DNA of 64,000 bases from Funiculus sociatus GB2-C1 (lineage in GTDB: Bacteria > Cyanobacteriota > Cyanobacteriia > Cyanobacteriales > FACHB-T130): assembly GCF_039962115.1 (NCBI RefSeq), contig NZ_JAMPKJ010000002.1, positions 124,001 to 188,000 of the forward strand, in the 5' to 3' direction. This document shows positions 1-64,000 of the stretch, piece after piece. The stretch's first letter is position 1, and each line of letters begins with the position of its first letter. Below the pieces are notes generated by a model. The model saw only the letters and a program-made list of their open reading frames with translations. It had not been told where the DNA came from and did no database searches. The translations under genes were made by a program, and so were the position numbers.

Positions 1-434
1 ACCTCTCGATCGGCTGCGGGAGTTATTGTAACAGAAGGAATTGGAATTGCAATTTCCGCAGTTGCAGATTTTTCGGCATCATACCCCGGTTGGGTTGTAC
101 CATCTATCACCAATCCCGGAGAGGATAGGGGTGGCAAAACATCAACTAGGCGGATAGTAGTTTCTGAGGCTGGCAAATCAAAGGCAATTAGCGTATTGCC
201 ATTAATAGGTGAAACCAGCGTTTGTTCAGTGCTACTCAGACGCTCTAAGGGCAAACTTCCATTGGCAATCTCAATAGCTTCGCGCAAAGTAAGAGCGCTA
301 TCAGGGTTGACTGCTCCATCCTGATTACTATTAACAACAATCCTAAAATTGGCTGCTTGAGTAGTTCCAGTGAAAGGCAAAAAGCAAAAGTAACTCGGCA
401 AAAGAAAGAAGGTAAAAATAGTTTTCTTTTTCAT
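1..434 (-). CDS. Exported CSLREA-type beta-helix protein (3' part outside window)
   Basis: The first 144 codons are visible; the frame is open to the window edge. It starts at ATG 434 with Lys residues and a hydrophobic signal peptide ending near TGTTQA. Mature sequence begins NFRIVVNSNQDG and soon shows LTLREAIEIAN, which fits the CSLREA motif that opens secreted right-handed beta-helix proteins. LVIDGTTQPGY is also typical of that fold. Only 8 bases separate it from the stop of the upstream barrel gene, so it is the last visible gene of a three-gene operon of exported proteins. A surface-exposed fibrous protein is the likely role (inference); its length and C-terminal domains cannot be seen. 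Confidence 0.75.
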   Translation of the reverse strand, partial: MKKKTIFTFFLLPSYFCFLPFTGTTQAANFRIVVNSNQDGAVNPDSALTLREAIEIANGSLPLERLSSTEQTLVSPINGNTLIAFDLPASETTIRLVDVLPPLSSPGLVIDGTTQPGYDAEKSATAEIAIPIPSVTITPAADRE

Positions 435-442
435 GTTTCTTT

Positions 443-3400
443 TTACTTTTGACTTTCTGTTGCTACAGGTTGTACTAAAGATTCTTGCTGCTGGGGTGGT
501 GCAACTTTTTGTCGCCCAAAGCCGCCAAATAGCTCGTTTACCTTCAGCGTCAAACCGAAATAAATCCCACCATCTGACCGATAGCCGCTAAAATCGCGAT
601 CGTCCACACTACCAAAGCTATATCCCAACGAAGCTCGCAAATCAGGCGTTACATAATAACCCGCTTCTACAGCAAAACCTGTTTCGTTGAAATTCACATC
701 CGGCTGACCAATCCAGCGTCCTTCTCCCGCTATATCCCAGCGATAGCCCAATCGATAAGTCACCCGCATTTGTGTTAAAAACACGATGGAAGAATTGCTG
801 AAGTTGTTGGATAAATAAGTTTCGCTTTGGCGCACCGCCCCTTTACCGTAAAATTCCCACCGCCAGGAAGGAGCATATATCGCCTCAGCAGCAAAAACGT
901 GATCTGTGTATCCCGTACCAGTTCCTAACAGCAATGTTTCAGGAATTGTTGAAGGATTACGGCGATATTCATAGCTGAGTAAAGCGTTAAATTTATCCGA
1001 AACTGGGTTGCGGTAAGCCATGCCCAGCTTGATATCTACCGTATCTCCCAATGCCCGTAATAATTGGTTTGCGCCATTGGCTTGTTGATAGCGGAACAAA
1101 GCAGTTAGAGAAGGTGAAAGTTTCCCAGCAGCACCCGCAGCGATAACAGTATTGTTACCACCAGATCCGGTACGATGTTCGACGCGGGCGGATGCTTGGA
1201 AGTTGGGGTTATCAGTGTATTCCAGTCCCACACTGTAGGCATCGCCGCCGATAATCCCTAAAGCAGAGGCACTTTGACCTGTGGCATAGGGTTGGGCAAA
1301 TCGTTGTCCAGCAGCAGTGCGCCCAAATTGGTCGCTGAAGATATGCTCGTAACCAAGCAGGACTCGTAAACCTGGGGCGATTGCCCAGGTATGATTTAAA
1401 CCGACGGCTCCCTGACCAGTGATGCTGTTGAAGCCGCTAATAATCGAGTAGCGACCTGTGATGGAGGTGTTTTCGCCTAGTTTCTGTTCGACGATTGTGT
1501 CTATGCTGCTAATCGAGTCGCGCCCAAATACTCTTGTATTTACAAATTGGTGGGCGAGTCGCAGGCTAACGCCTTTCATTACCTCGTAGTCGAGTCCGAA
1601 AGTAGTGCGATTGGGATAAAGCGGGTCGCTGTCGTCTAGGTTTAGCTCGTTTTGGGCGCGGAAGGTGAGGGCGCGACTCAGGGGAATGTTGGCGCGGGAG
1701 ACGATTTGGCTGGCATCACTGTCGAAGGTATCGCCAAGGCGATCGTCGCGGGAGCGATTGACGTATTCTAGGCTGAGATCGGCAGCACCAAATCTTTGCA
1801 AAACCCCTGCGCGGATGGTGGTGAGGGAGTTATCGACTCGTTCTCCTGGGATGGGTTGGGGTTGGGGATCGAAGATGTCGAAAAAGTTGATCCTTTCGGC
1901 GGGAGCAATGCCAAAGTTAATTTCGTGGTCGTAGCTAGCACTTACCTGGATGCTGGTAGTAACTTGGGTCGCGACGCTAGCGCCGTATCTAGTTTGTCCG
2001 GGGGTGAAGCTGGTGGTAGCGTTGTTGGCAAAGCCTTCTTCCACCGAACGGTAATAACCACGGGCTAAGATAGTACGAGCGATCGCACCATATGCTTCCA
2101 ATCGATAGGCATTCCCTGTCACATTCCCTAAAAAGGGATTGTTGTTCCTTGAGTGGGCATATTCCCCAACAATTTGCCCGTCTTTCCCCAAGGGGACTAG
2201 GAAATCTGCCCCATACAGTTCAAAATCTTGCGCCCCTTCGTCTTGTCGCCAATAACTCGCCCCCAGCCAACTTTGTTGCCCAAACTCTTGCGAGAAATTA
2301 TATTGCAAGCGCCCAGCATAGATATTCGTGCTGTCCCCTGGTGTAGCTTCATGCTGGTAAGTCACCACAATTCGCCGCACCTGAGTGACACCAAAGGGGT
2401 CAAACTCTGTAGCGAAGACGGGACGGCGGAACAGCAGTGTCCCCCGGTCGTAGTCAATTTCGTAGTCTGCACCGCGAAATAGTTGTTTGCGCGATGTAAC
2501 GGTTCCGGGGCGATTAATTTCCTCTGTTTCTACAAAAACGTTTTCGCTGCCAGGAATCAGCAGGCGGCGGGAGAGAAAGTAATAGCCGCTGGTGCCGCTC
2601 GGAGCAATGGTGTCTCGCTGGAAGCCTTCGACATCCGGGCTATACAGGGCAGTAATTTGTAAATTACCCAGGTTGTAGTTGCCCTTGAACCCGTGCAGTT
2701 GACGATTAGTGGCGCTATATAGTTGGGAGGCGCGGGAAAATTCTGTGGTATTGTAGTCGCCCCACATCCCATAGTCTGGTTCGGAACCCGGAACTGGAGA
2801 AGTACGTTCCATCCGCAGATAGACGCTATCTGTAGAGGGGGTTAGATAATCGACTGTGGAGCTATCGCCGTAGACGGGATATTGTTGTTCGCAGAATTGG
2901 GGGCCTCGGAATAGGCGAGTGATGCCATCGCAGGTTTCGTTGAGGTTGCGGGCGCTATTATATGCTCCTGTAAATAGCCATTCCCCTACTTTGCCTGTGG
3001 CGAAGACAGCGGCGCTCAAATCGATGCCCATGCCTTCGTCGATGGTGTCGGGATCGAGGAAATCACGACGAGAACCCCAGTAATTTGTACCTCTAGAGCC
3101 AATCCGTAAATTTATCACGCCCGAAGCTATGGAAGGGCGCAGGTTGGTAATAAATTCTACCTGGGTAAAAGTTTCTAATTCATTGGTGTAGCTTGCCTGT
3201 TTAGTGGGTAATAAGTAGTCGCTTTGGGTAGGTAATCCTACTTGCGGATTGATTGGGCGATCGCTTTGTCTAGGTAATCCACCAACTTCAGGACTGATGG
3301 CTCGATTTTCAGTCAAAGGCGGCAATGCTGTTGGTGTGGAGCTATTTTCTTGCGTCCGATTGATTTCCTCGATCCGTTCTCGTTTCTCTGTGGTAGTTGT

Positions 3401-4564
3401 GGCAGCACGAATGCGGACTTTTTGAGCTTCTAAACCGGATTGCAGTTCGGCGGCAAATTGTCCTTCCTTGGCAACGACCTGAAATCCGGGTAGGTCTTTG
3501 TCGTCGTCAGCACCAATAAATTTACCCGCACTGGCAGTTAAAGTTACTACCGCATCTTGGCGGATTAATTCTCCGTTTTCATCGGTGATTCTGCCTTCCA
3601 GCTTAATTGTGGAACGACCATCAGCGCGAACGCGGGCATCTCCCACTGGAGATATTTCTATGCGCTCGGTTGTGTCTTTAACATTTAATTGGAGAGTAAC
3701 TGGCGTGCCTTGTGCAGCTTGGATGGCGATCGCGTTCTCGCCTTTCTCCAAAGGAATGTTATACCAAACCTGAGTAGTGATATTCTGTGCCTCATTTCGC
3801 TCAACACTAGAGCGAATTTTAGGATCGAGAGGCTTGTTGTTGACGGTGACTTGTATCTGAGACTGGGAATTGTACTGAACTACAAGGTTAGTGGAACGCG
3901 CTCCTATTTCTTTACTCTTGGGGGCAAGAATCCGGACTTCTGTGGGTGATAAAGTGCTTTCATTGCCGGATTCTTCAGCTTGAGCATTAGTTGGCGATAC
4001 AGATTCCCTTAGTTCACTATTAGTTGGCGCTTCCTTTGTAGAATCCTGTGTTTCCTGGGGAATCGGGTTGCTGGGCGATTCGGATTGAGCTAACTTTTTA
4101 ACTTCTGTTTGATTTCCTTGTTTCCCCTCAAAACGCGGAGAAGATAAAGACGCTTCCTGCAAAAATTCGGGTAAAGCCGCTGGTGTTGAAGCCTGCGTTT
4201 GTTGAGGTAGAGATTCACTTTGCAATAGCAAGTTTAGCGGTAGCGTTGCTGTGTCTGACCCCTCCCCAATCGCTTCCTGAAGTCCGTAAAGAGGCAACGT
4301 TTGGGGTAAATTCTCTGCTGGTAAAACTTCTAAATTCTCTGTTGTCGCTTCTTCGGTAGCCGTCTCCTCAGCAATGGGAGAGATATCTGAATCCTGAATC
4401 TCAAACTCTGAATCTTTCTTTGCTCCGTCCGAAGATTGTACAGGTAGTTCATCAGCCTTAACAGATCGGGGAAGCAGAAAATAAACTGTAAAAACTAAAA
4501 ACAAAGAAAAGGAAGAAAAGATTTTTTCTTTTGCTTTGGCATGATTGCCTTTTGCCTTATTCAT
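443..4564 (-). CDS. Large outer-membrane beta-barrel protein with Big_1-like domain
   Basis: A 1373-residue protein with a basic N-terminus and hydrophobic signal segment (about residues 14-37). A Ser/Thr/Glu/Pro-rich spacer follows to about 240, then an Ig-like region. At about 295-400 (ARVRADGRSTIKLEG, DAVVTLTASAGKF) it resembles invasin/intimin Big_1 domains. From about 490 to 1345 it is a long series of alternating amphipathic, aromatic-rich strands typical of an outer-membrane barrel. No TonB plug, POTRA or Omp85 signature is evident. The ATG overlaps the stop of the upstream DUF11 gene (ATGA), so the two are translationally coupled. Function is unknown; a surface anchor or export pore for its operon partners is inference. 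Confidence 0.8.
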   Translation of the reverse strand: MNKAKGNHAKAKEKIFSSFSLFLVFTVYFLLPRSVKADELPVQSSDGAKKDSEFEIQDSDISPIAEETATEEATTENLEVLPAENLPQTLPLYGLQEAIGEGSDTATLPLNLLLQSESLPQQTQASTPAALPEFLQEASLSSPRFEGKQGNQTEVKKLAQSESPSNPIPQETQDSTKEAPTNSELRESVSPTNAQAEESGNESTLSPTEVRILAPKSKEIGARSTNLVVQYNSQSQIQVTVNNKPLDPKIRSSVERNEAQNITTQVWYNIPLEKGENAIAIQAAQGTPVTLQLNVKDTTERIEISPVGDARVRADGRSTIKLEGRITDENGELIRQDAVVTLTASAGKFIGADDDKDLPGFQVVAKEGQFAAELQSGLEAQKVRIRAATTTTEKRERIEEINRTQENSSTPTALPPLTENRAISPEVGGLPRQSDRPINPQVGLPTQSDYLLPTKQASYTNELETFTQVEFITNLRPSIASGVINLRIGSRGTNYWGSRRDFLDPDTIDEGMGIDLSAAVFATGKVGEWLFTGAYNSARNLNETCDGITRLFRGPQFCEQQYPVYGDSSTVDYLTPSTDSVYLRMERTSPVPGSEPDYGMWGDYNTTEFSRASQLYSATNRQLHGFKGNYNLGNLQITALYSPDVEGFQRDTIAPSGTSGYYFLSRRLLIPGSENVFVETEEINRPGTVTSRKQLFRGADYEIDYDRGTLLFRRPVFATEFDPFGVTQVRRIVVTYQHEATPGDSTNIYAGRLQYNFSQEFGQQSWLGASYWRQDEGAQDFELYGADFLVPLGKDGQIVGEYAHSRNNNPFLGNVTGNAYRLEAYGAIARTILARGYYRSVEEGFANNATTSFTPGQTRYGASVATQVTTSIQVSASYDHEINFGIAPAERINFFDIFDPQPQPIPGERVDNSLTTIRAGVLQRFGAADLSLEYVNRSRDDRLGDTFDSDASQIVSRANIPLSRALTFRAQNELNLDDSDPLYPNRTTFGLDYEVMKGVSLRLAHQFVNTRVFGRDSISSIDTIVEQKLGENTSITGRYSIISGFNSITGQGAVGLNHTWAIAPGLRVLLGYEHIFSDQFGRTAAGQRFAQPYATGQSASALGIIGGDAYSVGLEYTDNPNFQASARVEHRTGSGGNNTVIAAGAAGKLSPSLTALFRYQQANGANQLLRALGDTVDIKLGMAYRNPVSDKFNALLSYEYRRNPSTIPETLLLGTGTGYTDHVFAAEAIYAPSWRWEFYGKGAVRQSETYLSNNFSNSSIVFLTQMRVTYRLGYRWDIAGEGRWIGQPDVNFNETGFAVEAGYYVTPDLRASLGYSFGSVDDRDFSGYRSDGGIYFGLTLKVNELFGGFGRQKVAPPQQQESLVQPVATESQK

Positions 4565-5478
4565 GGCTGCCCCTCGCCATACGCGGGTGTCACTCCGAAA
4601 TTCATTCTTACCAGTCCTCCTGGTTGCAGCTGCACCAAGCGAGACTGACTATTGCGCTCAATAAAGCGTTTGTTTGGAGCCAGCGTGTATCCCGGCAGAC
4701 TGGTTAAGTCCAGAGTGCCTGTACGATAACCGGATAGCACATTGGCTAGAGAAAACAGCCCATTGGCATCGGTGGTGATGCGGTTGCCGTCATCCATAAA
4801 AATCACGGCATTTGGCACTCCAGGCTCTCCTGGCTGCTGTTCGCCGTCAAAGTTTTTATCGACAAATACCCGCCCAATTAGGGTGCCGCAGTCTGATAAA
4901 ATTCCGGGTCTAATGCGTAGCTGATGCGTGGCGATGTTGCTCCTGGCTTCCTGAGCTTGATTTTTCCCGTCACCCCGCACTGCGTCTGGTGTCACTACGG
5001 CGGCATAGACAATGTTCAATGTCTCATTGGGAGCCAATCTGGGATAAATAAAGGTAACTGTCCGGTTAGAGGTGCTAGCTGGCTGTAATGTTACTGGAGT
5101 AGTTGAGGTGCCAGTGGAGAGAGAGCCTTGCAAAGCTTTAGGCAAATATTGCAAACCGACAGGCAGTTTGTCTGTGATGACAATGTTGTTGGCGGCTGCT
5201 GTACCAGTATTTTTCAGCGCGAGGCGGTAGATAACGGTATCGCCCGGTTCAGCTGCGGCGCGATCGCCTGTTTTAATCAACTCTAATACAGCTTGTCCTG
5301 CTGTAAGCGTTGTTTGATTCGATTGCACGCCGCCTGGTGGCAGATTGTCACCATTAGCTGAAGCTGAATTTAAGATTTCAACTGAGCCAACAGGTAACGA
5401 CTGATAGGCAACCGAACAAGTCAATATGACTGTTAGAGGTAGGTAGATACGCTCTAACAGATTTAACAGGTATTTCAT
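4561..5478 (-). CDS. Exported DUF11 / SdrD_B-like domain protein
   Basis: Read from ATG 5478 (305 residues); a TTG two codons upstream is less likely. An N-terminal hydrophobic segment (LLERIYLPLTVILTCSVAY) suggests export. Residues about 60-170 match DUF11 (GDTVIYRLALKNTGTAAANN, then ITDKLPVGLQYLP). Residues about 200-275 look like an SdrD_B/prealbumin-like domain (GTLIGRVFVDKNFDGEQQPG, TDANGLFSLANV). Such domains form beta-sandwich stalks on bacterial surfaces. It is the first gene of the operon with the barrel protein and the CSLREA protein. Its exact role is unknown. Confidence 0.8.
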   Translation of the reverse strand: MKYLLNLLERIYLPLTVILTCSVAYQSLPVGSVEILNSASANGDNLPPGGVQSNQTTLTAGQAVLELIKTGDRAAAEPGDTVIYRLALKNTGTAAANNIVITDKLPVGLQYLPKALQGSLSTGTSTTPVTLQPASTSNRTVTFIYPRLAPNETLNIVYAAVVTPDAVRGDGKNQAQEARSNIATHQLRIRPGILSDCGTLIGRVFVDKNFDGEQQPGEPGVPNAVIFMDDGNRITTDANGLFSLANVLSGYRTGTLDLTSLPGYTLAPNKRFIERNSQSRLVQLQPGGLVRMNFGVTPAYGEGQP

Positions 5479-6417
5479 CAGCAAAGATAACTAAATAAAA
5501 CACCCCATTGCTGGACTGTTCAAGAATTTGAGGCGTAGATTACCTGATGATTTATAACAATAGAACCCGATGAAGTGAAAGTTTAACATGACCAGGTTGC
5601 TACGACAATATATCTGGAATTTATTTGCTCCGCAAGAGGATTTTCTGAGCCGTTTAAAATCTTACACTAAAGTTATTGCTTCTGCTTTGAGTTAAATTTC
5701 ATACTTTCAACAGTTATAAGAACCTGTGCCTTGTTTTGGTTCGGCTGTCTTGATGGCAGCAGATTCAAAGACAAGGTAGAAAGCGATCGCTTTATCCCTA
5801 CGGAAGGCTATAACACCAATGAAGCTTCTAGCGTAGCATGACGAACATCAACCTCCGGTAAGTACATACTTAGGTACTAATACACCATAATTGCAATTGG
5901 TGGCAAATTTTCGACCCCCTGTAATAGTAACCGCCGCTGGGATCGAGAACTAAACAGACGGATATAATATTAACACCTATCCAGAGAATTAGATGCTTGG
6001 GCTCAAGATTAAGAATTATTTCAAGGTAACTTGCAGCTCAAGATAACAATAGCCTAATTTACTAAAATTCAGCCAAATTGCTGATTTTGTAGGCTGTTTT
6101 ATCAGCAATTTGGCTGAACTAATTGTTATGTTCTTTGGTATGGAATATCACAACAAAATGCCAAAAAAGTACCTATTTTGGGGAAAATTAGTAATCTTTG
6201 AGTAACAAATGAGAGTAATAGCAATACTTCTGGCTTAACCTTAAAGGCGCAGCTACACGGACAAAGGCTGCTGAAGTTGCAGTAAGGTTTGTATTTTTAG
6301 CTTTAAGTGAACGATATTGACCAATACCCTTAAAATATTGCTCTATACAGGGAATGGCATTTAATTGGCCTAAACTCGAAATAAATTTCTGCCTCTGCTT
6401 GTGTCAGTGACATTCTT
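5479..6417. other. Gene-free, repeat-containing intergenic stretch
   Basis: No convincing gene is visible here. The DNA is AT-rich with scattered HIP1 octamers and contains a perfect 18-bp inverted repeat at 6068-6118. The promoter of the surface-protein operon should lie at the left end, upstream of 5478, but I cannot single out -35/-10 boxes. Confidence 0.5.
6068..6118. repeat. Perfect 18-bp inverted repeat, 15-nt loop
   Basis: The arms at 6068-6085 and 6101-6118 (TTCAGCCAAATTGCTGAT and its complement) are perfectly complementary. No T-run follows on either strand, so it is not a standard intrinsic terminator. A strong hairpin in RNA or a short mobile palindrome are both possible. Confidence 0.7.
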
Positions 6418-6527
6418 CTATACAGCGCTGTTCGGGTGAGTGAGATACACAGATCCCCGACTTCTCCAAAAAGTCTAGGATCTCTCCACATAGCCTGTAC
6501 TTCATCCGACTGCAAGCCGCTGTATAG
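6418..6527. mobile_element. MITE-like element, 10-bp terminal inverted repeats
   Basis: CTATACAGCG at 6418-6427 and its exact complement at 6518-6527 bound a 110-bp segment without a believable gene. The size and ends fit a non-autonomous miniature element. It lies directly next to another dispersed repeat (6530-6616), which suggests nested insertions. Confidence 0.5.
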
Positions 6528-6529
6528 CG

Positions 6530-6616
6530 TTTCTGAGTTGAGTGGAATATATCGCAGTTCTGACTTTCGGGCTACCTTGGTAGGGACATGGCATTGCCAT
6601 GTCCCTACAGATGTAT
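6530..6616 (+). repeat. Dispersed ~88-bp repeat with GTAGGGACATGGCA hairpin (copy A)
   Basis: The segment ends in the palindrome TAGGGACATGGCA/TGCCATGTCCCTA (6580-6607). It closely matches the reverse complement of 29696-29785, including the flank with GGAATATATCGC and GTTCTGA. It lies just after the ileS stop codon and could fold as a hairpin at the end of that transcript. Confidence 0.7.
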
Positions 6617-6627
6617 CGTCGCACCAG

Positions 6628-9513
6628 TTAAAATTGACCTGCTAAGGCTGGAATGCAGCGTTCGCAAAGTAGGGGATGTTCAGTTGATTCGCCGACCTGG
6701 AGGGAGTAATTCCAACAGCGATCGCATTTTTCCCCGTCTGCTTTAACTACACCAATTCCTATCCCATCTGACTGCAAGCTGTATTTTAAACCCTGCAAAG
6801 CGTCTGGAGAATCCAGCAGTTCTACCTGAGAAGTAATAAACAGGTAACGCAACTCATCCACACCATTGTGTGTGCTGGGGACTGAGTTAGGATTCAAATC
6901 TTGCAGTAAAGATCGAAATTCAGCATTCGGGATGTAGAGTAAAACTTTGGCTTCCAAGGAAGAACCAATCATTTTTTCGGCGCGTGCTTGTTCCATCACC
7001 TTGTTAACTTCGGTGCGAATTTGCCGCAACTGTAGCCAGAATGGTGCCATTTCTGGCTTGTTCCATTGCTCGTCTAATTTTACCCAACCTGCTTCAAACA
7101 CAGAATTGTGAGGCGTGGGATAGGGGATATATTGCCAGATATCTTCTGCCATATGACAGAGAACGGGCGCGATCGCTCGTGCTAAATTCTCTACAGCCAC
7201 AGCCAGCACTGTCTGAGTGCTGCGACGGCGGAAAGAATCCGGGGCGCTAATATAAAGCCTATCTTTGGCAATATCTAGATAGAAGTTAGACAAGTCAACT
7301 ACGCAGAAATTCTGCACCGTTTGGAAAAAGCGGAAAAACTGGAAACTCTCAAACGCTTGAGTAACCTCCGCGAATACTTCCGTCATTCGGTGCAGCATAT
7401 AGCGGTCGAGTTCCGGCAACTCATTGTAAGGAACCGCATCCTTCGCAGGGTCGAAATCGTGCAAATTCCCCAACAAGAAACGCGCCGTATTGCGAATCTT
7501 GTTTCTCACATCCCCCAACTGCTTGAGGATGCTTTTGCTGATCGGGACATCTGAGGTGTAGTCTACCGAGGACACCCACAGACGCAACACATCAGCACCA
7601 TAGGGAGGATCATTTTTTTGATTTTTGCCGCCTTCGATGACCATTGCTGGATCGACAACATTACCCAGCGATTTGCTCATCTTCATACCCTTTTCATCCA
7701 GCGTAAAACCGTGGGTTAATACGGTTTTGTAGGGTGCGATGCCGTTAGTTGCCACACTGGTTAAGAGGCTGGACTGGAACCAACCGCGATGCTGATCCGA
7801 ACCTTCCAGATACATATCCGCTGGATAGGGCAATTCCGGGCGTTGTTTCAGTACAGCCGCCCAAGAAGAACCGGAGTCAAACCAGACATCCATTGTATCG
7901 GTGCCTTTGCGGTAAGACTTGCCATTATTGCGGTATGTTTCTGGCAACAACTCCTCTACCGACATTTCCCACCAAGCATCAGAACCCTTCTGGGCGATAA
8001 TTGCCTGAACGTGGGCGATAGATTCTTCGTTTAGCAGAGGTTCGCCCGTCTCCTCGTCGTAGAAGACGGGAATTGGGACGCCCCAGCTGCGCTGACGGGA
8101 GATGCACCAATCGGAACGATCTGCAACCATTGGCGTGATGCGGTTTTGACCAACTGCGGGAATCCATCTTACGGATGCGATCGCTTTGAGCGCTTCCTCC
8201 CGAAATCCCTCCACAGAAGCAAACCACTGTTCTGTCGCCCGGAAAATCGTTGGCTTTTGCGTCCGCCAATCGTAAGGATACTTGTGGACATAGGGTTCTT
8301 CCTTCAACAACGAACCCACTCCCACGAGAGCATCAATCACCGCTTGATTGGCATCACCCAGCACATTTAATCCCGCAAACTGTCCCGCCTCCTCGGTAAA
8401 TTTCCCATCGGCATCAACCGGAGACAAAATGGGCAAATTATAACGCTGACCCACTAGGTAGTCATCTTGACCATGACCAGGGGCAGTATGTACCAAACCA
8501 GTTCCAGACTCAGTTGTGACGTAATCCCCCCCAATTACAACCGGGCTTTCGCGGTCAAATAGAGGATGGCGGTAAGTGGAATACTCCAAATCCTTGCCCA
8601 TAACTGTCGCTTTCACGGTCAGCTGAGTACCAAACGTAACAGATAATCGCTCAACCAAATCAGCAGCGACGATCAAGTATTTCCAGCCAATAGCAGATTG
8701 CGACTCAACTTCAACCACCGCATAAGTTAAGTCTGGGTTTAAACTGACAGCCAAGTTAGCGGGAATCGTCCAAGGTGTCGTCGTCCAGATAGCTACACCC
8801 AAATCCGGCAAAAACTCTCCCAGCGCAGGTTTCACTGCCTCCGAAAGACTCGTCATCCGGAACGCCGCATATAGACTGCGCGAAGTGTGACCTTCCGGAT
8901 ATTCCAACTCTGCCTCAGCCAACGCCGTTTTAGAACTGGGACTCCAGTGAACGGGTTTCAAGCCGCGATAGATGTAACCTTTCAGCATCATCTGACCGAA
9001 AACGCCAATCTGAGCCGCTTCATATTCCGGCTTTAGCGTCAGATAAGGGTTTTCCCAGTCGCCCCAGATACCGTAGCGCTTGAAGCTTTGGGACTGCTCA
9101 TCCACAGTCTTGAGAGCAAAGTCTCTGGCTTTGTGGCGGAGTTCCAGAGTAGTGAGATTTTGCCTCTCAGGTTGTTTCATATTCTGAAGGACTTTCAGCT
9201 CAATAGGCAAGCCGTGACAATCCCAACCTGGAACGTAGCGAACTTTGCGCCCTTGCAGCAGTTGGTATTTGTTGATGATATCCTTGAGAATTTTATTTAG
9301 GGCATGACCAATATGCAATGACCCATTAGCGTAGGGTGGGCCATCGTGCAGAATAAATAACTCGCCGGGATTGTTCTGCGACAAGCGCTCGTAAATTTGC
9401 TGTTCTGCCCAAAACTTTTGCAGTTCGGGTTCCCGTTTGATGGCGTTCGCCCGCATATCAAACTGGGTTTTGGGCAGATTAACGGTGTCCTTATAGTTCC
9501 CTGTTGCTGTCAC
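6628..9513 (-). CDS. ileS: Isoleucyl-tRNA synthetase
   Basis: A 961-residue class I aminoacyl-tRNA synthetase that charges tRNA-Ile in the cytosol. The HIGH motif is seen as SLHIGHALNKIL (about residue 64) and KMSKS as GMKMSKSLGN (about 611). A C-terminal zinc knuckle (CDRCWNYS and LCERC, last 35 residues) is typical of bacterial IleRS. Length is normal. It starts with GTG at 9513; the N-terminal sequence GNYKDTVNLPKTQFDM matches the usual start of cyanobacterial IleRS. It has its own transcription unit. No T-box leader is visible upstream. Confidence 0.97.
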   Translation of the reverse strand: MTATGNYKDTVNLPKTQFDMRANAIKREPELQKFWAEQQIYERLSQNNPGELFILHDGPPYANGSLHIGHALNKILKDIINKYQLLQGRKVRYVPGWDCHGLPIELKVLQNMKQPERQNLTTLELRHKARDFALKTVDEQSQSFKRYGIWGDWENPYLTLKPEYEAAQIGVFGQMMLKGYIYRGLKPVHWSPSSKTALAEAELEYPEGHTSRSLYAAFRMTSLSEAVKPALGEFLPDLGVAIWTTTPWTIPANLAVSLNPDLTYAVVEVESQSAIGWKYLIVAADLVERLSVTFGTQLTVKATVMGKDLEYSTYRHPLFDRESPVVIGGDYVTTESGTGLVHTAPGHGQDDYLVGQRYNLPILSPVDADGKFTEEAGQFAGLNVLGDANQAVIDALVGVGSLLKEEPYVHKYPYDWRTQKPTIFRATEQWFASVEGFREEALKAIASVRWIPAVGQNRITPMVADRSDWCISRQRSWGVPIPVFYDEETGEPLLNEESIAHVQAIIAQKGSDAWWEMSVEELLPETYRNNGKSYRKGTDTMDVWFDSGSSWAAVLKQRPELPYPADMYLEGSDQHRGWFQSSLLTSVATNGIAPYKTVLTHGFTLDEKGMKMSKSLGNVVDPAMVIEGGKNQKNDPPYGADVLRLWVSSVDYTSDVPISKSILKQLGDVRNKIRNTARFLLGNLHDFDPAKDAVPYNELPELDRYMLHRMTEVFAEVTQAFESFQFFRFFQTVQNFCVVDLSNFYLDIAKDRLYISAPDSFRRRSTQTVLAVAVENLARAIAPVLCHMAEDIWQYIPYPTPHNSVFEAGWVKLDEQWNKPEMAPFWLQLRQIRTEVNKVMEQARAEKMIGSSLEAKVLLYIPNAEFRSLLQDLNPNSVPSTHNGVDELRYLFITSQVELLDSPDALQGLKYSLQSDGIGIGVVKADGEKCDRCWNYSLQVGESTEHPLLCERCIPALAGQF

Positions 9514-9586
9514 AGTTCAATACCGATGAATGGTAGAGTCATATTTCTTCATTATCGGTTACAAGTCCCAAGGTCTTCAACTTTTT

Positions 9587-9643
9587 CTCGTTCCCAGGCT
9601 GAGACTGGGAACACGCTTAGTGAGGCGACCGCCTCACTAAGCG
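9587..9643. repeat. Two adjacent short palindromes in intergenic DNA
   Basis: GTTCCCAG...CTGGGAAC is followed by AGTGAGGCG...CGCCTCACT. The first palindrome recurs in similar form at 18851-18876, and a related TGAGGCG/CGCCTCA-type palindrome lies near 60700. These are dispersed intergenic palindromes of unknown function. Confidence 0.6.
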
Positions 9644-9800
9644 CCGCCTCACTAACACAGCGCTAGTTAGGTTGGGTTTAACGATAGTGAAACCCAACGA
9701 ATGCTTATGGTGTCGGGTTTCGTGCCTCTCTTAACGATAGGAGGGACTGGGGACAAGGAAGCAAATCTTCCTTCCAGTCCCCAGCCCCCAATCCCTATTT

Positions 9801-10739
9801 TTAAGTTGGGTTGGGTGGGTTTTCTAAGGGTTGATTAGCTTCTGACGCTGGAGTTTCTTCTGAGGTAGGTGGAGGTGAAGCTGGGACATGCTTCTCTTCG
9901 GCATCTTCTAGAGCCGCTTCCACCAATTCAGGATCGGGTGGGTGCGGACGAACGGGTTCAAGAGTCTCAGCTTCGGTTGTGGCTGATTCAGGTGCTTCTA
10001 CAGCTGCTTGGGGTTCCAGATCATCCAAATTGGTTTCCACCACAGGAGCGGGTGGGTTCGGAAGAACGGGTTCAGGAGCCTCTGATTCGGTTGTGGCTGA
10101 TTCAGTTGCTTCTACAGCTGCTTGGGGTTCCAAGTCATCCAAATCGGTTTGGGGTGCGGCTTCTTGAGCCAGTTCTTCTACAGTGACTTCATCAACTACT
10201 TCTTGCCCTACGATGGAATCTAGCAGTTGAGACTGGGGGGGCGCTGGTGGTACGGGCGGTTGATTGTTATCAGCTACTCGGTTGTCCACCACCGTAACGG
10301 GTGATTTTGCTGAGTCAGTGGGTGCTGGGGGTGGGGTGGTTTGGGTGTCTGATTTGCTTTTATCCCCTGTTACTTTACCCACAGTTTCTTTAAGATTTGC
10401 GAACAGATTAGTGACCCGCTGCTGTGGGGATAATTTTGTCAGTTCCTGTAACGCCTCTGGGCTAGGTATCGCAGTCTGCTGTGCTGCTGGGGTGAGGGAG
10501 CGCCGTAATGTAAGCGTTTCCCAACCCAACCAACCGAGTAGCGCCACGCTAGCTACTTGTCCCAGCAGTACGCCGCCTGTGATGCGTCCCGCACACACCC
10601 ACAAAACCAAGGCGTAGAATAATCCCACGCCACTCCAGATAAAGTCATTCTTGCGATGGACTTCAGGGAAAAAGAAAGCTGCTAAGTAAAGGGCGAGGCT
10701 ACTAACAGCAACAGCGATCGCCAGGATATATGCCAGCAT
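9801..10739 (-). CDS. Ycf66 family membrane protein with long acidic/proline-rich tail
   Basis: The start is set at ATG 10739 (MLAYILAIAVAVSSLALYL), which matches the usual N-terminus of Ycf66 proteins; an 11-residue upstream extension is possible. Residues 1-80 hold three hydrophobic segments with the conserved FFFPEVHRKNDFIWSGVGL. The remaining ~230 residues are rich in Pro, Glu and Ala and probably disordered. The tail holds a 38-residue near-perfect tandem duplication around LDDLEPQAAVEA, so its length is likely variable between strains. Ycf66 is conserved in cyanobacteria and some plastids; its function is not established. The gene is divergent from gnd. Confidence 0.85.
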   Translation of the reverse strand: MLAYILAIAVAVSSLALYLAAFFFPEVHRKNDFIWSGVGLFYALVLWVCAGRITGGVLLGQVASVALLGWLGWETLTLRRSLTPAAQQTAIPSPEALQELTKLSPQQRVTNLFANLKETVGKVTGDKSKSDTQTTPPPAPTDSAKSPVTVVDNRVADNNQPPVPPAPPQSQLLDSIVGQEVVDEVTVEELAQEAAPQTDLDDLEPQAAVEATESATTESEAPEPVLPNPPAPVVETNLDDLEPQAAVEAPESATTEAETLEPVRPHPPDPELVEAALEDAEEKHVPASPPPTSEETPASEANQPLENPPNPT

Positions 10740-10969
10740 TTTATGGATGCTCCAAAACTTGTGTCTATGATCCAATTTTGCAAGAGAACTGTTGACCTAG
10801 ATACAAATTGAAATTAAATTAGCTGTTTCAATTTGATGTCTTTTGTACTAAGGGCGCTTTAGTTTTGGCGACTCTTAATATCTTCTTTACGGGAAACCCA
10901 TAGGATATCGGGATACCCTGAAAGGAACGCAACTGTTCAAAAGCATTGCAGAGTTGAACATTGAATCTT

Positions 10970-12472
10970 ATGACACAGCAGAGCTTTGGTGTAATTGGTT
11001 TAGCCGTCATGGGCGAAAACTTGGCGCTAAATGTAGAGCGCAATGGGTTCCCCATCTCCGTCTATAACCGCACGCCAGAAAAAACGGATGCCTTTATGGC
11101 CCAGCGGGCGCAGGGAAAAAATGTCCACGCCGCCTATTCAATTGAAGATTTTGTCAAATCTCTGGAACGCCCCCGCAAAATCCTGATCATGGTAAAAGCT
11201 GGTGCGCCAGTGGATGCGGTGATTAACCAGCTCAAACCCCTGCTGGATGAGGGCGACATTATTATCGACGGTGGAAACTCCCTGTTTGACGATACCGCTC
11301 GTCGCACTCGCGAATTAGAGCCGGAGGGGTTCAGGTTTATCGGGATGGGTGTCAGTGGGGGTGAAGAAGGGGCGCTGAATGGCCCTAGCATGATGCCAGG
11401 AGGCACGAAAAGCTCCTACGAGTATCTGGAGCCAATTTTGACGAAGATTGCGGCTCAGGTAGATGATGGCCCCTGTGTGACCTATATTGGCCCGGGTGGG
11501 GCTGGTCACTACGTCAAGATGGTACACAATGGCATTGAGTACGGCGATATGCAGCTGATTGCGGAAGCATACGACTTGCTCAAGAATGCTTTGGGGTTGG
11601 ATCACCAGCAACTGCACGAGATTTTTGCCGAATGGAACACCACCGATGAACTCAATTCCTACCTAATTGAGATTACGGCGGATATCTTTACTTACATCGA
11701 TCCAGATATTAATCAACCTCTGGTTGATAAGATTCTCGATGCGGCTGGGCAAAAAGGTACGGGACGTTGGACTGTTCAGAGTGCGCTGGAGTTGGGGATC
11801 TGTATTCCGACGATGACGGCGGCGGTTAATGCCCGGATCATGTCTGCCTTTAAGAAGGAGCGGGTGGCTGCTTCGGAGATTTTAACGGGCCCTAGTGGGA
11901 AGTATGAGGGGGACACCAAAACCTTCATTAACCAAATCCGTGATGCTCTCTATTGCTCGAAGATTTGCTCTTACGCTCAGGGTATGGCGCTATTGAGTGC
12001 AGCGTCAAAGGCTTATTCCTATGACCTGAATTTGAGCGAAACTGCCCGGATTTGGAAGGGTGGTTGTATTATTCGAGCTGGGTTCTTGAATAAGATTAAA
12101 TCTGCTTTCAAGGAAAATCCAGAGTTGCCCAATTTGCTTTTGGCTCCTGAGTTTAAGCAGACAATTTTGGATCGTCAGGACGCTTGGCGGGAAGTTTTGT
12201 CCCAGTCAGCGAAGCTGGGGATTCCAGTTCCGGCGTTCAGTGCGTCGCTGGATTATTTTGATAGTTATCGACGCGATCGCTTGCCACAAAACCTCACTCA
12301 AGCTCAGCGCGATTACTTCGGCGCTCACACCTACGAGCGTATTGACAAAGAAGGCTTCTTCCACACCGAATGGACGGCGCTTGACGAGGAAACTTTACAA
12401 ACCTCGACACCTGTACCCCTTCAAGCTCAAGATCCTGCGGTAGTTTTAACCACCCCGGACGCTCCGGAATAG
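10970..12472 (+). CDS. gnd: 6-phosphogluconate dehydrogenase (decarboxylating)
   Basis: A 500-residue enzyme of the oxidative pentose phosphate pathway that converts 6-phosphogluconate to ribulose 5-phosphate with NADP. The N-terminal Rossmann motif is [16 protein letters not shown]. The substrate/catalytic region shows [19 protein letters not shown] and [17 protein letters not shown] with the catalytic Lys. Length is slightly above the common 470-480 because of a short C-terminal tail. ATG 10970 is chosen over a TTG nine bases upstream. A terminator hairpin follows the stop. In cyanobacteria this gene is central to dark metabolism. Confidence 0.97.
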
Positions 12473-12484
12473 AAAAGTAGAAAA

Positions 12485-12520
12485 AAAATAGGGTGAGTTT
12501 TTACCTACCCTATTTTCTTT
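12485..12520. terminator. Intrinsic terminator between convergent genes
   Basis: AAAATAGGGT (12485-12494) and ACCCTATTTT (12507-12516) form a perfect 10-bp stem flanked by A and T runs. It can serve gnd and possibly the convergent J-domain/WD40 gene. Confidence 0.85.
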
Positions 12521-12605
12521 TTTCAGCTTTAAGCAGGTGGAAATAGCAAAATATTCTGTAGCGTCTTCATATTTTATAGGGGAGCCAAAAGTGCGCGAAT
12601 TACCA

Positions 12606-14027
12606 TCAACTAAATCGCCAAATATTGATAGTCTTGTCATGACTCCCACTCACGATAGTCTTTCCATCTGGACTGATAGCAACAGAATAAATTACACCTA
12701 AATGCCCCGCCAGAGTACAGATTTCTCTGCCTGTAGCTATCTGCCACAGCTTGATAGTGCCGTCCTCGCTGCCACTCACAAGAGTCTTTCCATCTGGGCT
12801 GAAAGTGACAGAATAAACCGCACCTGTATGCCCTGTGAGAGTACAGATTTCTCTGCCTGTAGCTGTCTGCCACAGTTTGATTTGTTTGAAACTCCCACTG
12901 GCTATGTTTTGTCCATCTGGGCTGAAGGCGACAGACAAAACATAGCCAGAATTTCCGACAATTGAACGAATTAGTTGACCGTTGCCCATCTGCCGAATTC
13001 TGAGCGGCTTTTCCAAACCGCCACTTGCAAGAATCTTTCCATCCCGACTGATAGCAATAGACAAAACTTGGGCTGACTGTCCTTTAAGGGTGTTGAGTTC
13101 TTTTCCTGTAGTTGTCTGCCAAAACTTGATAGTTTTGTCGTTACTACCACTAGCTAAAATTTGCCCATCTAGGCTGAAGGTGACAGCCGAGACTTCGTCT
13201 GAATGCCCAGAAAACAAACCGCCAAGGGTGCGAATTACTTTCCCTGTAGCCAAATCCCACAACTTGATGGTTTTGTCAACACTGCCACTGGCAAAAGTTC
13301 TTCTATCTTTACTAAAGGCAAGGCAACGCACCCCGTCTGAATGGCCTGTGAGGGTGTGGATTAGCTTCCCTGTAGCAAGATTCCATAGCTTGATAGTTTT
13401 GTCAAAGCTGCCACTGATAAGGGTTTTTCCATCCCAACTGATGACAACAGCAGCAACTAATTCTGAATGGCTGGTGAGGGTGTGATCGCATTTCCATTGT
13501 GGGAATACAGATGCAGGCGGTGGCGGTGGCGAAGGTTGTGGCGGTGCGGGTGATGGCTTTGCCGCTTTTTGTTTCAGCTCAAGCTCTGCCACTTTCTTTG
13601 CATCTGAGTTGGCTCTGTTGTTATATCCAAGTTGGGAGCAGGCAAACCCTCTGGATTTATATGCTTCTATATAGTATGAATTGATCCGGATTGCGCGGGT
13701 AAAATTTTCGATTGCTTCCTCATATTTTTCTTTTTTAACATTTTCCAATCCCTGGCTATAGTATATTTCTGCATTAGATAAATTATTTTTATAAATCCCT
13801 GTAGTAGAAGTTTTATCAACCGAATTTTCCAAATAAAACTTTAGCTGTTCGTAAGCTTGGTTAATTTTTTTAATTTCCTCCTCTGCCTTTTGTTTTAGCT
13901 GAGTATCATGAGAAAAGCGATCTGGATGCGAAGTCTTAGCCAGGTGTCGGTAAGCCTGCTTAATCTCTGAGTGCGATGCACCGGGTTTCAGCCCAAGAAT
14001 TTCGTAAGACCGATTGATATTATTCAT
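12606..14027 (-). CDS. J-domain / TPR / WD40 chimeric protein
   Basis: A 473-residue fusion. Residues 1-70 are a J domain with the HPD tripeptide (KTSHPDRF), so it should stimulate an Hsp70 ATPase. Residues about 95-150 resemble one or two TPR units (YSQGLENVKKEKYEEAIENF). A Pro-rich linker then leads to seven WD40 repeats (about 180-473), enough for one propeller that can dock a client. Repeats 5-7 are nearly identical, pointing to recent internal duplication. Repeat 4 is degenerate (LEKPLRIRQMGNG). No signal peptide is visible, so it is cytosolic. A Hsp70 co-chaperone with a substrate-selecting propeller is the likely role (inference). The related chimera at 28946-29641 has pentapeptides in place of WD40. 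Confidence 0.85.
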   Translation of the reverse strand: MNNINRSYEILGLKPGASHSEIKQAYRHLAKTSHPDRFSHDTQLKQKAEEEIKKINQAYEQLKFYLENSVDKTSTTGIYKNNLSNAEIYYSQGLENVKKEKYEEAIENFTRAIRINSYYIEAYKSRGFACSQLGYNNRANSDAKKVAELELKQKAAKPSPAPPQPSPPPPPASVFPQWKCDHTLTSHSELVAAVVISWDGKTLISGSFDKTIKLWNLATGKLIHTLTGHSDGVRCLAFSKDRRTFASGSVDKTIKLWDLATGKVIRTLGGLFSGHSDEVSAVTFSLDGQILASGSNDKTIKFWQTTTGKELNTLKGQSAQVLSIAISRDGKILASGGLEKPLRIRQMGNGQLIRSIVGNSGYVLSVAFSPDGQNIASGSFKQIKLWQTATGREICTLTGHTGAVYSVTFSPDGKTLVSGSEDGTIKLWQIATGREICTLAGHLGVIYSVAISPDGKTIVSGSHDKTINIWRFS

Positions 14028-14124
14028 CTAAGTTATTTGTGCTGTAAGCTTGGTGTACAGCAAGAAAGCGGCTGATTGGGTTTATATTCAGTGTTCCCAA
14101 AATTCCATAGATTCTAACGCACGC

Positions 14125-14835
14125 TCACTTTACATTTCCTTGATGTTCGCACTTAAAAGTCTGCTCGCGCCACTGTTCTATATCCACATCCGCCAGCCGA
14201 GTTACTTGGTTGCATTTGGGTTGAATTACCTGACTTAACACCGCCCATACTAAGCTACGAGTTACGTCTAATCCTGTCTTGAGAAATGATTCTCGATTGG
14301 CAGGAATACCCTGTTCTGGTACGATTTCAGTTTCTACCCAAATCCCATGAGCGCCGCATAAAATTTGCGCGAGCCACTGCGCCCTTGGCAGATGGCTGGC
14401 GGAGGTGATTAACTTAATTTTACGGACTCCCCAAGAGCGCAGAATTGGTATCCCAAAATAGAAATTGCTAAAAGTTGATTTTGCACACTTTTCTAGCCAA
14501 ACTTGCTCAATAGAAGCATTTTCTCTTTGAAAAATTAGCCAGATGCAGGGGTCTTTAGAGCCTTGAGAAATTAAAACCCGTATTTCTGGGTCTTTTTTTA
14601 CTTGCTGGGCTACGTATATTTCTCGACTAATACTTCCGCCTAAGACAAAATAGGCATCCACTTTAGCTTGTGAGGCAGAGTACAAAGAAAGCATAATGAT
14701 TAATAGCCATCCGCCCAAGATAACGCCTAGAATAGCGATAATGAAGAGTAAAAGCCGTCGAGCGCTTCTGAAGGCAAACTGATGAACTGCGGCACGGTGG
14801 GGCTGCTGGTAAGTAAATCTAACTGGGCGGTTCAC
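14125..14835 (-). CDS. YdcF/ElyC-like (DUF218) membrane-anchored protein
   Basis: A 236-residue protein starting with GTG at 14835. One transmembrane segment lies at about residues 28-50 (LLLFIIAILGVILGGWLLII). The DUF218 fold follows: AYFVLGGSISREI, then IRVLISQGSKDP, IKLITSASHLPRA and a C-terminal helix. DUF218 members are thought to act in the periplasm on envelope metabolism; the substrate here is unknown. It stands alone upstream of the J-domain/WD40 gene on the same strand with a ~97-base gap, so co-transcription is possible. Confidence 0.75.
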   Translation of the reverse strand: MNRPVRFTYQQPHRAAVHQFAFRSARRLLLFIIAILGVILGGWLLIIMLSLYSASQAKVDAYFVLGGSISREIYVAQQVKKDPEIRVLISQGSKDPCIWLIFQRENASIEQVWLEKCAKSTFSNFYFGIPILRSWGVRKIKLITSASHLPRAQWLAQILCGAHGIWVETEIVPEQGIPANRESFLKTGLDVTRSLVWAVLSQVIQPKCNQVTRLADVDIEQWREQTFKCEHQGNVK

Positions 14836-15133
14836 AATTTATTTGAGTATTTGTTCGGATGAAATTTAGTAATGCTTTACACTACTTTAGCTATTAAGAC
14901 TATTTTGTTGTTCTTTTAGGCTGGTGCCTATTAAACTGAGGTAAGTAAAAAATTAGCAGGAAAGTCGAGTCAAACAAGGCTGTTATCCTGGCTACTAATA
15001 TGAATAATGAGGACACTGGGCGAACTGGCACAAAATTGATGCAGCCTAGATAAGAAACCTGAGTATCTTGGAAATAGTTCGTTTCAGGCGTCACACGGTA
15101 TCTACAGATTAAACCCCTCCCAAGCCACTCTTC

Positions 15134-16438
15134 ATGAATCCATCCCCAAAAAACTTCTCTCGGCTCCACGTTGCTCTGTTTGGTGGAGCGATCGCAACCA
15201 CGGCAGCTTTGTCTTTGTTCGGTCCCTCTGTCCGAGCTGCCCTGCAAGAAAGTCCAAAATCGGTTGTCGATGAAGCATGGCAAATTGTCAACCGGGAATA
15301 TGTTGATGGCACCTTTAATCAGGTGGATTGGCAAGCGACCCGACAAGACCTGCTATCCAAAAACTACGCTACCCGCGAAGAAGCCTACAAGGCTATCCGG
15401 GTGGCGCTGGAAAAATTAGAGGATCCTTACACTCGTTTTCTTGATCCCAAACAGTATCAAGCATTGACTAGCCAAACTTCTGGAGAACTGTCTGGCGTAG
15501 GTTTGAAGCTGGAACTGGACGAAAAAACCAAGGATCTGACCGTTGTGGAACCGATTGAGAATTCCCCAGCTCTCAAAGCGGGTATCAAGCCGGGAGATAA
15601 GATTTTGGCAATTAATGGCAAAACCACAAAGGGGATGAGTGTGGAAGCTGCCGCTAACTTGATCCGGGGCGAAGTTGGGACGAAAGTCACCCTGAAGATA
15701 TCCAGCGAAGGCAGGGATAAGGATGTGGCATTGACTAGGGCGCAGATTGAACTGGCTGCTGTCCGTTCTTCGGTCAAGCAGGAAGGTAAAATCCGCGTCG
15801 GCTATATCCGCTTGAATGAGTTTAGCGCCCACGCCGCAGAACAAATGCGTCGCTCGATTAAGACTCTCAATAACGACAAGGTGGATGCTTTTGTATTGGA
15901 TTTGCGGGGTAATCCGGGTGGGTTACTGCACTCCAGCGTAGAAATTGCCCAGATGTGGATGGATAAAGGTGCCATCGTCCGGACAGTAGACCGCAAGGGA
16001 GCAAATGAAGAATTTAAGACAAATGGCAAGTCGTTGACTCAGTTGCCTCTTGCTGTGCTGGTAGATGGCAATTCGGCATCGGCTAGCGAAATTCTCTCTG
16101 GGGCGCTGAAGGATAATGGTCGTGCGAAGATTATCGGCTCTCAAACTTTTGGGAAGGCGCTAGTTCAGTCGGTGCATTCTCTGAGTGATGGTTCTGGTTT
16201 AGCTGTGACGATTGCTCACTACTACACGCCAAAGGGAACGGATATCAGCCAGAAAGGGGTTACTCCTGATGTCAAGATTGACTTGAACGACGACCAGCGC
16301 AAGCGTCTTGGCAGTAATCCGACGTTACTGGGAACTCAGGAAGATCCGCAATATGCCCGCGCGATCGCTGAGTTGGAAAATACTAAACTCGCCCAGCCGG
16401 GTAAGCCCCAATTACCGCGATCGCTCAGCGTCCGGTAA
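15134..16438 (+). CDS. Carboxyl-terminal processing protease (S41A, CtpA/B/C type)
   Basis: A 434-residue serine protease with an N-terminal export signal (LHVALFGGAIATTAALSLF, cleavage probably after VRA). A PDZ domain spans about residues 100-190 (GELSGVGLKLELDEKTKDL, AGIKPGDKILAINGK). The catalytic Ser lies in GNSASASEIL (about 313) and the Lys in QTFGKALVQ (about 340). It acts in the periplasm or lumen. In cyanobacteria CtpA matures the D1 protein of photosystem II; several paralogues exist and I cannot tell which this is. A bidirectional terminator follows. Confidence 0.92.
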   Translation: MNPSPKNFSRLHVALFGGAIATTAALSLFGPSVRAALQESPKSVVDEAWQIVNREYVDGTFNQVDWQATRQDLLSKNYATREEAYKAIRVALEKLEDPYTRFLDPKQYQALTSQTSGELSGVGLKLELDEKTKDLTVVEPIENSPALKAGIKPGDKILAINGKTTKGMSVEAAANLIRGEVGTKVTLKISSEGRDKDVALTRAQIELAAVRSSVKQEGKIRVGYIRLNEFSAHAAEQMRRSIKTLNNDKVDAFVLDLRGNPGGLLHSSVEIAQMWMDKGAIVRTVDRKGANEEFKTNGKSLTQLPLAVLVDGNSASASEILSGALKDNGRAKIIGSQTFGKALVQSVHSLSDGSGLAVTIAHYYTPKGTDISQKGVTPDVKIDLNDDQRKRLGSNPTLLGTQEDPQYARAIAELENTKLAQPGKPQLPRSLSVR

Positions 16439-16460
16439 ATTAGGCAATCATGTAAAAGGC

Positions 16461-16498
16461 AAAATGTAGAGAGGTTAAATTTAATCTCTCTACTTTTG
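16461..16498. terminator. Bidirectional terminator between ctp and moaB
   Basis: GTAGAGAG (16466-16473) pairs with CTCTCTAC (16486-16493), with inner TTAAATTTAA extending the stem and A/T runs outside. The two flanking genes converge here. Confidence 0.8.
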
Positions 16499-16502
16499 GT
16501 TT

Positions 16503-17006
16503 TTAGCCTTTAATTTGGTTGACCAAGTGAACAAGCTCTGGCAAAATAAGCTTCTCAATTGCAAGTCTAACGGCGTTGCTGGAACCGGGAACAGAGAAGA
16601 CCAGCTTGCTTTGATAAACGCCAGCAACAGCGCGAGATGCGATCGCCCGTGAACCAATTTCTTGATAACTCAGAAAGCGGAACAACTCGCCAAAACCAGG
16701 CAAAGTTTTTGAGAGTTCTTTCTCTAGAGCATCGTAGGTCGTGTCTCTCGGTGCGATCCCAGTGCCACCATTGAAAATTAAAGCATCTAGATCCGGGCGT
16801 TGACCTAGGGTTGCTAGCAGCGCCCGAATTTGCGTAGGTTCATCTTTGAGAAGGGCGTACTCCCCAATTGCGTGACCTGCATTTTGGAGTAACTGCTTAA
16901 TTAACTGACCGCTAGTATCTGTTTCGGGCGATCGCGTATCGCTAACGGTAATGACAGCGCAAGTTACTGTCATCCCCTTTATATCAGGGTGAGGCAGGTT
17001 AGTCAT
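16503..17006 (-). CDS. moaB: Molybdenum cofactor biosynthesis protein MoaB
   Basis: A 167-residue MoaB/Mog family protein (MPT-binding fold). Diagnostic segments are VITVSDTRSPETDTSG, FNGGTGIAPRDTTYDALEK and FSVPGSSNAVRLAIEKLILP. The family adenylylates molybdopterin before molybdenum insertion (Mog) or is a close homologue of unclear activity (MoaB). In cyanobacteria molybdenum cofactor serves nitrate reductase among others. Length is normal. It lies downstream of psb28 on the same strand, separated by a terminator-like hairpin. Confidence 0.88.
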   Translation of the reverse strand: MTNLPHPDIKGMTVTCAVITVSDTRSPETDTSGQLIKQLLQNAGHAIGEYALLKDEPTQIRALLATLGQRPDLDALIFNGGTGIAPRDTTYDALEKELSKTLPGFGELFRFLSYQEIGSRAIASRAVAGVYQSKLVFSVPGSSNAVRLAIEKLILPELVHLVNQIKG

Positions 17007-17014
17007 ACAAGCAA

Positions 17015-17054
17015 GAGTTTTGAGTTTTTAATTTCCAACCCTAACTCAAAACTC
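17015..17054 (-). terminator. Inverted repeat after psb28
   Basis: GAGTTTTGAGTT (17015-17026) and AACTCAAAACTC (17043-17054) are perfectly complementary. On the minus strand it lies between the psb28 stop and the moaB start, and an AT-rich stretch follows. Probable terminator or processing hairpin. Confidence 0.6.
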
Positions 17055-17063
17055 AAAATCTAT

Positions 17064-17399
17064 TTAGGATTTGCTAAATTCTAAACCATTCTCTTCGGCA
17101 TACCGCTGCATGAAGCGCATAAAGCGATTCCATTCATCTTCTGACTTCATCAGGTAAACCGCTTGTAAATCTCTAGCTTGACCATTGACAAATATGCCTT
17201 TGACTTCTCTGGTCACTATTTCGCCTTCTTCGTCAATCATGTACATCCCGGTGATTTCTTCCGCGCTTTCGCTGTTGAAGGCGTTGGGAGTTTGAAAATA
17301 AAACGTCGCAGTACCTTGATTGCCATCCCGCGAACGGGTTAGCTTTACATCCGGTATAACTTCTTCTTTGAGTCCTCTGGCAAACTGAATTTCCGCCAT
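17064..17399 (-). CDS. psb28: Photosystem II assembly protein Psb28
   Basis: A 111-residue cytosolic-side assembly factor of photosystem II that binds CP47-containing intermediates. The sequence is highly typical: [20 protein letters not shown], then [31 protein letters not shown] and [19 protein letters not shown]. Full length, no signal peptide. It is transcribed away from aroF; its promoter must share the 17400-17550 region with the aroF leader. Confidence 0.97.
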
Positions 17400-17555
17400 A
17401 ATGGTACGACTAAATTTTTATAATGGTCAATTTAATATCATCTCATCATTTAGAAGAGAACTGCACTGTCTAGCTTCTACTGGCTTGGGCTGATTCCAAA
17501 AAGTAGTTGTAGGGTCAATGTGGGATCGGGCAGACCTAACCGCTCTCATAACCTC

Positions 17556-17584
17556 TTGACACCGCCCGATCCCTCTGCTAACGT
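17556..17584 (+). promoter_or_regulatory. Candidate promoter of the aroF leader transcript
   Basis: TTGACA at 17556-17561 is followed after 17 bases by TAACGT (17579-17584), a weak -10. Transcription from here would start about 40 bases before the first leader frame. Overlapping it is a perfect 10-bp inverted repeat (GGGATCGGGC at 17522-17531 and its complement at 17564-17573) that could be an operator. The -10 match is poor, so this is tentative. Confidence 0.35.
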
Positions 17585-17632
17585 CAATGGTTAAAGGTAT
17601 GTAATAAATTTTCAGATTTATAGGTCTTACAA

Positions 17633-17686
17633 ATGTTCAGCAGCAGTTTTTACTTTTATTGGTTTAACGCGGTTCACCGGGAGTGA
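17633..17686 (+). CDS. Leader peptide 1 of aroF, rich in Phe/Tyr/Trp
   Basis: An ATG-to-TGA frame of 17 codons reads MFSSSFYFYWFNAVHRE. Seven of 17 residues are aromatic, six of them consecutive (codons 6-11, 17648-17665). An AGG lies 8 bases before the ATG. Codons 13-15 (GCG GTT CAC, 17669-17677) form the 5' arm of an alternative hairpin that would disrupt the following terminator. Composition, position and overlap with the switch all point to a regulatory leader rather than a functional protein. Not seen as a named family. Confidence 0.75.
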   Translation: MFSSSFYFYWFNAVHRE

Positions 17687-17746
17687 ATCCAATGTCCCCA
17701 TTGGAACCGCCTAGTGAACCGCAGAACAAACTCTGCGGTTTTTTTT
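17669..17746 (+). promoter_or_regulatory. Attenuator 1 of aroF: antiterminator and terminator
   Basis: Terminator: AACCGCAGA (17717-17725) pairs with TCTGCGGTT (17732-17740), followed by a long T-run. Antiterminator: GCGGTTCAC (17669-17677) pairs perfectly with GTGAACCGC (17714-17722), consuming the terminator's 5' arm. A small hairpin CCAATG/CATTGG (17689-17704) sits in the loop of the antiterminator. A ribosome finishing leader 1 would cover the antiterminator arm and allow termination. A ribosome stalled in the early aromatic codons would leave it free and allow read-through. Confidence 0.75.
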
Positions 17747-17775
17747 GTTTTTTCAAGGATTGGATTTTAATCGTG

Positions 17776-17838
17776 ATGACCTATTTCAGTAGCTGGTTTT
17801 ATGGCTTTTACTTTTGGCCCAGAGCAAATTCCGGGTAA
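17776..17838 (+). CDS. Leader peptide 2 of aroF, rich in Tyr/Phe/Trp
   Basis: A second ATG-to-TAA frame, 20 codons, encodes MTYFSSWFYGFYFWPRANSG: nine aromatic residues of 20, including two Trp. It begins 30 bases after the T-run of attenuator 1. Its last codons (end of AAT, TCC, GGG; 17829-17835) are the 5' arm of the second antiterminator. The Shine-Dalgarno is weak (TGGA 11 bases upstream). TTCAGTAGC here resembles TTCAGCAGC of leader 1, so the two leader units may be an old tandem duplication. Confidence 0.78.
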   Translation: MTYFSSWFYGFYFWPRANSG

Positions 17839-17904
17839 ATAGCGTCATGTCGATAAATCGTCCAGCGCCCGGAACTTGCAATCAGGTTCCGGGCTTTTTG
17901 TTTT
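17829..17904 (+). promoter_or_regulatory. Attenuator 2 of aroF: antiterminator and terminator
   Basis: Terminator: GCCCGGAAC (17867-17875) pairs with GTTCCGGGC (17886-17894), then TTTTTGTTTT. Antiterminator: TTCCGGG (17829-17835), inside the last leader-2 codons, pairs perfectly with CCCGGAA (17868-17874), the terminator's 5' arm. The terminator ends 37 bases before the aroF start codon. The arrangement repeats the logic of attenuator 1. Confidence 0.8.
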
Positions 17905-17940
17905 GTCAACATCACATTTTTTTCTAAGGAGAATCGAACC

Positions 17941-18831
17941 ATGATCAACGCTAAACTTGCCTCACAATCTCACTCTAATCACCAAACCGTTGTCAAACTT
18001 TCCGAAAAAGTCAGCTTCGGTGGAGAAGACGTGGTTATTATCGGCGGCCCCTGTACAGTGGAAAGCTGGGATCAGATGGAAACTGTTGCTAGTCATCTCG
18101 CCGCTGCACCCGTTCAGGCTTTGCGCGGTGGTGTCTACAAACCCCGCACCTCTCCCTATGCTTTTCAAGGAATGGGAGTGGAAGGATTGCAGATTTTGGC
18201 TTCGGTGCGATCGCGTTACTCGATCCCCGTCGTCACAGAAGTCATGTCAATTGGGCAAATAGAAGCTGTTGCGACCCATGCTGATATGCTGCAAATTGGT
18301 AGCCGCAATATGCAAAACTTCGATTTGCTAAAAGCTTTGGGAGAAGCTGGTAAACCAATACTACTCAAGCGTGGGTTAGCCTCTACTATTGAAGAATTTG
18401 TCATGGCGGCAGAATATATTTTAAGCCACGGCAATCCGGATGTGGTGCTGTGCGAACGGGGTATCCGCAGTTTCGATAACTATACGCGCAATGTGCTGGA
18501 TTTAGGCGCAGTAGTGGCTTTGAAGCAGATAACGCACTTGCCAGTCATCGTAGATCCTTCCCATGCGGTAGGTAAGCGGGAATTGGTAGCACCTTTGGCG
18601 AAGGCTGCGATCGCGTGTGGCGCAGATGGGTTAATTATTGAATGTCACCCAGAACCCGAAAAATCGGTTTCCGATGCCCGTCAGGCGCTTTCTTTAGAAG
18701 ATATGGTGAGTCTAGTTCACAGCTTAAGACCTGTAGCAGCGGCTGTCGGGCGTAATATATCTGAAGTAGGGGCGGGTTTGAAATCTGCCCCTGTTCATTT
18801 TTCTGTCAAGACTTGTGAAGCGATCGCTTAA
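17941..18831 (+). CDS. aroF: 3-deoxy-7-phosphoheptulonate (DAHP) synthase
   Basis: A 296-residue type I-beta-like DAHP synthase, condensing phosphoenolpyruvate and erythrose 4-phosphate in the first step of the shikimate pathway. Diagnostic segments: VVIIGGPCTVESWDQM, LRGGVYKPRTSPYAFQG, LLKRGLASTIEEF, VIVDPSHAVGKRELV and GLIIECHPEPEKS. Only a ~28-residue extension precedes the barrel, so the N-terminal ferredoxin-like or chorismate-mutase regulatory domain of many I-beta enzymes is absent. A strong RBS (TAAGGAGA) lies upstream. The 300-base leader with two attenuators suggests control by aromatic amino acid supply at the level of transcription. Confidence 0.95.
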   Translation: MINAKLASQSHSNHQTVVKLSEKVSFGGEDVVIIGGPCTVESWDQMETVASHLAAAPVQALRGGVYKPRTSPYAFQGMGVEGLQILASVRSRYSIPVVTEVMSIGQIEAVATHADMLQIGSRNMQNFDLLKALGEAGKPILLKRGLASTIEEFVMAAEYILSHGNPDVVLCERGIRSFDNYTRNVLDLGAVVALKQITHLPVIVDPSHAVGKRELVAPLAKAAIACGADGLIIECHPEPEKSVSDARQALSLEDMVSLVHSLRPVAAAVGRNISEVGAGLKSAPVHFSVKTCEAIA

Positions 18832-18850
18832 TATCATACCCTCTTCCTCT

Positions 18851-18876
18851 CGTTCCCAGGTTCAGCTTGGGAACCA
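18851..18876. repeat. Short palindrome downstream of aroF
   Basis: GTTCCCA (18852-18858) pairs with TGGGAAC (18868-18874). It is related to the palindrome at 9587-9614. Placed after the aroF stop, it may end the transcript, though no T-run follows. Confidence 0.55.
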
Positions 18877-18888
18877 GGGTAGAGAGTA

Positions 18889-19728
18889 TTACATAACTTC
18901 CTTATTTTTGGTTCTTACTCGCTGATATAACTCCTCCATCGTTTCAATAAAAGAACTATCTTTCTTCCAAAAAGGCGGGAAATCTCCCTGTTTTTTAATC
19001 AAAATCGCTGGCAAACTTGCTGGCGATACTGCTTCCACAGTTTGTGGTAATCGCTTAGTCCCTAGCCAAAACTCTCTAGGATTTATCTTTTCAGCAATTT
19101 GTACTTTTTCTAGGGGAGTATAGTAAGACGCTGAGGTTTCTAAAGGAATTTCTTTTGCCGTTAGTTCGATGGATAAAACTTGTCCTAAAGGAGATTTTGC
19201 CAGTTCTGCTTGCAAGGCTTCTTTAGATAAACCCCTGAGTTCAAATAATAAAAACGGGTTGTGGTCTAATTGGGACGCTACCACGTAGTAAACCCCAGCA
19301 ATGTGTTTACAAGGATTAGCGTAATCTGGACAGGAACAACTGGTTTTAAAGTCTTTTTGGCTGTGAGGTAAAAGATGTAATCCCAAATCAGCAAAAGCCT
19401 CTTCAATATTATCAGGAACCTCATTCATCAGCAGCTTAGAAACAAAGCTGGCTTTTGATGAAATATATTTAATTGCTTTCGACCAGTTAGCCTTATCAAT
19501 TGGTTTAATTTCGATATTAATGCTATATTTTGGCTCTTTATATACTCCAAAATAGGGATTGACTGAACCTCTAACAGTAGCAGTTATTTCGTTTTGGTCA
19601 ATTTTGTATTTGAGAACTTTTCCATTACTCGCATAGGAACGTCCGCGTCCTAATCTAGCGGAATCGCTGAAAGATTCTAAGGCTAGAATAAAGCGTTTAC
19701 CCCACCAGGTACGGCTAAATTGCGTCAT
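18889..19728 (-). CDS. SWIM zinc-finger protein
   Basis: A 279-residue protein. The SWIM motif CxCxnCxH is seen as SCSCPDYANPCKHIAGVYY at about residues 128-146. The N-terminal part starts FSRTWWGKRFILALESFSD and GRGRSYASNGKVL, usual for bacterial SWIM proteins that accompany SNF2 helicases. The SNF2 gene ends 6 bases before this ATG on the same strand, so the two form an operon and probably a complex. SWIM domains bind nucleic acid or protein; the role of the pair is not established. Confidence 0.88.
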   Translation of the reverse strand: MTQFSRTWWGKRFILALESFSDSARLGRGRSYASNGKVLKYKIDQNEITATVRGSVNPYFGVYKEPKYSINIEIKPIDKANWSKAIKYISSKASFVSKLLMNEVPDNIEEAFADLGLHLLPHSQKDFKTSCSCPDYANPCKHIAGVYYVVASQLDHNPFLLFELRGLSKEALQAELAKSPLGQVLSIELTAKEIPLETSASYYTPLEKVQIAEKINPREFWLGTKRLPQTVEAVSPASLPAILIKKQGDFPPFWKKDSSFIETMEELYQRVRTKNKEVM

Positions 19729-19734
19729 AATAGT

Positions 19735-22700
19735 TTACTCCAAAATTGCGGCTTTATTGAGTGAAATTAGTTGTTTAAAAGCTTCATTATCAAGTTCTGT
19801 AAGCCAAGCTTCATCAGCACCAACCACAGCAGATGACAACTTTTTCTTATCTTCTATCATTTTGTCGATGCGTTCTTCTAAGGTGCCGATAGCAACGAAT
19901 TTGTGAACAAACACATTTTTCTTTTGACCAATACGAAAAGCTCTATCTGTGGCTTGGTCTTCGACTGCGGGGTTCCACCAACGGTCAAAATGAAAGACGT
20001 GATTAGCTTTTGTGAGGGTAATACCTACGCCACCAGCTTTTAAGGAGAGAATAAATACCGAAGGTTCTGTTTCTGGGTTTTGAAACTCAGCTATCATTTG
20101 CTCTCGCTTGTTGCGATTGGTGCCTCCATGAATGTAATAGGTGTTGTAGTGACAAGTGTGTTTCAGATATTTTTCTAAGGAGTCGCAAACTTCTTTAAAC
20201 TGGCTAAAAATTAACATACTTTCGCCTTCAGAAATGGCTTCTTCGACCATTTCTGCCAGACGACCGAGTTTATGCGATCGCTCAACTGAAAACTCGCTTC
20301 CATCCTGTAAAAATTGCGCTGGATGATTGCAAATTTGTTTTAGCCTCAGTAAGGTTGACAAAATTAACCCTTTGCGCTGAATCCCTTCAGAATTATTAAT
20401 TTTTTCGCTTACATCTTTAACGACTGCCTCGTACAGCGAAGCTTGTTCTTTAGTTAAATTACAATATAATTTTTGTTCAACCTTGTCTGGCAAATCGTTG
20501 ATAATTGATTGGTCAGTCTTCACCCGGCGTAAAATGAACGGTTCTACCAACTTTTTTAATGTCGTAGACTTCACCTTATTATTATCTTTTTGAATTGGAA
20601 TTTCAAAAGACTTGCGAAACTGTGCTTCTTTACCCAAATAACCAGGATTTAAAAAGTTGAAAATTGACCATAAATCTAGTAAGCGGTTTTCTACTGGAGT
20701 CCCCGTCAAAGCTAGTCGATGTGTAGCTGGCAACTTTAAAATTGCCTTAGTTTGGGCCGCTTTAGGATTTTTAATATTTTGCGCCTCATCCAACACCAAT
20801 CGATGCCAGTTCACACTTTCCAAAAGTTTTTCATCTTTTCGAGCCAAAGTAAATGAAGTAATAACAACATCGTGATTCAGAGAAGCTGCTTTAAACTCCG
20901 CTACTTGTTGAATGCGGTTACTACCATGATGCACCATTGCTTGCAGATGGGGAGCAAACTTTTCAATTTCTTTTTGCCAGTTTCCGACAACTGAGGTAGG
21001 TGCAATTAATAAAGTTGGTAAAATTGATGGTGTCGATTCTTTTTCATTCACCAATCTAGCAATCACCTGAACCGACTTTCCCAGTCCCATATCATCTGCG
21101 AGACAACCATTTAAACCCAGGTTTTCCAGATATTGCAACCAGGACACGCCTCGCTTTTGATATTCGCGTAAATTTCCCTGCAACTGCGGCGGATTTTCAA
21201 TTGGTTCCAGCTTGCTTTTATCTTGCAACTTTGCCATCATTTCCGCCAAAGTCTGGTCATGTTCTACTTCTAATTCATTTTCTGATTCTGCGGCTAGTTT
21301 CATCAAATCTGTCAGCGTCATTTCTGGCTGATCTTTGGCATTATTTTGCCAAAATTCCAGCATTTGCTGCATTTTTTCTTGGTCTAACTCTATCCACTGA
21401 CCGCGAAATTGCACCAGTGGACTTTTGGCGTTTACAAGTTGCTGCCATTCTTTTTCAGTAACAGTTTGACCGCCGATTGCTAGTTCGTATTGATATTGCA
21501 CAATTGAGTCTAAACTGAAGTATCCTTTACTAGCAGCTTTAGTTTGACCTTTAGGACGAGAGGAAGTTTTCAGGCGAATTTTAGCTTTGCGGCGACCTTC
21601 CGGTGTCCACCAAGCGGGAACGATGACTTTGTAACCGGAATCTTCTAATATCCAGGCGCTTTCTTTGAGAAATTCAAAGGCTTCTGCTAAATTTAGTGGC
21701 AAACCTATAGGTTGGTCAGTTTCCAATCCCTGCCAAAGTTTAGGATACATCCGTGCTGCATATCCCAGATTCAACAATAGGTTATTTTCAAAATCCTTGC
21801 CAAAATATTTTTGTAGGTCTTTTTTTTGTTTCTGACCCAGTTGCCAATATTCAGCTAAGGAAAGTTTTAAGGATGGGTCTTGTTTAGCTGTAGCCAAAAA
21901 TTGAATTTGCCAGTTATCTACATTATCAGCAGCGGCTTCTTTTAACTGGAAGCAGAGGTAAAAATTACCTGGATTTTGGCTGCGGGTTAATTTGTCTTTC
22001 CAAGCGTACCATTGTTTGTATTCTTCTAGTGCTTGGTCGGTAGTTTGCGGGTTTTTTCTTTCTGGATAAAGGCAACCGTAGAGGATGGTGTCTGTAATCT
22101 GTTGATCGAATTTGGCAGTGGAGGGTGTATGGGTAACGATTTCATTGAGCAAACATTCGGAAAAATTGCGGAGGAATGTTTCTTTTGAATAAAATTCAAC
22201 TGTTGTGCTGAAGGTGGCAGAGCCAGCAGCGCAGACTAAAGGCATATACTCTACAAATTTTTCAATTAGTAACTCGTACTTTTCCGAGATAATTTCCCAG
22301 CCTGAATAAATTTCAAAAGTATTTGTTTGTTTCCGCTTTCCTTTTGTTGCGGCAGGGAGTTCGCGATATTTGAGCGCGGGAATATATTGGTCTTTGAGGA
22401 TAATTTCTTTAAATGATTGGGTGTAGTGATACCAAAATAATAGGTCTGAGCCGATGAGGATTTCTGAGGAATTATGTAAAGCTAAAAAGTGAATATCATT
22501 TATTATTTTGATAATATTGCTTACCCTATCATAGCTAGAAGTGCCAGCTTTTAATATGGTATTCACTTCATAAGCATCAACTTCCCAATAGAGAAAGCCT
22601 TCATAGTCTTCTTCAACTTCAGCTTCTAAATATTTCGTTAATTCAGGAGATGGTAAAGGTTGGTTGTTGGCGGTGGGAAAGGCAAAATATTGGGGAGAAA

Positions 22701-22917
22701 TATTTTCGCTAATCTTATGTCTGGATGCTGCTGCGATGCCTAGTTCATTACTGAGGAAGGCTTCCAAGTCGGATTCGCGAAGATGATAGGGATGAATTGG
22801 GTGTTTGGCGTTGCGGCGTTTTGGGACAACGGGAGTTTCTACCCACAGGTAAAATGCACCAGTTTGGATGAAGCTAGCTTCTGCCTTGGGAATCCATGTG
22901 CCGTGGAGGATTTTCAT
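19735..22917 (-). CDS. SNF2-family DEAD/DEAH-like ATPase
   Basis: A 1060-residue Swi2/Snf2 ATPase. The long N-terminal half (about 1-560) fits the SNF2 helicase-associated domain found in bacterial homologues. Motor motifs: Walker A in LADDMGLGKSVQVIARL (about 609), Walker B in LVLDEAQNIKNP (about 710), LALTGTPVENR, and the C-lobe with GGVGITLTKANHVFHFDRWW and DRAFRIGQKK (about 980). The enzyme translocates on double-stranded DNA; remodelling of protein-DNA or RNA polymerase complexes is the known family role. It is the first gene of the operon with the SWIM protein. No nuclease or methylase partner is present. Confidence 0.93.
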   Translation of the reverse strand: MKILHGTWIPKAEASFIQTGAFYLWVETPVVPKRRNAKHPIHPYHLRESDLEAFLSNELGIAAASRHKISENISPQYFAFPTANNQPLPSPELTKYLEAEVEEDYEGFLYWEVDAYEVNTILKAGTSSYDRVSNIIKIINDIHFLALHNSSEILIGSDLLFWYHYTQSFKEIILKDQYIPALKYRELPAATKGKRKQTNTFEIYSGWEIISEKYELLIEKFVEYMPLVCAAGSATFSTTVEFYSKETFLRNFSECLLNEIVTHTPSTAKFDQQITDTILYGCLYPERKNPQTTDQALEEYKQWYAWKDKLTRSQNPGNFYLCFQLKEAAADNVDNWQIQFLATAKQDPSLKLSLAEYWQLGQKQKKDLQKYFGKDFENNLLLNLGYAARMYPKLWQGLETDQPIGLPLNLAEAFEFLKESAWILEDSGYKVIVPAWWTPEGRRKAKIRLKTSSRPKGQTKAASKGYFSLDSIVQYQYELAIGGQTVTEKEWQQLVNAKSPLVQFRGQWIELDQEKMQQMLEFWQNNAKDQPEMTLTDLMKLAAESENELEVEHDQTLAEMMAKLQDKSKLEPIENPPQLQGNLREYQKRGVSWLQYLENLGLNGCLADDMGLGKSVQVIARLVNEKESTPSILPTLLIAPTSVVGNWQKEIEKFAPHLQAMVHHGSNRIQQVAEFKAASLNHDVVITSFTLARKDEKLLESVNWHRLVLDEAQNIKNPKAAQTKAILKLPATHRLALTGTPVENRLLDLWSIFNFLNPGYLGKEAQFRKSFEIPIQKDNNKVKSTTLKKLVEPFILRRVKTDQSIINDLPDKVEQKLYCNLTKEQASLYEAVVKDVSEKINNSEGIQRKGLILSTLLRLKQICNHPAQFLQDGSEFSVERSHKLGRLAEMVEEAISEGESMLIFSQFKEVCDSLEKYLKHTCHYNTYYIHGGTNRNKREQMIAEFQNPETEPSVFILSLKAGGVGITLTKANHVFHFDRWWNPAVEDQATDRAFRIGQKKNVFVHKFVAIGTLEERIDKMIEDKKKLSSAVVGADEAWLTELDNEAFKQLISLNKAAILE

Positions 22918-23045
22918 AGGTAGATGCGGGGTGAGTTTGATGAAATTTTAGCTGGTTAAAAGAGCAATCCCTAGCGAGATTGGTATTCTAATCATTAAAA
23001 AATGTAACAATTAAAGCAAAAGTCGTTTAAAAAAGCTGAGTTCTA

Positions 23046-23156
23046 ATGAAAGACAAAGATTATTCTTGGAAAGGTAGCCCAAATGCCGGATTTGTACTCA
23101 CTATCTTGGCGGTGATAGGTGCTTTAGCAGTAATACTGGTAGGCTTTAGCGGCTAG
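23046..23156 (+). CDS. Putative 36-residue single-span membrane protein
   Basis: ATG to TAG, 36 residues: a polar N-terminus (MKDKDYSWKGSPNAG) and one hydrophobic helix (FVLTILAVIGALAVILVGF). This looks like the small membrane subunits common in cyanobacteria, but I do not recognise it. The RBS is poor. It lies alone in a long gene-poor stretch. Conservation in other genomes would decide whether it is real. Confidence 0.45.
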   Translation: MKDKDYSWKGSPNAGFVLTILAVIGALAVILVGFSG

Positions 23157-23929
23157 TTGTCTTTAAAGTCTCCTCATGTCCGCAGCAATAAAAGTTTTTC
23201 CCGATTTGTCCCCGACTGGCGGGGAGTTGGGACAGCAAAGGGCAAAAATTAAGGGGTAGGCGAGGGAGGGGATAGCGATCGCTAATCTCCTCTCTCGCTG
23301 AACTTGCTTATAAATATAAATCTGTTCGCCGCTCTAGTCTAGGTGGCGTACCCCCAAAAATAAAAACGCCCAACAAGAACTTGAGGGCGTCGATCATCAG
23401 GGTGCATCTACTAAATTAACTATAACCTCTCTGAGGGGTGACACCCCCCACCCCGCAATATTTGTAACAAAACTTAATATATCGCCGATAGTGGCTGCCG
23501 GTGGTAAGATTCCCGTCTGGTATCTAGCGGCTAGGGAAACCATCCTTTGTCTAAATTTCCTCTGATAACGCGATCGCTTTAAACGCTATATACAAGCAAA
23601 AAAATCAAACTCCTCTACTACTATCTTGGCGTTATGAGAGCGTTTAATTTTTTGGCTGAAGTTTTTTCTGTTTCCGTTTAGGTCAGTCATTATCGTTCTC
23701 ATTCACGCCGGTTCCTATTCGCCAAGCACTATCAAGCATAATTTTAAAATCTGATCTATACTGATTCCTCAGTGTATCTAAGTCATTAACTGATAAACCT
23801 TATCCAATTGGGTGATGACAACAGGAGGCGGCTAGAGAAAAATGAGTAATAACCGTCAGTAATGACTCTAAAAAAGCGTACTTTTTAAACGGAGTAGCGT
23901 GTATATTCTAGTTCGAGAGGTGACAGGTA
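23157..23929. other. Gene-free stretch before a small membrane gene
   Basis: I see no convincing coding frame. The stretch holds several HIP1 sites, a G-rich patch near 23250-23280, a hairpin at 23365-23391 and AT-rich DNA that should include the promoter of the gene at 23930. Confidence 0.5.
23365..23391. terminator. Short GC-rich hairpin
   Basis: ACGCCC (23366-23371) pairs with GGGCGT (23385-23390) in a 13-base loop; an A-run precedes it on the plus strand, giving a T-run on the minus strand. It could terminate a minus-strand transcript, but no gene is seen there. Confidence 0.4.
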
Positions 23930-24154
23930 ATGTCCTTACTTTTTCTGATCCCCTTGGTGATATCGCTAGGTTTAGCCTACCTAGTCTTGGAAAACTCCCA
24001 TGACGAAATCGCCAAACTCGCTGCATCAGCAGCGATTGTTAGTCTGATTGTGTGTTTGCTGTTTTCACCGTGGCAACTCCAGCTTTTGCTTCTGATGTGG
24101 GTTGTAACCAGCACAAGGCGGTTTTCCCTGCCAAATCAGAATAAATTTAGGTAA
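23930..24154 (+). CDS. Small two-span membrane protein, unknown function
   Basis: 74 residues with two hydrophobic segments, MSLLFLIPLVISLGLAYLVL and the pair around AAIVSLIVCLLFSPW with LQLLLLMWVV, split by a charged loop (ENSHDEIAKLAAS). A short basic tail ends the protein. GAGGTGACAGGTA before the ATG gives a fair RBS. I do not recognise a named family. It is convergent with the large STAND gene. Confidence 0.65.
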   Translation: MSLLFLIPLVISLGLAYLVLENSHDEIAKLAASAAIVSLIVCLLFSPWQLQLLLLMWVVTSTRRFSLPNQNKFR

Positions 24155-24275
24155 GACGATAATTTATCACCTTTCTCATCAAGCAAAGAAATTGAATCCA
24201 GCCCCGGCATTTATTTAAGACTGGACTGAGTAACGTTTACACTTACCTATAGGATATAGGTGCGGCGTGGGTCTT

Positions 24276-24297
24276 AATCCCTATTAGGGATTGAAAT
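24276..24297 (+). repeat. Solitary CRISPR-repeat-like sequence
   Basis: CTTAATCCCTATTAGGGATTGAAA (from 24273) resembles the 3' half of common cyanobacterial CRISPR repeats, which end in AGGGATTGAAAC and carry the AATCCCTA/TAGGGATT palindrome. Only this one copy is present and no cas gene is in the window, so it is not an array. It may be an array relic, or simply a hairpin between the two convergent genes. Confidence 0.4.
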
Positions 24298-24298
24298 A

Positions 24299-27200
24299 TT
24301 ATTGTGGGGATACAGGAGACTCAACTGCCCCTAAAGCTTTCAAAGTGGCGATAGTCGCCTCAGTTAAACCACTAACACCAGTAATATTCATTTTTTCATA
24401 AGGGCGATCGCTTCTTAGCGTCTGCAAACACTCACCAGTCTGCATATCCCAAAGCTTAATCGTCTCATCTTTGCTGCCACTGGCTAAAATCTGCCCATCG
24501 GGACTGAAAGCAACTGAATATACCGCCAAACTATGTCCTGGCAATTTGATATACTTACCTGTTGCCACATCCCAGAGTTTCACCTTGGGGTCAGTGCTAC
24601 CACAGGCTAGAACACCATCAGGGCTGAAAGCCAGCGACCATATTCCATGACTACCTTCTGGCAAAGTTTTTAAGCAGCGACCTGTCACCGCATCCCATAG
24701 GGTGATAGTTTCGTCACTGCTGCTACTAGCCAGAATCTTACCATCGGGACTGAAAGCAACTGAATGTACCCAACTGATATGTTGCTGGCATACGTGCAGA
24801 CATTTGCCTGTTTTCACATCCCATAGCCTTACCGTAAAATCTTGAGAACCACTGGCAAGTATAGAACCGTCCGGGCTAAAGCTAACTGCATAGACTACAT
24901 CAGAATGCCCCTGCAAAGTTTTTAACTCGACACCTGTAGCAACATCCCAAAGCTTCACCTCGCGGTACGAACTAACAGCCAAAGTTTTTCCATCTGGACT
25001 GAAAGCAACAGACCATACTCCATCAATATGCCCTTGGGAAACTCTAATGCAGCCACCTGTTGCCACATCCCAGAAACGTACCGTTTGGTCATAACTAGCA
25101 CTGACCACAATTTGACCATCAGGGCTGAAACTAACTGCCAAAATTCCATTACTGTGTCCCAGCAAAGTTTTGATGCAGCGACCTGTTGCCACATCCCAAA
25201 GACGTACCTTTTGGTCATAACCGCCACTAGCCAAAATTTGACCATCCAAACTGAAGCTAATTGACTTTATCCAACTGATACGTCCTTGCAAAGTTTTGAT
25301 GCAGCGACCTGTGGAGACATCCCACAGTTTTACAGTTTGGTCTAAACCACCACTGGCAAGGGTGTAACCATGTGGAGAAAAGGCGACTGACCATACCCAA
25401 CTGGTGTGTCCCTGTAGAGTTCGGACACACTCGCCAGTGTTAATATCCCACAACTTCACTGTGCGATCGCAACTGCCACTAGCCAGTAACACAGGCATCT
25501 TCCCTGTGACATCAGATGGACTAAAGGCAACTGACCATACTCGGTTCGCATGACCTGCCAAAGTTCTTAACTCTCGACCTGTGGCAACATCCCACAAACG
25601 TACTGTACAGTCTTCACTGCCACTAGCTAAGGTGCAACCATCTGAACTAAAAGCAACTGACCATATCCACCAAGTGTGTCCCTGCAAAATTCTGACGCAG
25701 CGACCTGTTTCAACATCCCAGCAACGCACCTTTTTGTCTATGCTGCCACTTGCCAAAATTTTGCCATCCGGGCTGAAAGCAACTGACAATACCGCATCGC
25801 TATCTTCCTGCAAAGTTCTTAACTCTAAACCTGTGGCGACATCCCAAAGTTTCACCGTCTTGTCTACACTGGCACTAGCTAAAATCTGCCCATCTGGACT
25901 AAAAGCAACTGTCCAAACCCAACTGGTATGTCCCTCTAAAACTTTCAGACATTGACCGCTAGCGACATCCCATAACCTTACAGTATGGTCGTGACTGCCG
26001 CTGGCTAGTATCTTATTTTGAGGACTGAAGGCAACTGATTGTACAGAACCAGTATGCCCATGACAAGCTAAAAGTTGTTGACCATCCGCAACTTGCCACA
26101 GGTGAATATCACCATTTGCATCCCCAGTAGCCAAAATTCCATCCAAACTAAATGCTACCGAGATGATGCTATCTAAGTTTTCCGCAAAAACAGATTTGGA
26201 TAATTCACAGTGGGCAAAATTGACTTGATGCAAATTGACTTTGGTAAGATAAGCTTGCCAAACTGTTAGATGAGAAAAATCAAGTTGGCTTAAATCAATC
26301 TGCATTTGAATCATCAAATTTAGGGAATTACCTCCGGCATAGCCTGTTTCTCTTGGAGATTTTCCGCGCAGGTTTGATAAAATTTCAACGAGTTGATTTT
26401 TAATATTGTTTTTATTGCCGATGAGATAAAGCAATTTATCGCTAATCGGTTTCAGAATAAGGCGAATTTGAGTATCCCTTACATAGTCTTTTGCTGTAGC
26501 TGTGATGAGAGCATGGGTTTGGAAAAATGAAAGTTTGTGAGTAACAATTTCTTCAACAACTTGCTCGATGAATTGCTCAGTTAGATACTCCATTACTACT
26601 GGTTGAAGAGTGAAGAGGCAGTTGCTTTTCTCGACAAGCGATCGCCTGAAAAGCGATTCTAACGCTTCTAGTAACTTTGCCGGGGATAAAGGCGCAACAA
26701 TATCCTCTCGCAACTCGGCAAGCGAAACGGGTTCGCGATTGATTGCCAGCCAGTACATTATTTGCTTTTCTAAATCTGACAGTCGGTTAATCTGTTGGTC
26801 TAATAAATCTCGAATATCGCCAAAAACGGTTGTGCCTTCAGCGAGAAATTGTGATATATTGCTATTAAATAATTCTTGGACTGTGGTGGCAATAATTTTT
26901 AAAGCTAAGGGATTGCCTGCGTAGCGGTTAATAAGTTCTTGCCATTCAGAGTCTGAGCCGAAAAAGAAATGATTAGCTTTAAATATATGTCGTCCGACAA
27001 CTGCATTTAAACCTGATAATTGCAAAGAGCGAACGGGTAATCCTCCTTCTAGGGCGGCAACTTCTCTAGGTTTTTCCCGGCTAGTAAGAATTAAACAACT
27101 CTGATGAGCGGCTTCGCCTACTCGTCGGAATAATTCGCCGTAATCTTCATATCCTTCTCGATAGTATCCAGCACAGTTACCGCTGCATAAAAGAGATTCA

Positions 27201-27868
27201 GCATTATCTAGAACTAACAAGCAACGTGAAGAACGTAAATAATCAATGAGGCGAGAAATTAGAGCGCTAATATTTTCTGGTAAATGGGTTTCTTGATGAT
27301 TGGAGAAAAACTCAATCAGGTGGGAAAGAATTTCTTTGAGGGGTGGGGCATTACGAAGCGATCGCCAAATGACATACTCGAAGTTATCCTGAATTTGTTC
27401 GGCTAATTTCACCGAAACCGCAGTTTTACCAACTCCCCCCATTCCCAGGATGGTGACAAGTCGGCAATGCTGGCTCAAAATCCAGTATTCTAGTTTTGCA
27501 AGTTCATCCTCGCGTCCGTAAAAAACCGAGACATCAATCGCTTCTCCCCAACAAGAGCGAGTTTTAGGGGGATTTTTGGACGCTGATTCAATATCTGGTT
27601 TAGGTCGGCAATAATCAGGTTTATCTAGCGCCAGATTAAAGGCTCGAAAAAAAAGAGCGAGTGTCTGCTTATCGACACCTTCATCACGAGCAAGAACCTT
27701 CGCCACAGTAAAGGGAGCTAGTTGAGTGCGATCGCTTAATTCTTCAAGAGTATACTTGTCTCCAGCATTTTCCAGAATTTCCGCCTGATGTCTTGCATCT
27801 TGCAGCTTCTTCAAGCCTTGGAGAGTAAGGATAACACCGCGCTGGCGTTTTTGCTTATAGCGATCCAT
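24299..27868 (-). CDS. STAND (NB-ARC) NTPase with 14 WD40 repeats
   Basis: A 1189-residue signalling ATPase. Residues 1-90 form a helix-turn-helix-like domain ([20 protein letters not shown]) as in cyanobacterial vMAP/STAND proteins. The NB-ARC ATPase follows: Walker A in [17 protein letters not shown] (about 140-150), Walker B in [12 protein letters not shown] and [10 protein letters not shown] winged-helix/pentapeptide-like connector lies around 370-580. Fourteen WD40 repeats (about 585-1150) would make two seven-bladed propellers. Such proteins are thought to oligomerise on ligand binding; target and output are unknown. Repeat 6 carries an 11-residue insert derived from a short palindromic repeat (25488-25515). 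A role in immunity is possible but no effector domain is visible. Confidence 0.9.
25488..25515 (-). repeat. Short palindromic repeat inserted in frame in WD40 repeat 6
   Basis: ACAGGCATCTTCCCTGT (25490-25506) is an imperfect palindrome of a type common between cyanobacterial genes. Here it encodes VTGKMPVLL in the loop after AFSPS, exactly where the other 13 repeats have only a few residues. It keeps the frame open. Confidence 0.6.
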
Positions 27869-27926
27869 ACCTCATTAGGGGGTTAGAGACTTAAGTTAGT
27901 GCTTAACACCTTTAACTTTACTGGCG

Positions 27927-27962
27927 AAACCTGATTGATGGTGACATCTTGGAATCAGGTTT
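27927..27962 (+). promoter_or_regulatory. Hairpin in the 5' region of ndhK
   Basis: AAACCTGATT (27927-27936) and AATCAGGTTT (27953-27962) are perfectly complementary with a 16-base loop. The hairpin ends 26 bases before the ndhK ATG. It could be an operator or affect mRNA stability; no regulator is suggested by its sequence. Confidence 0.45.
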
Positions 27963-27988
27963 TCAATGTTGAGCTAAAGGAGAAAATT

Positions 27989-28726
27989 ATGAACCCGACA
28001 GCAACTAGACTTGAGCCGAACAAGCAAAAAACTCAGATAATCAATCCTATTGAGCGTCCTCAGATTACCCAAGAGCTTTCCGAAAACATCATTTTAACCA
28101 CAGTAGACGATTTGTATAATTGGGCTAGACTGTCCAGTTTGTGGCCTCTGATGTTTGGGACTGCTTGCTGCTTTATTGAAATGGCTGCTTTTTTCGCAGC
28201 ACGGTTTGACTTCGAGCGTTTTGGCTTCAAACCTTGGCCCAGTCCTCGCCATGCTGATGTTATTATCACTGCTGGCACCATCACAATGAAAATGGCACCC
28301 GCCTTGGTGCGCCTCTACGAACAAATGCCAGAACCCAAGTATGTAATTGCGATGGGTGCTTGCACAATCACTGGGGGAATGTTCAGCAGCGACTCACCGA
28401 CAGCGGTGCGAGGCGTGGACAAGTTAATTCCGGTAGATGTATATTTACCTGGTTGTCCTCCCAGACCAGAGGCAATTATTGATGCCATCATCAAACTGCG
28501 TAAGAAAGTAGCGCAAGAATCGATACAGGAGCAAGGTGCATTTTCTCAAAGTCATCGCTACTACAGCATTACTCACAAAATGAAGCCTGCGCCACCGCTT
28601 TACTCTGGGGAATATTTAGAGTCATCGTCGCGGAATAATCCGCCCGAAGAATTAGCCAAAATGATAAAAGAGGCATCTTCTGTGATGTTTCCATCACTCC
28701 CAGAAAAGAATCAATCAAAAATCTGA
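27989..28726 (+). CDS. ndhK: NDH-1 subunit NdhK (solitary, divergent paralogue)
   Basis: ATG 27989 is chosen because CTAAAGGAG lies just upstream; an 18-codon in-frame extension lacks an RBS. The 245-residue protein is the NuoB/NdhK subunit carrying cluster N2. Cluster ligands are present: the CC pair in GTACCFIEM, Cys in [11 protein letters not shown] and Cys in [12 protein letters not shown]. It differs from usual cyanobacterial NdhK at [20 protein letters not shown], where FAALIGSRFDFDRFGL is common. It stands alone, whereas ndhK normally sits in ndhC-ndhK-ndhJ. It is probably a second copy that may build a variant NDH-1 complex on the thylakoid (inference). Confidence 0.9.
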
Positions 28727-28746
28727 ATTGGTAGGGAATGGAAGCC

Positions 28747-28780
28747 ACCCCCGTGCGCTGTGTTAAAAGCGCACGGGGGT
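28747..28780 (+). terminator. Strong hairpin after ndhK
   Basis: ACCCCCGTGCGC (28747-28758) pairs perfectly with GCGCACGGGGGT (28769-28780). No T-run follows, so it may stop or protect the ndhK mRNA end rather than act as a classic terminator. Confidence 0.6.
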
Positions 28781-28803
28781 GCGTGGCGCGAGAGGAAACT
28801 CAG

Positions 28804-28878
28804 CGCTAAAAGCTGGCAAACCGTTGAAACGGGTTGAAAACTCACTCAGTAAGCTTTAGCTCACTTTAGCTTTTAGCG
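28804..28878. repeat. 75-bp element bounded by 11-bp inverted repeats
   Basis: CGCTAAAAGCT (28804-28814) and AGCTTTTAGCG (28868-28878) bound a gene-free segment that contains further partial copies of the motif (AAGCTTTAGCT). It looks like a small palindromic dispersed element. Confidence 0.5.
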
Positions 28879-28945
28879 GGAAATATTATTTTCAGGCTCC
28901 TTGCATCAGTGTCAACATACCTTAGCATTCGATAGGATGGTTTAG

Positions 28946-29641
28946 ATGAGCGATCTAAACCGATGCTACAAAGTGCTGGGAATTGAGCCTGGAGCGTCAC
29001 CGGAAGAGGTGAACCAGGCTTATAAGGATTTAGCGTTTATTTGGCATCCCGATCGGATTCCTGAAGATAATCCTCGGTTGCGGCTAAAGGCTGAAGAAAA
29101 ACTCAAAGAGATTAATCACGCACGGGATGAATTGCGGTCAATTCAAAGAAATACTTCTAAAAAAACGGCTCAATCGCAGCGATCGCAATCTCGTACACAA
29201 CCACATAATACCGCAGCCAATTCTCGATCTCGCCCGAACGAACAGGCTAAATCTCACCATCAAACCAACTCGGCGCGTTCCGATCTCAGTGGAGGCGACT
29301 TTCGTGGTGCTAACTTCAAAGAAAAAGACTTGTCAGGCAGAAACTTCAGTTATGCTAATTTGAGCCAAGCTAACCTGAGCGATGCCTTTCTACATAAAAT
29401 CAATCTTCAGGGAGCCTCTCTCTACAGAGCGAATCTTTTTAGAGCCAATTTGCTGCAAGCAAACTTGAGGGATGCCAATTTACGGGAGACTAACTTAATT
29501 GGCGCTGATTTGAGTGGTGCTGATTTGAGTGGTGCTGATTTGACTGATGCAAAGGTTGGGGTAAATGACCGCCTGCTGGTTAAGCTGGTTGGAGCCAAGT
29601 TGACCGGCGCAATATTGCCAGATGGGACAATCCACGACTAG
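28946..29641 (+). CDS. J-domain / pentapeptide-repeat chimeric protein
   Basis: A 231-residue fusion. Residues 1-67 form a J domain with HPD intact (FIWHPDRIPED). A Ser/Gln/Asn/Arg-rich linker spans about 68-112. Residues 113-225 are pentapeptide repeats (A(D/N)LxX), for example FSYANLSQANLSDAF and LSGADLSGADLTDA, forming a right-handed quadrilateral beta-helix. The J domain should recruit Hsp70; the helix may act as a scaffold or client dock (inference). The J domain resembles that of 12606-14027 (PGAS, then YK or YR). Cytosolic. Neighbours give no functional hint. Confidence 0.88.
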   Translation: MSDLNRCYKVLGIEPGASPEEVNQAYKDLAFIWHPDRIPEDNPRLRLKAEEKLKEINHARDELRSIQRNTSKKTAQSQRSQSRTQPHNTAANSRSRPNEQAKSHHQTNSARSDLSGGDFRGANFKEKDLSGRNFSYANLSQANLSDAFLHKINLQGASLYRANLFRANLLQANLRDANLRETNLIGADLSGADLSGADLTDAKVGVNDRLLVKLVGAKLTGAILPDGTIHD

Positions 29642-29695
29642 CTTTAAGATATGACTGGGAACGAGATTATAGCAATTCTCAATTGGGTGCGATAC

Positions 29696-29785
29696 ATAAT
29701 ACATATGTAGGGACATGGCAATGCCATGTCCCTACCAAGATGGGGAGAACTTCAGAACCGCGATATATTCCGCCCAACTGAGAAA
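29696..29785 (-). repeat. Dispersed ~90-bp repeat with GTAGGGACATGGCA hairpin (copy B)
   Basis: The reverse complement of this segment matches 6530-6616 over nearly its whole length, including the TAGGGACATGGCA/TGCCATGTCCCTA palindrome. It sits between the ends of two convergent genes. Confidence 0.7.
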
Positions 29786-29792
29786 CCCTATA

Positions 29793-30803
29793 TTAGTACG
29801 GATCTGAGCTAAGTCGCCCTTTGTTAACGCTTCTGAGATAGTAGCCAGATGTAGGGCGATTTTTGAGGTTGAATGTACCGCCGCTTTTAACTTTCCAAAT
29901 CTTGTAGTTAGAGAAGGTCAGGGGGGTTTGCGGTTCGCATACCTCTGGCATATGGTCAGCGAGGACAAAGTATGCACCACCTCCCATCACCCGCGCCATC
30001 CCGTTTTTATCTACAACAACCGATGTATCTTCGTCTACTGCTATTCCGAAGGCGCTGTCAGATATCCCGTCTCTGATTTGACGCGCAATAAAGGTCATGA
30101 TGCGACCCATGCGATCGCGTTTGCTAAAGTGGGTGTCTACAAGGGTTGCTTTCATATTCGCCCACTTAAAGAAGTCGTAGGTGAAGCTGATGTCTTCATA
30201 GGGGTCTTCTAAAGCTTCCCTGGTTTCCACAGTATCCGAGCAGGCGTTGTAAACAAAATCACTTTGGATCATCGAACCTGCACTGGTGCCACCAATTGCG
30301 CCACCTCTGGCATTTACTGATTTTACCGCCGCCTCAACCGCTGTATTTTTGAAGTTCCGGGTGTATTCGCACTGGTCGCCACCAGCAAAAAATATCACCT
30401 CAGCGTTTTTGATAGGATTGACAACATTCGCTTTTTGTGCATCGTCCCGACTGGTGATGACAAGAGTTTCCACGGAGTCAACACCTTTCATGGATGCGAT
30501 CGCATCGTTGTATCCATCATCGCCGGAGGATCTGATAACTACGACATCAACTTTGGTGGCGCAATTTGTACAACCCCTTACCTGATTAATCATCCACTGA
30601 ATCGCCTCATCTACATCAGGGCCACCGCCGCCAAAGTTATAGGCTGGGCCAGCTAAGGTAGGATTAACATCGGCGGAGTTACCCTTCAGATAGCGCGTAA
30701 CTTTGGCTTGGGCGGGTAAGGTTAGAACTGTCATTATTATCATCAACAACAGTGCCACCGTGCTGATTTTCAGTGCTGAAGGGAGTCGGGATAAATTTAC
30801 CAT
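29793..30803 (-). CDS. Exported cyanophycinase-like peptidase (S51)
   Basis: A 336-residue protein with a signal peptide (ISTVALLLMIIMTVLTLPAQA). The S51 nucleophile motif is in GGAIGGTSAGSMIQSDF (about residue 177), preceded by VIFFAGGDQCEYTRNF. FGIAVDEDTSVVVDKNG matches the region after the catalytic His. Cyanophycinases cut cyanophycin into beta-Asp-Arg dipeptides; exported forms would act on extracellular polymer or on other peptides. It differs strongly from the cytosolic CphB at 51742. Two extra Cys (RGCTNCATK) may form a disulfide, in keeping with export. Confidence 0.82.
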   Translation of the reverse strand: MVNLSRLPSALKISTVALLLMIIMTVLTLPAQAKVTRYLKGNSADVNPTLAGPAYNFGGGGPDVDEAIQWMINQVRGCTNCATKVDVVVIRSSGDDGYNDAIASMKGVDSVETLVITSRDDAQKANVVNPIKNAEVIFFAGGDQCEYTRNFKNTAVEAAVKSVNARGGAIGGTSAGSMIQSDFVYNACSDTVETREALEDPYEDISFTYDFFKWANMKATLVDTHFSKRDRMGRIMTFIARQIRDGISDSAFGIAVDEDTSVVVDKNGMARVMGGGAYFVLADHMPEVCEPQTPLTFSNYKIWKVKSGGTFNLKNRPTSGYYLRSVNKGRLSSDPY

Positions 30804-30961
30804 AGCTTGCTGACTGAAATTGTCGGAGTGGGGTTTTCCCGCCCCTACTGGTAACGAGAATTATATTACCGGGCGAATGGCACTAACCGGAAAGCTTGCG
30901 TTTTGCCGAGATATGTGGATACGCCGATAATAATTTTGCCCCTGGCGTCAAACCGCCAACT

Positions 30962-31738
30962 CTACAGCATCTCTTCTTCGCGTAGAGTCAGGATTTCGAC
31001 ACCTTCCTCAGTCACAACTACTGTATGCTCAAACTGAGCGGAAAGCTTTCGATCCTTGGTGACAGCAGTCCAGCCATCTTTGAGAACTTCCACCTCCCAA
31101 GTACCTTCATTAATCATGGGTTCGATAGTGAAGACCATTCCCGATTTCAGACGCTTACCTGTATTCCGTTTACCATAGTGGGGAATCTCTGGTGCAGTAT
31201 GAAAAACGCGGTGTACGCCGTGTCCTGCAAAATCCCGCACTACGGAAAAGCCCTCTTTCTCAGCATATTCTTGGATAGCTGCACCAATGTCGCCAATCCG
31301 CGCCCCAGGCTTAACTTCGGCAATTCCTCGGAAAAGACACTCTTTGGTTACTTCAACCAGCTTTTTTGTTGTAGGTGAGGGCGAACCGACAAAGAATGTC
31401 TTAGATGTATCTCCGTAATAACTATTAAGAATTGGTGTCACGTCAATGTTAATAATGTCACCGTCTTTAAGAACTTGTTTAGCACTTGGGATGCCGTGAC
31501 ATACTACTTCATTGATGCTGGTGCAGATAGATTTGGGAAATCCTTTGTAGCCTAGTGGAGCGCTTATTGCTCCCTGTTCTTTTGTCCAGCGTTCTGCTTC
31601 GTCGTTGATTTGTAATGTGCTTACTCCTGGTTTAACCATTGGTTCTAGGTGGGACAGGAGGGCGGCGGCTAAGCGTCCAGAGGCACGCATTTTTTCTACT
31701 TCTCTGCTAGATAAAATCTCGATCATTTCGGTTTTCAT
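30962..31738 (-). CDS. map: Methionine aminopeptidase, type I
   Basis: A 258-residue enzyme that removes the initiator Met from nascent proteins. Metal ligands are seen in NIDVTPILNSYYGDTSKTFF (two Asp), GHGVHRVFH (His), FTIEPMINEG (Glu) and QFEHTVVVTE (Glu). No N-terminal zinc-finger extension. Cyanobacteria often carry several map genes; this is one of them. It is followed upstream by a purine-rich tract and a repeat. Confidence 0.95.
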   Translation of the reverse strand: MKTEMIEILSSREVEKMRASGRLAAALLSHLEPMVKPGVSTLQINDEAERWTKEQGAISAPLGYKGFPKSICTSINEVVCHGIPSAKQVLKDGDIINIDVTPILNSYYGDTSKTFFVGSPSPTTKKLVEVTKECLFRGIAEVKPGARIGDIGAAIQEYAEKEGFSVVRDFAGHGVHRVFHTAPEIPHYGKRNTGKRLKSGMVFTIEPMINEGTWEVEVLKDGWTAVTKDRKLSAQFEHTVVVTEEGVEILTLREEEML

Positions 31739-31797
31739 TGTTATTGCCTTTTAAGTTGTAGTTGATGGTTTTGGGTTGAGTTTAAGAGATGAACCGC

Positions 31798-31850
31798 GAA
31801 GGAAGAGGAGGAAGAAGAAAGAAAGAAAAAAAGAAAGAAAGAAGAAGTAA
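31798..31850 (+). repeat. Purine-only tract (GAA/GAAA-rich)
   Basis: About 50 bases consist almost only of A and G, in GAA, GAAA and GAGG units. It lies between map and the ABC transporter gene. It could form unusual DNA or arise by slippage; no function can be assigned. Confidence 0.6.
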
Positions 31851-31934
31851 TTTGTAGGTTGGGCTTACCGTGTGGAAACTCAACAAGTCACGCTTGTTTA
31901 CACGGATGTTGAGTTTCGTTTTGTGTTGATATAT

Positions 31935-33776
31935 CTACTGGTATCCTGCGGCTTGCAGTTTAAAAAGGGTAGCGTAGCGTCCCTGAAGCTGCAACAACTC
32001 TTGGTGAGTTCCTTCTTCCAGTACAACGCCTCCTTCTAAAACTACAATTGTGTCAGCCATGCGTACAGTTGAAAAGCGGTGCGAGATGAGGAGAACCATC
32101 TGATGCTGGGTAAGCTTCTGAAAACGTTCAAAAATCTTTACTTCAGCTTCCGCATCCATCGCTGCTGTTGGTTCGTCTAACACCAAAATATCCGCCGCAG
32201 TTCGCATAAATGCACGGGAAAGAGCAATTTTCTGCCACTGTCCGCCGGAGAGTTCGACTCCTCCCCGAAACCATTTCCCTAATTGAGTTTGATAGCCTTG
32301 GGCCATTTTCTCAATGAAAGGTTCAGCCATGCCTTTTTCGGAGGCAATTTTCCAGCGTTTTTCGTCTTCTATGTGGTCTACATCGCCAACGCCGACATTT
32401 TCCCCGACTTTGAACTGATAGCGCACAAAGTCTTGAAAAATTACGCCGATGCGATCGCGCAACACTTCACTATCCCATTCTTGTAAGTCTAAGCCATCGA
32501 GTAAAATGCGTCCTGAGTCTGGTGTATACAGTCGGGTTAAAAGCTTAATCAGGGTAGTCTTTCCCGAACCGTTTTCCCCGACAATTGCTAGTTTTTCTCC
32601 TGGTTTCAGGTGTAGGGAAATTCCATTTAAGGCGGGTTGCGAACTTCCAGGGTAGGTGAAGTAGACGTTCTGGAAACGTACCCCATCACCGGGAATTAAC
32701 CCCTCAGTTGCTGTACCCCAAGATTTCGGGATTTCTTCTTCTAGAAATTCGTAGAGGTTGGAGAGATACAGGTTGTCTTCGTACATTCCGCCGATGGAAC
32801 CCAAGGCGGCGGAAAAGGTAGACTGTCCTTGGCGGAATACCATTAAGTACATGGTCATGTCGCCGAGGGAGATGCGACTAGCGATCGCTTCCAGTACAAT
32901 CCAAGCGTAGGCGAGATAAAAGGCGCAGGTACTCAATAACCCCAACAAGTAACCCCAAAATCCTCGCCGTAGAGTCAGGTTGCGGTCTTCGTCGTAAAGT
33001 CGATGGAAGATGTCACGGTAGCGTTGTAGTAACAGATCCCCCAGTTGGTAAAGTTTCACCTCTTTGGCGTAGTCTTCTCGCGCAATCAGGGTTTCTAGGT
33101 AGTGTTGGGCGCGAGTTTCGGGGGATCGCCAGCGGAATAGGCGAAAAGCTTCCCCAGAGAAGCGAGATTCGGCGATGAAGGCGGGTAATGCTGCTGCTGC
33201 AAGTATCACCACAGCCCAAGCGGAGAAATTCAGCAACAAGCCGCCGTAAGTCACCAGTGAGAGAGCATTTTGAATTAAGCTGAATGTGCGGCTTACTAGG
33301 GAGAGGGGACGGCTTGATGCTTCCATCCGCGCCCGCATCAATTTGTCGTAAAATTCGGAATCCTCAAAATAGCGAAGTTCTAGCGTTAGCGCTTTTTGCA
33401 AAATTAGAACATTCACTTTTTGTCCCAGCAGGACTCGCAGCAAAGATTGACAAACAGTTAAACCCCGCTGACTACCTGCAAGTAATATAACTGCGATCGC
33501 TTCGAGTCCCACGTAACCCAAAGCTTGAAGGCGTTCGCTTTGCAACCCGGTTTGAGAAGCTAAGACTACTGCATCGACAATTAATTTGCCTACATAGGCG
33601 ACGGCGGCTGGTAGCAAACCTGCCACTATAGTAAGGATGGCAAAGATGATTGTCAGAATGCGGCTAGTAGTCCAAACTAAGCTGAGGGCGCGATCGCTGT
33701 ATCGGAAAACTGCTAGAGATTGACGCAAACGTTGCCAAATACCCTGGAGAAAGTTAAATTTCTGGTGACGACTCAT
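31935..33776 (-). CDS. ABC exporter, fused membrane and ATPase domains
   Basis: A 613-residue half-transporter. Residues about 1-330 hold the transmembrane domain (for example IIFAILTIVAGLLPAAVAYV and LLGLLSTCAFYLAYAWIVL). The ATPase carries Walker A GENGSGKTTLIKLL (about 402), signature LSGGQWQKIALSRA (about 507), Walker B ILVLDEPTAAMD and H-loop LLISHRFSTVR. It should work as a dimer in the cytoplasmic membrane, exporting lipid, peptide or drug; the substrate cannot be told. No signal for a peptidase domain. Confidence 0.92.
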   Translation of the reverse strand: MSRHQKFNFLQGIWQRLRQSLAVFRYSDRALSLVWTTSRILTIIFAILTIVAGLLPAAVAYVGKLIVDAVVLASQTGLQSERLQALGYVGLEAIAVILLAGSQRGLTVCQSLLRVLLGQKVNVLILQKALTLELRYFEDSEFYDKLMRARMEASSRPLSLVSRTFSLIQNALSLVTYGGLLLNFSAWAVVILAAAALPAFIAESRFSGEAFRLFRWRSPETRAQHYLETLIAREDYAKEVKLYQLGDLLLQRYRDIFHRLYDEDRNLTLRRGFWGYLLGLLSTCAFYLAYAWIVLEAIASRISLGDMTMYLMVFRQGQSTFSAALGSIGGMYEDNLYLSNLYEFLEEEIPKSWGTATEGLIPGDGVRFQNVYFTYPGSSQPALNGISLHLKPGEKLAIVGENGSGKTTLIKLLTRLYTPDSGRILLDGLDLQEWDSEVLRDRIGVIFQDFVRYQFKVGENVGVGDVDHIEDEKRWKIASEKGMAEPFIEKMAQGYQTQLGKWFRGGVELSGGQWQKIALSRAFMRTAADILVLDEPTAAMDAEAEVKIFERFQKLTQHQMVLLISHRFSTVRMADTIVVLEGGVVLEEGTHQELLQLQGRYATLFKLQAAGYQ

Positions 33777-33818
33777 ATCTTTGTTATAAATCGTCTTTAG
33801 GGATGTTGTGTTGCACCT

Positions 33819-34514
33819 TCAGGGAGGTAAGAGAACCTGAAGTTTCGAGTAGCGATCGCGCAACACTCCAGATAAGGCCCGTAACCCCCACTCTTCGCAG
33901 CGACGATGACCAACTGCAACAACGCTGATACCAGTTTCTTTTACAGCAGCTTCAGCAGGTTGTCTCAACTGCCCTGTAATATATAAATCGACCTTACGCA
34001 ACGCCGCCTCGCGTACCAGCGCATCTGTCATCGCGCCAACTACAGCAACCCGCTTCACCTCACCGCTAACTCCCGCCAGCACTTTGTCGCGTCCGCCGAA
34101 GATTTCGTTTAGACAACTACAGTAACTCACCATACTCTGAGTGGGAATTTCCCCCAGCATCCCAATTGGTCGCCCTTCTTTCTCACCCAACACCTCTAAT
34201 GCAGACATTCCCAACACATCTGCAAGACGATTATTAAACCCCAGTGTCAGGCGTTCATCAAAAGCTAAATGATACGCGACCACACCTATATCTGGCGCTA
34301 ACCCCGGTTCCAGTTTCCAGGGACGATGTAGAAATAAAGCATCTATTTGTCTAGATTTTGCCCATTCTACCAATCCATCCCAAGGTTCCAGCGCTAATCC
34401 AAAACGATGAATTGGGCGTGTTGAATGGTGGTAAATTCCGCCTTGGTCATCACCGAAACGATGGACGGCAAAGAATTGATTTAAAAATATAGCAATATCA
34501 TTTATAGTGAGCAT
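33819..34514 (-). CDS. Nif3-like dinuclear metal-centre protein
   Basis: ATG 34514 (MLTINDIAIFLNQFF) is preferred over an upstream alternative. The 231-residue protein matches the NIF3/YbgI/YqfO family: DALFLHRPW near residue 65 stands where the HHP metal motif usually lies, and GHRRCEEWGLRAL near the end corresponds to the GHxxxE ligand motif. The first motif is altered (LHRP), so metal binding may be changed. Family members are hexamers; the biochemical role is debated (GTP cyclohydrolase I type 2-like). Confidence 0.78.
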   Translation of the reverse strand: MLTINDIAIFLNQFFAVHRFGDDQGGIYHHSTRPIHRFGLALEPWDGLVEWAKSRQIDALFLHRPWKLEPGLAPDIGVVAYHLAFDERLTLGFNNRLADVLGMSALEVLGEKEGRPIGMLGEIPTQSMVSYCSCLNEIFGGRDKVLAGVSGEVKRVAVVGAMTDALVREAALRKVDLYITGQLRQPAEAAVKETGISVVAVGHRRCEEWGLRALSGVLRDRYSKLQVLLPP

Positions 34515-34548
34515 AATCTTACTTATAAAAAGAGTCAAAAGCTAGCTT

Positions 34549-34800
34549 GATCCCCCCCAGCCCTCCTTTTCAAGGCTACCGTGTATACACAAGTCTTCTA
34601 GCGCTGTCCTATAACGTTTTGATCCCCCCAACCCCCCTTAAAAAGGGGGGAACCGGAGTCAAAGTCCCCTTTTTAAGCAAGAGGCAAGGGGATCTCCAAG
34701 GATTTCTCTTCTGTATAGAGATGTGTATACAAGGCAGCTTTTCAAGGGGGGAGAATTAAGTCTTAGTCCCCCTTTTTAAGGGGGATGCAAGGGGGATCTC
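34549..34800. repeat. Cluster of GATCCCCC/TTAAAAAGGGGG palindromic repeats
   Basis: At least four variants of one motif lie in 250 bases: GATCCCCCCAGCCCTCCTTT (34551), GATCCCCCCAACCCCCCTTA (34621) with its complement arm, TTTTTAAGCAAGAGGCAAGG (34671), and CCCCCTTTTTAAGGGGG (34768). Related copies are at 39415-39447 and inside a gene at 63464-63488. They look like dispersed intergenic palindromes. TATACACAAG and TGTATACAAG near 34577 and 34721 add a second repeated motif. Confidence 0.75.
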
Positions 34801-34819
34801 GACTGTTTAAGCGTCTCGA

Positions 34820-35032
34820 TTATGACTTTTCAGACATCCTCTGAGAAGTTTGCTGTAATTTTTGCGCTTCTTGTAATTCTAGTCTCGCCAGGGATGTAGC
34901 CGCATCCGCTAGCTGTAAAGCTAAATTCGCCCGACAAATTGGGTCTTTTTCTTTCCAGAGATCCTTCGCTAGAAAATTGACTCGATAGCGAAACATTTTA
35001 ATTGAGCAGGGCGGAATAACTTTAATTTTCAT
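34820..35032 (-). CDS. Small hypothetical protein (70 residues)
   Basis: ATG 35032 is two bases downstream of the stop codon of the preceding gene (35035), so the two are coupled. The protein begins MKIKVIPPCSIKMFRYRVNF and ends in an amphipathic helix (ANLALQLADAATSLARLEL) with a polar tail. I do not recognise it. It probably works with the 108-residue partner upstream. Confidence 0.65.
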   Translation of the reverse strand: MKIKVIPPCSIKMFRYRVNFLAKDLWKEKDPICRANLALQLADAATSLARLELQEAQKLQQTSQRMSEKS

Positions 35033-35034
35033 AG

Positions 35035-35361
35035 CTATAATCTCTTTTCTACAGCAGCTCGAATGCGAAGGAATACCCATTCTGGCTCTAGGTACACAAA
35101 TGTTAGCAATATCACTTCATCTTCACTAATAATTTTTACATCGTAGGTTGTTTGTTGAGGTTCAACCAGTTCATGTTTCACAACTACAGTGTATTCCCCA
35201 ACCGGAAGGTCATCAAAACCCGCATCCGCATAAATAAAGTCAAAAGTCTCCTCTGCAAGCGGCTGTCCGTCTTGCCGAAGTAAAGTTACAAATGCAATGC
35301 CATCAATGGAAGTCAAGGCATTGTTATCTTGATTCCGAATCATCACGAAAATATCGGACAT
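35035..35361 (-). CDS. Small Ig-like hypothetical protein (108 residues)
   Basis: Beta-rich sequence such as GIAFVTLLRQDGQPLAEETF and DLPVGEYTVVVKHELVEP resembles a carboxypeptidase-regulatory-like or other Ig-like fold. No signal peptide. It heads a two-gene operon with the 70-residue protein. Function unknown. Confidence 0.68.
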   Translation of the reverse strand: MSDIFVMIRNQDNNALTSIDGIAFVTLLRQDGQPLAEETFDFIYADAGFDDLPVGEYTVVVKHELVEPQQTTYDVKIISEDEVILLTFVYLEPEWVFLRIRAAVEKRL

Positions 35362-35474
35362 CTAACCATTGCCTTTCGTTTCTAGTGTCACGAGTTTATC
35401 TCAAAATGAAAGCGATCGCTTTTTGATTCGGTGAGCAGTAATATTGCTGTAGCAAACTTCTATTCAGAGGCGCT

Positions 35475-36266
35475 ATGTTCATTAGCCTGATTGCAGACTA
35501 CGGAAACGGTGATCCAGCATTTGCTGAGGTTACACAACGTCTTTTGATGGCTTTACCAGCATCCCAGATTTACTGCCTCTCGGTGCCTCCCTTCAGTACC
35601 CTGGCGACTGGCTTTTGGGTGGCGCAACTCGGACTAAACCCTGGTTCCGCAGATCGACTAATATATCACAATTGCGCTCCTCGCCAAGATGACCCGGAGG
35701 CCCGTAAAAACAACGAGGGCGAGGGATTGACGTATGCTCTGCTACCAAATGGTGTCAAAGTGGTGGGTGTATTTGCTGGCTACACTCTCTCTTTTATCAA
35801 AGACCATGCTGAAGTTTTACACACAGTGAAGGTTTCGCGGGGAGGATCGCAGTTTCGATCGCGGGATGTGTTTCCCACTGCTGCTGCTGCGATCGCTTCG
35901 GGAGATACTAGCCTTTTGGGAGAAGTCTTGCAGCCAGACCAGATACCTGATGCACCAAGCGATCGCATCGCCTGGTGTGATGGCTACGGTAACATTAAAA
36001 CCACTATCCCCGCCCATAGCGTCGATTTGAAACCAGAACAAAAGGTGGTGGTTCGAGTCGGAGATGTGGTCAGCGATGCCATCTACTCAGACGGTAGTTT
36101 CAAAGTCCCAGAAGGAACTCTGGCATTTTCGCCGGGAAGTTCTGGTTGGAATTCCGCTAAAGATAATCAACCGATCCGCTGGATGGAGTTATTTCTGCGC
36201 GGCGGAAGTGCTTGGGAACGTTTCGGCAGACCCCGCTTAAATCAGTTAGTAACTCGCCTGAGTTAA
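35475..36266 (+). CDS. SAM hydrolase/halogenase family protein (DUF62)
   Basis: 263 residues. The N-terminus MFISLIADYGNGDPAFAEV fits the SAM-binding domain of the DUF62 (SAM hydroxide adenosyltransferase) family. CDGYGNIKTTIPA and TLAFSPGSSGWNSA correspond to the C-terminal domain motifs. Family members hydrolyse S-adenosylmethionine to adenosine and methionine, or use halide in rare cases. The usual second Asp of the DxGxxD start motif appears as Asn-Gly-Asp. A perfect-stem terminator follows. Confidence 0.8.
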   Translation: MFISLIADYGNGDPAFAEVTQRLLMALPASQIYCLSVPPFSTLATGFWVAQLGLNPGSADRLIYHNCAPRQDDPEARKNNEGEGLTYALLPNGVKVVGVFAGYTLSFIKDHAEVLHTVKVSRGGSQFRSRDVFPTAAAAIASGDTSLLGEVLQPDQIPDAPSDRIAWCDGYGNIKTTIPAHSVDLKPEQKVVVRVGDVVSDAIYSDGSFKVPEGTLAFSPGSSGWNSAKDNQPIRWMELFLRGGSAWERFGRPRLNQLVTRLS

Positions 36267-36273
36267 CCAAATT

Positions 36274-36321
36274 AAAAATTAAAAATGCAAAATCCTAATT
36301 AATTTTGCATTTTTAATTTTT
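36274..36321. terminator. Bidirectional terminator, perfect 20-bp stem
   Basis: The arms at 36274-36293 and 36302-36321 are exact complements (AAAAATTAAAAATGCAAAAT and its reverse). It overlaps the last codons of the convergent small membrane gene. Confidence 0.85.
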
Positions 36322-36519
36322 TGAAGGCTGTTTGGAATTTCCTGCCGCTGCTTGCACCACATTCCAAAATGCTGAAACAAATGCCGCTGCTAAAAGTACC
36401 AACATCAAAGTACCGAGAGCTGCAAAGGGAGAGAAAATGGTTAATATTAACAATGCCAAAACTATAATTGACACCACCGCTCTATTCATAAGTCTCATTT
36501 CCAGTTCCAGGCTACTCAT
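36313..36519 (-). CDS. Small two-span membrane protein, unknown
   Basis: 68 residues from ATG 36519; ATGs at 36498 and 36489 (MNRAVVSIIVLALLIL) are also possible, none with a clear RBS. Two hydrophobic segments, VVSIIVLALLILTIFSPF and ALGTLMLVLLAAAFVSAFW, precede a polar tail. I do not recognise the family. Its stop codon lies inside the terminator hairpin shared with the DUF62 gene. Confidence 0.6.
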   Translation of the reverse strand: MSSLELEMRLMNRAVVSIIVLALLILTIFSPFAALGTLMLVLLAAAFVSAFWNVVQAAAGNSKQPSKN

Positions 36520-36628
36520 ACAGCATATCAAGGCGATTCCCTAAACCGCGCCTTCCCCTTTGCTGAATTTAATCTCATCACTTTGAGAGATGAAACGCCG
36601 ATTCACAAACTCCAAATGTGGAGAAAAT

Positions 36629-37090
36629 TTAGCTATGAGGCTCTACTTTTTTAAAGACTCTCAGCACTAAAAAACACAACAAAGCACCAATTAAGCTTAT
36701 CTGCCATAACCCACAACCTGCGGCAATTCCCAACGCCGCAGAAACCCAAATAGCAGCAGCAGAAGTGAGTCCGTGAATTTTAATCTTTTTCCTCGATTCC
36801 TGCTGCGATTCCCGTAAAATTTCCCCAGCACCTAAAAACCCAATACCCGCTGTAATTCCTTGAATTACTCTACTTAGAGCATCAGAGTTTAGTTCATTCT
36901 CATCTACCAAAAGGGGTATTAATGTCAAAAGTGCTGCACCAAAACTTACCAGCATATGAGTTCTTAAGCCAGCTGGTTTGTTCTTTAGTTCGCGTTCTAT
37001 ACCGATAATCGCTCCAACAAGCATAGCAAAGCATAGCCTGAAGCTGATGCCTAACCAATCATTCGGGGAAAGTAAGTAAGTTTGTGACAA
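36629..37090 (-). CDS. MgtC/SapB family membrane protein
   Basis: 153 residues with four to five membrane spans. MgtC signature regions: [54 protein letters not shown] and [19 protein letters not shown]. The start appears to be TTG at 37090, since no ATG precedes the conserved N-terminus. MgtC proteins influence magnesium starvation survival and F-type ATPase activity in pathogens; in cyanobacteria the role is not settled. Confidence 0.85.
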
Positions 37091-37148
37091 TTTTGTACTG
37101 GAAGAAGGAATACTTCAACCAGTTTAAGTTACAAGCTGTTTTGGGTAA

Positions 37149-37233
37149 CGGAGAGGGAGGGATTCGAACTCTCGGAACCTTTCGGTTCACTCGATTTCAA
37201 GTCGAGCGCATTAGACCACTCTGCCACCTCTCC
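37149..37233 (-). tRNA. tRNA-Ser (anticodon TGA)
   Basis: Reading the minus strand from 37233: acceptor GGAGAGG, anticodon stem-loop CTCGACTTGAAATCGAG with anticodon TGA, a long variable arm (GAACCGAAAGGTTC) typical of serine tRNA, the T-loop TTCGAATC and acceptor CCTCTCC. 85 bases; CCA is not encoded. Confidence 0.95.
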
Positions 37234-37275
37234 AGGTTCATTTTTTTATCATATCAAGATTGGTGGATCTTTTGA

Positions 37276-38202
37276 CTACTGGCTGAGGATTGATTGTACT
37301 GACTCTTGGCGACGATAAAGAATTTGCTCGGATGCTATGTTGAAGCCACCGCCAAGCCAAACGAGGGAGACTTGGGAGACGACACCGTTTTGCAGGGAAA
37401 CAAGGGAGAAGTTACGCAAGCGATCGCTTGGTGTCTGAATAATCCGGGGTACACTTGCCGCATTTAAGTAAACTGTGCCTTCTGCGCCGACATAGATAGG
37501 GTTTCGCAGCTCTTTAGTATGACGCAGTTGGTGGTGCATATGACCGAAGGTAACTAGGGCAATGGTTTTACCCTGGTTGCGAGATTGAGCGATCGCATCC
37601 GCAAAATCCGGATCGCCATAGTCGCCGCCGATGGGATACCAATCTTTCCCGCAAGGATCTTCTGCGCGATCGCCTAACCCGATTGGGCCATTGTGTCCCA
37701 TAAAAATGATAGTTTCATAAGCGGCGCTATTTGCTGCCGCGACGATGCGCTCGGTGGATTCTGCAAAATTCGTTACTTTGTAACGCTCTTGATAGAATTC
37801 CGCATTTTTCCAAACCAAGCCACCCCAGCTAAAGGGACGACTCCCGACCACACTTAAATTGAGTTCTGGAAAGTCGAGCTTACCATAGCCGACATGGGCT
37901 TCTCCCAGTAAATCCAATTGTTCCTGCACTCGGTCTTCTTTTTCACGGTCGTAGGGACACCGCTTTCTACCCCAATCTGAGGCACTATACCAAGCGTCAT
38001 GGTTGCCCATAATTGCTGCTTTGGGGAGATTGAGAGATGCGATCGCCTCTACTACATCCACCGATTCATTACCAAAATCCCCCACAAACAGCACCAAATC
38101 AACACCTAGATGCTTGAGGGCTAGTTCGTCCTCAGCTTCCCATTGGTCGTGAACATCTCCCACAACAGCGATTTTGATGGATTTCTCTTGATAACTCGTC
38201 AT
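37276..38202 (-). CDS. Calcineurin-like metallophosphoesterase (TIGR04168-like)
   Basis: Start at ATG 38202 with a G-rich RBS (GGGGGTAGG); 308 residues. Metal-binding motifs appear in order: [41 protein letters not shown] and [10 protein letters not shown]. The sequence fits the cyanobacterial/plant TIGR04168 group. The substrate is unknown. It is divergent from nadA. Confidence 0.85.
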
Positions 38203-38357
38203 GCCTACCCCCTTGCCTATATTCCAGAATAGCAATCTGAGGAACGAGAGAAATTTCTTATATAAAAAACCTAATCCCCCACAGCAGCTTTTGGTAAAAA
38301 CAACTATAATTACTGATTACACCCCTAGCAACTTGGTACTCAAGGCATCTTTTAACT

Positions 38358-39332
38358 GTGTTTACCAATACACTTCCCCAGCGCACTATTACCCAGACCG
38401 ACGCACTCCCTTACGATTTGTTTGAGGCAATAAAAGCCTTAAAAGAGAAGCTTAACGCCGTTATTATTGCCCATTACTATCAAGACCCTGATATTCAGGA
38501 TGTAGCAGATTATATCGGGGATTCCTTAGAACTTTCTCGCAGAGCAGCCAGCACCGATGCTGATGTCATCGTCTTTGCAGGGGTTCACTTTATGGCGGAA
38601 ACGGCCAAAATTCTCAATCCAGATAAACTGGTGTTGCTGCCAGATTTGGACGCAGGTTGCTCTTTGGCAGATAGTTGTCCGCCGGATGCCTTTGCCAAAT
38701 TTAAAGCTGCTCATCCCGGACATTTGGTGGTTTCTTATATTAACTGCTCCGCTGAAATTAAGGCGATGAGCGATATTATTTGCACAAGTTCTAACGCGGT
38801 TAAAATTGTCAACCAAATCCCAGAAAATCAACCGATAATTTTTGCTCCCGACCGAAATTTAGGGCGATATGTTATGGAGCAAACTGGGCGAGACTTGGTG
38901 CTGTGGCAAGGTAGTTGTATTGTCCATGAAACCTTCTCTGAAAAGAAGATTATCCAGCTAAAAATTCAACATCCAAATGCTGAGGTAATTGCTCACCCTG
39001 AGTGCGAACCTCCAGTTTTGCGCCACGCCAATTATATTGGATCTACTTCTGCTCTGCTGAATTATTCTCAAGCAAGTGATAGCCGGGAATTTATTGTTGC
39101 TACTGAGCCGGGGATTATCCATCAAATGCAGAAGCGGGAGCCGAATAAAAAGTTTATTCCAGCGCCGCCGATGAATAATTGTGCTTGCAATGAGTGTCCG
39201 TTTATGCGGTTAAATACGCTGGAGAAGCTTTATTTAGCGATGAAAAATCGAACGCCAGAGGTGACTTTACCGGAGGAAATGCGAGTTGCAGCGTTGCGTC
39301 CAATGCAGCGGATGTTGGAAATGAGTATTTAA
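38358..39332 (+). CDS. nadA: Quinolinate synthase
   Basis: 324 residues, starting with GTG at 38358. It condenses iminoaspartate and dihydroxyacetone phosphate to quinolinate for NAD synthesis. The three Cys ligands of the [4Fe-4S] cluster are seen in [13 protein letters not shown] (about residue 100), [12 protein letters not shown] and [35 protein letters not shown] is the typical N-terminal motif. Full length. Confidence 0.96.
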
Positions 39333-39666
39333 TTGAACCTTTTTATTAGCCCTTTTTCAGGAGATTCTCAAAGGATTTCTCTAGTGTTTGGGCTTTAAGG
39401 TGTCGCTTTTTCTTAGCCCCCCTTAAAAAGGGGGGTTGGGGGGATCAAAGCATAGTTGTCATCGGTGCAAATCCCTCCTAGTTAAAAATAATTGTAGGTT
39501 GGTTTGAGGCACGAAACCCAAGGGAGCAGCCCGTTTTTGCAAAAATACCTGGCGATTGGAAATCGCGGCTACACAAACCAAGTCCGCCTGCGCGGACTCA
39601 ATTGGGCGATTTGCAAATACGGGATGCTCCCCGAAACCCAACTACGCTTTAGCTAAAATCGGAAAA
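39333..39666. other. Repeat-filled intergenic stretch
   Basis: It holds CCCCCCTTAAAAAGGGGGGT (39416-39435) with GGGGGGATC, then a TAGGTTGG...GAAACCCAA type repeat (39491-39520), and then 39558-39603, which matches the reverse complement of 60784-60829. No gene is seen, although an open frame runs into the following gene from the last repeat. Confidence 0.7.
39558..39603 (+). repeat. Dispersed repeat GCGGCTACACAAAC (copy 1)
   Basis: GGAAATCGCGGCTACACAAA, then CAAGTCCGCCTGCGCGGACT, recurs inverted with one or two changes at 60784-60829. The second half is itself a palindrome (AGTCCGC/GCGGACT). Confidence 0.75.
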
Positions 39667-40281
39667 ATGAGTAAAGAGTGTTTAATTGTTTTTACTCGCT
39701 ATCCAGAACCGGGAAAAGCGAAGACTCGATTAATTCCGGCTTTGGGAACCCAAGGTGCGGCAAATCTTCATCGTCAGTTAACTGAATATACTCTTTCACG
39801 GGTTAGGGAACTCCAGGGGGAACGTCCTACGAGTGTGGAAGTTTATTTTTCTGGCGGTAGTCAACAGCTGATGCAAGACTGGCTAGGGGCTGATTTTGTC
39901 TGTAAGCCTCAAGTTGATGGAGATTTAGGGTTGCGGATAGTGTCGGCGTTTGATGGTGCTTTTAGTAACGGGATAGAGGGTGCTTTGATTATTGGCACTG
40001 ATTGCCCCGATTTGAGTGCGAAAATTATGTCAGAAGCGTTTGATGGGCTAATTCTGCACGATTTGGTTTTGGGGCCAGCGTTGGATGGAGGATATTATTT
40101 AATAGGTTTGCGTCGGGTTTTTCCCCAACTGTTTGCGGAAATTCCTTGGGGAACTTCGGATGTGTTGGCAAAAACTATAGCGATCGCGTCCTCTATGAAT
40201 TTGAGTATAGCTTATCTTCCACCTCTGGCTGATATTGACCGTCCAGAGGATTTGGCACAACTTAAAAATTTTGAATTGTAG
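39667..40281 (+). CDS. TIGR04282-type glycosyltransferase
   Basis: ATG 39667; 204 residues. CLIVFTRYPEPGKAKTRL is the nucleotide-sugar-binding start of this group, and IGTDCPDLS, LGPALDGGYYLIGL and EIPWGTSDVL are its other hallmarks. The group was defined from neighbourhoods proposed to make arsenosugars. The next gene (TIGR04283 type) follows after 37 bases with its own RBS, so the two form an operon. No ArsM or radical-SAM partner is in the window, so an arsenic link is not shown here. Confidence 0.85.
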   Translation: MSKECLIVFTRYPEPGKAKTRLIPALGTQGAANLHRQLTEYTLSRVRELQGERPTSVEVYFSGGSQQLMQDWLGADFVCKPQVDGDLGLRIVSAFDGAFSNGIEGALIIGTDCPDLSAKIMSEAFDGLILHDLVLGPALDGGYYLIGLRRVFPQLFAEIPWGTSDVLAKTIAIASSMNLSIAYLPPLADIDRPEDLAQLKNFEL

Positions 40282-40318
40282 AGATGCGATATATCGCGTC
40301 TAGAGTTAGGAGTCATGA

Positions 40319-41008
40319 GTGACAGAAGCACCAAGGATTTCGGTTATTATTCCAGTTTTAAATGAGGCTTCCCGAATTAGATTAAATTTAGCAAGCTTTG
40401 AAAAGACGACAAATGTGGAAGTGATTGTGGTGGATGGGGGAAGTCAGGATGAAACTGTCGCTATAGCTAAATCTTTGGGTGTACAAGTTCTGTCTACTGC
40501 TGCTGGTCGCGATCGCCAAATGAATGTGGGTGCTAAAGTTGCTACAGGGGATATTCTGCTATTTCTTCATGCGGATAGTCGTTTACCTTTTGGTTTCGAT
40601 GCTATGGTTCGCCAAGCATTAGCTGAAAGAGGAACAATTGCTGGTGCATTTGAGTTGAAGATTGATGCACGGATGCGATCGCTTCGTCTGGTAGAAAAGA
40701 TGGTAAATTGGCGATCGCGCTTTTTGCATCTACCCTACGGTGATCAAGCAATCTTTTTGAAAGCATCGGTTTTTCACGAGATTGGGGGTTTTCCCAATCT
40801 CCCAATTATGGAAGATTTTGAATTTATCCTTCGCCTGCGACGTTTGGGAAATGTTACTCTTGTCCCCGCTTCCGTGTTGACTTCTGCACGTCGTTGGCAA
40901 AAACTTGGGGTGCTAAAAACTACCTTAATTAATCAGATTGTAATTATTGGTTATTTCCTGGGATTTTCCCCCTCTCGACTTGCAGAATTTTATCGCACTA
41001 GGAAGTAA
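40319..41008 (+). CDS. TIGR04283-type GT2 glycosyltransferase
   Basis: GTG 40319 with AGGAG six bases upstream; 229 residues. GT-A features: ISVIIPVLNEASRI, VIVVDGGSQDETV, GDILLFLHADSRLP (metal-binding DxD region) and FLHLPYGDQAIFLKAS. A hydrophobic C-terminal segment (INQIVIIGYFLGF) may contact the membrane. It pairs with the preceding transferase. Confidence 0.87.
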   Translation: MTEAPRISVIIPVLNEASRIRLNLASFEKTTNVEVIVVDGGSQDETVAIAKSLGVQVLSTAAGRDRQMNVGAKVATGDILLFLHADSRLPFGFDAMVRQALAERGTIAGAFELKIDARMRSLRLVEKMVNWRSRFLHLPYGDQAIFLKASVFHEIGGFPNLPIMEDFEFILRLRRLGNVTLVPASVLTSARRWQKLGVLKTTLINQIVIIGYFLGFSPSRLAEFYRTRK

Positions 41009-41263
41009 GTAGAGAAGTTTTCTAGGTTTTCAGTTATTATTCTTAGGATTTTTAATACCCATAATAGGGATTTATGGGAATTTCAGCCCCACCACCAACA
41101 GCCCCGGCAACTAACCTAGTGGCGTAGTAATAGATTGACATTTTGCTGCCGTTGCGCTAAATCTTGAACCGAGCCAATATCAACCAAATTACCTTTACCA
41201 AACGCGATCGCACTTTCATCATCTTCTGCAAAACTTGAAAGAGCGATCGCGCATTTTAACGCC

Positions 41264-43129
41264 TCAACCCAGCCACCTAGCAAAGTTTTGTTTCTGGGTA
41301 TCGTCTGGAGACTCCACTGGGACAATTTTATAGGAAGTCGGACGAGGCTCTGCCAAAGTCACCAGACTTGTGCGGAGTTCATCTTGATGGAAAACTGTAA
41401 CTTGGATAGTGTTACCTGGATTGTAATCTTTCAGGCGATCGCTCAAATTTTGCGCCGTCACCCGAAAACCGTCTATCGCCAGCAACTCATCTCCCGCATC
41501 AATTCCGGCTAACTGCGCCGGAGAACCCGCCTCCACAAATTTGAGCATTTCCCGCCCGTTTTCTGTCTTCGCCGTCACCCCCAGGTAAGCAACTGGTTCC
41601 TCTTTTTCCCCAACCAAGCGCAAGCCAAAAGGTGACAAATACTCATCAAAAGGTAGCTCATCGGTTCCGTCAACGTATCGAGCAAAAAACTCCTTCAAAT
41701 CTGTTTCAGCAACCGATTCAATTACTTGCTGCAACTCTTCTGGAGTAAAACCGACTTCATCTTGCCCAAATTGCTGCCACATTTGCCGCATCACATCATC
41801 AAGCGATCGCTTATTTTCATGACGCGCTCGAATCAGCAAATCTAGCAAAAATGATACCATTTCCCCCTTTAAATAGTAGGAAATCTGAGAATTTCCACTA
41901 TTAGCATCCGGGCGATAAAGCTTAATCCAAGCATCAAAACTCGACTCGCTTGCGGGTTGCACCCGTCTCCCCGGTGTTGTTTGTAACCGGGTAATCTCCT
42001 TACCCAACTCATTCAAGAAAGACTTAATATCATATATCCCAGCCCGAAACGGAATCACTAAGTCGTAATAACTCGTCGTCCCCTCACTAAACCACAGAGA
42101 AGGCGTGTAATTTTCTCCGGTATAATCAAACACCTCCAGCGCTTTCGGGCGGATGCGCTTAACGTTCCACAGGTGAAAGAACTCATGCGCCACCAACTGC
42201 ATGAAGCGATTGTACTTATCCGGTTCGCGAAACCCGAAACGGTGGTAATTCAAGGTGCAAGAGTTCTTATGTTCCAAGCCACCAGCCCCCGTAGAAGCTA
42301 GATGCAGCAAAAACACATATCTGTCATAAGGTAAACCCCCATACAGTTGAGCTTCCACCTCAATAATTTTCTGGATATCCGGAATCATTCGCTCTGCTTC
42401 CGCGTTACCCTTTCCCCAGATAGCTAATTCATGGGGTTTTCCCATAACCTCAAAGTGATACAACTGATGAGTCCCAATCTCGAAGGGACTATCTACCAGC
42501 GTGTCAAAATCAGGAGCCAGGAAGGTATTTCGATTGTCGATTGTCGATTTTGGATAATCAGATTCCTGGTTAGATTCGGCACTTTCTGATTTTTGCCGAA
42601 CATCCCCGGAGCCAAAATTTAAAATCGGCAATTCCAAATCAGATGCAACTTGTAAGGGTGTTGTGATGTGCCACTCTGGGCGCGGCGGCACAATTGTAAT
42701 TAGAATTGGTTGTTGCTCAAATTCTGGTATATAAAATAACAAGGCTGCGCTGTTAAAATAGCCGTGAGTTGCGTCCAGATGATTTGTCCGCACTGTTAGC
42801 TCGTTAGCAAATACACGGTAATTTACTGTAACTTTTGACACACCATTTGTGTCTACTTGCCAATGATTTTTACTTAATTTGCGCCACGTCAGAGGTTGGT
42901 CGCCGGAATAAGCAGAAAAATTTTGCAGATGCTTGGAATACTCGCGCACCAGATAGGAACCAGGAGTCCACACAGGCATTTTTAAATCCAGAACCTGTAG
43001 CTGCCAGTCCCGTAGAGTTAAAGATACCTCAAATAAATGGGATTCGGGTTCGCGGATTGCCACCAGGTAATGAATTTTTGGTGCGGTCTGAGGTAAATAG
43101 CGATCGCGAACAACGGTTGCTTGTGTCAT
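41264..43129 (-). CDS. M61 family aminopeptidase with PDZ domain
   Basis: A 621-residue glycyl-aminopeptidase-like enzyme. The zinc site is HEFFHLWNVKRIRP (HExxH, about residue 313), with the third ligand in LWFSEGTTSYYD. The N-terminal beta domain is typical (WTPGSYLVREYSKHLQNFSA). A PDZ domain lies near the C-terminus (VAYLGVTAKTENGREMLKFV, AGIDAGDELLAIDGF). A low-complexity insert (about 178-200) looks recently acquired. No signal peptide is evident. Confidence 0.9.
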   Translation of the reverse strand: MTQATVVRDRYLPQTAPKIHYLVAIREPESHLFEVSLTLRDWQLQVLDLKMPVWTPGSYLVREYSKHLQNFSAYSGDQPLTWRKLSKNHWQVDTNGVSKVTVNYRVFANELTVRTNHLDATHGYFNSAALLFYIPEFEQQPILITIVPPRPEWHITTPLQVASDLELPILNFGSGDVRQKSESAESNQESDYPKSTIDNRNTFLAPDFDTLVDSPFEIGTHQLYHFEVMGKPHELAIWGKGNAEAERMIPDIQKIIEVEAQLYGGLPYDRYVFLLHLASTGAGGLEHKNSCTLNYHRFGFREPDKYNRFMQLVAHEFFHLWNVKRIRPKALEVFDYTGENYTPSLWFSEGTTSYYDLVIPFRAGIYDIKSFLNELGKEITRLQTTPGRRVQPASESSFDAWIKLYRPDANSGNSQISYYLKGEMVSFLLDLLIRARHENKRSLDDVMRQMWQQFGQDEVGFTPEELQQVIESVAETDLKEFFARYVDGTDELPFDEYLSPFGLRLVGEKEEPVAYLGVTAKTENGREMLKFVEAGSPAQLAGIDAGDELLAIDGFRVTAQNLSDRLKDYNPGNTIQVTVFHQDELRTSLVTLAEPRPTSYKIVPVESPDDTQKQNFARWLG

Positions 43130-43238
43130 TTTTAATTTTTATGGGGAACTATTAACTAATGTAGCGATTAGCCAGTTGTCCGTCGGCGTGGGAAGGTGGA
43201 ATCCCAATCCCACTTTCCCACTCTTACCTGAGTACTAC

Positions 43239-43922
43239 CTAAATTCGTCCCGCCAGATGGGTTAGTTGCTTGAGGTTAGTTAAATGTAGCGTCTGACGTG
43301 CCGGATTGATCTTGATCCAGCCTTTACTATCCAGTTTCCCCATAATTTTTGTCGTGTCCTCGACGCTGATATCTGTGACATTAGCCAAATCTTTAAAGGG
43401 GATATTAAAGATTTCTGTTCCCGTCTCAGTGGATTCGCCATAGTTTTCTCCCAAACCCACTAGAGTATTGGCTAATTTCACAGCTGGCGGCTGATGGCGC
43501 ATTTGAAATCGTAAGTTAGTTTGGCGCAGACGCTTCACCATCAGTTGCAACATTCGGTGATGCAATTGCGGATCTTTGAAAAGAGTTTGAATAAACCGCT
43601 GGGCGGAGACACTGAGCAATTCTACTGATGAGAGAGCAATTACATCGGTGGAACGGGGAGATTCATCGAGAATTGCCATTTCCCCAAAAAAATCACCTCT
43701 GCCCAATATCGCCAAGGTAACGACATCTTCCCCAGAGAGACGACGTACTTTTACCCAACCTGACACTAAAAAGTAAACTGCATTGCCCCAAGCGTCTTCC
43801 ATCAAAACAGCTCTATCTGATGGGTATTCGTGATCGACTGCAACAGACAAAAGCCATTCTAATGTCTCTGGAGCGGCAGTGTTAAATAAGGGGAAAAGCT
43901 CAGAAAAAGCTTTGGTCTGCAT
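43239..43922 (-). CDS. Crp/Fnr-type transcription regulator, probably cAMP-binding
   Basis: 227 residues: cyclic-nucleotide-binding domain (about 10-125) and C-terminal winged helix (about 150-220). The phosphate-binding cassette GDFFGEMAILDESPRSTDVI has the Gly-Glu and Arg-Ser/Thr pairs expected for cAMP. The HTH is FKDLANVTDISVEDTTKIMG. No Fnr-type Cys cluster. A class III cyclase gene lies 6 kb away (50226), a possible source of its ligand. It resembles cyanobacterial Crp-type regulators in general; its targets are unknown. The ~290 bases upstream hold no other gene. Confidence 0.87.
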   Translation of the reverse strand: MQTKAFSELFPLFNTAAPETLEWLLSVAVDHEYPSDRAVLMEDAWGNAVYFLVSGWVKVRRLSGEDVVTLAILGRGDFFGEMAILDESPRSTDVIALSSVELLSVSAQRFIQTLFKDPQLHHRMLQLMVKRLRQTNLRFQMRHQPPAVKLANTLVGLGENYGESTETGTEIFNIPFKDLANVTDISVEDTTKIMGKLDSKGWIKINPARQTLHLTNLKQLTHLAGRI

Positions 43923-44213
43923 GAAAGGAAGTGTAAGGTGTGAAATTTTAATTTAACTTCTGAAAATACTATTATCTAGGATGGGCTATTAATCGTTTCA
44001 TTGTTTAGCTTAGATAATACCCTACCGCAATAGGTACTCTCTTTGATATAGGCTTTTGTAGTCGCCGTACAGCCTGCCTTTCATTCCTATAGCAGCGATG
44101 GGCTAAACGCGCGATCTCATCCGCCTTGGTTTGAGCTTTCGGCTTTCATCCTTCCTTGAGCCTTGAGGAAAAAGCTTCTCCTACGCTTAGATTATCATTA
44201 CCGAGGAGCCATC

Positions 44214-45383
44214 TTATCCCTTAACGCGAACAGAATCATCGTGTTTGCGATCGCTTGGCAACGGACTGAGGGTTGAGAGCTGTTGCTCAACGCTTTTTAG
44301 CAGGTGATTGAGGGCTTCTTTGTTCGGCATGGGATCGGATGAAGCGCCCTGCAAGGAGTCTGAGCCGTAGACATCGCATATTTGATTCACCTTGCGCTGA
44401 AGTTTCTCCCCAATACTCAAAGCTTCCCGCCACAGAATTGAGAGTTGCTGCTGCTTATAAGCCTTCAAAGCTTCTCCCCGAAACACTTGCAGGGTTGCCT
44501 CATCTCCATACTGGGAAGGCATAATCTGCAAGCGCAGCAACAAACTTTCTTGTTGATAACATCGCTCAATCTCAACCTTTTGATGCTGTTGGACTGGCAT
44601 TAAAGGTAAGCTTCCTATCCGCTTTAGCTCGTCGATAACTCCTTGCAAAACGGGCAGAGGCAGCCCTGAGATCGCGCAATGTAAGACGTTATCTCGACTA
44701 CAGAGAATGTTACCTTCATACAGATGGCGTTCGCAATCAATCCGATCAATTGTCCCGCTCAACGCCCGCCGCAGCAATTCTTTAAGGAGCTGCTGCGGCG
44801 AAAGAGTTGTTAAAACTGTAGAATCATAAACCTGATGGGGTGAAGGGTATGCGCCCGCTACTCGCTCTTTACTAACGGGTGTCTTTTGTCTAGCGCCCGT
44901 GTCTTTGTTGTCGCGCTTTAAATCTGATTTTCCAGTCGGTCTTTCCTGAGTTGGCCCGGAAGCAGGTTGAGCGTTTGCGCTATTGATTTCCTGTATCAAC
45001 TCCTGTGGACTATCCACAATCAAGGTTGGTAGAGTGTCCCGATTTATCCGATCAGACTTTTTGTGCAGTTTTTCCTCACCAACTCGACTGCCTGAGGGTT
45101 TGGTTGCCGGAGTTGGGGTTTGGGCATCTTGAGCTGGTTGCTGAGAATTTCCGGTATTTTTCAAGTAGGCGCTGAGCATTGCCTGTAGAGCCTCGGCTTT
45201 TATTACCTGAATTTCTAGCGAGTAGTTCTGGTAAGCCAGGATGCGGCGGAGGTAGTCTAAGGTGGCGGTATCGTCTGGATGCACCATGCCCAGTTTCAGG
45301 CAGCTGCCTTCAACGGCTAGGGGTAAGATTTGATAGTAAAGACAGGCTTCAAAGGGCAGGAGCTTGTCAATCAGTCTAAACAT
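44214..45383 (-). CDS. MshEN/GspE_N-like protein downstream of hetZ, possible PatU
   Basis: Read from ATG 45383 (MFRLIDKLLPFEACLYYQIL); a frame extending to 45485 has no ATG. The first 80 residues (LPLAVEGSCLKLGMVHPDDT) resemble the N-terminal domain of type II secretion/PilB ATPases, which can bind c-di-GMP. A polar linker follows, then a C-terminal domain (LLKELLRRALSGTIDRI, NILCSRDNVLHCAISGLPLP). No ATPase domain. In heterocyst formers patU genes lie next to hetZ, and this gene follows the HetZ-like gene on the same strand; PatU identity is inferred from position only. Confidence 0.6.
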   Translation of the reverse strand: MFRLIDKLLPFEACLYYQILPLAVEGSCLKLGMVHPDDTATLDYLRRILAYQNYSLEIQVIKAEALQAMLSAYLKNTGNSQQPAQDAQTPTPATKPSGSRVGEEKLHKKSDRINRDTLPTLIVDSPQELIQEINSANAQPASGPTQERPTGKSDLKRDNKDTGARQKTPVSKERVAGAYPSPHQVYDSTVLTTLSPQQLLKELLRRALSGTIDRIDCERHLYEGNILCSRDNVLHCAISGLPLPVLQGVIDELKRIGSLPLMPVQQHQKVEIERCYQQESLLLRLQIMPSQYGDEATLQVFRGEALKAYKQQQLSILWREALSIGEKLQRKVNQICDVYGSDSLQGASSDPMPNKEALNHLLKSVEQQLSTLSPLPSDRKHDDSVRVKG

Positions 45384-45786
45384 TTGTTTACATCTATCGA
45401 AGGTGGGATTGGAGAACCAACACGGTTCACTGAAAGCCAAATATCCAAACCCTACGATTTGTTGGGATAGCACCTCATCCAACAAATGCTATATGCCTGT
45501 TGAGTGAGGTGCCAAGGGACTAACCTACAACTATTCTTAAGCAGACCGTATTGGATTGGAAAAAAAGCAAAGACAAAGGTAAAAGGTTCTTATGCAAAAG
45601 GCAAAAAGAATTTTTCCTCCCTAGCCCCTAGTCCCTATTCCAAATATCTAAGTCCTGATTAATATCTTAGATGCACCTTCGATGGAGTTACCGCGATTGA
45701 TTAGCGGTTTAATGTCAATAAACCAGTCAATAGTTATAGTTTCGTTAAGACTATAGGGAGAGAATGCCAGTGTTTTTCGGCACGGC
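45384..45786. other. Intergenic region between HetZ-like gene and its downstream partner
   Basis: About 400 bases without a clear gene. It includes heptamer-like CCTAGCCCCTAGTCCC DNA near 45620 and AT-rich DNA that may hold a promoter for the downstream gene. Confidence 0.5.
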
Positions 45787-47046
45787 TCAGGGATCGCTCC
45801 GCAAAGCTTGAGCGGCTAAGTATAGTTTGCTCCATTCTCCCATAACTTGATGGCTTTTCATGTTCAACTCAGCCGCGATCGCTTCCATTGATTTACCATT
45901 TTTCAACAGCTCAATTAGCTGGCGACTTACCGGGGTAACGCTTTCGCACAATTGCTGCCATTGGGTGAGTGTCAGCCCAAAGCTATCCTGTACAGAGGTT
46001 TGTAGCCAATTTGCGACTAGCTCTGGCTGAGTTTTGATGGCAAAAACCCGAATCGCGTGGTAGCTGACTTTCTCCCGCAGACGATAAACTTCTTTGATCT
46101 GCAAGTTCAAGGCGCTGGCGATCGCTTCTTGAGACTTTCCTTGCAGGTAAAGCTCTAACCATGCAGCAGCTTCTTTACTGACGTTTTCAGTTAAATAACT
46201 CCTAAATTCCTGCTTAACAGCTGTCCGCATGGACATTTGTTCTTCAATTGCCTGATTTTCTTGGTATTGGGAAACCGCTTGCGCGTCTAGTAAACTCACC
46301 GGATTGTCTGCTTCATCCGGCGTCACTTCCTCAGAAACCAGTCGCACTAACTCTCCATCCGGGACGTGAGTCATGCCGCCACGCTGAGATCGACGCAGAT
46401 AGTTAACAAACCTGTACACTAACAGCGGCTGGTTGCGAATCGGTCTAAGGCAATATTCTTCAATGCTGCTCATCAGCAGGGAGTTACGAAGACGAGTGTC
46501 TTCGGTACATTTGGTAATCCAGGTAATTTGTTGTTGAATGTAGCGATCGCTATGAAGTAATTCCTGAATTACTTCCTGCAACACATCTGCTACTGCTCGC
46601 TGGCGATCGCGCGACAAAGCCACCCAAGTGCGGATTTTATTCCTCAACAACACCAAACTGCCCAGCCGCGTAGTCAAGTTGCGATAGGCACGCTCTGGCC
46701 CCACTCCTAAATAACGTTGCCGTAAAATGCGATAGCGATATTCCATCGCTTGCTTAGCAATTGTCATCTGAGTTGGGTTAAACGTTTCAAAACGCTCTAA
46801 GTCCTCGCCCATCAGCCAGCTAATAATACTTTCGTGGGTTGCTGCGCTATATTCAGGACAGTCAGATGCCAGCTCTTTTCGCCAATTCTGTGCTATTTCT
46901 TGAGCCGATGACATGGAGTTTTGAGTTCCCAGCGTCGTTTGAGTCTTCAATTCATGAGTTTGGAATCCGGACGTAGGACGAACGACACCAAACTCACTTT
47001 CCTGATCTAAAGTTTGCCCTACAAACCTCATTTCACGCCAACCCAT
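45787..47046 (-). CDS. hetZ: HetZ-like DNA-binding regulator
   Basis: 419 residues from ATG 47046; ATG 46914 (MSSAQEIAQNWRKELA) is an alternative that loses 44 low-complexity residues. Two helix-turn-helix-like regions near the C-terminus are KSQEAIASALNLQIKEVYRL and KSMEAIAAELNMKSHQVMGE, followed by WSKLYLAAQALRS. This matches what I know of HetZ, a regulator of early heterocyst differentiation in Nostoc, which also occurs in non-heterocystous filamentous species. The identification rests on recalled family features, not a search. It is divergent from the sensor kinase and followed by a possible patU. Confidence 0.65.
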   Translation of the reverse strand: MGWREMRFVGQTLDQESEFGVVRPTSGFQTHELKTQTTLGTQNSMSSAQEIAQNWRKELASDCPEYSAATHESIISWLMGEDLERFETFNPTQMTIAKQAMEYRYRILRQRYLGVGPERAYRNLTTRLGSLVLLRNKIRTWVALSRDRQRAVADVLQEVIQELLHSDRYIQQQITWITKCTEDTRLRNSLLMSSIEEYCLRPIRNQPLLVYRFVNYLRRSQRGGMTHVPDGELVRLVSEEVTPDEADNPVSLLDAQAVSQYQENQAIEEQMSMRTAVKQEFRSYLTENVSKEAAAWLELYLQGKSQEAIASALNLQIKEVYRLREKVSYHAIRVFAIKTQPELVANWLQTSVQDSFGLTLTQWQQLCESVTPVSRQLIELLKNGKSMEAIAAELNMKSHQVMGEWSKLYLAAQALRSDP

Positions 47047-47348
47047 TTGAGTATTAACTGCTCTTTATTTCATCATGTCTACCTTTGGATAGAAGTGATC
47101 TCACCCCACCCAAAGATTTGACGAAGAACAACAAGCGACTGAGATGACGATCTCAAGGCAAAGTGCTTGAGATCATAACACCCAAGCCTTTTGGCTTGCT
47201 ATCACTAAGTCTGAGGTTTTAAAAGTATGCGTCGAATGGAGTAGGGGTAATTTCTGATTCTACTACCAACAGCCAACTTTTGCACCTCAATTGACTTCTC
47301 AGGTAGGAGTTAAAAAATTACGCCACAAGTTACAAATATTTACATAGG
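47047..47348. other. Divergent promoter region between hetZ-like gene and sensor kinase
   Basis: No gene is seen. The inverted repeat AAGTGCTTGAGATCATAACA overlaps with related AGATGACGATCTCAAGGC DNA near 47140-47170 (GAGATGACGATCTC), which could be an operator. The rest is featureless. Confidence 0.4.
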
Positions 47349-47572
47349 GAGTTGGGGACTAGGAACTGGGGACTAGGGGCTGGGGACTGGGGACTGGGGA
47401 CTGGGGACTGGGGACTGGGGAAGATTCTTTCCAATTCCTAATTCCTAATTCTTAATTCCCAATTCCCAATTCCCAATTCCTAATTCCTAATCCCCAATTC
47501 CCAATTCCCAATTCCTAATCCCTAATCCCCAATTCCCAATCCCCAATTCCCCAATTCCCCAATCCCCATGTG
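47349..47572 (+). repeat. Heptanucleotide tandem repeats (STRR)
   Basis: Two blocks: about eight GGGGACT-type heptamers (47349-47418), then about twenty AATTCCC/AATTCCT/AATCCCC-type heptamers (47430-47572). The period of seven is kept although the third to last bases vary. Short versions of the same heptamers lie at 9725-9790 and 55190-55256. Confidence 0.9.
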
Positions 47573-47666
47573 TCTAAGATCACAATTAATGCGTTATTTG
47601 CCTCACTCAAGGAAGGTGTTAAATTTTGTTAATTTAAATAAATAAAGTTTAATCCCTTCCTTCTTG

Positions 47667-49889
47667 ATGAAAACAATAGAGCCAGAGCAGATGATCGCTA
47701 CTTTGCAGCAGTTAAAGGAGGAACAAGAACTGATTTTGAATCAAGTAGACAATGCGATCGCATTGTTTGATCGCTGCCATCACCTGGTATTGTTTAATCG
47801 CAAATTAACCGAAATTTTGGGGCTTTCTGACGACACGCTTGCTAGTAAGCCACATTGTAATGATGTCTTCGCTGAAGTCGTAGCACAGGGCTACTGGTCG
47901 CAACAGCAGCGCGAGCAAATCGCATCTGCCCTAAACAGACCAGACACTGAGAATGTTTCCCTTTACATAGAGCAAGCTAACGGCATCTGCCTCGAAGTTT
48001 ACACCACCTTAACCAACGATGGCGGACGGCTGTTTACCTTCCGCGATGTCACTGGTTATCAACAATCCCAGGCACGTTTAAATGCCGAGGTGAGGCGTTT
48101 AACCTTTTTGCAGGGAATGACGCAACGGCTACAGCCAGCCAGTGAGTTGGGGGAGATTGGGCAATTTGCACTTTCCTACCTAGTGGCAACAATGGGCGCT
48201 GCCTTCGGCGATGTCAAAGTGATTATCGGTCAAGGCAGGGACGCGAGAGCCAGTATGCTCACAAATGAGATTTCCAGCCAGTTCATTGCCACCTACGGGG
48301 TACCAGCAGTTGCCGAGATAGAAGCCCTGCTGAATCAAGGGATTCCTTACGGTCAGGGCTTACTGTGGCAAGTAGTAGAAACAGGATCGCCGCTATTTAT
48401 TGACGATTATCAAAGCCATCCCCAAGCAGTACCTGGATTTCGCCATCCAGGGATTGGTCAACTAGGCATTTTTCCGATTCCTGCCGCCAACGGCAACATC
48501 ATTGGCGTGTTAACGCTGGAGTCTCGCAGTCAGCAGAAACTTCAGGACGCTCCCCAACAAGATATGCTCTTAGCAGCCTGTCGTACACTGGGCGTTGCGA
48601 TTGAAAGGGCGCAGGCTGAAGAACACTTGCGCCAAATTAACGAGGATTTAGAACGGGCTTCTCAACTCAAGTCTGAGTTTCTCGCTTCTATGTCCCACGA
48701 ACTGCGAACCCCCCTCAACAGCATTCTGGGATTCTCCGATCTATTGCTCCGACAAATCGCTGGAACCTTGAACCCGCGTCAGACGAACTACGTGCGGGTG
48801 ATTGAAGAAAGTGGTCAACACCTGTTGCAATTGATTAATGACATTCTGGATCTATCGAAAATCGAAGCTGGAAAGGTAGAACTCGACCTTGGGCCAGTTT
48901 GCATCCCAGAATTGTGCAATCAATGCCTGAAAATGATTCAGCCTCGTGCTGAGAAAAAGCAAATCGCCCTATCGCTGGAACTCGAATATTCCCTGGGTCA
49001 AGTTTCTCTAGATGAGCGTCGCGTCCGCCAAATATTGATTAACTTGCTTTCCAATGCTGTTAAGTTTACGCCAAATCGAGGAAAAATTAAACTGAGTGGG
49101 CGATTGGCTTATGGAGCCGAGTTAGCAAAAGAATTTCGCCCAGAACGCAGTTTGATTAATCCCACTACCCCTTACTTATGTTTTGAAGTAGCCGATTCAG
49201 GTATCGGAATTCCTGAAGATAAGTGGCATCTGCTATTTCGACCTTTCCAGCAGATAGATGCTTCCTTAACCAGAAAACATGAAGGCACCGGGCTGGGTTT
49301 GGCTTTAACTAAGCGGTTGGCGGAACTCCACGGCGGCACTGTTTCTCTAGAATCGGTGGTAAATCGAGGCAGTACGTTTCGAGTATGGCTGCCGATAGCT
49401 GATGTGCCGCAGGAGTTAGCCGCGCCAGTACCAATGCCAGTTAAACAGTCGCCGTCTTCATTTTTTGTAGGAACTCACGGCGATGTTAATCTAGCTGCAA
49501 GGGATACCAAACGGATCTTAGTGGTGGAAGATCATGCCTTCAATCAGGCGTTGATTTCAGATGTGTTGGAATTAGAAGGTTATGTGGTTGAGTTAATTTA
49601 TGACGGTAGCACAATGCTGGAGGCGATGCGATCTCCTTATGTGTTGGCGCGATCGCTACCTAACTTGATTCTCATGGATATCCAACTGCCGGGTGTGGAT
49701 GGGTTTGAAATTATGCGTCAACTCAAGGCTCACCCTTTATGGAGGTCTGTCCCCGTAATTGCGATGACGGCGATGGCAATGTCTGGCGATCGCGATCGCT
49801 GTTTGGCTGCTGGTGCCGACGGGTACATTAGCAAGCCCTTAGACCTGGATACTGTGATTACAACCGTCCGATCTTTTATTCAGAATTAG
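47667..49889 (+). CDS. Hybrid sensor histidine kinase (PAS-GAF-HisKA-HATPase-REC)
   Basis: 740 residues from ATG 47667, no membrane span. A PAS-like domain (about 15-125) and a GAF domain (about 150-315) precede the kinase. The phosphorylated His lies in SMSHELRTPLNSILGF (about 345). ATP-binding boxes: LINLLSNAVKFTPN, DSGIGIPEDKW and GTGLGLALTKRLAEL. The receiver domain (about 617-738) has the Asp in LILMDIQLPGVDG and Lys in YISKPLD. GAF lacks an obvious bilin Cys. The response regulator-cyclase gene follows on the same strand after 336 bases and is a likely partner. Confidence 0.92.
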   Translation: MKTIEPEQMIATLQQLKEEQELILNQVDNAIALFDRCHHLVLFNRKLTEILGLSDDTLASKPHCNDVFAEVVAQGYWSQQQREQIASALNRPDTENVSLYIEQANGICLEVYTTLTNDGGRLFTFRDVTGYQQSQARLNAEVRRLTFLQGMTQRLQPASELGEIGQFALSYLVATMGAAFGDVKVIIGQGRDARASMLTNEISSQFIATYGVPAVAEIEALLNQGIPYGQGLLWQVVETGSPLFIDDYQSHPQAVPGFRHPGIGQLGIFPIPAANGNIIGVLTLESRSQQKLQDAPQQDMLLAACRTLGVAIERAQAEEHLRQINEDLERASQLKSEFLASMSHELRTPLNSILGFSDLLLRQIAGTLNPRQTNYVRVIEESGQHLLQLINDILDLSKIEAGKVELDLGPVCIPELCNQCLKMIQPRAEKKQIALSLELEYSLGQVSLDERRVRQILINLLSNAVKFTPNRGKIKLSGRLAYGAELAKEFRPERSLINPTTPYLCFEVADSGIGIPEDKWHLLFRPFQQIDASLTRKHEGTGLGLALTKRLAELHGGTVSLESVVNRGSTFRVWLPIADVPQELAAPVPMPVKQSPSSFFVGTHGDVNLAARDTKRILVVEDHAFNQALISDVLELEGYVVELIYDGSTMLEAMRSPYVLARSLPNLILMDIQLPGVDGFEIMRQLKAHPLWRSVPVIAMTAMAMSGDRDRCLAAGADGYISKPLDLDTVITTVRSFIQN

Positions 49890-49944
49890 TGACAAAACAT
49901 CTTTAGCCGCTTTCGGACAGTTATTGAACAGCACTCCCAAAAAG

Positions 49945-49975
49945 TTCAACCCCTTAAAGGGGTTGAATTTCTTTC
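49945..49975 (+). terminator. Terminator after the hybrid kinase
   Basis: TTCAACCCCTT and AAGGGGTTGAA form a near-perfect stem followed by TTTCTTTCT. The remaining bases up to 50225 hold no gene and presumably the promoter of the next one. Confidence 0.75.
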
Positions 49976-50225
49976 TATCTGATGACTAATTGTCATCGCC
50001 AATTGCGTATGTTTCAATGTGTTAAGAAGATTCAGATATATCTTCCGACACAGCAGCCACATAAAGCATTTATCTACGTGGTTGTACTGAGAATATCTCA
50101 GGAAGCTGAAGATTGGTCAGGGGCATCCAACTAAAATTACTTAAGTCAGACAACTGTTTTAAGTAGATTTACTCAAGTCAAAAATAAGGCGCGAGTGTAA
50201 TCGTTGCTAGGAGAAGCAGTTTTAT

Positions 50226-51425
50226 ATGACGGCGCCACTTGCTCTATCTATTGTCAATCCCATGACAAAGCCCCTGCCGCGTATTTTATTAGTTGATGAT
50301 GAGCCAAATAATTTATTACTGCTAGAAGAGTTGTTGCACTCACAAGGCTATGAAACTCTTGTGGCATCATCCGGCTCTCAAGCATTGGAAATTGTGCAAG
50401 ATTTTCGGCCTGATTTGATTTTGCTGGATGTAATGATGCCAGGAATGGGGGGCTTTGAAGTTTGCCGTCGGTTGCGGGAAGATCAAAATCTCCAAACGGT
50501 GCCGATAATTTTTTTGACGGCTTTGGATGATGAAGATTCCCGGTTAACAGGCTTGGAAATGATGGGAGATGATTATTTTACTAAGCCGATAAAAAGTAAT
50601 TTATTAATCAAGAAAATATCTAGTACATTGCGATTGAACAAGATGCGCTCGCAACAACAAGAGCGAAGAATCGAAGAACAAGTCAAAGAAAAAATTAAGG
50701 GGCAAATATCAGCTGCATGGGAGATTAATCAATATCTTTCAGAGAAGCTGCGGTTATTTGTGCCAGATCAATTCTTGAGACGCATTGCACCCAAAGGGGT
50801 AGAATCAATTCAGCTGGGAAACGCCAGACAAGAAGAACTAACTATTTTGTTTTGCGATATACGGGGATTTACAAGCATCACTGAATCTCAAAGAGTGAAT
50901 GAAACTTTTGAGTGGCTGAATGCTTTCTATACCCAGATGAATAGCGCGATCGCTACCAATCATGGTTTTATTGACAAATTCCTGGGAGATGCGATCATGG
51001 CTGTCTTTGACCGCGCTGGAAACCACTCACAGGATGCCCTCACCGCTGCGGTGACGATGATACACAGTCTAAATAAGTTTAACGCCAATCGCGAACAGTA
51101 CAACTTAAATGAGCCACTTCGCATTGGTATAGGAATTCACACAGGCACTGCGATGATTGGGACAGTAGGATCAGATCATCGCATGGACTCTACAGTAATT
51201 GGTGATGTGGTAAATACTGCCGCTCGTCTAGAAGAATTGACAAAAGTCTACAGCTGTGAAATTCTTGCTAGTGATGCCGTTATCGCCCAGCTAAGTCAAC
51301 CAGAGTTATTCAGATGCCGATGGATTGACCGCGCAATACCTCGTGGTAAGCAGCAAGGGATTGACCTCTACGAAGTCTTCGGCACCCAAACTCCTGTATT
51401 GGACGAAGCAAAGTTACTCTACTAA
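50226..51425 (+). CDS. Response regulator-class III nucleotide cyclase, probable adenylate cyclase
   Basis: 399 residues. The receiver domain (about 15-135) has LLVDDEPNN, Asp in LILLDVMMPGMGG (about 68) and Lys in DYFTKPIK. A helical linker (140-190) leads to the cyclase domain (205-385): LFCDIRGFTSITES with the metal Asp, DKFLGDAIMAVF with the second metal Asp and a Lys typical of adenine recognition, and STVIGDVVNTAARLE. An adenylate cyclase whose activity depends on phosphorylation is likely. It follows the hybrid kinase and lies near a Crp-type regulator. Confidence 0.9.
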   Translation: MTAPLALSIVNPMTKPLPRILLVDDEPNNLLLLEELLHSQGYETLVASSGSQALEIVQDFRPDLILLDVMMPGMGGFEVCRRLREDQNLQTVPIIFLTALDDEDSRLTGLEMMGDDYFTKPIKSNLLIKKISSTLRLNKMRSQQQERRIEEQVKEKIKGQISAAWEINQYLSEKLRLFVPDQFLRRIAPKGVESIQLGNARQEELTILFCDIRGFTSITESQRVNETFEWLNAFYTQMNSAIATNHGFIDKFLGDAIMAVFDRAGNHSQDALTAAVTMIHSLNKFNANREQYNLNEPLRIGIGIHTGTAMIGTVGSDHRMDSTVIGDVVNTAARLEELTKVYSCEILASDAVIAQLSQPELFRCRWIDRAIPRGKQQGIDLYEVFGTQTPVLDEAKLLY

Positions 51426-51741
51426 TTGAAGAAACTGTGGAGAAGGGGATTTACAAGTGGGATGCTTGTGGCTCCGGACGCAGGAAGAAAAAAGTTTTTT
51501 TGACCTTTTGATTTTTGCCTTTTTCCAATCCTCATGTAAAAAGAAAATGTAATTTTCAACACAGACAGGCTGAGAATTATATCCATAGAAAGAAGTCTCA
51601 GTACCGACTGTTAGGTAAAGTAATTAACAAGGACAGCCAATCTGACAAATATCCTATTTCCTAGGAGTTTTTATACCTCCTGGGAATTTCTATGTCAAAA
51701 ACAGCGATTCATACCCTCATTGATACCTGGGATTTAAATAA
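51426..51741. other. Intergenic region upstream of cphB
   Basis: No gene. An imperfect hairpin (TTCCTAGGAG with CTCCTGGGAA, 51658-51687) lies 55 bases before cphB. A GTA-N8-TAG near 51601 is only a partial NtcA site. Confidence 0.4.
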
Positions 51742-52566
51742 ATGGAAACCGGAGAAACCACACCCGTGACTAATGCCCGTGGGCAATTGGTAATTATCGG
51801 GGGAGCGGAAGATAAAGAAGGAGATTGCACGATTCTTCGAGAGTTCGTTCGCCGCGCTGGCGGTACCCAGGCTCGGATTGTCGTTATGACAGTAGCGACA
51901 GGGCTACCTGATGAAGTCGGACGTACCTACACCGAAGTCTTTGAACGCCTGGGAGTTGATGACGTAAGAATCATTGACACGGCTCATCGAGACGACGGAA
52001 GTGACCCTAGAGCGTTAGAAGCTATTGAGAAAGCTACTGGCGTATTTTTTACGGGTGGCGATCAGGCTCGCATCACCAGCAATCTTAAGGGTACAGAAGT
52101 CGATGCCGCGATTCACAGACGATACGCTGAAGGAATCGTGGTCGGAGGCACAAGCGCAGGCGCTGCCATGATGCCAGATATCATGATTATTGAAGGAGAT
52201 TCAGAGACAAATCCTCGCGTTAATGTTGTCGAAATGGGCCCCGGTATGGGCTTTCTGCCTGGGGTAGTGATTGATCAGCATTTCTTGCAGCGCGGTCGTA
52301 TGGGACGCTTAATTTCAGCTTTGGCCCAGCAGCCTGCTGTCTTGGGTTTTGGTATTGACGAGAATACAGCGATCGCCATCAGCGATAACAAGTTTGAAGT
52401 GATTGGGGAAGGCGCTGTCACTATTGTCGATGAGTCAGGCATTACACACAGCAACGTGGGTGAAATATTAAAGGATGAGGCTTTGGCAGTTTGCGGAGCT
52501 AGGCTTCATGTTCTTCCACACGGTTACAAATTTGACCTGCAAACTCGCAAGCCAATTCTTGATTAA
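51742..52566 (+). CDS. cphB: Cyanophycinase (cytosolic)
   Basis: 274 residues, usual length for CphB. It cuts cyanophycin (multi-L-arginyl-poly-L-aspartate) into beta-Asp-Arg dipeptides in the cytosol. The nucleophile Ser is in VVGGTSAGAAMM (about residue 138), preceded by FFTGGDQARI; VIDQHFLQRGRMGRL and FGIDENTAIAI complete the S51 pattern. No signal peptide. Downstream, after a csbD-like gene, comes cphA2, so polymer cutting and dipeptide re-use may be linked. A terminator hairpin follows. Confidence 0.95.
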   Translation: METGETTPVTNARGQLVIIGGAEDKEGDCTILREFVRRAGGTQARIVVMTVATGLPDEVGRTYTEVFERLGVDDVRIIDTAHRDDGSDPRALEAIEKATGVFFTGGDQARITSNLKGTEVDAAIHRRYAEGIVVGGTSAGAAMMPDIMIIEGDSETNPRVNVVEMGPGMGFLPGVVIDQHFLQRGRMGRLISALAQQPAVLGFGIDENTAIAISDNKFEVIGEGAVTIVDESGITHSNVGEILKDEALAVCGARLHVLPHGYKFDLQTRKPILD

Positions 52567-52578
52567 GAAAAAGTAGGA

Positions 52579-52681
52579 TATAGCAATCCTATTTAAGTTG
52601 TGAACGAGTATTCACCCTAGTGTAGGGACACGACAGTGCCGTGTCCCTAGAGGGGTTCAGGAATTATTTAGGATTGCTATA
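52579..52681. mobile_element. MITE-like element with 13-bp terminal inverted repeats
   Basis: TATAGCAATCCTA (52579-52591) and TAGGATTGCTATA (52669-52681) are exact complements. Inside is a palindrome TAGGGACACGACA/TGCCGTGTCCCTA, a variant of the hairpin in the repeats at 6530 and 29696. 103 bp, no gene. Confidence 0.6.
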
Positions 52682-52714
52682 GCTACGGGTGGGATTATTA
52701 ACCAACCCGTAGCT
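52681..52714 (+). terminator. Hairpin after cphB
   Basis: AGCTACGGGT (52681-52690) pairs with ACCCGTAGCT (52705-52714). Only a weak T-rich tail follows. Confidence 0.55.
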
Positions 52715-52816
52715 ATTCTATAATCTACCCTCCGAGGGAGGTGATTTCTTCTAGTAAAATTCAATACTAAAAATAGGGTATCGAAAATAACTTACTATTG
52801 TTAAGGAAAAATAAAA

Positions 52817-53005
52817 ATGAGCATTGAAAACAGAGCGGAAGCAGTTGCTAAAAACCTTGAAGGTAAGGCTCAAGAAGCACTTGGTCATGTGACAGGCGAC
52901 CAAAAAGACCAAGTAGAAGGGCAAGTGAAGCAGGATGAAGCTGCGGCAATACACCTTAAAGAAGACCTGAAAGATAAAGCAAAACAGATTGTAGATAACG
53001 CTTAG
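52817..53005 (+). CDS. CsbD-like stress protein
   Basis: 62 residues: MSIENRAEAVAKNLEGKAQE, GHVTGDQKDQVEGQVKQ and LKDKAKQIVDNA are the usual CsbD pattern of a small, soluble, charged helical protein. In bacilli csbD is under general stress control; the function is not known. A strong terminator follows, so it is separate from cphA2. Confidence 0.9.
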   Translation: MSIENRAEAVAKNLEGKAQEALGHVTGDQKDQVEGQVKQDEAAAIHLKEDLKDKAKQIVDNA

Positions 53006-53041
53006 GTTTTTTAATCAATATCAGGTGATAAAACCAAATCC

Positions 53042-53076
53042 AAAAAACCCGTCTTCTTTGAGAAGACGGGTTTTTT
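53042..53076 (+). terminator. Strong intrinsic terminator
   Basis: AAAAAACCCGTCTTCT pairs perfectly with AGAAGACGGGTTTTTT around a short loop. It ends the csbD-like transcript. Confidence 0.95.
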
Positions 53077-53275
53077 AGGTTTTGCTAAGGGATTCTGACA
53101 ATTCATCTGTTGGTTAAGAGCTTTATCCCAAGCAAGATGAGGCTTTGGGATAGTATGGGAACGTAACTCAGAATGAGTATGCCCTGCGATAGCTGAAAAT
53201 GCAACAGAATAGGGTTAGGTTCAAAATAACCGAAACTCCAAATTTTAAGGGTGTTTAGATAACCGGAGAAACTTA

Positions 53276-55186
53276 ATGAACCGAGATACAAGCACCGATG
53301 CAGTCCGAGTCAATGCTAGAAAAACTGATGCCTTCGACATATTCAACTTCAAGCATTACATTGGCCCGAACCCATATTTGGAGACAGGGGCATTAGTATT
53401 CGATTTTGCAGTAACCAACAATACAGAAGCGCGTCCTCTCGAAGATTATGTTGCGATTATTAGCGATCGCTACCCGCACTTGGGCGAGGAAACTTATGAT
53501 TCCCATGCTCAGCTCTTCGCCCGGACAACCTCAGAAGTGGGAAAGCTCGACATGGGGCTGCACCTCCACCACTGGAGTGTCAAACCGAATGAAAACTTTG
53601 TGACGATTGCGGTTCAATCGCTCCATGCACGCACAACTCGGTCAGTAGTTTACTGCGTTTGGGACTGGTTTGAAGCAATTACTCAACATGAAAACTTCCG
53701 GCTGGAAGATCAGATCAAGACGATACAGGAGATATTTCGGAAATCTGCTTACGGTGGGCCAACAGTTTACGCTCTGTGGCGTACAGCCTACCAAAATGGG
53801 ATTCCTACCTTTTATCTGTGGGACGAAGGACTGGTTCAATACGGCTATGGAAAAAAACAGGTTCGCGGTATAGCCACAACTTTTGACTGCGATAGTCATT
53901 TGGATTCCGACTTCACCACTCGCAAAGATGACTGTAAGGCTTTCTTAGCTACTTTGGGCTTCCCGGTACCCAAAGGTGATATCGTTTACACGCTGGAAGA
54001 AGCAAGGGCAGCAGCCAGAGAAATTGGCTACCCAGTAGCCGTTAAACCTGTAGTTGGTCACAAAGGAATTGGGGTAACGGCTGATGTGCAAAATGCGGAG
54101 GAAATGAAATATGCCTTTAGCAGAGCAGTCAATGCGATTCCTAAAGACCAACCAATTCAGATAATCGTTGAGAAAAGTATTTCGGGGACAGATTTCCGAT
54201 TGCTATGCGTTAACGGCAGATTTGTAGCGGCGACTGAACGCCGTCCAGCATCGATAGTGGGTGATGGAGACTCAACTATTGCTGAGTTGATCGAGCGAGA
54301 AAATCGTAAGCCAGCACGGATAGATACGCCAACTTCGCCACTGGGAAAGATTCAGTGCGATGAGGCGATGGAGATGTATTTAGAAGAACAGGAATTGTCA
54401 CTCGATAGCGTAATAGAAAGCGATCGCATTGTCTATCTTCGCAAAGTTGCCAACCTCTCAGCAGGCGGTTTGAGCATCGATAAGACAAGCGACGTTCACC
54501 CTGACAACATCATCCTGGCGCAAGACATTGCCCAACATTTCCACCTAACTTGCCTTGGGATTGACGTAATTGCTGGCGACCTGGCAAAATCTTGGAAAAA
54601 TGGTGATTTTGGCATCATCGAGATTAACGCCGCTCCCGGCATTTATATGCACCTTAAACCTGCTGTGGGTGAAAGCGTTGATGTACCCTCGCATATTTTG
54701 GAAACCTTCTTTGCATCAGAGAAAGATGCGAGGCTACCGATTATCACCTTCAACAAGATTTCAGTTCAAGAACTCCAAGAAATTATTGACGATGTTCTAA
54801 TTCGACATCCGGAATGGACAATTGGCGCGGTTTGTCGCGAAGGGGTTTTTGTCAATCGTTCTGAGAAAAACTTGAACAAAGATTACAACAGCAACGTACA
54901 GAACCTGCTGCGTAATCCAAAGCTGGATCTGCTGATTGCTGAGTACAGGGAAGATGTCTTAGAGAAGGAGGGGATGTTTTACCACGGTAGTGACATTATA
55001 GTTTTGGATAATCCCACCGAAACTGAGATGATGCTAGCACGGGGTATCAGCGACGACTCGACTTTGGTTATTAAGGAAGGAGACAACATCTCCATCCGCG
55101 CCAAAGGCTTGCTGGAACAGTACAAGCTTGGCGCGGCTGAACCATTTTTGCGAGTTTATCTCAAGGAAATCCCCAAAGTTGCCTAA
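53276..55186 (+). CDS. cphA2: Cyanophycin synthetase 2 (CphA2)
   Basis: 636 residues; CphA is about 870. CCGGAGAAA gives a good RBS. The N-terminal domain (to about 200) and ATP-grasp domain (about 220-475: YPVAVKPVVGHKGIGVTADV, FGIIEINAAPGIYMHLKP) are intact. The third, Mur-ligase-like domain is reduced: where CphA has GTNGKTT after IPIVAVT, this protein has LPIITFNKISVQEL (about 487-500), so the second ATP site is lost. This is the hallmark of CphA2, reported to polymerise beta-Asp-Arg dipeptides into cyanophycin. With cphB 700 bases upstream it can close a salvage loop in the cytosol. Confidence 0.92.
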   Translation: MNRDTSTDAVRVNARKTDAFDIFNFKHYIGPNPYLETGALVFDFAVTNNTEARPLEDYVAIISDRYPHLGEETYDSHAQLFARTTSEVGKLDMGLHLHHWSVKPNENFVTIAVQSLHARTTRSVVYCVWDWFEAITQHENFRLEDQIKTIQEIFRKSAYGGPTVYALWRTAYQNGIPTFYLWDEGLVQYGYGKKQVRGIATTFDCDSHLDSDFTTRKDDCKAFLATLGFPVPKGDIVYTLEEARAAAREIGYPVAVKPVVGHKGIGVTADVQNAEEMKYAFSRAVNAIPKDQPIQIIVEKSISGTDFRLLCVNGRFVAATERRPASIVGDGDSTIAELIERENRKPARIDTPTSPLGKIQCDEAMEMYLEEQELSLDSVIESDRIVYLRKVANLSAGGLSIDKTSDVHPDNIILAQDIAQHFHLTCLGIDVIAGDLAKSWKNGDFGIIEINAAPGIYMHLKPAVGESVDVPSHILETFFASEKDARLPIITFNKISVQELQEIIDDVLIRHPEWTIGAVCREGVFVNRSEKNLNKDYNSNVQNLLRNPKLDLLIAEYREDVLEKEGMFYHGSDIIVLDNPTETEMMLARGISDDSTLVIKEGDNISIRAKGLLEQYKLGAAEPFLRVYLKEIPKVA

Positions 55187-55189
55187 GGG

Positions 55190-55256
55190 ATTGGGGATTG
55201 GGAAAAAGTCTTACCTATTCCCTAGTCCCCAGCCCCTAGTCCCCAGTCCCCATTCA
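55190..55256. repeat. Short heptamer-like repeat
   Basis: GGGGATTGGG and CCCTAGTCCCCAGCCCCTAG-type units match the heptamers of the array at 47349-47572. It lies just after the cphA2 stop. Confidence 0.6.
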
Positions 55257-55313
55257 ATATCAGAGGCGTTAATCTGGTAGCGTTGACTAGATGAAAATTG
55301 GCAAAGTAATTTG

Positions 55314-55424
55314 ATGGAAAATATTGATTGGACGAATGCAATTGCAGGCGGGATGGCGATCGCTATTTTTTTGGGCGGGATGACAATGATGTTTACCGAC
55401 CTTTGGACGCGCAAGAAAAAATAA
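55314..55424 (+). CDS. Putative 36-residue single-span membrane protein
   Basis: ATG to TAA: MENIDWTNAIAGGMAIAIFL, a Gly/Met-rich membrane helix continuing GGMTMMFTDLW, and a basic end RKKK. The negative start and positive end suit a defined membrane orientation. The sequence contains a HIP1 site in frame. I do not recognise it; small subunits of photosynthetic complexes are similar in size. Confidence 0.5.
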   Translation: MENIDWTNAIAGGMAIAIFLGGMTMMFTDLWTRKKK

Positions 55425-55463
55425 GTCGCTATTCCCGTAATCGACTTTAAATATTGGGAGTTT

Positions 55464-55755
55464 CTACTTTAACAGTAGGCTCCCAAAAACATTTTGATAC
55501 TTTAAACTTGTTACTCGAATAACAGACTGTGGTAATATTGTTGTTTCTGGTGTCCATTCAAAAACATCATCACTTGCTGTTTTAGACGCGATCCCTTTAG
55601 CTAGTTTTGACCCTGCGTACAATTCAATTTTTACATCATCGGCGACATTATCTCGCCACAAAATCAAGTGCCGATGGCGTTCCATGAAAGGCATTGCTAA
55701 TCATCAACATAATGATTAGTAAAAAGGCTAGGCAGGCAAGTAAATATTTATTCAT
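55464..55755 (-). pseudogene. Probable frameshifted secreted protein (Ser-Thr-rich/KNH-like)
   Basis: A start at 55755 gives a clear signal peptide (MNKYLLACLAFLLIIMLMIS) but that frame stops after LDFVAR. A second, overlapping frame continues to 55464 with RHLILWRDNVADDVKIELYA and DVFEWTPETTILPQ. The latter resembles the beta-sandwich domain of Ser-Thr-rich/Kre9-KNH-like secreted proteins, minus its first strands. One deletion or frameshift would explain both. A sequencing error is possible. Confidence 0.45.
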
Positions 55756-55870
55756 AACGCATTTAATTTTTGATAAAAATTCGATTCTACTAACTAGAAT
55801 TATTGCTTTACTAAAAGAAGGTTTGAGTTGAGACATAGCATCAACCTGAACCCACTGCTAGAGAGTGAGT

Positions 55871-56758
55871 TTAAGTGACTTCTTTTGTTACTTCTAAGAA
55901 CTCACGCAAAGTAGCTGAGGCATCGTCCCGTCGCCACACAGCAGCCATCGGGATAGTTGATGTTGACTCAGTGATGTTTTTGTAGACGACACCCTTGCGT
56001 TGAAGATTTTGGGCATTCGCAGGTAGCAAGGCAATTCCAACGCCACCAGCGACTAAACCCAGAATCGTCAGCATCATTGTTCCTTCTTGGATGACAACAG
56101 GTGAAATATCAGATTGTTGGCATAGATGTTCAAGCTGTTCAGATAAGACCGGAGAGAATTGACGAGAAGGGAGGATGAACACTTCCTGTGCCAGTGCTTT
56201 CAAAGAAATTTGCGGTTGGTTCGCCAGTGGATGAGTTGCTGGTAATGCCACAATCAAAGATTCATGCCAAATCGTCATTAAGCATAAATCAGCGGCTTGA
56301 AGCATCCATGACGTTAAATGGAAAAAGCCAACATCAAGCTGTCGATCTCGCAGCGCTTGCAATTGGTGGGAAGTTGCTAGTTCCCGCCAGACAAGTTCCA
56401 CCTTGGGAAAGCGATCGCGGTAAACGCGCAGGATGTCTGGCAAAAAGCTGTTTGCCATTGAACTCGTAAAGCCGATTACCAAACGCCCGATTTCTCCTCT
56501 ACTGGCACGTTGCGCCATTTTGATGGCATTCTCTACCTGAGCGATCGCGCTCATCGCTTCTTCTAAAAAGATAACTCCAGCTACTGTTAACTGGAGTGGT
56601 CGCTTGGTGCGATCGAACAGTTGCACCCCAAGCTCGACTTCAAGATCGTGAATTTGCTTGCTCAGGGGAGGTTGCGCGATATGTAGACGCTCCGCAGCAC
56701 GAGTGAAGTTCAACTCCTGTGCCACGGCGATGAAGTAACGCAAATGTCGAAGTTCCAT
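55871..56758 (-). CDS. LysR family transcription regulator
   Basis: 295 residues. N-terminal winged HTH: RHLRYFIAVAQELNFTRAAE, LHIAQPPLSKQIHDLE. The substrate-binding domain spans about 90-290. It is divergent from the aspartoacylase gene, the usual position of a LysR regulator relative to its target, and the shared 160 bases hold a LysR-like palindrome. The inducer is unknown; an amino acid or acyl-aspartate is plausible (inference). Confidence 0.92.
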   Translation of the reverse strand: MELRHLRYFIAVAQELNFTRAAERLHIAQPPLSKQIHDLEVELGVQLFDRTKRPLQLTVAGVIFLEEAMSAIAQVENAIKMAQRASRGEIGRLVIGFTSSMANSFLPDILRVYRDRFPKVELVWRELATSHQLQALRDRQLDVGFFHLTSWMLQAADLCLMTIWHESLIVALPATHPLANQPQISLKALAQEVFILPSRQFSPVLSEQLEHLCQQSDISPVVIQEGTMMLTILGLVAGGVGIALLPANAQNLQRKGVVYKNITESTSTIPMAAVWRRDDASATLREFLEVTKEVT

Positions 56759-56771
56759 CTGTTAGCTATTA

Positions 56772-56792
56772 CTATATTTCTTAGATATAGTT
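56772..56792. promoter_or_regulatory. Candidate LysR-type operator
   Basis: ACTATAT-N7-ATATAGT is a perfect interrupted palindrome 14 bases before the LysR start codon. It includes the T-N11-A pattern of LysR sites. A half-like CATATAGTAAT lies at 56816. Confidence 0.55.
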
Positions 56793-56917
56793 TACCTCTC
56801 AATAAAATATTGGACATATAGTAATAGCTTGGCTAATCTGGATGGCAAGACGTTATAAACCTCAACTCAGCTGACTCAACAAAAAGTGCTGTGGTTGGGG
56901 TAGGGAGGAATTTCTAT

Positions 56918-57796
56918 ATGAATCAGATCAAACGTGTTGCTATTGTTGGTGGAACTCACGGAAACGAACTCACAGGAATTTATTTGGTGAAGAAATTCGA
57001 GCGATTTCCCAACGCGATCGCACGAGCGAGTTTTGAGAGCATTACACTTTTAGCGAATCCTAAAGCGTATGCAATCGGGAGGCGGTACGTTGATACCGAC
57101 CTCAATCGCTGTTTCCACCCACAGGATTTAGAGAATGCCCAGCTTTCCAACTATGAAGCAATTCGAGCCAAAGAAATTTACCAAAGGTTGGCATCGCTCC
57201 CAAAAGAGCAAACCAACTTAACAATCGATTTGCACACGACCACAGCCAACATGGGGCTGACGATTATTCCAAGTACCAAGCATCCATTCAACCTTCAGTT
57301 AGCCGCTTATCTCAAATCCGTGAATCCTAGCGTGAAGGTGTATCGATGGAAAGACGAGAATAATAGCCCGTTTCTGAGATCCATTTCTGAACTCGGTTGC
57401 GCGATCGAAGTGGGTGCTGTTGCACAAGGCGTGTTGGATGCACGTTTATTTCAGCAAACAGAAGAACTTATCTACGCAATTTTAGACTTTGTAGACGCCT
57501 ATAACCGGGGAACACCTTTCCCAGCAAGAGATACCTTCACAATTTATCAATGCTTACAGACAATCGACTATCCCAGAAATGAGGACGGGGAAATTCATGC
57601 AATGATCCACCCAGAACTTCAATTTAGAGATTACGAAGCTATTAAACCAGGCGAGCCAATGTTTTTGACATTTGATGGTCGAGCGATCGCTTATCAAGGA
57701 ACATCAACCGTTTATCCAGTTTTCATTAACGAGGCGGCTTACTACGAGAAAGGAATTGCCATGTGCATAACCCAAAAGGAACTGGTTGTAGTTTGA
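56918..57796 (+). CDS. Aspartoacylase / AstE-AspA family protein
   Basis: ATG 56918 follows GGGAGGAA; 292 residues. Zinc ligands: VGGTHGNELTG (HxxE) and LTIDLHTTTANMG (His). YVDTDLNRCFHP is the substrate-binding motif of aspartoacylases, which release aspartate from N-acyl-aspartate. Divergent from a LysR gene. Proximity to cphB and cphA2 makes a link to aspartate or cyanophycin metabolism possible but unproven. Confidence 0.87.
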   Translation: MNQIKRVAIVGGTHGNELTGIYLVKKFERFPNAIARASFESITLLANPKAYAIGRRYVDTDLNRCFHPQDLENAQLSNYEAIRAKEIYQRLASLPKEQTNLTIDLHTTTANMGLTIIPSTKHPFNLQLAAYLKSVNPSVKVYRWKDENNSPFLRSISELGCAIEVGAVAQGVLDARLFQQTEELIYAILDFVDAYNRGTPFPARDTFTIYQCLQTIDYPRNEDGEIHAMIHPELQFRDYEAIKPGEPMFLTFDGRAIAYQGTSTVYPVFINEAAYYEKGIAMCITQKELVVV

Positions 57797-57849
57797 GACA
57801 AAAAGGATAAAAAGTGAATCGGTGAGTAAAAACCACAAAGGAGTCACTA

Positions 57850-58716
57850 ATGAACGCTCAGCAGACAAAACTTTACCAAAGTATTCAAGAATTTTCCCTT
57901 GATGACCCTGACGCTGCTTTTCCCTTTAGTCAAAGATTGGCAAGAGAAAACGGATGGACGGTTGAATATACTCAGCAAGTGATTGACGAATACAAAAAGT
58001 TTATCTTTCTTGCTGTTATAGCTGAACATCCCGTCACTCCCTCCGATCAAGTGGATCAAGTTTGGCATCTGCACTTGACTTACACGCGATCGTACTGGGA
58101 TGAGTTTTGCGCCAAAATCTTACAGAAACCATTGCACCACCACCCTACTCGTGGCGGTTCTAGCGAACAGGATAATTTTTATAGGTTCTATAACCAGACG
58201 CTGATTAGCTATGAAAAATTCTTTAGCCAGCGCCCCCCGTCCGATATCTGGTCTCCACCCGACATCCGATTTAGTCCAGATGTTCAGTTCACGCGAGTCA
58301 ACGCTTATCGGTACTGGGTTGTAGCCAAACCATCTTTTACTCTGAGTCGGTTGCCATCTGTTTATCTACCTCGCTTGCCTTTGCTGAAATTCATAGCGAT
58401 CGCTCTGTTGTCGTTTATGTTAGTCCTAACTATCAGCAGCTCTACGCTACTGATAGCAGAAATTTCTCCTCCGAAAATTCACTCTACAAATTCTGAACTA
58501 GCGTTGTCTCAAGCTGCTGAAAATCCTCCGCTACCTCGTAACACTCCAACCCCAACTTCTGAGAACAAACATAATTCTACTTCGGGAAAATCTTCAGGGT
58601 GGTCTTGGTGGTGGATACCCATAGCCATTATTTTTTCCCTGTTCGGCGGTCGTGGTAATAGCAGTGGTGGTGGTAGTAATGGTGGTAATAATGACGGTTG
58701 TGCAGTCTGTATGTGA
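57850..58716 (+). CDS. GRDP-like membrane protein with Gly-rich Cys tail
   Basis: 288 residues, 53 bases after the aspartoacylase stop with a GGAG RBS. Residues 30-110 have the motif of glycine-rich-domain proteins: EHPVTPSDQVDQVWHLHLTY and RSYWDEF. One membrane span (LKFIAIALLSFMLVLTISSS, about 180-200) and perhaps a second (WWIPIAIIFSLFGG) follow. The tail is Gly/Asn/Ser-rich and ends CAVCM. Function unknown. Confidence 0.75.
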   Translation: MNAQQTKLYQSIQEFSLDDPDAAFPFSQRLARENGWTVEYTQQVIDEYKKFIFLAVIAEHPVTPSDQVDQVWHLHLTYTRSYWDEFCAKILQKPLHHHPTRGGSSEQDNFYRFYNQTLISYEKFFSQRPPSDIWSPPDIRFSPDVQFTRVNAYRYWVVAKPSFTLSRLPSVYLPRLPLLKFIAIALLSFMLVLTISSSTLLIAEISPPKIHSTNSELALSQAAENPPLPRNTPTPTSENKHNSTSGKSSGWSWWWIPIAIIFSLFGGRGNSSGGGSNGGNNDGCAVCM

Positions 58717-58813
58717 TCACAGGCACGCCTTCAGGCTGGATAGGCAGATACAGCTCTAGAGACGCTGTTTAAAATTAAATTAATAACTCCTCACTCCTAA
58801 CTTTTTTGCCTTT

Positions 58814-60007
58814 TCAAAGATTGGCTCGACTCAAATCAACATCAGTCAAGTCTGCTCCATTGAGATTAGCTCCCTGCAAGTCTGTTCGCGTCAGGTCTAC
58901 ACCCCGCAAATCAGCCTCACTCAAGTTCACTTGAGTTAAAATGGCTCCCGTCAAGTCCGCTCCTCGCAAGTCTGCCATACTCAAGTTAGCTCCCCGCAAA
59001 TCGGTTCGAGTCAGGTCTACCCCTCTCAGGTCAGCTTCGCTCAAGTTTACCTGAGTTAAAATGGCTCCCGTCAAATTTGCCCCTCTTAAATCTGCCCTAC
59101 TCAAGTCGGCATCTTCCAAGTCAGCCTTTCTCAAATTGGCATTGCTTAAGTCTACCTCTATTAGATTTGCTCCCCGTAACTTTCCCCCTCTGAGGTTCGT
59201 CCCCCGCAAATCTGCTCCACTCAAATTTACTCGACCCAAGTTAACCCCAGGCAGCGATACGCCAGCAGCAATTAAATAAGCCCCGGCTTCTCGTGGGTCA
59301 AAATCATAGGAAAACAAAGTTTCTTGAGTGTAGACAGCTTTTTCCAGAATGATTCCCCTCAGCTTGGCTTTACTAAGATCCGTCCCGACTAAATTGGCTC
59401 CCGCCAAGTTAGCACTTTCCAAATTTGCCCCAACCAGATTTGCCCGCATCAAGTTTGCCGCCCTCAAGTCTGCTGCTTTTAGATAAACCCCACTTAGATC
59501 CACTTCACTCAGGTTTACCCCTGTTAGCGATACGTTATAGGCAATCAAGTAAGCAGAAGCTTGCTTGGGGTCAAAGCCTGGTGAGAACCGAGTTTCTTGA
59601 TTGTAGATAGCTTGGTGTAAGATAGCTCCCGTGAGATCCGCTGCTGTTAAGTCTGCCCCAATCAAGTTGGCTCTAGTTAGGTTGGCATTTTCCAGGTTGC
59701 TGCTAACGAGATTAGCCTTTTTCAGGTTTGCCGCCCTCAAATCTGCTTTGCTCAAATCAGCCCCGACAAAGTTCGTGGCACTCAGATCGGCTCCTCTGAG
59801 GTTTGTCTCGCTCAGATTAGCTAAATTTAAGCACGCCCCAGCCAGATTCGATCCACTCAGGTTTGCTGAAGCCAAGTTGGCTTCAATCATGTCTGCATAA
59901 GTCAGGTTCGCCTCGCTGAGGTTAACCCCTCTGAGGTCTTTTGCCCGCAAATCTTTCCCTTTGAGATGAGATCCCCTTAAATCTGTTTCTTTGAAGTCTG
60001 CTACCAC
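58814..60007 (-). CDS. Pentapeptide-repeat protein
   Basis: 397 residues, almost wholly A(D/N)LxX repeats forming a long right-handed quadrilateral helix. GTG 60007 has GGGGAG nine bases upstream. Two ~25-residue interruptions repeat the pattern AYLIAYNVSLTGVNLSEV and AYLIAAGVSLPGVNLGRV, so the protein is built from about two large units. Near-identical C-terminal segments (LTQVNLSEADLRGVDLTRTD twice) point to recent duplication. No export signal; the role is unknown. DNA-gyrase-protecting types are shorter. Confidence 0.88.
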   Translation of the reverse strand: MVADFKETDLRGSHLKGKDLRAKDLRGVNLSEANLTYADMIEANLASANLSGSNLAGACLNLANLSETNLRGADLSATNFVGADLSKADLRAANLKKANLVSSNLENANLTRANLIGADLTAADLTGAILHQAIYNQETRFSPGFDPKQASAYLIAYNVSLTGVNLSEVDLSGVYLKAADLRAANLMRANLVGANLESANLAGANLVGTDLSKAKLRGIILEKAVYTQETLFSYDFDPREAGAYLIAAGVSLPGVNLGRVNLSGADLRGTNLRGGKLRGANLIEVDLSNANLRKADLEDADLSRADLRGANLTGAILTQVNLSEADLRGVDLTRTDLRGANLSMADLRGADLTGAILTQVNLSEADLRGVDLTRTDLQGANLNGADLTDVDLSRANL

Positions 60008-60265
60008 AATTTCTGCTCCCCTCGGTTCGTGTCTGCTCTTGGTTGGCAGCTAAAACTGTCTTGATGCTAAGCTACACGCTTTGCTACGTAAAGGGATAAT
60101 AAATTGTTTGCAGCGCATTTGAGATTATGAAGCGTTGGGAACGGTTCAAGATTTACCAGAGCGATCGCTTTGCTTCACGCATCGCTTATCGTTTTCTATA
60201 TCTACGATCCCAATCTGGCAGCGATGTCCTAAAATCTGTCTCAGTTCATTGGGAGGAAGTTTGAA

Positions 60266-60655
60266 GTGGAAAGCGATCGCTACGAGTTTAACCAGTCGCA
60301 CAACCATCTGATTAAGGATCTTGCTCAAAAAATGCGCTTTGTTAGCTACTTCCTAATTGCCTTGGGAGTGCTTCTAATTATCGGGGGAATCGTCAGTGTC
60401 AGATCGGGTTTAATCAGCGGCATTATCAATGGAGTTTTGCAAATACTCATTGGCTTCTGGACTACCAAAGCCGCTTCTTCTTTTAATTTAATTGCTGATA
60501 CTCAAGGAAACGATATCGAAAATTTAATGATAGCGCTTGAGCAACTTAGGAAACTCTATACTCTCCAGTATTGGCTGATATTGATAGCACTCATTTTTAT
60601 TGCTATTGCACTTATTACGGGTCTAATTTTAGGGGCTGTCAACGTTACTCCGTGA
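60266..60655 (+). CDS. Small membrane protein, unknown function
   Basis: 129 residues; GTG 60266 follows GGGAGGAAG at good spacing. Hydrophobic segments: VSYFLIALGVLLIIGGIVSV, ISGIINGVLQILIGF and YWLILIALIFIAIALITGLI. The middle loop is polar (NLIADTQGNDIENLMIALEQ). I do not recognise the family. Confidence 0.7.
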   Translation: MESDRYEFNQSHNHLIKDLAQKMRFVSYFLIALGVLLIIGGIVSVRSGLISGIINGVLQILIGFWTTKAASSFNLIADTQGNDIENLMIALEQLRKLYTLQYWLILIALIFIAIALITGLILGAVNVTP

Positions 60656-60747
60656 AAGATTTCTCCCCTTAAGAATCAGATCCTAGGAATGCTGAGAGTG
60701 AGGCGATTGCCTCACCTATTTGCAAAAATGCGCTCAGGCTAAAGTCT

Positions 60748-60829
60748 GGCGCTACACAAACTAAGCCTGCCTTGGCAGGCTTAATTGAGTCCGCGCAGGC
60801 GGACTTCGTTTGTGTAGCCGCGATTTCCT
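60748..60829. repeat. Dispersed repeat GCTACACAAAC, double and inverted (copy 2)
   Basis: GGCGCTACACAAACTAAG and CTTCGTTTGTGTAGCCGCG face each other around two short palindromes (AAGCCTGCC/GGCAGGCTT and GTCCGC/GCGGAC). The right half equals the inverted repeat at 39558-39603. Confidence 0.7.
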
Positions 60830-60858
60830 TTTCTCCTGGTATTTTTGCTTTTTAACCT

Positions 60859-63528
60859 TTACTTCAGCGTGCGCTCACCATAAAGCAACAATCTCTCTAA
60901 AGTTGCCAAACGATTTGCCCAAACTTCGACTTGATAAGGTTGCTCTAAACCTTCCGATTGCATCCATTTCTTGAATTGAAATTGAAAAGATGCTAACAAG
61001 GCTTTTGCCATTGTCAGATTATTTCTAGAAGGATTATCTGCTAGTTGATTCAGTGCCTTAGAGAGAGCATCTGCTTGTTTACGCCATTCCGAGAGAGCTG
61101 GTTCTTTAATCCAAAGTTGATTATTTGCCTCTAGAAAAGTCCATTCTTGTTGTAGAGAAACGTAACGGGCAGCTGCGGCTTTGAAGGGTTGACGATAAGG
61201 TAGAGGGGATGCGATCGCTTGTAGCGACTGAGTACGACGGAAGATTCCTTGCAGATTATCATTGAGATTTTCCGCAGCAAATAAGGCGTAACCACTAGCA
61301 GGAAAATTTCGCAGTGCCTGAATTTGATCTACTGCTACCACATCCGGCAGATTCAGCAGTCGAATAGATGGCAAAATCAAGGTTGAACCCAGTTGATTTT
61401 GACTTAGCAAAGGCTGTGTTAAACTCTGCAACCTGTTTGTATCCAGAGCATAAGTCATCGGCACCAATAAATCTATATTCCCACGTTGCGCCCAAACTTC
61501 CCAATTTTGTTGCAGTTTTTGCAGGCGTTCATTTTTAGGAAAGGGAAACACTGCTGCCGACAAAATGAGGTTACTTTTTATAGAGCGTAGATTTCTGGAT
61601 GCTTCTGCTACAAAACTGTCAATTGCATTAGTGCGAAACTGCGTCCACCTTTGCCACAAGTCTCTATCTTTTGGAGAAATCTTAACCGGATCTACACCAG
61701 TTAATTGCTGAAATTGCTGGCGAGCAGCTGTACCATAGCCAAAGGAATATCCGGCATTAGGGTCTTGAAAGGGATTACGAATATAGTCGAACTGAACCCC
61801 ATCAACTTGATAATTCTTGACAATTTCCTCCAACATTTGTATTAAGTAGCGCCGCGCCTCTGGATTGGCAGGGTCAAGAAAAGTTTTACCGGAACCCAGA
61901 TGGAAAATGCGCCCCCGGTTATCGTAGCCTGCCCAAGTAGGGTTGAGGTCAAGCACTGGGCCGGGATATTCTTTGGGGAGGTTGAGCAGGGCGTTGTGAC
62001 GCTGGTTGCCAATAGCGAAAATCCATACCCAAGCGTGCAATTCCATGCGTCGCTGATGGGCTAATTTGACAGCAGATGCTAGGGGATCCCAGCCACGCAC
62101 CAGTGGGTTTTTAATTTGGGCAACGCGACTTGGGTAAATGGGATATCCAGCATTGACGGTTTCAAAAAAGACAGTGTTAAACCCTGCTGCTGCTAGTCGG
62201 TCGAAAATTTTAGCTAGTTGCTGCTCTGAACCAGCACGAATAATCGTACCCCGGTCTAACCACATTGCCCGAATTTCTGGCTGGGTTTGGGGTCGGTCTT
62301 TGGGGTAGTTGTCCCATAGGATGCGCCGCGCCTGAAGCCACTGTTGTCTGGCTCCTGTGTAGTTTTTTTGGGCAACGAGTTGAAGAAAGTTTTGCAGCCC
62401 TAGGCGGGCATTACTGAGCGGATTTGGCGTTTTGACTTTTGAGTTTTGAGTTGAGGAAGTTCCCCGGTTCTCCAATCCTCCTGTAAGGGTGTTGGCGGCT
62501 AGCTGGGCGCTCTGAAAACGACCGATGAGAGCTTCTAGCTCTTGACGCATGGCAATTGCTTGTGAGGCTGTGATGGGTTGGGAGCTGGGTTTTACTTCTA
62601 GTCCAGCAGGCGCTACTAGACCATCGCCATTTAGGTCTGGGAGTTGGAATGCAGGAGAGGCGGGGGGAAGTGCAGCACTGCGATTTGTTGGGGCTGGGGA
62701 AGGGGGTTTTGCAGGGGTGGAGGCAGAACTTGCGATCGCATTCGGTGGCGTACAATTTCGTTGTGCTGGGTTGCTAGCTGTCCCGACTCCCCCGTAGCGA
62801 GTCAGGGATGCCCGCAACCAGGCGCTATCTAGCTTGGGTTCAGAGGCTGTATCGACTCCCCAGCGCCAGCCTAAAAAAACTGAGCGGTCTGTAGTCACGA
62901 CTGCTGGGGGATTTTCGGTGGATTTCCAGACAGCGGCGGTTTGACTTGTCAACCCAGCAGGAATGATTACGCCGCCGCGAATAATTCCGGTGAGTCCGTT
63001 CTGTTGCATCCATCCCTGGGTTTTTCCGGAGGTAGGGGCGAGGGTGGAGGGATTTTGCAGGCTGAATCCCCAGTATGCGCCCAGAAGCGATCGCAATTTA
63101 CTTCGCACATCCGGCTGGGATAAAGTCCCCACGGGGCCGCTGACAATAATGCGCCCGCCCTTACCCATCCAGTCTTGTAACGCTTGTACCTGTACAGCAC
63201 TCAGAGTTTCAACGTTGGGTAAAAATAAAACCTGCGTACCTGTCAAATCTGCCGCTTGTCGAATTTGCTGCAAGTCAACAATACAGTAGGCGACACCACT
63301 CAACCCCAAGCGTCTTGTAATACCTTCCCATTGCGTTGCATTTGTCTGACTTTTCACCACACCCATTACACCAGGTGCGGCACTAACCGAAGAAGGCAAA
63401 AGTAAAAAGGAAAAAGGCAAAAAATAAGCAAATAAAGAGGAAAAGATTATTCTTTCTTTTGCTGCTCCCTTTTTTAAGGGGGATCGCCTTTTGAATTTTT
63501 CTGAAAAACGAAAACCACTCCTCAACAC
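60859..63528 (-). CDS. Exported family-10-like glycosyl hydrolase (GHL10)
   Basis: GTG 63528 is chosen because AGGAG lies six bases upstream; 889 residues. A basic N-terminal stretch precedes a signal segment (FSSLFAYFLPFSFLLLPSSV). Residues 40-260 may form a flavodoxin-like lid. A Pro/Ala-rich linker includes a calcium-loop-like DLNGDGLVAP. The hydrolase domain spans about 420-760 (PEIRAMWLDRGTIIRAGSEQ, GVQFDYIRNPFQDP with a likely catalytic Asp, IDLLVPMTYALD). A helical tail follows. Such GHL10 proteins act outside the cytoplasmic membrane on polysaccharide or peptidoglycan; the substrate is unknown. RRSPLKKGAA near the start is encoded by a dispersed repeat. Confidence 0.83.
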   Translation of the reverse strand: MLRSGFRFSEKFKRRSPLKKGAAKERIIFSSLFAYFLPFSFLLLPSSVSAAPGVMGVVKSQTNATQWEGITRRLGLSGVAYCIVDLQQIRQAADLTGTQVLFLPNVETLSAVQVQALQDWMGKGGRIIVSGPVGTLSQPDVRSKLRSLLGAYWGFSLQNPSTLAPTSGKTQGWMQQNGLTGIIRGGVIIPAGLTSQTAAVWKSTENPPAVVTTDRSVFLGWRWGVDTASEPKLDSAWLRASLTRYGGVGTASNPAQRNCTPPNAIASSASTPAKPPSPAPTNRSAALPPASPAFQLPDLNGDGLVAPAGLEVKPSSQPITASQAIAMRQELEALIGRFQSAQLAANTLTGGLENRGTSSTQNSKVKTPNPLSNARLGLQNFLQLVAQKNYTGARQQWLQARRILWDNYPKDRPQTQPEIRAMWLDRGTIIRAGSEQQLAKIFDRLAAAGFNTVFFETVNAGYPIYPSRVAQIKNPLVRGWDPLASAVKLAHQRRMELHAWVWIFAIGNQRHNALLNLPKEYPGPVLDLNPTWAGYDNRGRIFHLGSGKTFLDPANPEARRYLIQMLEEIVKNYQVDGVQFDYIRNPFQDPNAGYSFGYGTAARQQFQQLTGVDPVKISPKDRDLWQRWTQFRTNAIDSFVAEASRNLRSIKSNLILSAAVFPFPKNERLQKLQQNWEVWAQRGNIDLLVPMTYALDTNRLQSLTQPLLSQNQLGSTLILPSIRLLNLPDVVAVDQIQALRNFPASGYALFAAENLNDNLQGIFRRTQSLQAIASPLPYRQPFKAAAARYVSLQQEWTFLEANNQLWIKEPALSEWRKQADALSKALNQLADNPSRNNLTMAKALLASFQFQFKKWMQSEGLEQPYQVEVWANRLATLERLLLYGERTLK
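63464..63488. repeat. GATCCCCCTTAAAAAAGGGAG repeat within a coding region
   Basis: This palindrome matches the intergenic family at 34549-34800 and 39416-39446. Here it lies in frame in the N-terminal region of the glycosyl hydrolase gene, just before the signal segment. Confidence 0.6.
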
Positions 63529-63591
63529 AAGCTGCTCCTGCAAATCTTAGTCTGTAGCCCAGGCGACATATAAGCCTGTGTCATTAGTTAA

Positions 63592-63616
63592 TGGCTAATA
63601 GTTGCACCATTAGCCA
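63592..63616. terminator. Short inverted repeat after the helicase gene
   Basis: TGGCTAAT (63592-63599) pairs with ATTAGCCA (63609-63616), and ATTAGCC is repeated once more. It follows the stop of the RNA-helicase gene on the minus strand. No strong T-run. Confidence 0.4.
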
Positions 63617-63632
63617 TTAGCCATTGCTAATT

Positions 63633-64000
63633 CTAAGCAACACTCTCATTAACCGGAAAGCGATCAATTAAATGAATCGCCCGATAAGCATTGCGCTGCA
63701 AGGCATCTGACACATGGGGAATATGGGGAATCTGAGATAATAAATCCACAGTTCGACGCAGCACCCGAACTATATCTCCTTCATCTAAGCTGGTGTTAGC
63801 GCATAGCTGCGGCCATTGCTCGCCTAATGCCCAACTTTCCACCAAACCAGTTAAGTCATACTCCATCCAGACTGGCAGTGCGACTCGATAGCGACGCTGT
63901 AGCTGGAACAACTGACGGCGCAAAGTCCGCAACTTGCCTAAAGATTGTTCCACCTCTGACGGTGTGTCGTATCTTGTCCAGCTGTCGGGGCGCAGTGCTT
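63633..64000 (-). CDS. C-terminal end of Ski2/Mtr4-like RNA helicase (DSHCT domain)
   Basis: The last 122 codons are visible and the frame stays open to the window edge. MEYDLTGLVESWALGEQW, CANTSLDEGDIVRVLRRTVD and RAIHLIDRFPV are typical of the DSHCT domain that ends Ski2/Mtr4/Dob1-type DExH helicases, which occur in cyanobacteria. The motor domains lie outside the window. Confidence 0.85.
   Translation of the reverse strand, partial: ALRPDSWTRYDTPSEVEQSLGKLRTLRRQLFQLQRRYRVALPVWMEYDLTGLVESWALGEQWPQLCANTSLDEGDIVRVLRRTVDLLSQIPHIPHVSDALQRNAYRAIHLIDRFPVNESVA

Follow-up and report, generated by a model that had tools for sequence, protein, structure and literature searches.

Upstream of aroF, the gene for the first enzyme of aromatic amino-acid synthesis, the cyanobacterium Funiculus sociatus GB2-C1 carries two short leader frames in series, each rich in Phe, Tyr and Trp codons, each followed by an intrinsic terminator, and each able to pair its last codons with the 5′ arm of that terminator. 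We consider it highly likely that these are two ribosome-mediated transcription attenuators, both sensing aromatic aminoacyl-tRNA, which let aroF be transcribed only when those amino acids run short. Many cyanobacteria have the same pair, and such switches had not been reliably shown in that group. The reading rests on sequence comparison and folding, without expression data, so that the transcription start, translation of the frames, termination in vivo and the response to amino acids are inferred.

Organization of the aroF leader

The window analyzed is a stretch of 64,000 nucleotides (NCBI RefSeq assembly GCF_039962115.1, contig NZ_JAMPKJ010000002.1, positions 124,001 to 188,000 of the forward strand), and positions are counted from its first letter. 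The features of the leader are as follows.

17556..17584 (+), predicted promoter: TTGACA (17556-17561), 17-nt spacer, TAACGT (17579-17584), with transcription expected to start near 17591
17633..17686 (+), leader frame 1 (LP1), MFSSSFYFYWFNAVHRE
17669..17677 (+), 5′ arm of antiterminator 1, GCGGTTCAC, inside the last codons of LP1
17689..17704 (+), small hairpin CCAATG/CATTGG inside antiterminator 1 (by eye, similar in many relatives)
17714..17722 (+), 3′ arm of antiterminator 1, GTGAACCGC, overlapping the 5′ arm of terminator 1
17716..17741 (+), intrinsic terminator 1 (T1), followed by a U run (-15.2 kcal/mol)
17776..17838 (+), leader frame 2 (LP2), MTYFSSWFYGFYFWPRANSG
17776..17786 (+), 5′ arm of a further pairing, P2: LP2 start ATGAC(C)TATTT, which can pair with 17837-17848
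17829..17835 (+), 5′ arm of antiterminator 2, TTCCGGG, last codons of LP2
17837..17848 (+), 3′ arm of P2, AAATAGCGTCAT, across and after the LP2 stop
17867..17894 (+), intrinsic terminator 2 (T2), followed by a U run (-22.3 kcal/mol)
17868..17874 (+), 3′ arm of antiterminator 2, CCCGGAA, inside the 5′ arm of T2
17941..18831 (+), aroF, a DAHP synthase of the B. subtilis type, 296 aa, catalytic domain only

The original prediction of two aromatic-rich frames, two terminators and two alternative pairings in series is confirmed to the base. LP1 has 7 aromatic residues of 17 and LP2 has 9 of 20, and in both modules the antiterminator arms are perfectly complementary. The gene upstream is on the other strand (17064-17399) and aroF is followed by a gene on the other strand, so the terminators belong to the aroF leader and aroF is probably transcribed alone.

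Could the arrangement be ordinary terminators and chance frames, for example of an upstream gene? Terminator-like sites as such are not rare (2 found in 17000-18400, 1.5 expected by shuffling), and the comparative data therefore carry the case. Of 1355 frames of 10-30 codons in the window (both strands), LP2 ranks first (9 aromatics in 14 residues) and LP1 joint second (7), whereas among 35717 such frames in 20 dinucleotide shuffles none reached 9 and 19 reached 7 or more. Together with the orientation of the upstream gene and the conservation with paired changes described below, this makes a chance origin very unlikely.

Conservation of the two modules

A scan of genome contigs gave 80 aroF loci, the best 80 of 567 confirmed. 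Of the window plus these 80, 79 have at least 390 nt upstream; all 79 have an LP2-type frame and 76 an LP1-type frame. With further loci added, 110 have enough upstream sequence (loci L001-L003 were not counted), of which 101 carry both frames by rule. In four more the second frame was found by eye, bringing the total to 105: L101, L111 and L117 have an LP1 with an earlier stop, and L110 an LP2 with a later stop. Five carry one module, L118 having LP1 only and L055, L072, L082 and L114 having LP2 only; none lacks both. In L055, LP1 and the LP2 start are replaced by sequence that may resemble the end of an IS200/605 element, leaving the LP2 run and T2. It should be noted that counts of related sequences are not independent. 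A terminator-like hairpin with a T run was found after each of 103 LP1 and 108 LP2.

In a sample of 386 genomes of the phylum, 38 have an aroF of this type (E below 1e-120), 310 show only weaker matches (best E 2.2e-98), and 38 show none. Covariance models of the modules give strong hits in 38 genomes (R1, for module 1, E below 1e-10) and 37 genomes (R2, for module 2, E below 1e-8) of the 386. These models were built from many of the sequences they then find, so only what they find or miss elsewhere is informative. Of the 38 genomes with this aroF, 37 have module 1 (not G143), 37 have module 2 (not G116) and 36 have both. The one strong hit outside is genome G030 (locus L139, 1800-2160), where, by eye, a remnant of aroF lies behind an LP1 frame and a T1 that has lost its U run: leader and gene seem to decay together. 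R2 also gave many matches at E 1e-5 to 0.01, which we take as generic terminators, and R1 gave weak hits in genomes G339 and G377 (E 0.003 and 0.009).

The wide conservation was not part of the original prediction. Of the outcomes that would have contradicted it, those that sequence can test did not occur: orthologous leaders keep the aromatic frames and the alternative pairings, with paired changes that are clear for antiterminator 1 and weak for antiterminator 2, and the conserved promoter-like sequence lies before LP1 rather than after the terminators.

Covariation of the alternative pairings

For covariation we used 62 of 101 distinct module-1 and 64 of 107 distinct module-2 sequences, chosen by us to thin near-identical rows. 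Antiterminator 1 (13 pairs, 62 loci) has 91.7% of cells paired, with a score of 0.192 against 0.104 shuffled and at most 0.047 slid, and 35 cells changed on both sides against 7.0 shuffled. The number of pairs so changed (5) is not beyond shuffling (3.4; 58 of 500). On an AroF tree, quickly built and used only for a minimum count, the pair at columns 35/74 switched between A-U and G-C at least five times, and the pairs at 37/72 and 38/71 changed type at least nine and seven times, one-sided G-U changes included. These pairs lie outside T1 and alter the non-aromatic tail of the peptide (His to Arg; Arg to Leu, Trp or Pro), so the RNA, not the tail of the peptide, is under selection. In L101 and L111 the frame ends just before or at the arm, yet the arm is kept. 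The terminators are likewise conserved (T1: 94.9% paired; T2: 95.1%, score 0.245).

Antiterminator 2 has much weaker covariation support. It is 91.4% paired across 64 loci against at most 57.6% slid, but its score is 0.119 against 0.107 slid by +1, and it has 14 doubly changed cells against 17 slid by +2. Its fold in the window is not unusual (z -1.8). The support is mostly conserved complementarity plus three pairs changed on both sides, with at least 5, 3 and 3 changes on the tree. P2, a pairing absent from the original prediction, joins the LP2 start to the stretch after its stop: 75.5% of cells are paired across 64 loci against at most 45.9% slid, with a score of 0.250 against at most 0.142. 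P2 may hide the LP2 start and hinder antiterminator 2 when no ribosome is present.

Antiterminator 1 with its inner hairpin is a long structured element (-29.7 kcal/mol, z -5.8), as might be expected of a riboswitch or a T-box that senses an amino acid or uncharged tRNA directly, the frames being incidental. However, no Rfam family reaches its gathering score in the leader, and permissive searches of the leader and of seven related loci gave only sub-threshold matches to unrelated families, with no T-box and no amino-acid leader. The third bases of the aromatic codons also behave as coding sequence (see below). We find this alternative very improbable. Elsewhere in the window, at 23359-23413 on the minus strand, there is an Rfam match to NsiR1, a nitrogen-stress small RNA, just over its gathering score (39.7 against 39 bits).

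Ribosome position and the RNA switch

In the mechanism we favor, RNA polymerase starts near 17591 and makes LP1. If charged tRNAs for Phe, Tyr and Trp are plentiful, the ribosome reaches the LP1 stop and covers the 5′ arm of antiterminator 1, T1 forms and transcription ends. If an aromatic aminoacyl-tRNA is short, the ribosome stalls in the aromatic run, the last LP1 codons pair with the 5′ arm of T1 before its 3′ arm emerges, and the polymerase goes on. The same choice is repeated at LP2 and T2, so aroF is transcribed only if both terminators are passed. That two switches in series sharpen the response, as originally proposed, stays an inference.

To model this choice, we placed a ribosome codon by codon (12 nt covered from the first base of the A-site codon) and folded what has emerged before the 3′ arm of the terminator. 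The pairing probability of antiterminator 1 exceeds one half in 93-97% of 103 loci with the A site at codons -14 to -10, in 86% at -9, in 2% at -8 and in 0% at the stop. Antiterminator 2 does so in 96-98% of 108 loci at -14 to -7, in 94% at -6, in 6% at -5 and in 0% at the stop. The aromatic codons occupy -12 to -7 in LP1 and -14 to -7 in LP2, so the edge falls two codons before the end of the LP1 run and just after the LP2 run; it moves by one codon with the assumed footprint. E. coli trpL (0.57 to 0), thrL (0.75 to 0), leuL (0.60 to 0) and, less strongly, pheL (0.40 to 0) behave alike, but in hisL the measure does not fall at the stop. With shuffled frame tails, pairing still exceeds one half in 52% (module 1) and 41% (module 2) of cases against 96% and 98% real. 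The folding test is thus supportive but weak by itself, and we lean on covariation. Equilibrium folding of complete leaders discriminates poorly: the finished terminator wins in most loci even with a stalled ribosome (window module 2: 0.98), as it does in four of five E. coli controls (not pheL), so the choice must mostly be kinetic.

The leader peptides could instead be arrest peptides in the manner of TnaC, where the nascent chain (notably WFYGFYFWP of LP2), with or without a free amino acid, stalls the ribosome at one fixed codon and that stall, rather than codon-by-codon decoding, sets the switch. The order within LP2 is indeed kept more strictly than codon counting needs, with Gly at -11 in 53 of 79 loci and Ser in 16, and Pro at -6 in 59 of 79. 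But distant loci (L110, L113, L117, L119) keep the aromatic content and not the order, Gly or Pro. A stall at Pro -6 caused by abundant ligand would free antiterminator 2 (94% of loci), which is the wrong sign for a biosynthetic gene, and LP1 tails change with the RNA pairing. Arrest peptides appear unlikely here. A protein-family search with LP2 gave no match.

It is also possible, although we give it limited weight, that the leaders work in series but not as equals: one (probably LP2) may be the sensor, and the other may mainly lower basal leak or make a short RNA or peptide with a function of its own. Single-module loci exist, and P2 was found for LP2 while by eye no counterpart was noticed for LP1. 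On the other hand, both modules keep aromatic codons, terminators and alternative pairings over the range of loci aligned. This view is compatible with the main reading rather than opposed to it.

Coding and promoter signals

In the codon runs of 103 LP1 and 108 LP2, 1325 of 1482 codons are Phe, Tyr or Trp. Third bases are pyrimidine in 588 of 594 TTN codons (TTR 6) and in 442 of 442 TAN codons (TAR 0). Phe is written TTT 567 times and TTC 21 times, the reverse of 104 aroF genes (194 and 370), and 102 of 104 loci lean this way; this bias was not noted in the original prediction. A weaker lean holds for Tyr (242 TAT, 200 TAC; genes 166, 377). The wobble-read codon may be favored because it makes stalling easier, or U-rich sequence may be favored to keep the run unstructured. 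Start codons are present in 103 of 103 LP1 and 107 of 108 LP2. LP1, however, has no Shine-Dalgarno-like core in any of 103 loci, whereas LP2 has one in 63 of 108 and aroF in 108 of 112.

A promoter-like sequence (TTGACA with at most one mismatch, 16-19 nt, TAnnnT) lies before LP1 in 102 of 103 loci, usually with the -35 about 80 nt before the frame, against 4 of 108 between the frames and 3 of 108 before aroF. Two of those four, L072 and L114, are loci without LP1, and in L114 a TTGACA promoter-like sequence lies before LP2. The count used fixed stretches of up to 140 nt and a hexamer rule chosen after seeing the promoter of the window, and a few of the 102 hits lie off the usual distance. In the window only 3 of 6 -10 bases match, and a generic promoter scan missed the site. 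An inverted repeat, GGGATCGGGC/GCCCGATCCC (17522-17573), surrounds the predicted -35 and could be an operator or chance. It is shared with L004 but is not general, as 13 of 102 loci have any such repeat of 9 or more bases.

The controlled enzyme

AroF matches PF00793 and TIGR01361, with 1vs1 as its best PDB sequence match, and lacks the ferredoxin-like domain PF18152, a feature that the original prediction had not included. Both paralogues of the same genome (352 and 353 aa) have this domain and have no aromatic leader; no such leader was seen in 11 paralogue upstream regions. A 57%-identical homologue (L132) shows two aromatic-rich stretches that do not resemble LP1 or LP2. In a rough scan of about 500 nt upstream of ten other biosynthetic loci of this genome (trpE and three relatives, pheA, leuA and a relative, tyrA and a relative, hisG), no such leader was found; one trpE relative has a short frame with three Trp but no terminator. 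PF18152 probably carries feedback inhibition in the Thermotoga enzyme, and transcription control may replace feedback here.

A more speculative possibility, which we hold only tentatively, is that the two same-signal attenuators form a widespread cyanobacterial AND gate with unequal failure modes. Module 1 would answer mainly to Phe and Tyr codons (its Trp codon sits where a stalled ribosome already covers part of the antiterminator, if the assumed footprint holds) and would default to read-through if not translated. Module 2 would answer to Trp, Phe and Tyr and would default to termination, because its start region pairs with the stretch after its stop. Together they would replace allosteric feedback for a DAHP synthase without the ferredoxin-like domain, and would imply working transcription-translation coupling in cyanobacteria.

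Relation to known attenuators

The E. coli thrL, trpL, pheL, leuL and hisL attenuators have a short frame rich in the cognate codons, then an intrinsic terminator, then the biosynthetic gene, and a stalled ribosome frees an antiterminator (for trp, see PMC3641672). One leader frame is annotated for each of these five, whereas here there are two in series, each run mixing Phe, Tyr and Trp. A large number and high fraction of regulatory codons raise the sensitivity of attenuation (PMC1183508), which fits the dense runs here. The Salmonella mgtCBR leader also has two frames in series acting on transcription of the downstream genes, and has been called a singular example (PMC3641672). There the signals differ (ATP; proline) and the structures do not resemble intrinsic terminators; here both modules carry the same kind of codons and strong intrinsic terminators. 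The tandem riboswitches of B. clausii metE have two sites expected to act as intrinsic terminators, but sense two different metabolites directly (PMC3641672). Upstream of aroF in Acholeplasma, the uORFC-13-1 motif is a predicted short upstream frame with at least one Phe codon before an apparent intrinsic terminator (PMC8632094); it is known from Acholeplasma and environmental sequences only (24 representatives), and no tandem arrangement is mentioned in the section describing it.

What appears new is the phylum, two switches in series with the same kind of signal, the three amino acids and the wide conservation. The original prediction stated that no cyanobacterial case was known, which agrees with a 2016 paper saying that there is no reliable data on attenuation in cyanobacteria (PMC4833913). 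We found none in the open literature searched, although subscription papers were mostly not covered, so that an earlier mention cannot be excluded; the main text of a paper on small RNAs of heterocystous cyanobacteria (PMC4734099) contains none of the terms sought. If the reading is correct, cyanobacteria couple translation to transcription closely enough for such control, and the leader would explain how a pathway-entry enzyme without the ferredoxin-like domain is held in check. It would also matter where cyanobacteria are engineered for aromatic products, since this leader should limit flux unless removed.

Finally, in genome G382 (locus L140, about positions 780-6620 of the locus) aroF is interrupted by an element of about 5.8 kb, with a 425-aa frame that by eye is integrase-like and a 16-bp direct repeat at both junctions, while the leader modules are intact.
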